From: a virus
Virus record (IMG/VR): IMGVR_UViG_3300021961_000332
Span: 1-33,759 of that record
Length of the DNA stretch: 33,759 nt
Reading direction: 5' to 3' (one strand)
The position numbers and the translations under genes are program-made. The notes under the pieces are model-generated. The model was not told the origin of the DNA and did no database searches. It was given only the letters and a program-made list of their open reading frames with translations. Below, one piece after another: positions 1 to 33,759 of the stretch (positions are counted from its first letter, which is position 1; each line of letters opens with the position of its first letter).

Positions 1-271
1 TCTGATCCAGTTGCAGTTGTCTCTCAGAGTTTAGGATAGCAGGATCGTTTGCCTTGTACTCAATCTTGTATCCATCCTTGGTTGCCTCTACCTTATAGGA
101 AGAGTAGTCACCCTGAGGGAAGTTGATTACAGGAAACTGTGGTCGATTTATTAAATGACCGAGAGCACCAATGTGAGCAATGCCAACTAAAGATGCCAAT
201 GCCAACCCAGCGGTCTTTATTGGTGATCTTTTAGTTGTTGGTGTTTCCGTTGGCGTTTCGGTCTTTTTCAT
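1..271 (-). CDS. Membrane-anchored hypothetical protein (3' end beyond window)
   Basis: The ATG at 271 opens a frame of 90 complete codons that is still open at position 1, so the C-terminus is missing. The N-terminus is Lys/Thr/Pro-rich (MKKTETPTETPTTKRS), followed by one hydrophobic segment at about residues 19-40 and then a polar region containing YSSYKVEATKDGYKIEY. This suggests a single-pass or signal-anchored protein with a small exported domain. The start lies one base after the stop of the 89-residue gene upstream, so the two are probably co-translated. I recognise it only as the kind of small membrane protein commonly found beside the replication genes of T4-like cyanophages; no function is assigned. 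Confidence 0.7.
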   Translation of the reverse strand, partial: MKKTETPTETPTTKRSPIKTAGLALASLVGIAHIGALGHLINRPQFPVINFPQGDYSSYKVEATKDGYKIEYKANDPAILNSERQLQLDQ

Positions 272-272
272 T

Positions 273-542
273 TTAGAACGGGAGAGCGGGTCCAGTCGTC
301 TTAGGAAGGGACGCACCACCTTGGGGTATAGCACCACCAGTTACAGAAGGCATCTTAGGCATAGCACCTTGGATCATACCAGGGAGTGCCTCAGAGAGGG
401 AATCTGTTGCTGCCTTGATTGCCTGCTCCTTAGCAGATTCAATCAGAGCGTCTTTGTTAAGATAAACATAAGCCCCACCGCCAACAACGGCAGCAGATAC
501 ACCAAAAGACGCAAGAGCGAGTACATTGATGAGTTTTTGCAT
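273..542 (-). CDS. Small secreted or membrane-anchored hypothetical protein, 89 aa
   Basis: ATG start. An N-terminal hydrophobic stretch (residues 4-28, ending in GGGAYVYLNK) looks like a signal anchor. It is followed by an amphipathic helix-like region (DALIESAKEQAIKAA) and a Pro/Gly-rich tail with repeated GGxxPxxG-type elements. It starts 5 bases after the stop of the 159-residue membrane gene and ends one base before the next start, so all three probably form one transcription unit. Similar short proteins occur in cyanophages. No enzymatic motif is visible and function is unknown. Confidence 0.75.
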   Translation of the reverse strand: MQKLINVLALASFGVSAAVVGGGAYVYLNKDALIESAKEQAIKAATDSLSEALPGMIQGAMPKMPSVTGGAIPQGGASLPKTTGPALPF

Positions 543-547
543 AATAG

Positions 548-1027
548 TTAGATAGTAGGCATTACGGGAGGTTCGCCACCCTTGTCGGGTGCCACCCCAG
601 TGATCTGAATCGGGGCTTGTTCAATACGAATCGTTTGCGCTGGAGCCGTTTGCGCCGCCGCAGCGATGAGTTTCTCAAGATCTGCTTTGGAGACACCGCC
701 GCCAGCAACCCCCTTGAACGTGCCGTCACCATTCTTCTTGGCAGTTTGAACCCCAAAAGTCGCGAGCACCCCTGTGAAGACGGAGGCGATGAAAGTGGGA
801 TCGAGTTTTTGCTCAGGGATACCAAGAGCAGGTGGCAGTTTGATGTAAGCAAGGGTAAGGATGCCACCAGACCAGACGAGGATACCAAGACGCACGAAAG
901 TGCTAAGGATGGCAAGGTGTTCCTCGCTATCCCCAGCAGCCTCCTTGAGTCTGGCAAGCGGACCTTTCTTCTTTTCCGCCTGTTTTACCTCTTCCTTTTC
1001 AAGTGATTCTTTGGTTTCTTCCGACAC
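548..1027 (-). CDS. Two-TM membrane protein, 159 aa, holin-like topology
   Basis: The start is a GTG at 1027. No in-frame ATG exists between it and the regA stop, which is in the same frame. The N-terminus is charged (about 30 residues rich in Lys and Glu). Two hydrophobic segments follow, at about residues 39-63 and 79-95, then a Gly-rich linker, an Ala-rich helix and a Pro-rich tail. A late-promoter-like CATAAATA box lies 22 bases upstream, unlike the neighbouring early replication genes. A small two-TM protein under late control could be a holin or an envelope-associated protein, but this is inference from topology and context only; no lysis gene is adjacent in the window. Confidence 0.7.
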   Translation of the reverse strand: MSEETKESLEKEEVKQAEKKKGPLARLKEAAGDSEEHLAILSTFVRLGILVWSGGILTLAYIKLPPALGIPEQKLDPTFIASVFTGVLATFGVQTAKKNGDGTFKGVAGGGVSKADLEKLIAAAAQTAPAQTIRIEQAPIQITGVAPDKGGEPPVMPTI

Positions 1028-1048
1028 GGTAGCGGAGCATGGCAGCTC

Positions 1049-1056
1049 TATTTATG
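1049..1056 (-). promoter_or_regulatory. Late-promoter-like box CATAAATA
   Basis: The minus strand reads CATAAATA, matching the NATAAATA form of the T4-type late promoter. It overlaps the regA stop codon and ends 22 bases before the GTG of the 159-residue membrane gene. The short AT-rich word could occur by chance in coding sequence, so confidence is limited. Confidence 0.35.
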
Positions 1057-1477
1057 CTTCTGCAACTGCTACTTTCTTTTTGCCGATATTGTATTTAGAT
1101 TCCAAGATCCACTCGCCCTTGTCCTTGTAGGACAGGACTTTGATTTGATTAAGTGGTGCCAGTTGATCATCAGTTAGTTCATTAACAACTGTAATCAGAC
1201 CCCAATCAGAAAGCAGACGTGCAATCCTATTACGTCTTTGCACATCATTGTCGCTGATGTTAGTTTGCTTACCATCTAGAGCAAACAGTTCTTTGAAATG
1301 GACAATATAATACTTGCCCTTCTTGTGTAGGATGTGGCAAGATTGATACAGTTTTCTCTCCTTGCGAGATGCAACACCGATTCTTGTCAAAGTTTCACGG
1401 ACTTTCAGAAAATCATCGGGTTCACGAAGGGTGACTTCCAACATCAAATCTTGAGACCACTTGATCTCATCACTCAT
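1052..1477 (-). CDS. regA: RegA translational repressor
   Basis: This 141-residue protein matches the T4 RegA family (122 aa in T4) in overall layout, starting MSDEIKWSQDLMLEV and including the RIARLLSDWGL helix. RegA binds translation-initiation regions of early phage mRNAs and represses them, including genes 44, 45 and 62 in T4. Its position directly after gp62, with a 4-base ATGA overlap, matches the conserved T4 order 44-62-regA. It is therefore co-translated with the clamp loader it probably controls. The C-terminus is Lys/Ala-rich. The identification combines sequence resemblance and synteny. Confidence 0.9.
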   Translation of the reverse strand: MSDEIKWSQDLMLEVTLREPDDFLKVRETLTRIGVASRKERKLYQSCHILHKKGKYYIVHFKELFALDGKQTNISDNDVQRRNRIARLLSDWGLITVVNELTDDQLAPLNQIKVLSYKDKGEWILESKYNIGKKKVAVAEA

Positions 1478-1866
1478 CTTTTTCCTCCAATGTCAAGTTT
1501 TGATTTAATAATGTCAAGTTGTTCTTTTGTCAGAATCCGCAAAACTTGTTCCGCTTTCTCATAGTTGTAACCATAATACCGCTTTACAAGGTCAATGTCC
1601 GTGTTGGACTCCTTCTTCTGCCAAGGAGAAAATCTTTTGGATTTCCTAACACTATATAGATAAAACTGATATTGAAGATCTTTGTCTAAATGTGCCATAC
1701 CATTCATGGTATTGGCGTGCATTACCGTGTCGATGAACCCACCCAGACACTTGTTAATAACAAAGGCAGGATACTTAACCATTGCCCTTTCATCCTCTGT
1801 CAGATCCCCCTGCTTAAGGTTGATACTGTTCAGATAGTCCTTAAGAGGGATTTCGTGGTTAGACAT
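1474..1866 (-). CDS. 62: Clamp loader small subunit gp62
   Basis: This 130-residue protein lies where T4 gene 62 is expected, immediately before regA. It is shorter than T4 gp62 (187 aa), as is usual in cyanophages. Recognisable stretches are DYLNSIN near the N-terminus, HLDKDLQYQFYLYSVRK-type sequence in the middle, KRYYGY, and a basic end. gp62 partners with gp44 to load the gp45 sliding clamp onto primer-template DNA. The start overlaps the end of the DNA methylase gene by 8 bases. In T4 genes 62 and 44 are adjacent; here two other genes lie between them. Confidence 0.85.
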   Translation of the reverse strand: MSNHEIPLKDYLNSINLKQGDLTEDERAMVKYPAFVINKCLGGFIDTVMHANTMNGMAHLDKDLQYQFYLYSVRKSKRFSPWQKKESNTDIDLVKRYYGYNYEKAEQVLRILTKEQLDIIKSKLDIGGKR

Positions 1867-2695
1867 AGAGTAGTTCTACTGGCGTGAGTGGTTCGACTTG
1901 GTAGTTCGTGATCAAGAGTTCTTGTTTGCGATTGTCTCTGCGATGCTGCATACCATATGTGATGTTGAAGTTGCGTTGCTCGTACTCAGAGAATGCTTCA
2001 GAGATCTCATCCTTCACATTATAGGTGACCATCCACTTGTGTGGACATGCTTTGCAAGACTGTGCAAACCAATCGTGGTCAAAGTCCTTATGGAGTTTTG
2101 CATTTGATCCGTACAGGTAAGAACCAATCATGTACGGAGGATCCAGGAAGACGAATACATCATCGCCTGGGTCCTGCATCAGATCAGTGTAGTCATAGTT
2201 AGTAATCGTCCATGACTGAATGATGTCCGAGTATTCTTTCAGTGCCTTAGCACCACGCACAGTAAAGTTCTGTCGGGATGCAGTGGCAGAGAATGCAGAG
2301 TTCTCAGTCAACCCACTGTAAGAGCACTTATTAAGAATCCAAAAAAGAACAGCTTGGCGAAAAGAGTCAGCTTCGTGAATCTCTTCCTTAGCAGTGATGA
2401 ATAACTCCTTCGCTTTGGGTTCATCATCGTGCTCAAGTTTGATTGCTTGCAGAACATCAGAAAGATCGTCTCCATAGTCTTGGAGGACAGTCCAAAAGTT
2501 GTAGAGGTAATCATACTTGTCATTCACCCATACAGGGGTATCAGGATTTGCTTTGCTGAAAGCGATTGCTACAGACCCACCACCCAAGAAAGGTTCCCTA
2601 AACTCAGCAATCTGCTTAGGGAACCATTTCATTAGTTGATCAGCGACGCGAGACTTACCACCAGGGTATCTCAGAGGTGTCTTTAACTTCTTCAT
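1859..2695 (-). CDS. dam: D12-class DNA adenine N6-methyltransferase (Dam-like)
   Basis: The 278-residue protein carries the full D12 class motif set: LRYPGGKSR at residues 8-16, the SAM-binding EPFLGGGS at 34-41, and the catalytic FLDPPY at 183-188. The length matches T4 Dam (259 aa) and E. coli Dam (278 aa). The expected reaction is transfer of a methyl group from SAM to adenine N6, probably in GATC, which is frequent in this window. It sits in the middle of the replication operon between the 2OG oxygenase (ATGA overlap upstream) and gp62 (8-base overlap), so it is expressed with replication and could protect new phage DNA from restriction. The target sequence is inferred, not shown. Confidence 0.93.
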   Translation of the reverse strand: MKKLKTPLRYPGGKSRVADQLMKWFPKQIAEFREPFLGGGSVAIAFSKANPDTPVWVNDKYDYLYNFWTVLQDYGDDLSDVLQAIKLEHDDEPKAKELFITAKEEIHEADSFRQAVLFWILNKCSYSGLTENSAFSATASRQNFTVRGAKALKEYSDIIQSWTITNYDYTDLMQDPGDDVFVFLDPPYMIGSYLYGSNAKLHKDFDHDWFAQSCKACPHKWMVTYNVKDEISEAFSEYEQRNFNITYGMQHRRDNRKQELLITNYQVEPLTPVELLYV

Positions 2696-3327
2696 AACAC
2701 TTGTAACCTCACTTGAGGGTAATCATCAGCAGTATTGTTGGTGTCACCTTCGGGCATAGTGTTGAAAGATATGCACCAGCGATCTTCTTCTTGATCGTTT
2801 GGTTGGGACTTATGCATCAACCACCCAGGGAACAGAATGAGTTTTCCTTTGCTAGCAGGAATCTCTTCGTAAGGTAACCACCCGTCTCTCCGTGCAATCT
2901 CTAATGCATCAAAGTTCCGTGGCGTTACTGGATCATGGAATACCGTTGACACTCCATCAGTCAGATACAGAATACCTGAGATGGCAGACATTGTGTGTCT
3001 GTGTAATGGATGGCATCCACCAGATTTGCCCTTAGAAAGAACTGCCCACATTAGAGAAACAGCAAGACTGTTCGTATCCAAGTAGTAGTGTACCATATAA
3101 GAGTTCAAACACTCTTGGATCTGCCGCAAGAGATTAGAAAACTCAGGACGCTTGTGTAGATCTCCACGAGATGTGTAGACAGTCCAGGGAAAGTTATAGA
3201 TCCCCAGTTCCTCATTGTGCAAAGCGTCCCATACACACTGGTCAATCTCAATACCCTCAAACTCCATCACCTCAGTGGGGAAGAGTTTGTGGACATTAGA
3301 GATTTCCTTTAGAGGCAACTTGTTCAT
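2692..3327 (-). CDS. 2-oxoglutarate/Fe(II)-dependent oxygenase, phage type
   Basis: This 211-residue protein resembles the 2OG-Fe(II) oxygenase family often seen in cyanophages (TIGR02466 / PF13759-like). The metal-binding region is HPLHRH at residues 106-111, followed by SGILYLTD. The distal His lies in FPGWLMHKSQP (H172), and the 2OG-binding Arg is probably R183 in DRWCISFN. The family hydroxylates or oxidises protein or small-molecule substrates; the phage substrate is unknown. ATGA overlaps join it to gp44 upstream and to the methylase downstream, so it is embedded in the replication operon. An alternative role in nucleic-acid modification cannot be excluded. Confidence 0.85.
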   Translation of the reverse strand: MNKLPLKEISNVHKLFPTEVMEFEGIEIDQCVWDALHNEELGIYNFPWTVYTSRGDLHKRPEFSNLLRQIQECLNSYMVHYYLDTNSLAVSLMWAVLSKGKSGGCHPLHRHTMSAISGILYLTDGVSTVFHDPVTPRNFDALEIARRDGWLPYEEIPASKGKLILFPGWLMHKSQPNDQEEDRWCISFNTMPEGDTNNTADDYPQVRLQVL

Positions 3328-4259
3328 TTGTACTCACACCTCATCATCAACTCTGTCAGAAATGCCACCAAGTTGATCTCTTGATCAACAACGAAAGCAG
3401 ACTTGTACTGATACTCACCGATGATGAGCACTGCCTCAGGAATACTCTTGGGTTCAAGGTAATCATAGAGCGAGTCATACACTTTCCTCATGATTTTGAT
3501 GGGTTCGTTGTCCAAGTTTTGAACAACCCACTTACGCATGTTGGTGAACTCACGACCTCTGAGATATTTAACAAGGTCTTGAATCTGTACGTCAGTGCCC
3601 TGAGCAAGGACACCAGAGTCAATCTTGCCGCGAGAGGAGTACCGCTGCAACTCATTCAGAGTACGACGGAAGTCGGGGAAGTGCTTCTTAACCAGAGCAG
3701 CAACCACCTTAGGATCAAAGTCAACACTCTCTTTAGTGAGAATGTCTTGAGTCCGCTTAAAGAACTGACCAGCAATGGCAGTCTTGTCAGTGCCCTTGAG
3801 GGCAAAGTCAATCACGGCACAACGGGAGTGCAGAGGTTCAATGATCTTGTTCTTGTAGTTACAAGTGAAGATGAATCGGCAGACCTTGCTGAACTCCTCT
3901 ATGGACGCCCTGAGCAGCAGTTGCACGTCAGGGGTGGTGTTGTCCGCCTCATCCACGATGATGACCTTGTGACGTGCCTCAGAGGTCAGAGAGACGGTGC
4001 TAGCAAACCCCTTTGCTTGGTTCCGTACAGTGTCAAGGAAACGACCTTCGTCGGAACCGTTGATCACGATGTAGTCCGCACCCAACTCTTCGCACAGTGC
4101 CTTGGCAACAGTGGTCTTACCGACACCAGCGGTGCCAGCAAGAAGCAGGTTGGGAATCTCACCCTGGTCTAGGAACCCCCTGAAGACTTCCTTGGTGGAG
4201 TCTGGCAAAATGCAGTCATCGATAGTCTTAGGACGATATTCTTCAACCCAGAGAAACAT
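3324..4259 (-). CDS. 44: Clamp loader ATPase subunit gp44
   Basis: This 311-residue AAA+ ATPase is close in length to T4 gp44 (319 aa). It shows Walker A GTAGVGKTT (42-50), Walker B VIIVDEAD (99-106), and the Ser-Arg-Cys arginine-finger motif of clamp loaders at 145-147. With gp62 it forms the pentameric loader that opens and closes the gp45 clamp using ATP during phage DNA replication. It follows gp45 with a 16-base gap and overlaps the 2OG oxygenase by 4 bases. The ATG at 4259 is the only plausible start, as the conserved N-terminal WVEEYRP begins at residue 4. Confidence 0.96.
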   Translation of the reverse strand: MFLWVEEYRPKTIDDCILPDSTKEVFRGFLDQGEIPNLLLAGTAGVGKTTVAKALCEELGADYIVINGSDEGRFLDTVRNQAKGFASTVSLTSEARHKVIIVDEADNTTPDVQLLLRASIEEFSKVCRFIFTCNYKNKIIEPLHSRCAVIDFALKGTDKTAIAGQFFKRTQDILTKESVDFDPKVVAALVKKHFPDFRRTLNELQRYSSRGKIDSGVLAQGTDVQIQDLVKYLRGREFTNMRKWVVQNLDNEPIKIMRKVYDSLYDYLEPKSIPEAVLIIGEYQYKSAFVVDQEINLVAFLTELMMRCEYK

Positions 4260-4275
4260 AATGTAAAATCAGCGA

Positions 4276-4971
4276 TCAGGATACGGAGTCGGGTTCAAGG
4301 GCAATGAAGTATTCAACGTCAAGGTTTTGACCCTTGAAGTGTGCAACCTTCTTGTCCGAGATGTTCACAACATAGTTGACAGAAGTGGCAGAACGTTGTG
4401 CCTGTGACATAACTTTAAGGTTCTCAACCTTGAAGCAGAAACAGTAGTCACGGTCGTCCTCACCAACCTCAATCTCAAATGCGTTGCTGGTGTCGTTCTT
4501 CTTGTCAGTAACAGACAGAATCATCTTACCGTTGCTGGTAGACAGGCACAGGTCAGGAACCATGTACATCTTGGCAGCACGTTCGATAGTGATCAGAGTG
4601 TCAGAAGACAGATCAAACGATGCAATGGTGTCAGGCAGACTGAACTCTTTCTTGGGAGGAGTGGTGATGATGTCAGGATCAGCGTAGAAGAAGGTGGTGC
4701 TGGACCGACCGTTCTTCGATTTGACGCGGCAACGACGCTCATCGATGTCCAGTTCTGGTTGTTCGATCAGGGAGATACCACCCAGGAAGGTGGACAGATC
4801 ATAGAATGCCATCTGATGAGGAAAGTCCTCAGGAACCGTAGCACGAGCAAGGATGTTACGGTTCAGTGAGATAGTGCTGATCTTGCTGCCTGGTTCAATA
4901 ACAATCGACTTGTTGATATTGCTGAAGTTCTTCAGCAGATCATAGGTAACAGGGGAAAGACTAATACTCAT
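4276..4971 (-). CDS. 45: Sliding clamp gp45
   Basis: This 231-residue protein has the size of T4 gp45 (228 aa) and the usual beginning LSPVTYDLLKNFSNIN, found in cyanophage clamps. It is a trimeric DNA clamp that gives processivity to the phage polymerase. In T4 it also activates late transcription through gp55 and gp33. It is followed by its loader genes (44, then 62) and preceded, with a 4-base ATGA overlap, by a 95-residue unknown gene. Finding gp45 and gp55 in the same window supports the late-promoter calls made here. Confidence 0.95.
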   Translation of the reverse strand: MSISLSPVTYDLLKNFSNINKSIVIEPGSKISTISLNRNILARATVPEDFPHQMAFYDLSTFLGGISLIEQPELDIDERRCRVKSKNGRSSTTFFYADPDIITTPPKKEFSLPDTIASFDLSSDTLITIERAAKMYMVPDLCLSTSNGKMILSVTDKKNDTSNAFEIEVGEDDRDYCFCFKVENLKVMSQAQRSATSVNYVVNISDKKVAHFKGQNLDVEYFIALEPDSVS

Positions 4972-5255
4972 TGAGGATACGTTTCAGTTTGTGCGTTTTT
5001 ATCGTTGAAGTGGAGAAGGAGCATACCGTAGTGCAGGATTTTAACGATGTCCCTGCGGGCGGTGCCCTTCTTATCATACCGAGAGGCATATTTGAGGATG
5101 TTACTTCGGCAGAATGCCTCAGCGTCACCACATGCCTCAATCAGATCGAGTGTCTGGATAGAGTCATTACCAGAGGAATAGTGTTGACCGTATGTGCTCA
5201 GCACATAGGCAAGCAGTTCCTCAAGAATGCGATCTTCACTGTACTTCATTTCCAT
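4968..5255 (-). CDS. DUF3310-like small helical protein, 95 aa
   Basis: The sequence is all-helical in character, with the core FCRSNILKYASRYDKKGTAR followed by a second hydrophobic helix (DIVKILHYGMLLLHF). This resembles the NIxKYxxRYxxK core of DUF3310, a family of small phage proteins sometimes called nucleotide kinases without firm proof. The start is the ATG at 5255; an alternative is the ATG at 5249. It overlaps gp45 by ATGA and is the first gene after the intergenic region behind the AAA ATPase, so it is likely the promoter-proximal gene of the replication operon. No active site is visible. Confidence 0.75.
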   Translation of the reverse strand: MEMKYSEDRILEELLAYVLSTYGQHYSSGNDSIQTLDLIEACGDAEAFCRSNILKYASRYDKKGTARRDIVKILHYGMLLLHFNDKNAQTETYPQ

Positions 5256-5270
5256 AATCAGACTTGGTTA

Positions 5271-5299
5271 AGTGTACTACGTTTTTCAGAAAGGTGCAA
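5271..5299 (-). promoter_or_regulatory. Weak sigma70-like promoter ahead of the gp45 operon
   Basis: The minus strand has TTGCAC at 5299-5294 and TACACT at 5276-5271, separated by 17 bases. Agreement with consensus is modest: 3 of 6 for the -35 and 4 of 6 for the -10. It is placed sensibly, straddling the 3' end of the AAA ATPase gene and the 30-base gap before the replication operon. It may be an early or middle promoter. Confidence 0.3.
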
Positions 5300-6389
5300 C
5301 ATCGGTAAGGGTGTTGGCAGTATCCACCTCAGCATCAATCTTATCATACAGTTCGATGAAAGACTGCTTGGTTTCATCATCGAAACGGTTGAGGCAGACT
5401 TTGATTGCCTTCAGACGATCACCAAAGATCGCAAAGGCACGGATGATGTGCACAAGACGACGGGTCGAGATCACCTCGTCAACACCACCCTCAGCAAAAG
5501 TCTTACGGATGATGTCTGCCCATGCAACGAGAGAGTTAATGAAGGTCTCTTCGCAGCAGTTGAGTTCTTGGCAGTAGTTGTTGAGCAGTTTGGTTTCGAT
5601 TGCAGGAGTGGGATACTCTTGCTCAAAGGTCAGGGGGAATCGTTCGAGGAACGCTTCGTTGAGGACGTTGGTTCCGACGAATCGACCGTCTTCACTGCCC
5701 TTGCCCTTAGTGTTAGCAGTAGCAACCACAGTAAAACCACTAGCAGGTGTGACATATCGACCAATCTTCTTAAGGAATACACCTTTGCCTTCCAGTACAG
5801 ACTGCAGGCAGAGGATTTTATTGCTAGCAAGATCGATTTCGTCAAGCAGCAGGACTGCGCCGCGCTCAAGTGCTTCGATCACAGGACCGTTGTGCCAGAC
5901 CGTGTTGCCGTCTTGGAGACGGAATCCGCCAATCAGGTCGTCTTCATCGGTCTCAACAGTAATGTTGACACGGATCAGTTCACGACCGAGTTGTGCACAT
6001 GCCTGCTCAACAGAGAAGGTCTTGCCGTTGCCAGACAGACCAGTGATGAACATGGGGTAGAAGATATTGGACTTGATGATCTTCTTAAGGTCACGAAAGT
6101 TCCCGAACGGGACAAAGTTGTTATCTTCTTGCGGAATCAAGTTAGTATTTTCCCGTACGGTAACATGGTTAGAGAGTTGTTGCTCAAACTGTTCGCGTGC
6201 TTCTTGCACGGTCAGATCCCACTTGCCCCGACCAGACTTGTACTGCTCAAGACGCTTAGTAACGGTGGGGTAAGACACGCCGAAGTGGTCAGAGGCAGCA
6301 ACAAGGTTTGCCGTCGAAACTTCGGGACCAAAGGTGCTGGTCAGATAGGAGATCAGGTCTTCGATGGTCACGTTAGAGAGGCGAGGCAT
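5286..6389 (-). CDS. cobS: CobS/MoxR-type AAA+ ATPase with N-terminal HTH-like region
   Basis: This 367-residue protein is the cyanophage CobS homologue. Walker A is GLSGNGKT (117-124) and Walker B is LLLDEID (180-186). Sensor-type elements follow, including TANTKGKG. Residues about 8-57 resemble a winged-helix or HTH region (LVAASDHFGVSYPTVTKRLE), unlike a bare AAA module. In bacteria CobS and CobT form the AAA ring that helps insert cobalt into the corrin ring; phage copies may act with host CobN, or may be general MoxR-like chaperones. A zincin+VWA gene lies 0.9 kb upstream, so an AAA/VWA pair is encoded here. It has its own TATAAT promoter region. Confidence 0.88.
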   Translation of the reverse strand: MPRLSNVTIEDLISYLTSTFGPEVSTANLVAASDHFGVSYPTVTKRLEQYKSGRGKWDLTVQEAREQFEQQLSNHVTVRENTNLIPQEDNNFVPFGNFRDLKKIIKSNIFYPMFITGLSGNGKTFSVEQACAQLGRELIRVNITVETDEDDLIGGFRLQDGNTVWHNGPVIEALERGAVLLLDEIDLASNKILCLQSVLEGKGVFLKKIGRYVTPASGFTVVATANTKGKGSEDGRFVGTNVLNEAFLERFPLTFEQEYPTPAIETKLLNNYCQELNCCEETFINSLVAWADIIRKTFAEGGVDEVISTRRLVHIIRAFAIFGDRLKAIKVCLNRFDDETKQSFIELYDKIDAEVDTANTLTDVAPF

Positions 6390-6414
6390 GTGGTGTTCTG
6401 TTGATTACCCACTT

Positions 6415-6449
6415 ATTATAGGGGCAGAGTCGGGGCAGACTGGGGCAGA
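6415..6449 (-). promoter_or_regulatory. TATAAT promoter with three direct repeats in the -35 region
   Basis: The minus strand has a perfect -10 TATAAT at 6420-6415. No TTGACA is present upstream. Instead, three copies of the octamer TCTGCCCC (plus strand GGGGCAGA at 6421, 6432 and 6442) abut the -10 at 10-11-base spacing, about one helical turn. This arrangement suggests an activator-dependent promoter for the cobS-like gene. The -10 and repeats are seen directly; activation is inferred. Confidence 0.6.
6421..6449. repeat. Triple direct repeat GGGGCAGA
   Basis: Three exact 8-base copies start at 6421, 6432 and 6442 (plus-strand orientation), inside the 64-base gap between speD and the AAA ATPase gene. 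The near-helical phasing is typical of sites for a dimeric or tandem DNA-binding protein. Confidence 0.7.
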
Positions 6450-6457
6450 GTGGACAG

Positions 6458-6793
6458 TTAGGCAAGTGGTCTCACGAACTCCTGACTGACCACGTTGGTG
6501 GCGTACATCATGGAGTACATGTAATCCACACCATCTTGGGGTTTTGTATGATCACCACATGTGAAAACATCACACACCGCCATACCTAACTCTGGCCATG
6601 TGTGAATACTAATATGACTCTCTGCCAGCATGGCAACACAAGTTACACCTTGAGGATCAAACTTGTGAGAGTTCAATGCAAGAAGTGTGGATCCACACTT
6701 TACGCTGGCATGATAGATGACATCTCTAATATATTTTTCGTCATCAAGAAGGACAGCGGAACACCCTTTGAGGGTGAAGAGGATGTGTCTCAT
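6458..6793 (-). CDS. speD: S-adenosylmethionine decarboxylase proenzyme SpeD
   Basis: This 111-residue prokaryotic class 1b SpeD is probably full length. The motif AESHISIHTWPE contains the autocleavage Ser59, which becomes the pyruvoyl group. His64 and Cys79 (in CDVFTCG) keep the spacing of the family's processing residues. The enzyme decarboxylates S-adenosylmethionine to supply aminopropyl groups for spermidine. This is a known cyanophage auxiliary metabolic gene and may support polyamine supply for DNA packaging or host photosynthesis. The start is the ATG at 6793, which gives an ATGA overlap with the preceding gene; a TTG at 6799 is less likely. Confidence 0.95.
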   Translation of the reverse strand: MRHILFTLKGCSAVLLDDEKYIRDVIYHASVKCGSTLLALNSHKFDPQGVTCVAMLAESHISIHTWPELGMAVCDVFTCGDHTKPQDGVDYMYSMMYATNVVSQEFVRPLA

Positions 6794-7299
6794 ATCCAAT
6801 CAGGTTTACGCTCAGGTTTACGAAGGTAGTTGCCCGCTGCCCAGGGTTTTGAAGCAACATACATGCGATACGCAGTCACTGTGTCAATGCTGGTATCAAG
6901 TTTGTACTCATCTGGCATGGCACGTACAAAGGGAGAATGCTTGTTAGAGCAAGCACCACTCCAATATATGTTTGCCATCTCGATAGTGTTTTGGCAAGCA
7001 TGAACCTTACCATAACGGTAAGTATATTCATGGCACAATGCAAGACCGTGCTCAATCAACCAGGCGATATTGTGCTTGGTTGCTGCTGCCCACTTAGTAC
7101 AAGGGTGATTTTTGAACGCACCCTTTTTAGTATTATACACTGTGCCGTCCGCTTTGAAAAGGGGGGCAATGTCGTGATAGTGAGGACTGTAGATAATCGC
7201 TAACATTTGTGCCGTTTCTAATGGCATCTTGACGATGTGCTTGTCTGGCAACATTCCTGCTGCCAGAACTGGATCCTCATCAACTACAAAGATGTTCAT
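6790..7299 (-). CDS. Conserved phage protein of unknown function, 169 aa
   Basis: The N-terminus MNIFVVDEDPVLAAGML followed by DKHIVKMPLETAQML is a distinctive pattern I associate with a family in T4-like phages without an established function. The rest is rich in His, Tyr and Trp (PHYHD, HPCTKWAA, NIYWSGACSNKH), which could form a metal or nucleic-acid site. The C-terminus is basic (NYLRKPERKPDW). It is joined by ATGA overlaps to the zincin-VWA gene upstream and to speD downstream, so it belongs to this accessory operon. I considered a DNA glycosylase relationship but could not support it. Confidence 0.8.
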   Translation of the reverse strand: MNIFVVDEDPVLAAGMLPDKHIVKMPLETAQMLAIIYSPHYHDIAPLFKADGTVYNTKKGAFKNHPCTKWAAATKHNIAWLIEHGLALCHEYTYRYGKVHACQNTIEMANIYWSGACSNKHSPFVRAMPDEYKLDTSIDTVTAYRMYVASKPWAAGNYLRKPERKPDWI

Positions 7300-9464
7300 G
7301 CGATCTTGGATACGAAAGACGAAAGGATTTTCTTGTTTGCTGCCTTGCCCTTGAGAGTCTTGCGGAATGCAGAACGGATCTGAGACTTGGTAGCATCCTC
7401 CTTCACCTCAAACTCTACATCGTTATCCAGAGCGGAGGAAACAATCAGGTACAACTCTTCATATCCAGACTCCGTGATGGCAATCGAACGATCCTTCTTG
7501 AAGTTCTGCAGGGTTTTGATACTACCAGAGAATCCCTGGTACCGCTGAATCACACGAGTGCACTCACGATTGCTACCGATACGGAACCCCAGAATGTTCA
7601 CATCTTTGTGAACCTCTTGGACATACTGAAGCAGAGCATCAGTGAAGTCACCCTGCTGCCAACCACTGCAGGGTTTGAAGACACGACCGCTGCGACGATG
7701 GCGCAGACGAGTGTTGTCACGAACTGCAGAGGAGAAGATGTTAGACACCGTTTGACCGTCAGTCCGAGTGTAATCCCTGTGCACCCATTCAGAGGATGAG
7801 TTGGACTCACCATCGGTCAGGATAACAACGTTGAGTTTCTCAACGTTATGCTTTGCACGGAAGGCAGGAAGCAGTGCAGGCAGGGTAGCGATTGCCTCAT
7901 TGAGGGGAGTTCCGCCCAGTTGCATAAACCCAGGGATGGGAATGTGCTTCCAGTGAGACTGCTTGTGGTAGTCCCAAGAACGAACAGAATACTGATACGC
8001 AATGCGGAAGAGTTGTTGTGCAGACTCCTTGAAATCGCGGGAGTTGCAAGAACTATCTAGCAAAGACATCAGGTGGAACGAAGCATCAAATGCCAGAGTG
8101 TGATCACGCTTGGACGTGAGAGGTTGAGGAATCTCGTTATCGGCAAGACGGACGTTGGTCAGGTAGTAATCATATACAAAGGCATACACATTGAAAGGAA
8201 TGTTGACCTTGCGGCAGAAGTAGGTCAGAGACAGCAGTTGCTTGACAGTATCAAAGATACACTGAGACATAGAACCAGACCAGTCCAGCAAGAAGATCAT
8301 TCCGTGGTTCTTACCATCAGGGCGAGACGAGATCTTCTTGAAGATATCATCATTGAACTGGTAGGTGTGCAGTTTACGAGTATCAAGAACACCAGTGCGA
8401 GAGATAGTTGTACGTGCATAGGCAGCAGCAGACTTCTTCATCTCAAACTCTTTGACGAGATAGTTTACCTCGCGGTCGGCAGAGTCGTTGAACTTGCGAA
8501 ACTCACTGTCAATCTCACTGAAGTCAATACCAGACTCATCATAGCGTTCAGCATCAGAACCGATCTGATTCCAGAACTTACGGATGTTCTCACGCACCCA
8601 CTTGTTATCAACAATCACACGATCAAGGTCGGGATCATCAATCTCAACGTAACGGTGCTCATCCCAGGAGTTGTTGGAAGTATTATTGCGAAGGTTTTCT
8701 TCCAGAGAGGCATCGGTCTCTGCCACATCACCTGCATCATAGGAAGGAGTCTCCAGATCTGCATCGTTATTCTCCTGCTCACTAGAATCGGCGGTCTCTC
8801 CCTTGTCGTCATCAACAAAGTCTACGGGATTGCTGTTCTCACTATCAGACTGGTTGCTGACACCGTTGTTCTCTTGCTCATCATTGGCAGCGGGAGCATC
8901 CTGCTGCTTCTCACGCTCCTGATTCTGCAGGTCCCACAGTACACGAGCAGCAATCACTGCATCTTCAAACGTTTCTGCTTCAGCAACAAGGTCAATGTAC
9001 TGGATTTCCTGAGCATCAAAAGGAATCAATGCATAGGAACCGATCTTGAAGTGCAGGTTGATACGGTCAATCAGTTTGAGTTGCTTGAGATCGCGGTCAC
9101 GAATGCCAAAGAAGTCACGATCGTGGAGGTTATTGTAACCACGATAGAAGCACTTGCCGAGACCAGGGAACTTACCCTTCATGTGTTTCTCAACGCGAGC
9201 ATCCTCAGTCACGTTGATATAAGACTTGGGAATATCTGCAGGAATATCGTATTCGTCAGTGGTGGGAGTGAACAGAGCATGACCAACCTCATGACCCACC
9301 AGCAGATCATAGGTGTCGTTGTCAAAATCTTTCCAGATCGGCAACTTGAGAACACGGCGATCAACGTCAAAGGATGCAGTCTCACAGACAGCGTGCTCAA
9401 CGATCAGGTTCTCGGTGGCAAGCAGGCGGGCGAGGGTGCCTTTGATTTCTTGGTTGACGGTCAT
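7296..9464 (-). CDS. Zincin-like metallopeptidase fused to a VWA domain (CobT-like)
   Basis: This 722-residue protein has an HEVGH zinc-binding motif at 58-62, and a possible third ligand in the TEDARVE stretch (about 86-92). A long acidic Gln/Asn/Asp/Glu-rich linker follows at about 183-265. The C-terminal VWA domain has a complete metal-ion-dependent adhesion site: DWSGS (394-398), a later GGTPLNEA threonine, and LTDGES. Cyanophage relatives are sometimes labelled CobT or peptidase. VWA proteins of this type usually work with a MoxR/CobS AAA ATPase, and one is encoded downstream. Whether it is an active protease or a cobaltochelatase-like adaptor is not settled. The ATG at 9464 overlaps the previous small ORF by ATGA. 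Confidence 0.88.
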   Translation of the reverse strand: MTVNQEIKGTLARLLATENLIVEHAVCETASFDVDRRVLKLPIWKDFDNDTYDLLVGHEVGHALFTPTTDEYDIPADIPKSYINVTEDARVEKHMKGKFPGLGKCFYRGYNNLHDRDFFGIRDRDLKQLKLIDRINLHFKIGSYALIPFDAQEIQYIDLVAEAETFEDAVIAARVLWDLQNQEREKQQDAPAANDEQENNGVSNQSDSENSNPVDFVDDDKGETADSSEQENNDADLETPSYDAGDVAETDASLEENLRNNTSNNSWDEHRYVEIDDPDLDRVIVDNKWVRENIRKFWNQIGSDAERYDESGIDFSEIDSEFRKFNDSADREVNYLVKEFEMKKSAAAYARTTISRTGVLDTRKLHTYQFNDDIFKKISSRPDGKNHGMIFLLDWSGSMSQCIFDTVKQLLSLTYFCRKVNIPFNVYAFVYDYYLTNVRLADNEIPQPLTSKRDHTLAFDASFHLMSLLDSSCNSRDFKESAQQLFRIAYQYSVRSWDYHKQSHWKHIPIPGFMQLGGTPLNEAIATLPALLPAFRAKHNVEKLNVVILTDGESNSSSEWVHRDYTRTDGQTVSNIFSSAVRDNTRLRHRRSGRVFKPCSGWQQGDFTDALLQYVQEVHKDVNILGFRIGSNRECTRVIQRYQGFSGSIKTLQNFKKDRSIAITESGYEELYLIVSSALDNDVEFEVKEDATKSQIRSAFRKTLKGKAANKKILSSFVSKIA

Positions 9465-9643
9465 GGGTATCGCTTGATTACCTCCATACTATAAGACCCC
9501 CGACGGGGGTCGGAGGTCTTGAGTAGACAGTTCTTCAAGTGTCTCAGGCGCTGCTTGCTTGCACGGATTCGTCCTTTGCAAGTGCCCTTACTGTGTTTGT
9601 ACTTCTTAGAGTGGTGTTGCCAGTTTGGCGTGTTCGTAGTCAC
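9461..9643 (-). CDS. Small basic hypothetical protein, 60 aa, GTG start
   Basis: This Lys/Arg/His-rich frame has the core KGTCKGRIRASKQRLRHLKNCL. The only reasonable start is the GTG at 9643, since no in-frame ATG occurs before the C-terminal region. The stop overlaps the start of the zincin-VWA gene as ATGA, the junction type used throughout the window, which favours a real gene. The C-terminal third is encoded by a GC-rich hairpin (9495-9511). The weak start and lack of a good Shine-Dalgarno sequence leave doubt. It could be an RNA- or DNA-binding peptide. Confidence 0.5.
   Translation of the reverse strand: MTTNTPNWQHHSKKYKHSKGTCKGRIRASKQRLRHLKNCLLKTSDPRRGSYSMEVIKRYP
9495..9511 (-). promoter_or_regulatory. 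GC-rich stem-loop before the zincin-VWA gene
   Basis: GACCCCC and GGGGGTC form a perfect 7-bp stem with a 3-base loop. Further out, AAGACC (9493-9498) and GGTCTT (9515-9520) allow an alternative pairing. No T run follows on the minus strand, and the sequence just after it contains GGAGG, a Shine-Dalgarno-like element. It is therefore more likely an attenuator or processing hairpin than a true terminator. Confidence 0.45.
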
Positions 9644-9669
9644 GGATTTATTCGCGAATGACTCCTCTA

Positions 9670-9876
9670 CTATATAGCATCGCGTAGAGGTACGCTAGAG
9701 GGGCATACAGACGCCTCTGGCACATCGTTCCAATGTCGGATCACTCCTGCAACAATGAAACAGTTAGTGACAAAATAAGTGAGAAGTATAACAGTCCGTA
9801 TACTAGCAATGATATCCGCATCTTTGCGGTCTCGTCCTTCCTTTTTTCCGAGTGCATAACACCAAAGTCTCCACAT
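9670..9876 (-). CDS. Small membrane protein, 68 aa
   Basis: MWRLWCYALGKK is followed by a charged stretch and one strong transmembrane segment (about residues 26-46, IRTVILLTYFVTNCFIVAGV), then IRHWNDVP. This layout recurs in small membrane proteins of T4-like cyanophages downstream of gene 46. The start overlaps the stop of the glutaredoxin-like gene as TAATG. Function unknown; a role at the host membrane is a guess. Confidence 0.75.
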   Translation of the reverse strand: MWRLWCYALGKKEGRDRKDADIIASIRTVILLTYFVTNCFIVAGVIRHWNDVPEASVCPSSVPLRDAI

Positions 9877-10118
9877 TAAACGAAAACCCCTTTCTCCTTC
9901 ATAAACTGCAGTGTTTCTTTCATGCTACCAATATGTTCACTGCCAATAGAACACTGGGGATAGGTTGCTTCTTTACCGAACTCAGCACGGAACTGGCGAT
10001 CACTGAAGTCAACACCAAGAAGGTATTCGTGAAACTCACCACCAAGAGATTCAAGAAGCATTGCTATGCGTTCACACTCTTGACTGCCGTCTGAATAGAT
10101 TACTACTGTGTCCATCAT
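9876..10118 (-). CDS. Glutaredoxin-like protein with SxxC in place of CxxC
   Basis: This 80-residue thioredoxin-fold protein starts MMDTVVIYSDGSQECERIAMLLESLG. The glutaredoxin cis-proline motif is ATYPQCSIG at 51-59, followed by EHIGSMKETL, which matches the usual GG/IGG helix of the family. At the active site the normal CPYC is replaced by SQEC (12-15), so the N-terminal nucleophilic Cys is a Ser; Cys56 lies beside the cis-Pro. It may be a redox-altered or binding-only glutaredoxin. The ATG at 10118 overlaps the gp46 stop as ATGA. Confidence 0.8.
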   Translation of the reverse strand: MMDTVVIYSDGSQECERIAMLLESLGGEFHEYLLGVDFSDRQFRAEFGKEATYPQCSIGSEHIGSMKETLQFMKEKGVFV

Positions 10119-11827
10119 TCAATCTCCGTCATTCTAGAGAAGTCGTTTGGTTTATCGAAACTCACAGTGCGGTGGAACTTATCCAGAAGGATTTCCCCCT
10201 TGTGTGAGATGACGAATAGGTTTGTGCTTTGGGGAAGACCTTTCAAGATCTTCAACAAGTCTACAGTTGCAGCACTATCTAGCGAAGAATCAAACACCTC
10301 ATCCAAGATTAGCAGGTTGGTAGCAACACTGTTCTTGAGTTTAGCAATCGATCGCCAAGTAAACAGAAGTGCAAGGTCAATCTTTTGCTTTTCACCTTCC
10401 GAGAAAGATGCATAGGTAAAGACATCCCTGAACCTAGACTTGATAACCTCATTGAACTCATCGTCAAGAGTAAAGTTGACGAAGAAGTCCATCTCTTGCA
10501 AATACTTATTGATGTGGCGGTTGATTGTAGGAACGAACTTCTTGATGATCTTCGTCTTAATACCACCATCCTTGAGCAAGTTACCAACAACTTTCAGATC
10601 ACCAAATCTCTTATTGATTTGAGAACATGCAAACTGCTTCTCATCACTTGCTGCCAGCAGAACATCCAGAACTTCACGTTCCTTGTCAATGTTGGGAGAT
10701 CCAGCATTGATCTCTTGTTCTAGTTTGATGTTGTCTTTCTGTAGACGTGTTTGTTCTTTCAGTAGAGAGTTGATTGTGTATCTCTTCTCAACTAGATCAG
10801 AGTTTACAGTTTCAACCTCATCAATCTCTGCTAGAACTTTTTTGATCTTATCAGTAAGATCTGCTACTCCAACATCATACTTCTCTATCCGTTCAGATAA
10901 AGACTCACACTGCTCTGCTTTCCATGCCTCATCAATCGTCTGAGTGCATGTGGGACATTCATCATTGCTTTCATAGAATGTCTTGTTCTTCTTGGTTTGA
11001 TCCAAGTTCTGTTTGATCTTGGTACGAAACTCTTTGAGTTTATCGTACTGTTCCTTCAGAGTAGACAGATTAACAACCTTGGGTTCAGACTCAGTAACCT
11101 GCAGTTGCAGATAACAACACTCGTTATCAATCTCAGAGATGCGAGCGATGTTGGACTGCAACTTTAACTTCTTCTCATCCAAGTATGCAGTGGATTGCAG
11201 TTCCAAGTTCTTGATATTCTCTGACTTGAGGTCTACTGCTTGCTGAGCGAGTGCCAGTTCATGCTGACAGTTGCCAATCTCGTCTTTAGTGTCCTTGATA
11301 CGATCCTTGAGGATCGCATTCATTTGTGAGAAGACTTGGATATCCAGGAGATCTTCGATAACTTCTCTTCGATGAGCAGCAGGGAGTTGCATGAAAGGAA
11401 CAAAAGTGCTACTACCGAGAATAACAACTTGAGTGAAAGACTTAAAGTTAAGTTTGAGTACATTCTGCTCAAGGTATTTCTGGTAGTCTCGATTTGCTGC
11501 ATCTTGATCTAGGAGAGCTCCGTTTCTGTAGATTTCAAAGATGGCGGGTTTCAACCCACGGATGACCTTATATTCTACGCTACCAATCTTGAACTCAACT
11601 TCAACACAACACTCTTTCTCGTTGATCGTGTTTGCTAGTTGAGGTTTGTTAATCTTACGAAAAGGTTTGTTGAACAAACCAAAGCACAATGCGTCCAACA
11701 TTGTGCTCTTGCCCGCCCCATTAGATCCAATAATGAGTGTCGAAGGTGACTTCGTTAGATCCATTTCGATGAACTGGTTGCCAGTGCTCAGAAAGTTCTT
11801 CCAACGAAGTTTTTCAAAAATAATCAT
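10115..11827 (-). CDS. 46: Recombination endonuclease subunit gp46 (SbcC/Rad50 type)
   Basis: This 570-residue SMC-like ATPase is close to T4 gp46 (560 aa). Walker A is GSNGAGKST at 34-42. Long coiled coils flank a zinc hook CPTC at 291-294. Near the C-terminus are the ABC signature FSEGEKQKI and Walker B LLILDEVFD. With gp47 it forms the Mre11/Rad50-like complex that resects DNA ends for recombination-dependent replication and degrades host DNA. It is linked by ATGA to the DUF3110-like gene upstream. Confidence 0.96.
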   Translation of the reverse strand: MIIFEKLRWKNFLSTGNQFIEMDLTKSPSTLIIGSNGAGKSTMLDALCFGLFNKPFRKINKPQLANTINEKECCVEVEFKIGSVEYKVIRGLKPAIFEIYRNGALLDQDAANRDYQKYLEQNVLKLNFKSFTQVVILGSSTFVPFMQLPAAHRREVIEDLLDIQVFSQMNAILKDRIKDTKDEIGNCQHELALAQQAVDLKSENIKNLELQSTAYLDEKKLKLQSNIARISEIDNECCYLQLQVTESEPKVVNLSTLKEQYDKLKEFRTKIKQNLDQTKKNKTFYESNDECPTCTQTIDEAWKAEQCESLSERIEKYDVGVADLTDKIKKVLAEIDEVETVNSDLVEKRYTINSLLKEQTRLQKDNIKLEQEINAGSPNIDKEREVLDVLLAASDEKQFACSQINKRFGDLKVVGNLLKDGGIKTKIIKKFVPTINRHINKYLQEMDFFVNFTLDDEFNEVIKSRFRDVFTYASFSEGEKQKIDLALLFTWRSIAKLKNSVATNLLILDEVFDSSLDSAATVDLLKILKGLPQSTNLFVISHKGEILLDKFHRTVSFDKPNDFSRMTEIE

Positions 11828-12096
11828 TCGTCTTCTAAATCGTCAGGGGGGATAATAATGTCGTCTGGTTCGATCACGCTATAAGAGTAATCGTGTATCT
11901 CACAGTTTTCCTGAACTGTTTCTTGATCGATCTCCAGAACTTCAAGAGGTCTGGAGAATCCATTCGCTACCAGTAGTCCATGATACCTGTCGGCGTCGTC
12001 TTTGTCAACAAACATAGTAATGATCCGATTGCCATTCCGTTGGTCAGTCACAGCGAAGACGCCACCTGATGCTTTATCGGTCAATACGTATGCCAT
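11824..12096 (-). CDS. DUF3110-like protein between gp47 and gp46, 90 aa
   Basis: The sequence has the layout of DUF3110, a small family typical of cyanobacteria: a short beta strand region, FVDKDDADRYHGLLVANGF (the family has EDDAxRFAxxLEAxxF), a glutamate-rich helix, then SYSVIEPDDIIIPPDD (the family ends in a Tyr/Val-rich strand followed by a PP motif). It is joined by TAATG to gp47 and by ATGA to gp46, so all three are translated together. The function of DUF3110 is unknown. A host origin is plausible. Confidence 0.75.
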   Translation of the reverse strand: MAYVLTDKASGGVFAVTDQRNGNRIITMFVDKDDADRYHGLLVANGFSRPLEVLEIDQETVQENCEIHDYSYSVIEPDDIIIPPDDLEDE

Positions 12097-13121
12097 TATT
12101 GTTGTGCCTCCAGGTACAAGGACTTCAGAATAGCAAAAATGTCATCTTTATTGTCTAGATCAGAGACACAACGCTCAAGAGTTGTAAGCGTGTCTTCTGT
12201 TTCAATCGCCTCATCAACATCTTCAAGATCCACAGTGAGATCTTCGATGATCTTGAGGTCTGCACATCCTGCCGTCTGCAGTTGTTTGATTGTCTGATCA
12301 AAGATAACTTGATCAGTTTTCTTTTCTACGATCAGTTTCACATAGGAACCATTGAGATTTTTCGGAAATCTAATCTCCTGTGTATCGTCATAGTAAACCT
12401 TTTGAAAAATGTCGTAAGGGTTCGGGAAGAACGTCAACTTCAATGTATCAGTATTTAGTACATGGAACCCTCGCTTCTGACCGTAATCACCCCAGTAGAG
12501 TTGGTACGGGTTACCGAGATAGTTCACAGCACCCTGCTGAGACTTCATGTGAAAATGTCCTGAGCAGACCAGATTAAACTTTCCGTATATGGATGGGTCG
12601 TCACCATGCTCCATATAATGACCAGGAATAGCTTCAAAACCGTTAAGCTCAAGATGCCCCATACAGACAGAAGCAGAACTGCTTTCCGTTTCCATTCGAG
12701 ATCGCTCTCGATTGTCATCACAAATCCAAGGCAGAAAAAGTATATCAAGACCACTAACGTTACGTTGGCAAGGCTCATCGATGACAGTAATGTTGCTGTA
12801 TTCTCCGAGAAGGAGTTCGGGAGCGTTAATGCGTAGAGTATTCTTGTAGTAGATATCATGGTTACCTACCAGCATCGTGAGATGCACGCCGCGATCTTGA
12901 AGGGGGGTGAACCACATTTCCTTCGCGGCATCAAGTGAGTTGAAGTTGATACTCTTGCGTTTGTCAAAGGTATCTCCTAGGGCAATGACATCGGTTATAC
13001 CATACTTGTCAATGAAAGGAATGACAACTTTGCTGTAAAACTTATTATATTTGTCTATGAAGACTTGATTGTCATTACGAACTCCGAAGTGCTGATCAGT
13101 GATCAACAGGATTTTACTCAC
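12096..13121 (-). CDS. 47: Recombination endonuclease subunit gp47 (SbcD/Mre11 type)
   Basis: This 341-residue calcineurin-type metallophosphoesterase matches T4 gp47 (339 aa) in length. Metal-binding motifs are DQH (9-11), GD (49-50), GNHD (86-89) and a distal SGHFH. It is the nuclease partner of gp46. The start is a GTG at 13121, giving a 4-base GTGA overlap with the upstream gene; no alternative ATG precedes the conserved ILLITDQHFG. Confidence 0.95.
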   Translation of the reverse strand: MSKILLITDQHFGVRNDNQVFIDKYNKFYSKVVIPFIDKYGITDVIALGDTFDKRKSINFNSLDAAKEMWFTPLQDRGVHLTMLVGNHDIYYKNTLRINAPELLLGEYSNITVIDEPCQRNVSGLDILFLPWICDDNRERSRMETESSSASVCMGHLELNGFEAIPGHYMEHGDDPSIYGKFNLVCSGHFHMKSQQGAVNYLGNPYQLYWGDYGQKRGFHVLNTDTLKLTFFPNPYDIFQKVYYDDTQEIRFPKNLNGSYVKLIVEKKTDQVIFDQTIKQLQTAGCADLKIIEDLTVDLEDVDEAIETEDTLTTLERCVSDLDNKDDIFAILKSLYLEAQQ

Positions 13122-13342
13122 AGTTTGCCTCCAACTTTACCATCATTCATTACTCTGGTGGTCTCTTCACCCCACCCTTCTTGTCTGCCTTTCAGATAGA
13201 AGCGAGTGCTACTGATGCATTTCTCCTTTGTCATGGCAGTGACCAACTCCTCACCGTCTTTTGCTGCACTGTGCCACAACCCATACTGGGTCTTGTAAAC
13301 ACGGAAACACTCATCAATCCAGAAGTCGTCTTCATTACTCAT
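13118..13342 (-). CDS. Conserved cyanophage protein of unknown function, 74 aa
   Basis: The start MSNEDDFWIDECFRVYK at 13342 is preferred over a longer frame, because the upstream part only overlaps the preceding gene. The sequence has YGLWHSAAKDGEELVTAMT and TRFYLKGRQEGW, with aromatic residues and a VGGKL end. I recognise the pattern as one seen beside gene 47 in other cyanophages, but no function is known. It overlaps the 79-residue gene by 8 bases and gp47 by 4. Confidence 0.75.
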   Translation of the reverse strand: MSNEDDFWIDECFRVYKTQYGLWHSAAKDGEELVTAMTKEKCISSTRFYLKGRQEGWGEETTRVMNDGKVGGKL

Positions 13343-13574
13343 CACGCCATCTCCAAGTACGTTCAATAATACCAAAGTCCAGTCCAAAACGGTGTACCCA
13401 GAACATGCCGCTTAACAAAGCACCACATCCAGACTTCATCTGAAGATAGGGCCATCCCTTGTAGTCATTCCATGAAACTGATCCTTGGAAAAGTGCCCAC
13501 TGTTCGGTGAATAACACCTGAACATATAGATCATGACCAAAGTCTTCACGGTGCGAGAACTTAATAAGTTTCAT
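13335..13574 (-). CDS. Hypothetical protein, 79 aa
   Basis: The ATG at 13574 overlaps the gp55 stop as TAATG. The protein is rich in aromatic residues (SWNDYKGWPYLQMKSG, MFWVHRFGLDFG, TWRWRDE) with no signal peptide or clear membrane helix. It looks like a small globular beta-rich protein. I do not recognise it. Coupling to gp55 suggests expression with the late sigma factor. Confidence 0.7.
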   Translation of the reverse strand: MKLIKFSHREDFGHDLYVQVLFTEQWALFQGSVSWNDYKGWPYLQMKSGCGALLSGMFWVHRFGLDFGIIERTWRWRDE

Positions 13575-14050
13575 TAGGACCTCATGTTTGTTTCAATACG
13601 GTATTTGATGGAGTTCATGTCCGCATGATTGACATCACCATCAGAGTGGAACACTTCATCGAAACCTTTCTTTTCGATTAGTTTGTCCTTGATATCCATC
13701 TGACGCTTCTCTTTAGAGATACGTCGCAGGTAGGCATAGTAAACGATTTGAGTAAAATATGCAAAGGGATTACTTGACTTTGCAGGGTCAAAGTTATCGA
13801 TGTATTGCACACAGTTCTCAATCCCATCACCAATCATGTCTTCCTTGTACATGTAGTTGATGAAGTTTGGTCTGTATGAGAGGTGGGTAGCAATCTTTAG
13901 AAAGCATTCCCCAATATATTCTGTGATGCGTGGTTTCTCAAGTCCACGCTCTTTAGCAATACGTACCCGCTTGCGATACTTCACAAGTTCTTCTAAGAAC
14001 TTACGGTTGTCAACGTAGTGCTGTTTTTTCTTTGCGGTCATGAGTACCAT
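13574..14050 (-). CDS. 55: Late transcription sigma factor gp55
   Basis: This 158-residue protein is slightly shorter than T4 gp55 (185 aa). The sigma-2-like core is EDMIGDGIENCVQYIDNFDP followed by NPFAYFTQIVYYAYLRRI, which binds core polymerase and recognises the late -10 element. It directs host RNA polymerase to TATAAATA-type late promoters together with the gp45 clamp. The ATG at 14050 is used; an in-frame ATG at 14041 is a possible alternative. A consensus-like sigma70 promoter lies directly upstream. Confidence 0.92.
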   Translation of the reverse strand: MVLMTAKKKQHYVDNRKFLEELVKYRKRVRIAKERGLEKPRITEYIGECFLKIATHLSYRPNFINYMYKEDMIGDGIENCVQYIDNFDPAKSSNPFAYFTQIVYYAYLRRISKEKRQMDIKDKLIEKKGFDEVFHSDGDVNHADMNSIKYRIETNMRS

Positions 14051-14073
14051 AGGAATATTTGCACCTGCACACC

Positions 14074-14102
14074 ATGATACACAATGACCGTTTATGTGTC
14101 AA
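14074..14102 (-). promoter_or_regulatory. Host-type sigma70 promoter driving gene 55
   Basis: The minus strand has a perfect -35 TTGACA (14102-14097) and -10 TATCAT (14079-14074), separated by exactly 17 bases. The predicted start near 14067 gives a leader of about 17 bases to the gp55 ATG. This is the best sigma70-like match I found in the intergenic regions of the window, suggesting early or middle expression of the late sigma factor. Confidence 0.75.
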
Positions 14103-14162
14103 GGGTTGACAACATCTAATAATCTCATTAAACTAACACTGTAAGGGTTCAAGAGAACTCTA

Positions 14163-14612
14163 TTAGCTTTTATCTGATGAGGGTGCTTTGAACAGTTTTT
14201 CCAGGATGGATCGTGCCTCCTTTACAGAACCACGACCGCCTAGGTGTTTTGGAATGTCTGTCTTATGACTATCGTCTGAGTCATCTTCGTCAAGTTCATT
14301 TTTCAACCAGCGTTTGTACACCAGTGTTCCTTCCCTACTCATGGGGGCGATGGAAATAATATCTTTCTCAGAGATGATGTAGAAATCTTCATCTGAAAAG
14401 TATTGCCATTTAATCAATCCAACGCCAACACCCATCTTGCCCTCCTGCTCTACTTGCACTTGTTTGGTGCGAGCAGGGTTCGTGATAAACACAATGGTTG
14501 TGCCAGGAGTTTCAACATCTTCAGTAGCAACCATCTCTCCTAGGATTTCTTCCCCAGAAGAAAGTTTAATAATGCCAAAGAACTGTTGATCGTGATTTAC
14601 GTAGTTAATCAT
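14163..14612 (-). CDS. Conserved hypothetical protein with small beta-barrel-like N-terminus, 149 aa
   Basis: The N-terminal half alternates short strands (FGIIKLSSGEEILGEMVA, TTIVFITNPARTKQVQV, YIISEKDIISIAPMS) in a way that recalls Sm/Hfq-like barrels. The C-terminal part is acidic (ELDEDDSDDSH) and then helical. No catalytic motif is seen. It overlaps uvsW by 8 bases and is separated from gene 55 by the promoter region. The Sm-like idea is an impression from strand pattern, not a demonstrated match. Confidence 0.7.
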   Translation of the reverse strand: MINYVNHDQQFFGIIKLSSGEEILGEMVATEDVETPGTTIVFITNPARTKQVQVEQEGKMGVGVGLIKWQYFSDEDFYIISEKDIISIAPMSREGTLVYKRWLKNELDEDDSDDSHKTDIPKHLGGRGSVKEARSILEKLFKAPSSDKS

Positions 14613-16068
14613 TTTTGAACTTAATCTTGGAGACCTCGTAGTTAAACTTCTCTTCTTGATAGATCTTGATTCGTTCTACCAAGTGGCGAAGAGTGTAGTT
14701 TTGTCTTGATCCTCTAGAGCAGTCATCAGCAATGTCATACAACACTGCCTGTGCTTTGTTTTCACCTTTGCGTAGGACACGACCAATGGATTGGAGGTTT
14801 CTTACGCGAGACTTTGAAGGGGACGCGAAGATTACATTGTGAAGATTCCGAATGTTGATACCCGTGGAAAAGGTTCCATAGGATGCGAGAATGATGGCAT
14901 TGGATTCGGTTTCGCAAATCTGCCTTGCTCGTTCTCGTTCGGATGCTTCTACACCACCGTGAATGTAGAAGACCTTGCGGTCTGCATCCACATAAGTATT
15001 TAGCACCTCTTGTAAAACGTCTCCGTGCTTCTCCACGTAGTTGAAGAGAATGAGAGTATTACCTGTGAGGTCTGCTGCTAGTTTTGAGATGAACTTATTT
15101 CGCTTTGGATGTGATACGATGTAGTCCATCTCTTGCTGATAGTCATCGAATGGCACATAACCATGCTGCAACAGCAAGCAACGGACACGAAGTTTCGACA
15201 GCATTCCTGCTTCCATCAGGTCAGCAGTATTGGTCACTCGATTACACATACCAAACAGTCCTTCCAGAACCATCTGGTGTGTCTTCATACCATCGAGTGT
15301 ACCTGTCAAACCGATGCGATATTTTGCGTCATGGCACTTGGTTAGAATGCCAACGAGACTTTTTGCCTTGTAGAGGTGTGCTTCGTCACCGATGATGACA
15401 TCAAATCTATTAAAGAACTTCTTAGGTTCCTTGTAGATTGACTGCCATGTAGATACCACTACAGGGTGTTCAACGTATTTTTCTCGACCACCCATGATCT
15501 GATGGACGTAATGATCTGCTGCCCATCCATAATCTTTGAAGTCCTGGGTCAACTGAGTGACGAGGGATTGTGTCGGCACAATGATAAGAATGTTTCTCTC
15601 TTTCATCAGGTGCCATCTCACCAGAGTGTAGATGATCAGGGATTTTCCTGATCCCGTGGGGGAGAGTAGTAGTTTGCGATTAGCTTTAAGTGCTGAGAAT
15701 ACTGCTTTGAGTTGGTAATCTCGGATTTTGAAAGGCAAATCCAAAGATCTAACAAACCCCGCAACACCCTCAGGAGTGATGAAGGGGTCGGATTCATTTG
15801 GTAGTCCATAGAACTGACTCTCCTCAAGTTTGTACTTGTACCCACGTTCATCAAGGAAGTGCGTTACATAGTCAAAAAGACCCGCATATATCTCCCCCGT
15901 TCCTGGGGAGTACAGACGGACCTTTCCATCCCACACATGGGATCTATAGTGAGGCATGAACTTAGCACCAGGAACCTCAAAGCAGAAGTAGTCTGCAAGT
16001 TCTTGGTGAATATGGGGTTCTGTATTTACCTTGATGTAAACTTCATTCTTTTTGGTGATAACCGTCAT
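14605..16068 (-). CDS. uvsW: UvsW DNA/RNA helicase
   Basis: This 487-residue superfamily 2 helicase is close to T4 UvsW (503 aa). Walker A is SPTGSGKS at 136-143, the DEAH box is at 228-231, SLTGT-type motif III appears as GLTGTL, and motif VI is QSIGRVLRKG. UvsW unwinds branched recombination intermediates and R-loops and helps switch from origin- to recombination-dependent replication. The ATG at 16068 overlaps the uvsY stop as TGATG; the TTG one codon earlier is less likely. Confidence 0.96.
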   Translation of the reverse strand: MTVITKKNEVYIKVNTEPHIHQELADYFCFEVPGAKFMPHYRSHVWDGKVRLYSPGTGEIYAGLFDYVTHFLDERGYKYKLEESQFYGLPNESDPFITPEGVAGFVRSLDLPFKIRDYQLKAVFSALKANRKLLLSPTGSGKSLIIYTLVRWHLMKERNILIIVPTQSLVTQLTQDFKDYGWAADHYVHQIMGGREKYVEHPVVVSTWQSIYKEPKKFFNRFDVIIGDEAHLYKAKSLVGILTKCHDAKYRIGLTGTLDGMKTHQMVLEGLFGMCNRVTNTADLMEAGMLSKLRVRCLLLQHGYVPFDDYQQEMDYIVSHPKRNKFISKLAADLTGNTLILFNYVEKHGDVLQEVLNTYVDADRKVFYIHGGVEASERERARQICETESNAIILASYGTFSTGINIRNLHNVIFASPSKSRVRNLQSIGRVLRKGENKAQAVLYDIADDCSRGSRQNYTLRHLVERIKIYQEEKFNYEVSKIKFKND

Positions 16069-16502
16069 CAATAACCCGCTTCAAACTTTCTCAAATCGAT
16101 GACGTTTTTGATGGTGTAACCTCTGTTAGAGATTTGCCTTAAAACGCCCTCTATAAAATATAGGCAAGTTTCAAGGTAGTCTATTTTCTGTTTCGCTTTA
16201 CACCAATCATCGTCGGCATAGACATACTTATCTAGGTCACCTTTGAGTACCTTGTGGTCAAAGGGTTTTTCCGCATATACTTTTGCAGGTGCTTTGCCTG
16301 CATAGTATTCATACTTCTCTTTGATGATGCGATTCATGTTCACCTGTGCATCACTCAGCATCAACTTGAATGTGCTATGATATGTCATCCAACGTTGATG
16401 AAGTCCAGGCACAGCAAGTGCTTGATTCACAAGGTCGTTCTCATCAAGAGGGGCATCTTCTGCCCATTGCTCTTGCAAACGTTCAAGATTTAAGATTGCC
16501 AT
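16068..16502 (-). CDS. uvsY: UvsY recombination mediator
   Basis: This 144-residue protein matches T4 UvsY (137 aa) in size and in its conserved features: LQEQWAEDA near the N-terminus, KEKYEYYAGKAP in the middle, and SNRGYTIKNVIDLRKFEAG at the end. UvsY helps load the UvsX recombinase on gp32-coated single-stranded DNA. The stop overlaps the uvsW start by one base. UvsX is not in the window. Confidence 0.93.
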   Translation of the reverse strand: MAILNLERLQEQWAEDAPLDENDLVNQALAVPGLHQRWMTYHSTFKLMLSDAQVNMNRIIKEKYEYYAGKAPAKVYAEKPFDHKVLKGDLDKYVYADDDWCKAKQKIDYLETCLYFIEGVLRQISNRGYTIKNVIDLRKFEAGY

Positions 16503-17068
16503 TAGGAGAGTTCGGTCTTACGGGTCCCCTCAACCGCTTGAATCTCGTATGATCTGTATCTGAAAGTCACTGACGCAGCAGCATACTCTGTACCATCTAC
16601 AGATGCGTTAAAGTCCAAAGCACTGAGAGATACAGGTAGTATATCATAAAATACGACCTGAAAGTTAGACCTAAAGTTTGAGTTTAGAACTGTCAACGTG
16701 GCGTCCGCAAACTTTGTTTCGGGACCTTGCATACCGTTGGTGAGTTCTCCCTGAGCATCCATGAAATCTCTACGCTCCCTGAATCTATCAGGGACACCCA
16801 GACCACGAATCCAGTTGTGTAAGATAATATAGTTCTCGATATCTTCATCCACCAAGAAGTTCATGGTGAATGGATCATATGTAATGTTCCCGTCTGATGG
16901 GAGGGAACGTCCGAAGTAAGTAGGTTGCTCTAAGACACCCAGATTGATTGAAGGGATGTTTGCAGACTGAGAGAAATAGGCAACCTTAGGATACTTTGCC
17001 AGCGTAAACTTGAACCCAATCGGGCTCAAGAAGTTCTTATTCTGTATCTGGTTCTTCCAGGTTGCCAT
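16502..17068 (-). CDS. Tail-tube-like baseplate protein (gp54/gp48-type tube initiator)
   Basis: This 188-residue protein has the strand-rich composition of the tail-tube fold, including FLSPIGFKFTLAKYPKV, QSANIPSINLGVLEQP and ITYDPFTMNFLVDEDIENY. It resembles proteins annotated as baseplate/tail tube initiator in cyanophages. T4 gp54 is longer (320 aa), so the exact T4 counterpart is uncertain. It is linked to uvsY as TAATG; in T4 too, uvsY lies next to baseplate genes. Likely role: starting or capping the tube on the baseplate. Confidence 0.75.
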   Translation of the reverse strand: MATWKNQIQNKNFLSPIGFKFTLAKYPKVAYFSQSANIPSINLGVLEQPTYFGRSLPSDGNITYDPFTMNFLVDEDIENYIILHNWIRGLGVPDRFRERRDFMDAQGELTNGMQGPETKFADATLTVLNSNFRSNFQVVFYDILPVSLSALDFNASVDGTEYAAASVTFRYRSYEIQAVEGTRKTELS

Positions 17069-17285
17069 ACTGCTCAGTAATACCCTTTATATTTAGTTCC
17101 CGTAGGAACCACTTAAAGCACGTCTCAAGGTTATTTAGGTTGTTATTGCCCTGGGACACCCAGTCATGAGAAAACTCATAGACTGCTCGGGGGTATTCAT
17201 TGAGGTAGTCTTTGAGCGCCATAAAGACCTGCTGTCGCAGTTCCATGCGATCATCAGCGTAACGCCAGTCTGTAGATAAACTCAT
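17037..17285 (-). CDS. Hypothetical protein, 82 aa
   Basis: The ATG at 17285 overlaps the upstream gene as ATGA, and the end overlaps the tube-like gene by 32 bases. The protein is hydrophilic and helical, with RQQVFMALKDYLNEYPRAV, WVSQGNNNLNNLETCFKWFLREL and an acidic tail. No membrane segment or known motif is visible. Its position suggests a baseplate-related or assembly role, but I do not recognise it. Confidence 0.7.
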   Translation of the reverse strand: MSLSTDWRYADDRMELRQQVFMALKDYLNEYPRAVYEFSHDWVSQGNNNLNNLETCFKWFLRELNIKGITEQYGNLEEPDTE

Positions 17286-17461
17286 TTGTCTTTCAGGAGT
17301 TCTTCAATACGCTTTCTAATACTAGCACGTTCCCACTCTTTGTGGTCCATATGCCAGTATCCATGTTTATTCTTCATGATCATTGTGCCGTGATAGAACA
17401 TCGTGGCAGCAAAGATCAACAACAAAATAATCCCTGTTATTTCAAGGTAATGTTGAGCCAT
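17282..17461 (-). CDS. Small membrane protein, 59 aa
   Basis: The ATG at 17461 gives an N-terminal helix starting MAQHYLEI, one transmembrane segment (about residues 8-26, GIILLLIFAATMFYHG), and a charged tail with WHMDHKEWERASIRKRIEELLKDK-like composition predicted as a helix. The stop overlaps the next start as ATGA. The pattern is one I associate with small cyanophage proteins. Function unknown. Confidence 0.75.
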   Translation of the reverse strand: MAQHYLEITGIILLLIFAATMFYHGTMIMKNKHGYWHMDHKEWERASIRKRIEELLKDK

Positions 17462-17658
17462 GGTAGTACGGGCGGTATTACTCCAATGAGTCGAAGCAGA
17501 CCTTCAGCAAAAAGTGCAAGAACAACCCAACCAACACACATACTGATAATCGAAGCATTACGATTGTGGCGTCGTATGGCAGCATCAATCATCTCCTGCA
17601 CTTCTTCTTTTGTAACATGCTCTGGTGCAGGCACATCCTCTCCCCATTTCCATTTCAT
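17437..17658 (-). CDS. Small membrane protein with N-terminal amphipathic helix, 73 aa
   Basis: The start MKWKWGEDVPAPEHV at 17658 is chosen because it overlaps the previous stop as ATGA; a longer frame to 17688 only extends into the upstream gene. A soluble helix (TKEEVQEMIDAAIRRHNRN) precedes one transmembrane segment (about residues 39-60). Orientation is probably N-in, given the basic RRHNR before the membrane segment. Function unknown. Confidence 0.75.
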   Translation of the reverse strand: MKWKWGEDVPAPEHVTKEEVQEMIDAAIRRHNRNASIISMCVGWVVLALFAEGLLRLIGVIPPVLPWLNITLK

Positions 17659-17828
17659 GCCGCTTCTCCATACCAGAAGTCCTCCCAATCATCAGCATCC
17701 GCTTCATAGATTGGGCAGGGTTCCTCCATCAAGATGTCTATCTTCATGCGGAGTGCTCTTGCTTGCAACTCCTTGAGGTCTGTATCGTCCATGGGTAAGA
17801 GGTTGTCTAGAAAGTCCAAGTCTTTCAT
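17655..17828 (-). CDS. Small acidic hypothetical protein, 57 aa
   Basis: MKDLDFLDNLLPMDDTDL begins an acidic protein with a central helix (KELQARALRMKIDILMEE) and an Asp/Trp-rich end (ADADDWEDFWYGEAA). Both ends are ATGA overlaps with neighbouring small genes, which is the main reason for calling it. No domain recognised; it could be a small DNA mimic or assembly factor, but that is speculation. Confidence 0.7.
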   Translation of the reverse strand: MKDLDFLDNLLPMDDTDLKELQARALRMKIDILMEEPCPIYEADADDWEDFWYGEAA

Positions 17829-17989
17829 CTGGAATACTCGTCAAGGATGTTTAACACAGATGTTAGCGCCGCATGGGCACCATCGTGCCAATCCTTTCCT
17901 TTGTTTTTATGTTGTCCGTTGTACAGGGCGGCCTTGAGTTTGTACACCCTGGCAAGGAGATCTACTTTGGTCACGGATCCTGAACTCAT
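17825..17989 (-). CDS. Small basic hypothetical protein, 54 aa
   Basis: MSSGSVTKVDLLARVYKL opens a basic, helical protein with NGQHKNKGKDWHDGAHAAL in the middle and a final helix SVLNILDEYSR. It is the first gene after the capsid terminator and has AAAGGA at 6-11 bases before the ATG. The stop overlaps the 57-residue gene as ATGA. Function unknown. Confidence 0.7.
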   Translation of the reverse strand: MSSGSVTKVDLLARVYKLKAALYNGQHKNKGKDWHDGAHAALTSVLNILDEYSR

Positions 17990-18012
17990 TGGTGTCCTTT
18001 AGTATACTATAT

Positions 18013-18043
18013 TTAATAAAAAAAGGACCCCGAAGGGTCCTTT
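18013..18043 (-). terminator. Rho-independent terminator after gp23
   Basis: On the minus strand AAAGGACCC-TTCG-GGGTCCTTT forms a perfect 9-bp stem closed by a stable TTCG tetraloop. It is followed directly by a T-rich run (TTTTATT). It lies 33 bases after the major capsid stop and separates the highly expressed head genes from the uvsY/uvsW region. Confidence 0.92.
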
Positions 18044-18075
18044 GTAACAATGATTGTGAGTAAATACTCACATGA

Positions 18076-19428
18076 TCACATGAGGTTAGCGACCTGTACG
18101 CGACGGTAGTAGCGGTTGGCGTTAGCGGTGAGAGCACCAGCACCTTGAGCGGTGCCTTCTGCGAACGGGTTAGCAACCATGCCGTAGCGGGTCTTGAAGC
18201 CGATCTTGGGCTGGAAGGTGTCCTGACCAACGGCACGAACCATTTGCAGGGGCACGTAGGGGCAATAGAACAGACCAGCGTCGTATGCGGAGGAACCCTT
18301 GTAACCAGCAACGTAGAAGTGCTTGTCACTTACGTTAGCGGAATAAGGATCAACATACACCTTGATGCGACCGTTGAGGGTACCAGCAAGGGTGCTGCTG
18401 TTGTCATCGCCGTTCAGACCAGCGTTGCCAGCCAGAGCGGGGGTGTAATCGAGAACACCAGCCATGGACAGAGCAGATGCCACATCAGCAGAGCAGATGA
18501 GGATGTTGCCCTTTCCGCGACGAGTCTCGTGACCGATTGCGTTCATGTCACGCTCGATTTGGAAGAGAAGACCTTTGAACTTCTCAACAGACCAACGACC
18601 GTTGGAGTCAACGTCCAGGTCGAAGATGCCAGGGGTAGCAGTGTTGTTCTGAGCGCCAGGACGAGCGATCTTGTAAACAGTACGAACAACCTCACGGTTG
18701 ATCTCTGCCAGCACCTCGGTGCTGAGGATGTTTGCAAGCTCGGACTCAGCGTCCAGACCATGAACTGCCTTAAGGTCTTGAGCCAGCTCAAGGCTGTACT
18801 CTGCCTTCAGTGCACGAGATTGAGCGGTCACGGTGACCTTCTCGATGCTGAAGTTCATTTCAGCGAAAGCGTTACCAGCGCCATCGCCCAGTGCTTCAGA
18901 CTCAGCGGTCGGCATACCACCAGAATAGGTGTAAGCGCCAGGTGCTGCGTCGTTCAGGACTGCGGGGTTAGAACCAGACTGTGCGGTACGACCCAGGTTG
19001 GATGCTGCGTTCTCAGCGGAGAACTCGGAATCGGATTCGTTGAAGAATGCCTCAGTACCACCAGTACGGTTGGTGCCATAGCGGGAGCGCATGGCGAAGA
19101 TCAGTCCAGTAGGACCAGTCATCGGCTGAACACCAGCGATGTCATAAGCAATCAGCTTAGGCATCGAGCGGCGGATCAGGCTGATCAGAACGGGGTCGAA
19201 ACCAGCAACAGGACCAGTAGCGGTTGAAGCGCCAGTGAAACCACCAGTGCCTGCGGACATTGTGGGGGCAGCTTCGTGCAGGATCCCACGCTCTTCACGG
19301 AGGAAGGATTCTTGGTTTTCGAGCAGGACAGCGGTAACAGCCTTTCTATACTTATCAGAGATACCATCGATCTCGGAGTGTTCCAGAATGGGTGCCCACT
19401 TTTCCTGCAGATGCTCGGAGTTGAACAT
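18076..19428 (-). CDS. 23: Major capsid protein gp23
   Basis: This 450-residue protein begins MFNSEHLQEKWAPILEH, typical of cyanophage gp23, and carries the conserved MPKLIAYDIAGVQPMTGPTGLIFAM region. T4 gp23 is 521 aa. In T4 the prohead protease removes an N-terminal piece after an (L/I)xE site; here LHE at 50-52, followed by AAP, is the likely cut. It forms the hexamers of the icosahedral head. AGGAG precedes the ATG. It is read with gp22 from an upstream late promoter and ends at a strong terminator. Confidence 0.97.
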   Translation of the reverse strand: MFNSEHLQEKWAPILEHSEIDGISDKYRKAVTAVLLENQESFLREERGILHEAAPTMSAGTGGFTGASTATGPVAGFDPVLISLIRRSMPKLIAYDIAGVQPMTGPTGLIFAMRSRYGTNRTGGTEAFFNESDSEFSAENAASNLGRTAQSGSNPAVLNDAAPGAYTYSGGMPTAESEALGDGAGNAFAEMNFSIEKVTVTAQSRALKAEYSLELAQDLKAVHGLDAESELANILSTEVLAEINREVVRTVYKIARPGAQNNTATPGIFDLDVDSNGRWSVEKFKGLLFQIERDMNAIGHETRRGKGNILICSADVASALSMAGVLDYTPALAGNAGLNGDDNSSTLAGTLNGRIKVYVDPYSANVSDKHFYVAGYKGSSAYDAGLFYCPYVPLQMVRAVGQDTFQPKIGFKTRYGMVANPFAEGTAQGAGALTANANRYYRRVQVANLM

Positions 19429-19464
19429 TTGCTTTTGTCTCCTTAGTAGGTAAGATTAGTGAAC

Positions 19465-19478
19465 TAGATTACAATCTA
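19465..19478. repeat. Palindrome TAGATT-GT-AATCTA before gp23
   Basis: A perfect 14-base inverted repeat (TAGATT/AATCTA, read on the minus strand with centre GT) lies in the gp22-gp23 gap, 37 bases before the gp23 ATG. It could be a small hairpin controlling capsid translation or mRNA processing. Short palindromes arise by chance, so this is only suggestive. Confidence 0.35.
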
Positions 19479-19481
19479 AAA

Positions 19482-20507
19482 TCATTTAGACCAGCGAGAA
19501 AGTGCCTGAACATATGCGCTCATAGAACCGCTTACGTTCTGACTCTCGACTTGCACATCCTCAGTCAACTCGCTAGGAGTAACCTCGGGTTTAGTGGAGA
19601 AGTACGACTCACGAAGAGTTGCAACTTTCTCACGGTAGGTTTCTTCATTTTCAAACTCAACTGCTCCAGCAAGTGCTGCCAGCTTTTCCTTTTGGGTCAG
19701 CGACAGACCTTCCGAAACTTCGCTCACAATCCCATTCTTGGTATATCCGCCGATCTCGCGTACGAGAGCGACATTCTCCTCGATTTGATCGTTGAGTTTT
19801 TTCTCCATAATATCGAGTTGCTCGGTCATTTCGTCAACCAAGTCAACCTTCTCGTCAGAGATCTCAATGTAGTTCTCTGCGAAAACTTGCTTGAGACCAG
19901 TCATCATGCTCTCTGCCATCTCGACACGAATGCCGCTTTCAATGGCGAGTGCATTATCTTTAGTCCACTGCTGAACGGCGTAAGTCAGGTACTCATCTAC
20001 CTGCTCAGCAAGTTCGGACTTAACTGTCTCAATCTCTTCTGCAAGAACTTTTGCGTAATCTTCATGCATACGCTCAAGTTCTTCGTTAAGGCGAGTAACA
20101 ACAGCAGCCTCAAAAATGGTTGCTGCCTTTGCCTTAAACTCTTCGCTCAGGTCCTCACCTTCGGTCAGAGCAGCAACGTCGGCGGAAAGATCCACTTCGA
20201 TCATTGTCTCTTCTTCTTCGGATTCGGTGAGTTCTTCACCTTCAACCTCAGCATCCTCTTTCTTGATGCTTGCGCCTTGGGACGCCGAAGCAGCAGAAGG
20301 CTTGGTTGTAGGTGCAGATGCGCTCTTTGCTACGACACGATACTTATTAGAATCGTCGTCGGGCTTGGAGTTCTGAGGGGTGGGACCGCCAAGATCTTCA
20401 ACACCAGCGAGACCACTGCCTTCATTCTCCAGTTTTTTCTGGGGATCAGCAGGCTTCGCGTTAGCTGTCACTTGGTTCTCGTCCAGATTTTCAATCTCTT
20501 TAGACAT
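19482..20507 (-). CDS. 22: Prohead scaffold protein gp22
   Basis: This 341-residue, very acidic protein has long coiled-coil helices (about residues 105-260) rich in Glu, Leu and Lys and an N-terminal low-complexity region. It occupies the expected place between protease gp21 and capsid gp23; T4 gp22 is 269 aa. It forms the core on which the head shell assembles and is then degraded by gp21; several (L/I)xE sites are visible. AGGAG lies upstream of the ATG, and a perfect late promoter box precedes it. Confidence 0.9.
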   Translation of the reverse strand: MSKEIENLDENQVTANAKPADPQKKLENEGSGLAGVEDLGGPTPQNSKPDDDSNKYRVVAKSASAPTTKPSAASASQGASIKKEDAEVEGEELTESEEEETMIEVDLSADVAALTEGEDLSEEFKAKAATIFEAAVVTRLNEELERMHEDYAKVLAEEIETVKSELAEQVDEYLTYAVQQWTKDNALAIESGIRVEMAESMMTGLKQVFAENYIEISDEKVDLVDEMTEQLDIMEKKLNDQIEENVALVREIGGYTKNGIVSEVSEGLSLTQKEKLAALAGAVEFENEETYREKVATLRESYFSTKPEVTPSELTEDVQVESQNVSGSMSAYVQALSRWSK

Positions 20508-20546
20508 TAGTGTGTCTCCTGGTACAAAGGTCTGATTTGCTATAGT

Positions 20547-20554
20547 TATTTATA
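20547..20554 (-). promoter_or_regulatory. T4-type late promoter TATAAATA for gp22-gp23
   Basis: The minus strand reads TATAAATA, the exact T4 late promoter consensus. It lies in the 49-base gap between gp21 and gp22, 40 bases before the gp22 ATG. This places abundant scaffold and capsid synthesis under gp55/gp45 control. Confidence 0.8.
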
Positions 20555-20556
20555 TA

Positions 20557-21204
20557 TTACAAGTTTTGCAAAAACTGGTTAAATGCGGAAAGTTTCCTTT
20601 CCTCAAGTTGATTTTGCGCGGCTTGGTCAATACGACGCTTGATCTGTTCGATCTGCTCTTCATGGATGGAACCGTTATTCCAAATCCACTCTTTCCCTTC
20701 GTAGATTCCGTTAACGAATGCGTCGGGAGCAGAGGGATCTGCAACAATATCTGCTGCGGTTGCGAGCATAAAGTCATCACAGACGACCTTGCAACCATTG
20801 CTCTCTCTGATAGTACCAAGACCTCTGGAAGATACGCCCAGTCTTACACCCTCATCAAGCAGAGATTTTGCAATCTTGCCCATCGGGGTTTCCAGCAGAC
20901 GTGCCTTACCAACAAAGTTGGTACCTTCTTTCTTCAGGGAAGTGATGAGGTGTGAAGCGCGATCAAGGTTGATTGTTGGACCCTCGGGGTGACCGAGTTC
21001 GCCCAGCGCACGACCAGACTGAATATAGTCAGCATCGTACTTTGCAACTTCTCTTTCAAGAAGTCCAACAGGGTACATACGACCGTTACGGTTTTTGATA
21101 TCTCCCTGAAGGAATACACCCTCAATGAAATATTTTTTAGTACCGTTCTTGCCTTCGGTAATAACTACCTTGGCTTCTTCAATCTTCTCCGTGATCAGTT
21201 TCAT
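20557..21204 (-). CDS. 21: Prohead protease gp21
   Basis: This 215-residue serine protease matches T4 gp21 (212 aa). The catalytic His is in ELGHPEG (H72) and the nucleophile in LGVSSRGLG (S125 or S126), as in the S78-type prohead protease fold. It matures the head by cutting gp22, gp23, gp67 and internal proteins after (L/I)xE. The start at 21204 has GAGG upstream and begins MKLITEKIEEA; the longer frame upstream lies within gp67. It overlaps gp67 by 26 bases. Confidence 0.95.
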   Translation of the reverse strand: MKLITEKIEEAKVVITEGKNGTKKYFIEGVFLQGDIKNRNGRMYPVGLLEREVAKYDADYIQSGRALGELGHPEGPTINLDRASHLITSLKKEGTNFVGKARLLETPMGKIAKSLLDEGVRLGVSSRGLGTIRESNGCKVVCDDFMLATAADIVADPSAPDAFVNGIYEGKEWIWNNGSIHEEQIEQIKRRIDQAAQNQLEERKLSAFNQFLQNL

Positions 21205-21406
21205 CGTTTTCCTCTGAAGGTTGTTCTTCACCGTCTTCTTCTTCCTCTTCTTCCGAAGAGTTGAAGAACTGCTTTCCAACTTCATGCTTTTTCTGTTGGA
21301 TTGCTTCCAGTGCTTTATCGTGCATCGCTACATTCACCAGATCAGAAAGATCTTTCTGACCAGCGAACAATGCATTTACAATGTCAAGAGACGCGGGGGA
21401 TGCCAT
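21179..21406 (-). CDS. 67: Prohead core protein gp67
   Basis: This 75-residue protein starts MASPASLDIVNALFAGQKDL, the pattern of cyanophage gp67, and ends in a dense acidic run (SSEEEEEEDGEEQPSEEND). It lies between portal gp20 and protease gp21, as in T4 (gp67 is 80 aa). It is a prohead core component cleaved during maturation. The ATG at 21406 is the only reasonable start. Confidence 0.88.
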   Translation of the reverse strand: MASPASLDIVNALFAGQKDLSDLVNVAMHDKALEAIQQKKHEVGKQFFNSSEEEEEEDGEEQPSEENDETDHGED

Positions 21407-21444
21407 AGTAATGTGTGTGCACTAACATATATTATTTAGCACAA

Positions 21445-23055
21445 TCAGATTTCACCGCGCTTGTAGTCCTTGGGATCGACGCCTTCCTCTTCGGGAACTT
21501 CGGGTTCGGGCGGTTGCAGACTCATTGCCATCTGCTCATGTTCCATCTGTTGCATCGCCATGGGATCGATCAGTTTCCCAGCTGCCATTTCCTCTTGCAT
21601 CTGTGCATCGATCTCTGCGATCTCATCATCAGTTTGCTTCAGGACTTGACGACGCAAATACTCAAGGGAGAAATACTTTCCTGCATATGCATCCATCTGC
21701 TGAAGCAGAGCAAGACGCTCATTCAGGATTTCTTTTTCCTTGAGTTCGCTGAAATAGTTATCCGCAATGAAGTCATATTGGATATGCTCTTTCATATCAT
21801 CCCATTCTTCAAGGGAGATAACACCCTTAAGAACGAGTTGAGTTTTCAACAGGTCGTTGAACAGATCACTGAAACGTTTGCGAAGTCTTGTAATAAACTT
21901 CTGGAACTTCACTTCGTCTCTAGTAATCTCAGCACTACGACCGAGGTTGAAAGTAGATTCCGATTCCAACCGTGACTCGGGCACGTTGAGTGCACGGTAG
22001 AGCTTACGCTGGAAATACTTAACGTCTTCCAGTTCGCCCAGGTTTTGCCCGCCAGGGAGGGTAGAGATTTCGGTGCCGCGCCCTCCCTCGCGGCGAGGAA
22101 GCCAGAAGTCTTCCAACATACTCATCATCTTTTTGTCGTCACGAATCTCACCAGTGTCAGCGTTGTACACCAGTTTGTTTCTGTAGCGACTCATGACCTC
22201 GCGCAGGTATTGCTCTGCCTTTTGCTTTGGCAGATTACCAACGTCAATATAGAAAATACGACGTTCTGGTGCACGGGACAGTCGATAAATCACCAGCGAA
22301 TCCTCAATCATACGAAGTTGATTGAGTGCCTTAATCGCTTTGTGAAGGTGTGAAAGCACCATGTTTCTTTGCATGTCCAACACACCAGAGTGGACATAGC
22401 AAATGGCATCAGGTGCGATCTTTACTCCTGCCTTTTCATATCCCTTCAAACCTTTGGGACTATAGATGTAATACTCTATAGACTTAGGTGCGAGGACAGC
22501 AGTTTCGGGATCAACAGGTGCACGAAGACGATCTTTAGGCTGATCGTATTCGATAACTTTTTTGATCTTACGGGGATCGATGTATCTCAGTTCCGTTATA
22601 CCTGCAGACGGATTCTGGACATCAATCATCTTGTGGAAGAACAGACGACCGTCGATATACCAGCGACGGAAAAGGTCGTATGCCTTACGATCAAAGTCTA
22701 AAAGTGACAGAATGTTTGAAAACTCATCGCGAATAACTCGCTTGAGTTTATCTGACACCATAAGGTTGGACAGTTCGATATCGACGGGGTGATTGTCCAG
22801 ATCACCCGCGATTGCTTCATTTACGATATCGTTAACGGCGCTATCACACTCAGGATGGATCGCCATTTCTCTATAACGACCAATGACATCGGAGTCGCTT
22901 TCCTTATTAACAGCATCACCCAGGTCAACGTATTGACCAAAATAACCACCAGCAGCAATAGGTGCGGCGGCATCATCACTGTCTTTACGCACAAAAGAAG
23001 GGGCAGAGCCCTGACCCTTCTTACGTGCTAGAGAATAACCAAAAAGGTTTGCCAT
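21445..23055 (-). CDS. 20: Portal vertex protein gp20
   Basis: This 536-residue portal protein matches T4 gp20 (524 aa). Recognisable parts are HPECDSAVNDIVNEAI near residue 50, ITELRYIDPRKIKKV in the middle, and the well-known marker region including LEDFWLPRREGGRGTEISTL and GSNPxxLG-type LPGGQNLGELEDV. Twelve copies form the DNA entry channel and the head-tail joint. The true start is the ATG at 23055; the TTG at 23058 one codon upstream is unlikely. A stem-loop separates it from gp19. Confidence 0.97.
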   Translation of the reverse strand: MANLFGYSLARKKGQGSAPSFVRKDSDDAAAPIAAGGYFGQYVDLGDAVNKESDSDVIGRYREMAIHPECDSAVNDIVNEAIAGDLDNHPVDIELSNLMVSDKLKRVIRDEFSNILSLLDFDRKAYDLFRRWYIDGRLFFHKMIDVQNPSAGITELRYIDPRKIKKVIEYDQPKDRLRAPVDPETAVLAPKSIEYYIYSPKGLKGYEKAGVKIAPDAICYVHSGVLDMQRNMVLSHLHKAIKALNQLRMIEDSLVIYRLSRAPERRIFYIDVGNLPKQKAEQYLREVMSRYRNKLVYNADTGEIRDDKKMMSMLEDFWLPRREGGRGTEISTLPGGQNLGELEDVKYFQRKLYRALNVPESRLESESTFNLGRSAEITRDEVKFQKFITRLRKRFSDLFNDLLKTQLVLKGVISLEEWDDMKEHIQYDFIADNYFSELKEKEILNERLALLQQMDAYAGKYFSLEYLRRQVLKQTDDEIAEIDAQMQEEMAAGKLIDPMAMQQMEHEQMAMSLQPPEPEVPEEEGVDPKDYKRGEI

Positions 23056-23073
23056 CAATATTGTCTCGTTTGA

Positions 23074-23094
23074 TTGCCTAAGTTATTTAGGCAA
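23074..23094. promoter_or_regulatory. Stem-loop between gp19 and gp20
   Basis: TTGCCTAA and TTAGGCAA form a perfect 8-bp stem with a 5-base loop in the 43-base gap. No T run follows on the minus strand, so it is not a standard terminator. It may mark an RNA processing point or stabilise the upstream mRNA. Confidence 0.5.
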
Positions 23095-23098
23095 GTTA

Positions 23099-23779
23099 TC
23101 AAACACGACTATTGCCCATGTTCACGTCATCTGCGTATGTCCAGAACTGGACTTGGAACTCAACGGTGTACTCTTCGGGAGTATCGTTGTTATCCCATGC
23201 CAGATCGATTGCGCTGATGCTGCTCGGCCAGATGCCTTGGAAAGAATATGCTCTCTTCTGGTCACCTTGACGGGAGAACTGACGAACAATCGCATTGGAT
23301 TGATAGTCACCAATCTCTTTGGCGTCTTGGATGTTTTGCTGAAGGTTTTGGATGCGGGTTGCCCACTCCTCAAACTTAGCGCGGAGTCTGAACTCTTGGT
23401 CGTTCAGAACTGTAACGGTCCAAGGCTCGAATGTGCGGTCACCAGCGATCTTGAGAGTACGACCACGATAGGGTACTTCAATAACACCGATGGTAGATGC
23501 GGGGAGGTTCGCTGCCTTCACGAGGAAGGTGGACATCAGGTTGGAACCCGAAATGGATTCGTCTGCGGAACCAGCGGACTCTTGTCTGCGAGACTCGGAA
23601 CTACCTGCGGCACCACCAACGCCAGGACGACCTGTGTTGACGAGCTCGGGGAAGTTGATTTCGACTTGGAACAGATTAGGGCGAGCAAGATCTTCGATCT
23701 TGTCGCGGAAGTTGAAGATGGGAGAATCGATGAACCCACCCTCGATTTGACCTGGGGATCTTCTACGTTGATCAGCCAT
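23099..23779 (-). CDS. 19: Tail tube protein gp19
   Basis: This 226-residue protein is longer than T4 gp19 (163 aa), as in other cyanophages. Key parts are ARPNLFQVEINFP near the N-terminus, FLVKAANLPASTIGVIEVPYRGR in the centre, and YSFQGIWPSSISAIDLAWDN near the end, matching the tail-tube fold. The extra length is partly a Ser/Gly-rich loop at about 54-81. It forms the inner tube inside the sheath. AGGAG precedes the ATG. Confidence 0.95.
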   Translation of the reverse strand: MADQRRRSPGQIEGGFIDSPIFNFRDKIEDLARPNLFQVEINFPELVNTGRPGVGGAAGSSESRRQESAGSADESISGSNLMSTFLVKAANLPASTIGVIEVPYRGRTLKIAGDRTFEPWTVTVLNDQEFRLRAKFEEWATRIQNLQQNIQDAKEIGDYQSNAIVRQFSRQGDQKRAYSFQGIWPSSISAIDLAWDNNDTPEEYTVEFQVQFWTYADDVNMGNSRV

Positions 23780-23825
23780 TGTTGTTTATTCTCCTAATGG
23801 ATTGATAATGCATGTGAGGGGGAAG

Positions 23826-23843
23826 GGGGGACCGAAGTCCCCC
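23826..23843. promoter_or_regulatory. GC-rich stem-loop between gp18 and gp19
   Basis: On the minus strand GGGGGAC-TTCG-GTCCCCC forms a 7-bp stem with the stable TTCG loop, just after the sheath stop. It is followed by CTTCCCCC, not a T run, so transcription probably continues into gp19. It may attenuate or protect the 3' end of sheath mRNA. Confidence 0.55.
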
Positions 23844-23849
23844 GTTGTG

Positions 23850-26627
23850 TTACGAGGTGATCTCTGCGAACGATGCACCAGTTCTGGTAGCGGTGAAGGT
23901 GAGAGTGATGTAGTTGATGGAGCGAGTGGGCTTCACGAAGATCTCCGCGAAGAACTCACCACGGTCGATAGCATCAGCGGGATTGTTGGTGCCATCGCAA
24001 ACTACAAGGAAGTCAACCACACCACGACGCGACTGAATGCGACGCAGGAAGGGTTCAACGATATTCTTGAACGACTGGCGAGTGAACTCGTCATTCAGTT
24101 CAAACAGTTGAGTCTTTGCTGCCTCAGCGATTGCTTGCTCCATAACCAGGAACAGGCGACGAACGTTAATACGATCGAATGCGGAGACATAACCGAGAGC
24201 GGTCTTATCACCAAAGAGAACAATGCCTTGACCAGGGAATGCAACGATCGGGTTGATGCGTGCATTGTAGAGCATGTCTCTGTGATCCTTCAGAGGAGAG
24301 TAAGCGAGTTTGATCGCGTTACGCAGTTGACCTCTGTTGAAACCAGCAGGGGAGAACCAGGGCTCTTGGTTGAGAGTTGTGCTAAGTACCAGACCAGCAA
24401 CGTCAGCGTTACAGGGGATGTAACGATACTTGTCGTTGTACTTGTCGTAGATGTACTTATAGTTGTTGTCGAACACTGCATATGAAGTGCTTGACAGTTG
24501 GTTGAAGAAGTCAATCGTACGATCAACGATTTGACGGGTGCTAGGAACACCAATCACGTCTGCACGCGGGGGAGAAACGAATGCCATGCAATCCTTACGG
24601 GTTGCTGCCAGATCGATAACCTTTTGTGCCTTAGCGATTGTGTCAAGCTCGGTGCTCATCGAAGGACCCATCAGGATGTAGTCAACCTCTTCGGTTTCTG
24701 CATCGCTGTACAGATCGTATGCGCCAAGCAGGTTGTCACGAGACAGGGTGTAACCGTCAACACCACCTTGCAGATGGAACTTGATGGTTGCATTGTTCTT
24801 GGACAACAGCAGCGGTTTTGCTGTAGCAACAACAGCGCCAGGATTATCAACGTCAAACAGGAAGTGATCGGCATCTGCCTTGATCAGGTCAAAGTCAGTA
24901 CCAACGCCTGTACGACCGAATGCACCGTTAGCGTTAGAATCGATATCGAAGATAGCGCCAGCTTCGTGAGAACCCCAGTAGATGTACTCGGAGTTGTTCT
25001 TAACAACATCGCGGTAGTACAGTGCCTCACCCTGAGTGCCGCGAGCATCGGATGCCTTAGAGACGTTCAAGAACTTCTCAACAACCGAACCAACGGTACC
25101 AGTCAGTTTACCGTCACCGTCGATAACCAGGATGTGCATCAGGTCATGGCGACCGCCACGATCTTCAACCCATGCAGAGGTTGTAGGACGGGAAGCAACG
25201 TTAACCCACAGTTGACCAGGAGCGAACTCGCGCTCTGCCCACGCATCAGCACTATCAGAGACAGTGATCAGAGCAGCGTTGGCGTCACGGAGGTTTGTGT
25301 TAGGAGTGAAGCGGGGGCTGCCAGCGTTCAGTACAGTGTACAGACGGCGCTGGATGCTTTGGATTTCGCCACTGTCACCAGTTGCGCTACCAGGAGCATT
25401 GTTATTGTTTGCCAGTTCGGTAACAGAATCGTTGACTTCCAGGACATCCGAAGAAGTGCCGTCGATGCTGACTTCCAGGCGGCGGGTTTCCTTATCCCAA
25501 GCAAGAACACGACCAGTTACGTTACCGCTGTTAGCAGTAAAGTAGTTGTCTGCTTCCCAATCACCAATAAGTGTGGAACCACGCTTGAAGGTCAGAACCA
25601 CGGTGTAGTTATAAACTTTACCGTAGATGTTTGCTGCAGAATAGGAAACAGCGGAACCAGCAGTGAACTCCCACTCAGCGGAGGTGGGTTGTGCCAGGTA
25701 CAGGATTTGATCAGGACCAGCGTCGGTCATGACCACACGCAGGGAGTTACCATAGACGCCAGGGTTGCGACCTGCCCACTTCCAGTTGTTAGAGGCAGAC
25801 TCAACAGTGGTCTCGTAGGTGTCCAGGTTCTTGATCAGAGGAGCAGCAACACCAGTGGAGGTGCGCTCATTGATTTCAGTCTTCTGGCTGGTAACGGTCT
25901 GGATGGTAACAACAGACAGATCGGTGTGAGCAGCAGAGGTAGTACCCAGTTGACCACGAACGACGGTCAGGTCATCGCCAGCAATAGCGGAGATACGCAG
26001 GATTTCGTCGTCGATTCTGATGTAGTCGTTAGTAGTAGCACCCAGAGCGTTTGCAGAAGCAACGGTCAGAGTGGTATCAGAATCAAGGAAGGTACCACCC
26101 TCATTGATTGTGGTTTGAGTTGCACCAGGCTCGATCAGAGTTACGTCTGAACCAGCAGAGTGAGACACAGCAGAGGTGGAGAGTTGTCCACGAGTGACCA
26201 CCACATCGTTACCCGAAACAGAGCTAATGCCCATGAGTTCAGAGTCGATGAGCAGCAGGTCCGCTACGTCAAAGTCAGTAGAATCAAGAACAGTCAGTGT
26301 AGTGTCAACTGCACTGAAGGTAGAAACAACGTATTGTGCTGTATCGATCGCGTTAGCGAGAGCTGCGTTGTTTGCTCTTACTACCTTGAGGGTACCACCA
26401 TACAGCAGATATTGTGCTGCGGTGAACCAGTATTCGTAGTTGTAGTCGTTGGGACGACCGAACACGGAGAGAAGTTCTGTCTCAGAAGTGATGGAAATCA
26501 CCTCTTCAACAGGACCCTTTTCAAACGCACCAACGATAGCGCCAACGTTATCAACCGTTGCGTTTACTACCGTGGTGAGATCTCTCTCGCGTACGACAAC
26601 CCCTGGTGAAAGCTGTGTCGATGCCAT
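23850..26627 (-). CDS. 18: Tail sheath protein gp18 with two inserted beta repeats
   Basis: This 925-residue sheath protein is much longer than T4 gp18 (659 aa). The N-terminus (STQLSPGVVVRERDLTTVV, VGAFEKGPVEEV) and C-terminus (MLYNARINPIVAFPGQG, RIQSRRGVVDFLVVCDG) are standard. Between them, residues about 108-166 and 184-243 are two copies of a domain: DTTLTV near the start, IDSE or IDDE, VxxGxDxxVxRGQL(S/G)T(S/T)xxxH in the middle, and VTLI or VTIQ at the end. The contractile sheath wraps the gp19 tube. AGGAG lies upstream of the ATG, and a late promoter-like box 42 bases upstream. Confidence 0.96.
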   Translation of the reverse strand: MASTQLSPGVVVRERDLTTVVNATVDNVGAIVGAFEKGPVEEVISITSETELLSVFGRPNDYNYEYWFTAAQYLLYGGTLKVVRANNAALANAIDTAQYVVSTFSAVDTTLTVLDSTDFDVADLLLIDSELMGISSVSGNDVVVTRGQLSTSAVSHSAGSDVTLIEPGATQTTINEGGTFLDSDTTLTVASANALGATTNDYIRIDDEILRISAIAGDDLTVVRGQLGTTSAAHTDLSVVTIQTVTSQKTEINERTSTGVAAPLIKNLDTYETTVESASNNWKWAGRNPGVYGNSLRVVMTDAGPDQILYLAQPTSAEWEFTAGSAVSYSAANIYGKVYNYTVVLTFKRGSTLIGDWEADNYFTANSGNVTGRVLAWDKETRRLEVSIDGTSSDVLEVNDSVTELANNNNAPGSATGDSGEIQSIQRRLYTVLNAGSPRFTPNTNLRDANAALITVSDSADAWAEREFAPGQLWVNVASRPTTSAWVEDRGGRHDLMHILVIDGDGKLTGTVGSVVEKFLNVSKASDARGTQGEALYYRDVVKNNSEYIYWGSHEAGAIFDIDSNANGAFGRTGVGTDFDLIKADADHFLFDVDNPGAVVATAKPLLLSKNNATIKFHLQGGVDGYTLSRDNLLGAYDLYSDAETEEVDYILMGPSMSTELDTIAKAQKVIDLAATRKDCMAFVSPPRADVIGVPSTRQIVDRTIDFFNQLSSTSYAVFDNNYKYIYDKYNDKYRYIPCNADVAGLVLSTTLNQEPWFSPAGFNRGQLRNAIKLAYSPLKDHRDMLYNARINPIVAFPGQGIVLFGDKTALGYVSAFDRINVRRLFLVMEQAIAEAAKTQLFELNDEFTRQSFKNIVEPFLRRIQSRRGVVDFLVVCDGTNNPADAIDRGEFFAEIFVKPTRSINYITLTFTATRTGASFAEITS
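24171..24171. other. Antisense to sheath and cobT-like genes: no plus-strand gene seen
   Basis: Long open plus-strand frames lie opposite the sheath gene, but they are antisense to a firm coding region and show no family resemblance. I annotate no gene on the plus strand anywhere in this window. Confidence 0.7.
25899..26306 (-). repeat. Tandem duplicated domain inside the sheath gene
   Basis: Encodes residues about 108-243 of the sheath protein. The two copies, about 59-60 residues each, share DTTLTV, an acidic ID(S/D)E turn, a RGQL motif and a following His. They are separated by about 17 residues. Similarity is at protein level; nucleotide identity was not measured. Confidence 0.65.
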
Positions 26628-26668
26628 CTGTTAAACTCCTGAGAAGTATTCATTCTGGGTGCTATAGA

Positions 26669-26676
26669 TATTTATT
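26669..26676 (-). promoter_or_regulatory. Late-promoter-like box AATAAATA before gp18
   Basis: The minus strand reads AATAAATA (NATAAATA form) in the 89-base gap before the sheath gene, ending 42 bases before its ATG. The spacing to the start codon is nearly the same as for the gp22 promoter. Confidence 0.6.
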
Positions 26677-26716
26677 ATTTTCAATGTTTCAGGCGGGGAA
26701 ACAATGCACGAACAAA

Positions 26717-26944
26717 CTACCAGTCAGGGTATTCCCAAAATCCAGGCTTCTCCGCAAAACGTGCATTGATTATCCGTTTTTTGGTGCATTCCTTACACTC
26801 ATACGAATAGGAGGATGGCAAATGTCCCCTATCTCTTCTTGTCAAATAAAATCCCTCAGTGAGTGGTTTGGTTATACCACAGCGTTTACATACTCTATCT
26901 TGAAATAGAAAGTGTTCAAACCTAAGTTGGTCTTCTAAATCCAT
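26717..26944 (-). CDS. Zinc-finger protein, HNH-associated type, 75 aa
   Basis: The start MDLEDQLRFEHFLFQ at 26944 overlaps the terminase stop as TAATG. Two CxxC pairs, CKRC at 19-22 and CKEC at 50-53, form one zinc site enclosing ITKPLTEGFYLTRRDRG. This resembles the zinc-binding front part of phage HNH endonucleases, but no HNH core is present. It may bind nucleic acid near packaging. A truncated homing endonuclease is an alternative. Confidence 0.75.
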   Translation of the reverse strand: MDLEDQLRFEHFLFQDRVCKRCGITKPLTEGFYLTRRDRGHLPSSYSYECKECTKKRIINARFAEKPGFWEYPDW

Positions 26945-28593
26945 TAACGGTATTCCCACATGTATGTCATATCACCATATTCATCAGCGTGCCATACATC
27001 TCCAGCAGCATCAACAAATGTATTATCCATTAGACCATCGTCAATGAAACCGAATGGTGCCATGTCTGCTTCAATCTGTTCTTTCTGCTCCATGTAGATT
27101 CGGTTCCTAACATCCGAATCATGGAGTTCTTTGAAGTAGTCTGTAAGTGCAACCCATGCAAATATAACCAAGCACATGGCAAGGTCATCATTACATCCTT
27201 CTTCTGCTTCCCATGCTTGTCCTTTTTGGATGAATGTAGTTAGTTCAGCAATCACATCATAATCGGATAATAATAGTTTATCGTCTTCGATTAGAGCTTT
27301 GAGGTTTGAGCAACCAGTCTTCTTCACAGTGGTGGTCATCTTCACACCCAACTGAGTCTTCTGACCAGAGAATCCCTGACCCACAACTTGACCTGCACGA
27401 CCACGCATAGAGCACATCAATATGTTATCGTATTCCAAGTCAAACTGCAGAATGTCTGCAACTTGACCACCAATATCATTAACCTCAACCATAACATATG
27501 CATGGTTGTATGCACACGCAACTTGATGGATAATGTTTGGGAAGAGGAGGGGTTTGATGGTGCTGTTCCTATACTTTGCCACCATCTTATATGGAATGGT
27601 AGTAGTATCCATCACACAGAATGCCGAGTAGTCTTTACTCACACCCCTAGCAACGTCCACTGTCATCACATATGTGTGTTCTGGTATCGGATCCTCATAT
27701 ACATCTAGACCCGCACTACGAGTAATCGGTTCATCGTAGACAAGCGTCCTTAGTTTAGATACCGAGATCAAGGTATCAACCGAACCTAGGAACTCACACT
27801 CAAACTCAACTCGGAACTGTTCTTCCGAAGTGTTCTTGATGGTCTGCTCTTTCCATGCAGCGTCCCTCCCAGGGACTTCAGACCAGTGAACCTCTGTAGT
27901 GACATATTCATTCTTACCACGCTCTGCATCATGCCACAACTTGTAGAACATGTTCATGCCGTGAGGCGTGGAGATGATGATCACCTTGGTAGATTTACCA
28001 GATGAAATAGTAGGATAAACAGAACTAAAGAACTGGTCAGCGATATGATTCGGAATGAACGCGAACTCATCCAGAAATATGACGTTAAAAGACATACCCC
28101 TGACAGCACTAGCGGAAGTAGATGCAGCGAGGATTTTACTTCCATTCTCCAGTTCCAGACTACCTCTGTTCCATCCGAGGATGCCTTGTTGCATCCACTT
28201 GGGGAGGTTTTCATAGGACAACTGTAAACGTTGTAACATCTCCCTAGCGGTCGCTGCCTTGTTTGCAAGGATCGCTACGTTGACATTGGCATTAAACAAA
28301 ACATACCACAACAGATAGGCAGTCACAACCGTGGACTTACCAGACTGTCGTGGCAGTTTTGCAATATTGAAACGATTTTCATGAAACTTTTTAACCATGT
28401 CAACCTGAAAATCGTACATATGGAAAGGGATTACGCCCTCGTCCAGAGATACAATCTTGATGTAATGCGTGACGAAATATGCTGGATCCTTACTGCACTT
28501 GATGTACTCTTTAACTTGCTCAGGAGTAAAACCCTGAGCCACGTTTGCTTTTTTTAGATTAGGATTACCAAGATAAACGTCCGCATTACTCAT
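26944..28593 (-). CDS. 17: Terminase large subunit gp17
   Basis: This 549-residue protein packages DNA. The ATPase part has Walker A-like PRQSGKST at 81-88 and Walker B VIFLDEFAF at 171-179. The C-terminal RNase H-like nuclease shows VMTVDVARG, VEVNDIGGQV and CNDDLAMCL acidic positions. T4 gp17 is 610 aa. It hydrolyses ATP to translocate DNA into the prohead via gp20 and cuts the concatemer. The ATG at 28593 is chosen over a TTG at 28599. gp16, the small subunit, is not obvious in the window. Confidence 0.97.
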   Translation of the reverse strand: MSNADVYLGNPNLKKANVAQGFTPEQVKEYIKCSKDPAYFVTHYIKIVSLDEGVIPFHMYDFQVDMVKKFHENRFNIAKLPRQSGKSTVVTAYLLWYVLFNANVNVAILANKAATAREMLQRLQLSYENLPKWMQQGILGWNRGSLELENGSKILAASTSASAVRGMSFNVIFLDEFAFIPNHIADQFFSSVYPTISSGKSTKVIIISTPHGMNMFYKLWHDAERGKNEYVTTEVHWSEVPGRDAAWKEQTIKNTSEEQFRVEFECEFLGSVDTLISVSKLRTLVYDEPITRSAGLDVYEDPIPEHTYVMTVDVARGVSKDYSAFCVMDTTTIPYKMVAKYRNSTIKPLLFPNIIHQVACAYNHAYVMVEVNDIGGQVADILQFDLEYDNILMCSMRGRAGQVVGQGFSGQKTQLGVKMTTTVKKTGCSNLKALIEDDKLLLSDYDVIAELTTFIQKGQAWEAEEGCNDDLAMCLVIFAWVALTDYFKELHDSDVRNRIYMEQKEQIEADMAPFGFIDDGLMDNTFVDAAGDVWHADEYGDMTYMWEYR

Positions 28594-28595
28594 AA

Positions 28596-28691
28596 TCAAT
28601 ACCTTTTGATACCTTTAGTGCCAGTTGGGAAAGTGGATTCCATTGCCCAGCACAACAGAATAACAAATCCAAATACAAAGACTGTGCTCAT
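28596..28691 (-). CDS. Membrane micropeptide, 31 aa
   Basis: MSTVFVFGFVILLCWAMES is a single hydrophobic segment followed by a short polar tail with two Lys. The start overlaps the nuclease stop as ATGA, and the stop lies two bases before the terminase ATG. Coupling on one side and exact fit between genes support it despite the short length. Function unknown. Confidence 0.6.
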   Translation of the reverse strand: MSTVFVFGFVILLCWAMESTFPTGTKGIKRY

Positions 28692-29149
28692 TCAACTAGA
28701 GTGCCATGGGCACGACGAATCTCACGCAACTCTTCAAAGTCCTTTTGCTTGGTGCCACCATCGTATGCCCAAGCATATCCCTCTTCGATCATTTGTTCGT
28801 TAAGGGAGACTTCTGCATCTCCAATGTAGAGCCACCCGAGAAGACGCCCATATTTACCCACACCGCCAACAAGCTCAGTCCTAACAGACAACTCATCGTC
28901 ACCATTGATAGCACCTTCAAGCTTGTCCTTAAGCCAGTTGGTGGCATCGTATCCCAATGCTTTCTCTTCATCGTCCTTAGTTCGTTTCTCTGGTGTGTCA
29001 ACACCAGCAACTCTAACTCTTTCTTTTTTATAAAGATCAAAACCGAGATCAATCGTGACATCGATCGTATCGCCGTCGAGCACTCTATCTATGCTGATCA
29101 CTCGGAAGTTGTAACAACTCTTCCGACTCGGGGGTGTCATTGCGCCCAT
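28688..29149 (-). CDS. Staphylococcal-nuclease-like (thermonuclease) protein
   Basis: This 153-residue SNase-domain protein keeps the calcium and catalytic residues: DGDT at 25-28 with D25 and D27, R46 and E54 in the RVRVAGVDTPE stretch, and R102 in KYGRLLGWLY. It probably hydrolyses DNA or RNA. No signal peptide is seen, so it likely acts in the host cytoplasm or in the virion, perhaps on host nucleic acid. The ATG at 29149 overlaps the 35-residue gene stop as TAATG; an ATG three codons later is possible. Confidence 0.92.
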   Translation of the reverse strand: MGAMTPPSRKSCYNFRVISIDRVLDGDTIDVTIDLGFDLYKKERVRVAGVDTPEKRTKDDEEKALGYDATNWLKDKLEGAINGDDELSVRTELVGGVGKYGRLLGWLYIGDAEVSLNEQMIEEGYAWAYDGGTKQKDFEELREIRRAHGTLVE

Positions 29150-29256
29150 TACTTTTTCTTGCCTCCGTTTTTAGCCTTCTTCGCTGTCGCGTTGCCCTGA
29201 TTCTGTTGCTTGTTGTTTGCAGACCCCTTCTTGCCCTTGTTCGCGGACTTGGCCAT
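29149..29256 (-). CDS. Lys/Asn-rich micropeptide, 35 aa
   Basis: MAKSANKGKKGSANNKQQNQ begins a 35-residue peptide with a third of its residues Lys and no hydrophobic core. The stop overlaps the nuclease start as TAATG. It is coded in a different frame inside the 3' part of the 67-residue membrane gene. A nucleic-acid-binding or condensing role is possible from charge only. Confidence 0.6.
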   Translation of the reverse strand: MAKSANKGKKGSANNKQQNQGNATAKKAKNGGKKK

Positions 29257-29374
29257 CTTCTTCTAGTTCCTTAAATGATAGGCGTAAAATATATATAACA
29301 CAATACGCCGTGAATGCTAGTCCACAACAGAGAAGTAAGATTACTGACCAAACAGGATCATTTGTGTTTACCAT
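29171..29374 (-). CDS. Membrane protein with charged tail, 67 aa
   Basis: The ATG at 29374 opens MVNTNDPVWSVILLLCC, with one transmembrane segment at about residues 9-31, then RLSFKELEED and a Gln/Glu/Gly-rich tail. The upstream TTG at 29383 is less likely. The last 86 bases are shared in another frame with the Lys-rich micropeptide. The membrane half is the convincing part; the tail sequence is constrained by the overlapped gene. Confidence 0.65.
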   Translation of the reverse strand: MVNTNDPVWSVILLLCCGLAFTAYCVIYILRLSFKELEEDGQVREQGQEGVCKQQATESGQRDSEEG

Positions 29375-29525
29375 GACTATCAAAAGGTGCCCAGTGTTGC
29401 CAGTTGTATTTGTGGACTGCCCACATTCCGATGATAGGAACGAATACTAAAACGAACCCCATGACACCTAGGCACCACGGGCGTTCCATTACCATTCTTG
29501 CTATATGTCCGAGTTGATGCATCAT
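29358..29525 (-). CDS. Small membrane protein, 55 aa
   Basis: MMHQLGHIARMVMERPW precedes one transmembrane segment (about residues 17-33), then VHKYNWQHWAPFDSHGKHK, rich in His and Trp. The first ATG (29525) overlaps the stop of a 28-residue peptide as ATGA, which sets the start; a much longer frame to 29666 is not needed. Function unknown. Confidence 0.65.
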   Translation of the reverse strand: MMHQLGHIARMVMERPWCLGVMGFVLVFVPIIGMWAVHKYNWQHWAPFDSHGKHK

Positions 29526-29608
29526 TGATCTGTAAAAATAGATATGAGGAATAGAAAGATTCCAAATGAGATCATGAAAATCAAGATGAATGTTTGACTT
29601 AACTCCAT
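29522..29608 (-). CDS. Membrane micropeptide, 28 aa
   Basis: MELSQTFILIFMISFGIFLF continues with LISIFTDQ, forming a single transmembrane helix and nothing else. It starts inside the end of the 62-residue gene and stops with an ATGA overlap to the 55-residue gene, filling an otherwise empty 73-base gap. Very short but well placed. Function unknown. Confidence 0.55.
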   Translation of the reverse strand: MELSQTFILIFMISFGIFLFLISIFTDQ

Positions 29609-29787
29609 ACGTCCCAGGGGTCGCTATTGTGTACACATGATTTAGGGTGTGCCCACTCTTTTGCATCTATGGTGTTCATTAACTCATAGAGTGCATTTGA
29701 TTGACCTATGGATTCTCTTTCGAGATAGTCAATCCGATCCCTCAACCATTGGATTTCTTCTCGCATTCTAGTGATCTCATGTTCCAT
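29599..29787 (-). CDS. Coiled-coil protein, 62 aa
   Basis: Residues 1-43 form a heptad-patterned helix (ITRMREEIQWLRDRIDYLERE), followed by a short tail with HPKSC and DPWDVWS. The ATG at 29787 lies within the end of the 80-residue gene (46-base overlap). It could be an oligomerising assembly factor. No closer identification. Confidence 0.65.
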   Translation of the reverse strand: MEHEITRMREEIQWLRDRIDYLERESIGQSNALYELMNTIDAKEWAHPKSCVHNSDPWDVWS

Positions 29788-29984
29788 AACCGTCTGAAGT
29801 AAATGTCCACGTTGGTCAAACTATCTAGTGGAGCAGGCATAGTTTGCTCTGCCCATGCTAAACAAAAGTCCAACATCTCTTGGGTGACTTTAGGTACACC
29901 GAACATTCTGGAAAAAGACGACGCAGCAAAATGATACCGCTGCTTAATGCGCGGTTCCATTTCCTTTGTATTCATCGGACTCAT
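29742..29984 (-). CDS. Hypothetical protein, 80 aa
   Basis: Three starts are possible (29984, 29975, 29960). The first has AAAGGA about 7 bases upstream and is used; the conserved-looking part begins at MEPRIKQRYHFAASSF. It is helical, with VTQEMLDFCLAWAEQTMPAP and DIYFRRLWN. I recognise the pattern from other cyanophages without a function. It overlaps the 43-residue gene upstream and the coiled-coil gene downstream. Confidence 0.7.
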   Translation of the reverse strand: MSPMNTKEMEPRIKQRYHFAASSFSRMFGVPKVTQEMLDFCLAWAEQTMPAPLDSLTNVDIYFRRLWNMRSLECEKKSNG

Positions 29985-30075
29985 AGTAATGTCCTTTCTT
30001 GGAACCGAAGTAAAGTGTAGTCAATACAAAGGGGATTGCAACTACAAGGAGTGCTCTTCCCAAGAGATGTTCCAT
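29944..30075 (-). CDS. Small membrane protein, 43 aa
   Basis: MEHLLGRALLVVAIPFVLTT contains one transmembrane helix, followed by LYFGSKKGHYYESDEYKGN. The Tyr/Lys/Asp-rich tail is distinctive and I associate this sequence pattern with cyanophage small membrane proteins. The ATG at 30075 lies within the 3' end of the 50-residue frame and its own end overlaps the 80-residue gene by 41 bases. Function unknown. Confidence 0.7.
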   Translation of the reverse strand: MEHLLGRALLVVAIPFVLTTLYFGSKKGHYYESDEYKGNGTAH

Positions 30076-30194
30076 GATTCTATATTATAGGAAATGTGTG
30101 ATAGGACTGATGTCAATACAAACCATTCTGATGCGTAAGAAATAACCTGATGCTCTTTGTCATTGACTATAATGGTGTATTTCCTTAGCATCAT
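30042..30194 (-). CDS. Hypothetical protein, 50 aa
   Basis: MMLRKYTIIVNDKEHQVISY begins a small protein with two strands and a helix-like EWFVLTSVLSHISYNIESW. It fills the otherwise empty space between the 87- and 43-residue genes, with a weak AGG before the ATG. It overlaps the next gene by 34 bases. A TATAATAT sequence inside it might instead be a promoter for the 43-residue gene, so confidence is moderate. Confidence 0.45.
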   Translation of the reverse strand: MMLRKYTIIVNDKEHQVISYASEWFVLTSVLSHISYNIESWNISWEEHSL

Positions 30195-30213
30195 CTAACC
30201 TACAACACACTAT

Positions 30214-30477
30214 CTATGCTTCGGGGTCTGTGGCAGGATGATCTTTGTCAAGATCCTCTAACCGTTTTGCCCAAGTGTCACCACCTTCAGCACCACGCTT
30301 GGGGTTGATACACTGAAAGTTACCTAACTTGTTACAAACGAGACCAGCAAGATCTAGTTCATTACCGACCTTACCCGTACCAGACCAGTAGTGCTGCCCG
30401 TTAATCCATAAGGCACCACACTTCGGACACTCCACCCTAGACACACTAAGGTCGGAGAGTTCTTTGTCATTGATCAT
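30214..30477 (-). CDS. Zinc-ribbon-like protein, 87 aa
   Basis: The start MINDKELSDLSVSRVECPKCG at 30477 overlaps the previous stop as ATGA. CPKC at 17-20 and two further Cys (VCNKLGNFQC) could form a zinc site, with the aromatic stretch ALWINGQHYWSGTG between. The C-terminus is charged (KRLEDLDKDHPATDPEA). The zinc role is inferred from the Cys spacing. Function unknown. Confidence 0.75.
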   Translation of the reverse strand: MINDKELSDLSVSRVECPKCGALWINGQHYWSGTGKVGNELDLAGLVCNKLGNFQCINPKRGAEGGDTWAKRLEDLDKDHPATDPEA

Positions 30478-30695
30478 TTTTTGAGGTCCTCTATGAGCGA
30501 AGAAAAGTTGGTGGACGGAAGACCAAGTTCTTTTTCCAACTTTCGCTTCATACGCCACATCTGGATCTTAATCCCCGCATATCGAACCTGCAAGTCAATG
30601 TATGCAAACACTCGCATAGTCCCCTCAACTCCTGCATACCAGACCATCCAGAGTAGGATGCCGAATATGAGGTAGAAAGTTAACATTGGTATCAT
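30474..30695 (-). CDS. Small membrane protein, 73 aa
   Basis: MIPMLTFYLIFGILLWMVWY is an N-terminal transmembrane segment. It is followed by an amphipathic basic helix (RYAGIKIQMWRMKRKLEKEL) and a short polar end. GGGAG lies 8-12 bases before the ATG. It is the first gene after an 81-base gap and begins a run of coupled micro-genes. Function unknown. Confidence 0.7.
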   Translation of the reverse strand: MIPMLTFYLIFGILLWMVWYAGVEGTMRVFAYIDLQVRYAGIKIQMWRMKRKLEKELGLPSTNFSSLIEDLKK

Positions 30696-30776
30696 GCGGA
30701 TACTCCCAGTATACCACTATTTACCAAAATGAGACATTCTTAAGACTACTCTAAGACATTGGAAGAGATTATTAAA

Positions 30777-31151
30777 TCAGCAGTTCCACGCTCTAAGTGA
30801 CTTAGACAGACGATCATCACCTGTATTATTCTCAGGTTTCTGTCTCTTACGCATACCCTTCATTCTCGCACAAAAACTCTTTCTACGAGGGTTCCCAACT
30901 TTTTTTGAAGGTGCCTTAAGATCGCTTCCTGGGTTCTCGCGCTCATACGACTTCCGACCCTTTTCGTTGAGTCCTCCTTCTGAGTTTTGTCCATCCTTTT
31001 TAGTCCAATCTGCTCCTTCATCAATCGCATTCTCCTCTTTCATTTCCTTGTCTTGGCAAGGAACTTCAAGGCACTTGCCGCATTTCTTACACCAGCGAGT
31101 GCCTTCGGGGCAAGTAACCCCTTCACCAAAATATTGCTTGAAGGATTTCAT
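30777..31151 (-). CDS. DUF6321-like protein with capsid-targeting-like leader, 124 aa
   Basis: The N-terminus MKSFKQYFGEG resembles the capsid-targeting leader of T4 internal proteins (MKTYQEFIAEA type), ending in an xE that gp21 might cut. Next is a Cys cluster (CPEGTRWCKKCGKCLEVPC) that may bind zinc. The C-terminal part, with GRKSYERENPGSDLKAP and NPRRKSFCARMKGM, is the DUF6321-like region seen in many cyanophages. It is very basic at the end. The ATG overlaps the 46-residue gene as ATGA. Internal head protein is an inference. Confidence 0.75.
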   Translation of the reverse strand: MKSFKQYFGEGVTCPEGTRWCKKCGKCLEVPCQDKEMKEENAIDEGADWTKKDGQNSEGGLNEKGRKSYERENPGSDLKAPSKKVGNPRRKSFCARMKGMRKRQKPENNTGDDRLSKSLRAWNC

Positions 31152-31288
31152 TTCCTTTTCAGATTGGGATTCTTAGGACAGTTTGCCTCATGCTTTTCAA
31201 TCCAACTCACAGGGCGTTGATGACCACGAGGGGAAGTTACCTCACAATGGGCACACTTCCATGTGCCATTCTCAAGTTGCTCAGCCAT
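31148..31288 (-). CDS. Small zinc-finger protein, 46 aa
   Basis: The start MAEQLENGTWKCAHCEVTS at 31288 is preferred over a longer frame because it overlaps the 631-residue gene by only 8 bases. CAHC (12-15), a His in IEKHEANC and the final Cys37 fit a compact CCHC zinc finger. The tail is basic (PNLKRK). Possibly nucleic-acid binding. Confidence 0.7.
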   Translation of the reverse strand: MAEQLENGTWKCAHCEVTSPRGHQRPVSWIEKHEANCPKNPNLKRK

Positions 31289-33176
31289 AATGATACGCTC
31301 CTTTAGTTGTTTTCTTGGGTAGTTTACCACCTCGTACTTTCGTACCAGATGTTTCACCATATCCTTCGGGATGCTTGCCTGCCTTAGTCTTACCAATAGA
31401 GTCCGACTTAGACTTACTGCCCTTCTCAGTATAGTGCAGTTTTGCTGATTTGTCAGCATCTTTAGTAATCACGGATTCTTGCCCGTGCTTACGACCCATA
31501 CGACGCATCACCTTACCGAAACGACGCTTGGACATCTTCTCAGGCTTGGAAGTTTGGTATGAAACCTCACGACCAGTTTCGCCACTACCATACTTGTATT
31601 CACCAACACCTTTCTTGTGACCGATGCCGTGCTTCTTGAGATCTTTCTCAAGAGTCTTGCGACCCTCACGATTCTTCTTCTCATCATCGCCACGGTCAGC
31701 AGAGATGTGACCAGTGACCTGAGTCTTGGACTTTTGCATCATGCGACCAGTGCGGTTGCCTTCAGCAATAAACTCTTTGAAAGTGATAACCTCTTCTTTC
31801 TTCAGACCAACCTTACGGGCAATCTTACTAACAATACCTTCTTTCTTCCTCGCCCTAGCAGCGTCTAGACGCTTCTGAATCTCAGGAGAATACTTGGGTT
31901 TAGAGGAAGACGAAGACCTCTCAGATTGCTTACGCTTAGCATAATCCATGTAAGACTCGCCAGGTTTGGTAGTCTTGCTGTAGTCTTTCTTGGGTTTGGC
32001 TGCATCAGCACGGTCTTCACGAGCACGCTGGTTAGCACCAGGACCACCCAGTTTCTTATCCTTCTCGGGATCGGGATGCCAGAAGTCACCACGCTCAACG
32101 ATGGTCTCTTCTGTGTACTCAGAGCGATACTTACCACCAGTCTTCTTGTGGGTGTCAGCAAGTTCTGATGCTCTAGCATCAGCGTACTTCTTGCTCTTCA
32201 CAGGTTTACCAATCTTCTTCTCCTTCTTACCATCGGTAGAACCATAGACCTGATAAGGCATCTCAGCAACCAGATCAGGGTGGGGAGCATACAAGGGACC
32301 CTCGTAGTTACCAGCAAACGTAGACTCCTTCTTAAGTGCTGCACGCTTTGCTGCTGCTTTCTTGAGAAGTCTTTCCTTTGCTGCTTCCTGTTCTTTCTTG
32401 GGAATAGCAGTGACAGCACCAACCTTTTGATCTACATCGCCAGGAGCATAACCTTCACTCTTGGTTTTCTTCTTGGTGTCAATCAGTGCGCCTTCACCAT
32501 GCTTTGCACGGATAGATGCTTTCACAATATCAAGTGCAGACTTACCAGCATGTTGCTTCTGGTATGCAGTCTGACCACTAACACCCAACTCTTTATTGCT
32601 TAACTTCCTTGCTGGCTTGTAGTTGGAATAACGGGTGTTGCCATCAACACCACCACGCTCCATGCGGCGGTCCTTCATACGATCGTAATCTTCTTCGTTA
32701 ATCATTGATTCACCCATTGCCTTTTGCTTACGAATCTTCTTAGGATTCTTAGTCTTATCTGCTGAGTAATCACTATCTTCAGCATCAGGATCCATAGCAC
32801 TACGCTTTCTTGTGCTTCTTTCTTCATCATCCATCTTTGCACGACCACTCTTTGCTTCATCGGGAGAATAGGTCTGACCACTGTTGTACCATTCTTTACC
32901 AACGTGCCCTCTCTTCTTAGCATCGGTGGAAGCTTCTTTACGCTTATTCTTCCTACGATTTGCTTTGAAGTCTTTGAGGGTCATTCCCTCTTCGAGATCA
33001 TATTCTTCCTTTTTCATAGGTAGACCTTTGTGTTTGGTGGAGGCGAAGTCTTTGGCGTCTTTCTTTTTCATGCTGGCAGCAACTTTGGCAACCTCAGGCG
33101 ACGCCGCTCCTTCACCCTTTTGAGCAGCTCGGACCATACCCATGAAACGTTGTTGTTTGATAGATTTGGCAGGCAT
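31281..33176 (-). CDS. Large Lys-rich modular protein with N-terminal DUF3008-like motif, 631 aa
   Basis: The first residues MPAKSIKQQRFMGMVRAAQKG match the DUF3008-type start. The rest is highly charged, low-complexity and modular. Four (L/I)xE sequences, the type cut by prohead protease, fall at apparent module junctions: LEE 61-63, INE 159-161, IVE 359-361 and IAE 470-472. Upstream of the last is ITFKEFIAEG, close to the T4 capsid-targeting consensus. I infer a virion-internal protein or polyprotein processed by gp21. Parts resemble separate small cyanophage proteins. No enzyme motif is seen. Confidence 0.8.
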   Translation of the reverse strand: MPAKSIKQQRFMGMVRAAQKGEGAASPEVAKVAASMKKKDAKDFASTKHKGLPMKKEEYDLEEGMTLKDFKANRRKNKRKEASTDAKKRGHVGKEWYNSGQTYSPDEAKSGRAKMDDEERSTRKRSAMDPDAEDSDYSADKTKNPKKIRKQKAMGESMINEEDYDRMKDRRMERGGVDGNTRYSNYKPARKLSNKELGVSGQTAYQKQHAGKSALDIVKASIRAKHGEGALIDTKKKTKSEGYAPGDVDQKVGAVTAIPKKEQEAAKERLLKKAAAKRAALKKESTFAGNYEGPLYAPHPDLVAEMPYQVYGSTDGKKEKKIGKPVKSKKYADARASELADTHKKTGGKYRSEYTEETIVERGDFWHPDPEKDKKLGGPGANQRAREDRADAAKPKKDYSKTTKPGESYMDYAKRKQSERSSSSSKPKYSPEIQKRLDAARARKKEGIVSKIARKVGLKKEEVITFKEFIAEGNRTGRMMQKSKTQVTGHISADRGDDEKKNREGRKTLEKDLKKHGIGHKKGVGEYKYGSGETGREVSYQTSKPEKMSKRRFGKVMRRMGRKHGQESVITKDADKSAKLHYTEKGSKSKSDSIGKTKAGKHPEGYGETSGTKVRGGKLPKKTTKGAYHYG

Positions 33177-33180
33177 GTCA

Positions 33181-33726
33181 TCAACCCGATACTTGTACTT
33201 CGTCGATATACATGGTCATACCGTTGTTGGTATCACCCATTGCCTGAATCTTGATGCTATTGCACAGTTGTGCAGATCCAGTGAATGCAGCACTCGCAGA
33301 CTGATCAGAAGTGATTGTGATAGTGGTATCAGTTACAGCAGTAACCTCAACGTGATTCACGTTGTAAGCACCAACAGCAGCACCAGTGATAGTAACGTAA
33401 TCACCAACCACAAAGCTGTGAGCAGGAGTGCCACCACCACCAACTGTCAACACACAAGGTGATGCAGCAGTTGCAGCAATAATGTTTGCTCTCTTGGGTC
33501 TGGAAAGATTGAATAACTCAGCACCATTAACAGCAGTGTGAACCACCAGAGGATCAGATGTCACATCAGGATCACCACCCCATGAAAAATGGTTGCTATG
33601 TGTGTCTCCATTGATCAGACGATAAATGCCAGTTTTGACAATGTGACCCGTAGTTGTTTGTGGGGTTGCTGCATTGTCTGTGAGAATCCCCAAAGACTGC
33701 ACAGGTGTTACGACGTTAGATGCCAT
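33181..33726 (-). CDS. Virion-like beta-rich protein, 181 aa
   Basis: The protein is rich in Thr, Val, Ala and Gly with short alternating strands. The central part (VGDYVTITGAAVGAYNVNHVEV followed by AVTDTTITIT) resembles the small beta domain often found in phage structural proteins. The N-terminus TPVQSLGILTDNA and end MYIDEVQVSG fit a decoration or tail protein. AGGAG is upstream of the ATG, and a late-promoter-like box lies 26 bases before it. Confidence 0.8.
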   Translation of the reverse strand: MASNVVTPVQSLGILTDNAATPQTTTGHIVKTGIYRLINGDTHSNHFSWGGDPDVTSDPLVVHTAVNGAELFNLSRPKRANIIAATAASPCVLTVGGGGTPAHSFVVGDYVTITGAAVGAYNVNHVEVTAVTDTTITITSDQSASAAFTGSAQLCNSIKIQAMGDTNNGMTMYIDEVQVSG

Positions 33727-33751
33727 GGTGATACGTTACTCCTACGATTAC

Positions 33752-33759
33752 TATTTATC
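33752..33759 (-). promoter_or_regulatory. Late-promoter-like box GATAAATA at window edge
   Basis: The last eight bases read GATAAATA on the minus strand, matching NATAAATA, 26 bases before the ATG of the 181-residue virion-like gene. Being cut by the window edge, its upstream context cannot be examined. Confidence 0.5.

Follow-up and report, generated by a model that had tools for sequence, protein, structure and literature searches.

The predicted precursor gene and its surroundings

The window, the whole 33,759-nucleotide stretch of viral DNA analysed here, carries on its minus strand a 631-residue open reading frame, which the initial annotation had placed at 31281-33176; this assignment held. 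The main features of the locus are as follows, with a slash marking each border or candidate cut point.

31281..33176, minus strand: whole precursor gene, 631 aa, with ATG at 33176 and stop at 31281; matches phrog_26015 over its full length (E 4e-193)
33181..33726, minus strand: DUF7243 gene (Pfam), separated by a 4-nt gap from the precursor gene, upstream of which it lies; gene order shared with S-WAM1, among others
33752..33758, minus strand: ATAAATA, resembling a T4-type late promoter, upstream of both the DUF7243 gene and the precursor gene, 26 bases from the DUF7243 start
20557..21285, minus strand: prohead protease gp21, which presumably does the processing; matches phrog_207, head maturation protease (E 2e-85)
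30777..31151, minus strand: second leader-bearing gene, the next such gene downstream of the precursor; starts MKSFKQYFGE/G, followed by a Cys-rich segment, IDE/G and DUF6321

The encoded chain has a mass of ~70 kDa, a pI of 9.9 and a Lys plus Arg content of 25%, and the pI of the individual modules is 9.6-10.2 throughout. The window carries a T4-like set of head and tail genes (gp21 protease, gp22 scaffold, gp23, portal, sheath and terminase), of which those not backed by a family search are named provisionally. The nearest named relatives of the virus are the cyanophages S-WAM1, S-SZBM1, P-RSM6 and P-TIM40, and each of these has the homologous gene flanked by those for the small and the large terminase. 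This gp16-gp17 interval is a known variable region in cyanophages (PMC3037559). The S-WAM1 homologue sits directly behind a DUF7243-like gene, as in the window. The ATAAATA sequence occurs four times in the window versus a chance mean of 2.4, and all four copies are found just upstream of minus-strand genes. A PADLOC search gave no match.

The gene at 30777-31151 is likely a second, smaller precursor, and its DUF6321 relative in S-CREM2, gp137, is a virion protein. The DUF6321 border was considered as a gp21 site and dropped, as xE/G precedes it and LxE is not regular there. Separately, a 46-residue Cys/His protein (MAEQLENGTWKCAHCEV...) is encoded at 31148-31288 on the minus strand, overlapping the end of the precursor gene, and it is conserved beside the precursor homologue in S-WAM1 and S-SZBM1.

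Modules, borders and the internal leader

The precursor divides into five modules and one internal leader, with predicted gp21 sites at four borders.

32988..33176, minus strand: module 1 (residues 1-63), DUF3008-like (Pfam, below cut-off), ends DLEE/G; stand-alone as S-SCSM1_93
32988..32996, minus strand: predicted gp21 site 1, LEE (residues 61-63); three sequences only
32694..32987, minus strand: module 2 (residues 64-161), starts GMTLKDFKANRR..., ends INE/E; relative L071 has an N-terminal leader
32694..32702, minus strand: predicted gp21 site 2, INE (residues 159-161), P1' Glu; conserved at the border
32094..32693, minus strand: module 3 (residues 162-361), EDYDRMKDRR..., composite, ends IVE/R; relatives L041 and L046 have an N-terminal leader
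32094..32102, minus strand: predicted gp21 site 3, IVE (residues 359-361), P1' Arg; conserved at the border
31791..32093, minus strand: module 4 (residues 362-462), starts RGDFWHPDPEKD...; relatives L221 and L247 have a leader
31761..31790, minus strand: internal capsid-targeting-like leader VITFKEFIAE (residues 463-472), resembling the T4 IpII leader; conserved
31761..31769, minus strand: predicted gp21 site 4, IAE (residues 470-472), P1' Gly; conserved at the border
31284..31760, minus strand: module 5 (residues 473-631), SAM lyase family domain (PF23780, residues 491-599); candidate active-site residues Tyr527 and Glu537

The start of the chain had been called DUF3008-like. This description is fair as a resemblance and holds only in part, since module 1 scores 11.3 bits against DUF3008 (PF11450), below the Pfam cut-off of 24; the S-SZBM1 homologue scores higher, at 17.5 bits. 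An AlphaFold model of the full-length precursor (pTM 0.18, pLDDT 50) contains no reliable folds beyond short helices, and most of the chain is likely flexible, as predicted by the model.

Module order and content are mosaic among the relatives, for which 19 arrangements were listed. Module 1 occurs alone in S-SCSM1 (S-SCSM1_93), where it is marked as a virion protein, and modules 2-5 are each found behind an N-terminal leader in some relative. The leader reads MNTFQEFITVTE/GLDMKTFKANRR before module 2 (L071), MKSFKYLSEE/GYDRMRD before module 3 (L041, L046) and MKTYKEFIRE/AGDWWHPDP (L221) or MKTFQEFMIE/AGDWWHPD (L247) before module 4. L221 is a two-module version, MKTYKEFIRE/AGDWWHPDP...DLSE/TSLTRV.... 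A search for the modules as genes of their own, proposed in the initial annotation, is thus favorable: in relatives they occur singly or follow a leader located at the N-terminus itself. As a side observation, the stand-alone module 1 protein of S-SCSM1 (L254, 11627-11836) has a C-terminal end, KRTFKEFLEYIE, that is itself a leader-like peptide.

The signature for gp21 cleavage is L/I-X-E (PMC9026906). The (L/I)xE sequences noted earlier at residues 61-63, 159-161, 359-361 and 470-472, the last within ITFKEFIAEG, are present, but their count alone is ordinary: four versus a shuffle mean of 3.1, with at least four in 38% of shuffles of the same protein. Because there is no excess over shuffles, the number of triplets was dropped as evidence, and conservation at the borders counts instead. 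Such conservation in homologues had been named as a check, and the outcome is favorable. The pattern [LIMV]xE is found in 19/19 distinct contexts at site 2 (before the YDRMKD module, in an LxE/E frame), in 27/27 at site 3 (before the GDFWHPDP module) and in 37/37 at site 4, where P3 is Leu, Ile or Met and P1 is Glu in every case. At sites 2-4 the hydrophobic P3 and the P1 Glu are kept while P2 is variable (entropy 2.7 bits at site 4). A site of this kind, LxE/A, also occurs in gp23 at the expected maturation place (ILHE/AAPT in the window, LLTE/APT in S-CREM2 and FLAE/AP in S-SCSM1). Cutting of the precursor by gp21 after residues 63, 161, 361 and 472 is predicted from these data; cleavage itself is inferred, not shown.

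Site 4 closes a peptide resembling the leader of T4 internal proteins, the capsid-targeting sequence (CTS). The T4 IpII signal peptide MKTYQEFIAE/A is annotated as residues -10 to -1 (record X04567), and work on T4 IPIII ties leader positions 4 and 7 to targeting and positions 8 and 10 to processing (PMC9026906). VITFKEFIAE agrees with the IpII leader at these four critical positions, so the likeness claimed earlier held there; these positions are conserved in relatives, and those in between vary. The context [ST][FY]xx[FY][ILM]xE/G surrounds site 4 in nearly all relatives, with an aromatic residue at P7 in 33/37 and at P4 in 33/37 distinct sequences. The motif [FY]xx[FY][ILM]xE is rare: the window proteins, 10,375 aa in total, contain it twice, including site 4. 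A DNA pattern representing the leader matched 15 times in 11 genomes, and a reversed control gave none. For the LxE site directly after the leader, the sequence is present and conserved, and cleavage is inferred.

T4 leaders are described at N-termini. The window precursor has no N-terminal leader; its leader is internal, and for this reason we do not file it as a standard T4-type internal head protein, only as one working like it. The same peptide is truly N-terminal in L092 and L093 (MKTFSQFMAE/GNPTARM...), and a more distant branch also carries N-terminal leaders (MKSFKEFIQE/SSL... and MKTYKEFMQE/SSM...).

Leaders of this kind were also seen on other genes. The cyanophage cytidylyltransferase/NMNAT genes (L262-L272, S-CREM2 gp154, S-SCSM1_91) all begin with one (MKKFSAFLTE/A, MRFRQFIIE/A); it is present in 11/11 genomes examined, and such proteins were found in four cyanophage virion studies. 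The leader would account for their repeated appearance in virion proteomes. Two S-CREM2 virion proteins, gp12 (Cas9/HNH-like) and gp14 (APH-like kinase), encoded at L011 7704-10313 and 10579-12846, carry RFASFMAE/A and KRFDAFLTE. A big family of small leader-bearing SAM-lyase-like proteins (L174-L253; 80 kept of 349 confirmed relatives in one scan) extends in viral contigs more widely than the polyprotein-carrying phages.

The SAM-lyase-family module and virion evidence in relatives

Residues 491-599 match the SAM lyase family PF23780 with 30.8-33.4 bits (cut-off 28). The family matches 55/55 aligned relatives (E <= 0.01, best 8e-22), and T3 SAMase scores 143 bits against the same model. The DUF3293 and PGA2 families also matched weakly in Pfam and were set aside, as PF23780 was stronger throughout. 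A PDB sequence search with the module, alone and as profiles, returned only chance matches and was uninformative, so a fold comparison was needed. The AlphaFold model of module 5 is of modest confidence (pLDDT 60, pTM 0.59), and its strand and helix order, beta-alpha-beta-beta-alpha-beta, is that of the ferredoxin-like fold of known SAM lyases. The best Foldseek matches in the PDB are 6zm9 and 6znb (phage SAM lyase), followed by 7ock (T3 SAMase with MAT), at E 1.5e-3. An hhalign comparison of the module 5 profile with T3 SAMase alone is collinear and weak (E 0.08). The T3 and Svi3-3 enzymes have a catalytic Glu (Svi3-3 E69, T3 E68) with a key Tyr nearby (PMC7877911). Tyr527 and Glu537 of the module are conserved and are candidates for these residues; as loop length varies, Glu537 comes to lie at most one residue away from T3 E68. 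By profile and fold, module 5 is a SAM-lyase-family domain; SAM-degrading activity is inferred.

One alternative is that the chain is a DNA-condensing internal protein, in which basic modules neutralise packaged DNA and the SAM-lyase fold has been co-opted with no catalytic role. The Lys and Arg content and the basic pI of all modules support this idea. However, the core of module 5 is strongly conserved, and its Glu and Tyr lie within one residue of the key places in T3 and Svi3-3 (PMC7877911), and we consider this alternative unlikely.

Whether such proteins reach the virion, a further check proposed earlier, was assessed through relatives. S-CREM2 gp6 consists of the leader MKDFDSFLEE followed by a SAM lyase domain, and 19 unique peptides of it were recovered from purified virions. 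When the polyprotein and module genes of nine cyanophages and the window protein were compared with S-CREM2, the modules matched gp6, gp137 and gp160, each of which is a virion protein. Of the 219 S-CREM2 genes, five have the leader motif, and four of these five are among the 52 virion proteins (p = 0.012); with a relaxed motif the count is 7/10 (p = 0.002). In S-SCSM1, _93 (the stand-alone module 1), _29 (a polyprotein in the gp16-gp17 interval) and _91 (the leader-bearing NMNAT) are marked as virion proteins. Strict leader genes are in virions in 1/2 cases for S-SCSM1 and 0/2 for S-SZBM1, so the enrichment rests on S-CREM2. S-SZBM1_194, a full-length homologue of 707 aa and the closest with a virion proteome, is missing from that phage's 30-protein virion list, as are its leader-bearing neighbors _192 and _191; its neighbors _195 and _190 are on it. 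The window precursor would yield 30 tryptic peptides of usable size. Virion proteomes from CsCl preparations may include contaminants.

In a separate observation, two virion proteins, S-SCSM1_97 (L254, 13122-13307) and S-CREM2 gp160, carry a duplicate of the major capsid protein's mature N-terminal region (GGFTGSSAAEGPTAGYDPLM). Mimicry of the capsid for packaging is one possible explanation.

These data bear on two further alternatives. The chain could be a core or scaffold component, built into the prohead core and cut by gp21 mainly for removal, like T4 gp67, gp68 and gp22, with no role in the host. Core proteins are also cut at (L/I)xE (PMC9026906), most of the chain is modeled with low confidence (pLDDT 50) and is probably flexible, and removal fits the absence from the S-SZBM1 virion list. 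Against this, a conserved C-terminal enzyme-family domain is unexpected in a scaffold, relatives such as S-CREM2 gp6 remain in mature virions, where many of their peptides are detected, and the pI of 9.9 is like that of the basic T4 internal proteins. We rate a core or scaffold role as improbable.

Alternatively, the protein could be an intracellular SAM lyase, made and acting in the infected cell, with its leader and (L/I)xE sites inherited and unused. T3 SAMase works in this way, having no leader and being expressed ahead of all other viral proteins (PMC8406200), and S-SZBM1_194 is missing from virions. However, the window gene lies in the late head and packaging region behind a late-promoter-like site, which would be too late for protecting the incoming genome. 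The leader is conserved only at functional positions, and S-CREM2 gp6 was detected in virions. This explanation also appears unlikely.

Proposed mechanism and relation to known systems

The reading we favor, and consider likely, is that the chain is a precursor of the T4 internal-protein type, which gp21 cuts and which delivers a SAM lyase and basic peptides. The architecture, the family and fold of the SAM lyase module, the conserved leader and sites, the mosaic modules and the virion association of relatives are shown computationally; packaging, cleavage, ejection, activity and the defence target are inferred. During late infection, one or more capsid-targeting-like leaders, of which VITFKEFIAE at residues 463-472 is the clearest, would draw the basic 70-kDa chain into the prohead core. 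In the prohead, gp21 would cut after (L/I)xE to give about four or five small basic products. These would stay inside the head alongside the packaged DNA and pass with it into the cyanobacterium. The SAM lyase (residues 473-631) would then destroy SAM or a SAM-derived signal before phage gene expression, and loss of SAM would blunt SAM-dependent defences, e.g., restriction-modification. The first of these steps rest on T4 precedent and conservation. For precursors with module 1 in front, it is possible that the internal leader suffices or that module 1 itself provides targeting. The host system hit by SAM loss is inferred, restriction-modification being suggested by analogy with T3; the type III CRISPR signal SAM-AMP has featured in work on some phage SAM lyases (PMC10600005, PMC12255297).

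Several points weigh against this favored reading. S-SZBM1_194 was undetected, the window chain lacks an N-terminal leader, and P1' is Arg at site 3 and Glu at site 2, not Ala or Gly as elsewhere. In addition, only three sequences support site 1, confidence in the fold model is modest, and the proteomes may contain contaminants. The proposal in the initial annotation that several basic peptides are packaged as one precursor and delivered to the host is supported, with cleavage, ejection and the presence of this exact protein in virions remaining inferred. The effector-cargo polyprotein that it envisaged is likewise supported; the likely identity of the cargo, the SAM lyase at residues 491-599, had been missed.

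The precursor resembles T4 IPI, IPII and IPIII in its 10-residue leader, with aromatics at positions 4 and 7, Ile, Leu or Met at 8 and Glu at 10, in its basic cargo and in the predicted LxE cut. Among the T4 proteins, IPI counteracts restriction and is packaged in the head (PMC9026906). Unlike the T4 internal proteins, the window chain has an internal leader and several modules, and its SAM lyase cargo is unrelated to IPI. S-CREM2 gp6, named "S-adenosyl-L-methionine hydrolase (virion protein)", shares the combination of a CTS-like leader and a SAM lyase domain (33% identity over 183 aligned positions, E 6e-10), but it is a single-cargo protein with an N-terminal leader and a different C-terminal part; the section on virion-associated proteins in the S-CREM2 paper mentions no targeting leader. 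T3 gene 0.3 SAMase and Svi3-3 are the best fold matches, T3 SAMase being in the same Pfam family. Both are free, unfused enzymes made in the cell, and the T3 enzyme lacks a capsid-targeting leader, whereas the window module is part of a fusion.

The polyvalent proteins (P1 DarA, DdrB and DarB) are the closest concept: multidomain chains delivered with DNA, with anti-restriction functions and proteolytic processing into units (Iyer et al. 2017, PMC5512222). They often carry their own peptidase domain, whereas a separate prohead protease is predicted to act on the window chain, and PMC5512222 mentions no SAM lyase. Set against the features of polyvalent proteins, the window chain is a mosaic with shuffled orders, has only one module with an assigned function and has no peptidase domain of its own (Pfam). 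A SAM lyase in a cyanophage virion (S-CREM2) and CTS-driven cargo in T4 were also already known. In the open-access literature searched, nothing was found that joins a virion SAM lyase with CTS cargo or describes a gp21-cut effector polyprotein.

A bolder reading, toward which the evidence tilts only slightly, is that marine T4-like phages make an injected-effector polyprotein of shuffled cargo modules, including a ready-made SAM lyase. Each module would be preceded by a gp21 site and some by a capsid-targeting leader; the modules would be packaged as one chain and separated in the prohead. Delivered with the DNA, the SAM lyase would act as soon as infection begins, depleting SAM or cleaving alarm signals derived from it.

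Studies of cyanophage virions have repeatedly reported enzymes such as SAM hydrolase, NMNAT/cytidylyltransferase and kinases, offering no rule for their packaging and not excluding contamination (PMC10665884, PMC9602691). A CTS-like leader on such enzyme genes would supply one rule predicting cargo from sequence. The gp16-gp17 interval can then be seen as a probable cassette of cargo for delivery. If the particle brings in its own SAM lyase, the enzyme would work ahead of gene expression, and this fits an anti-restriction role better than a late-expressed free enzyme does.
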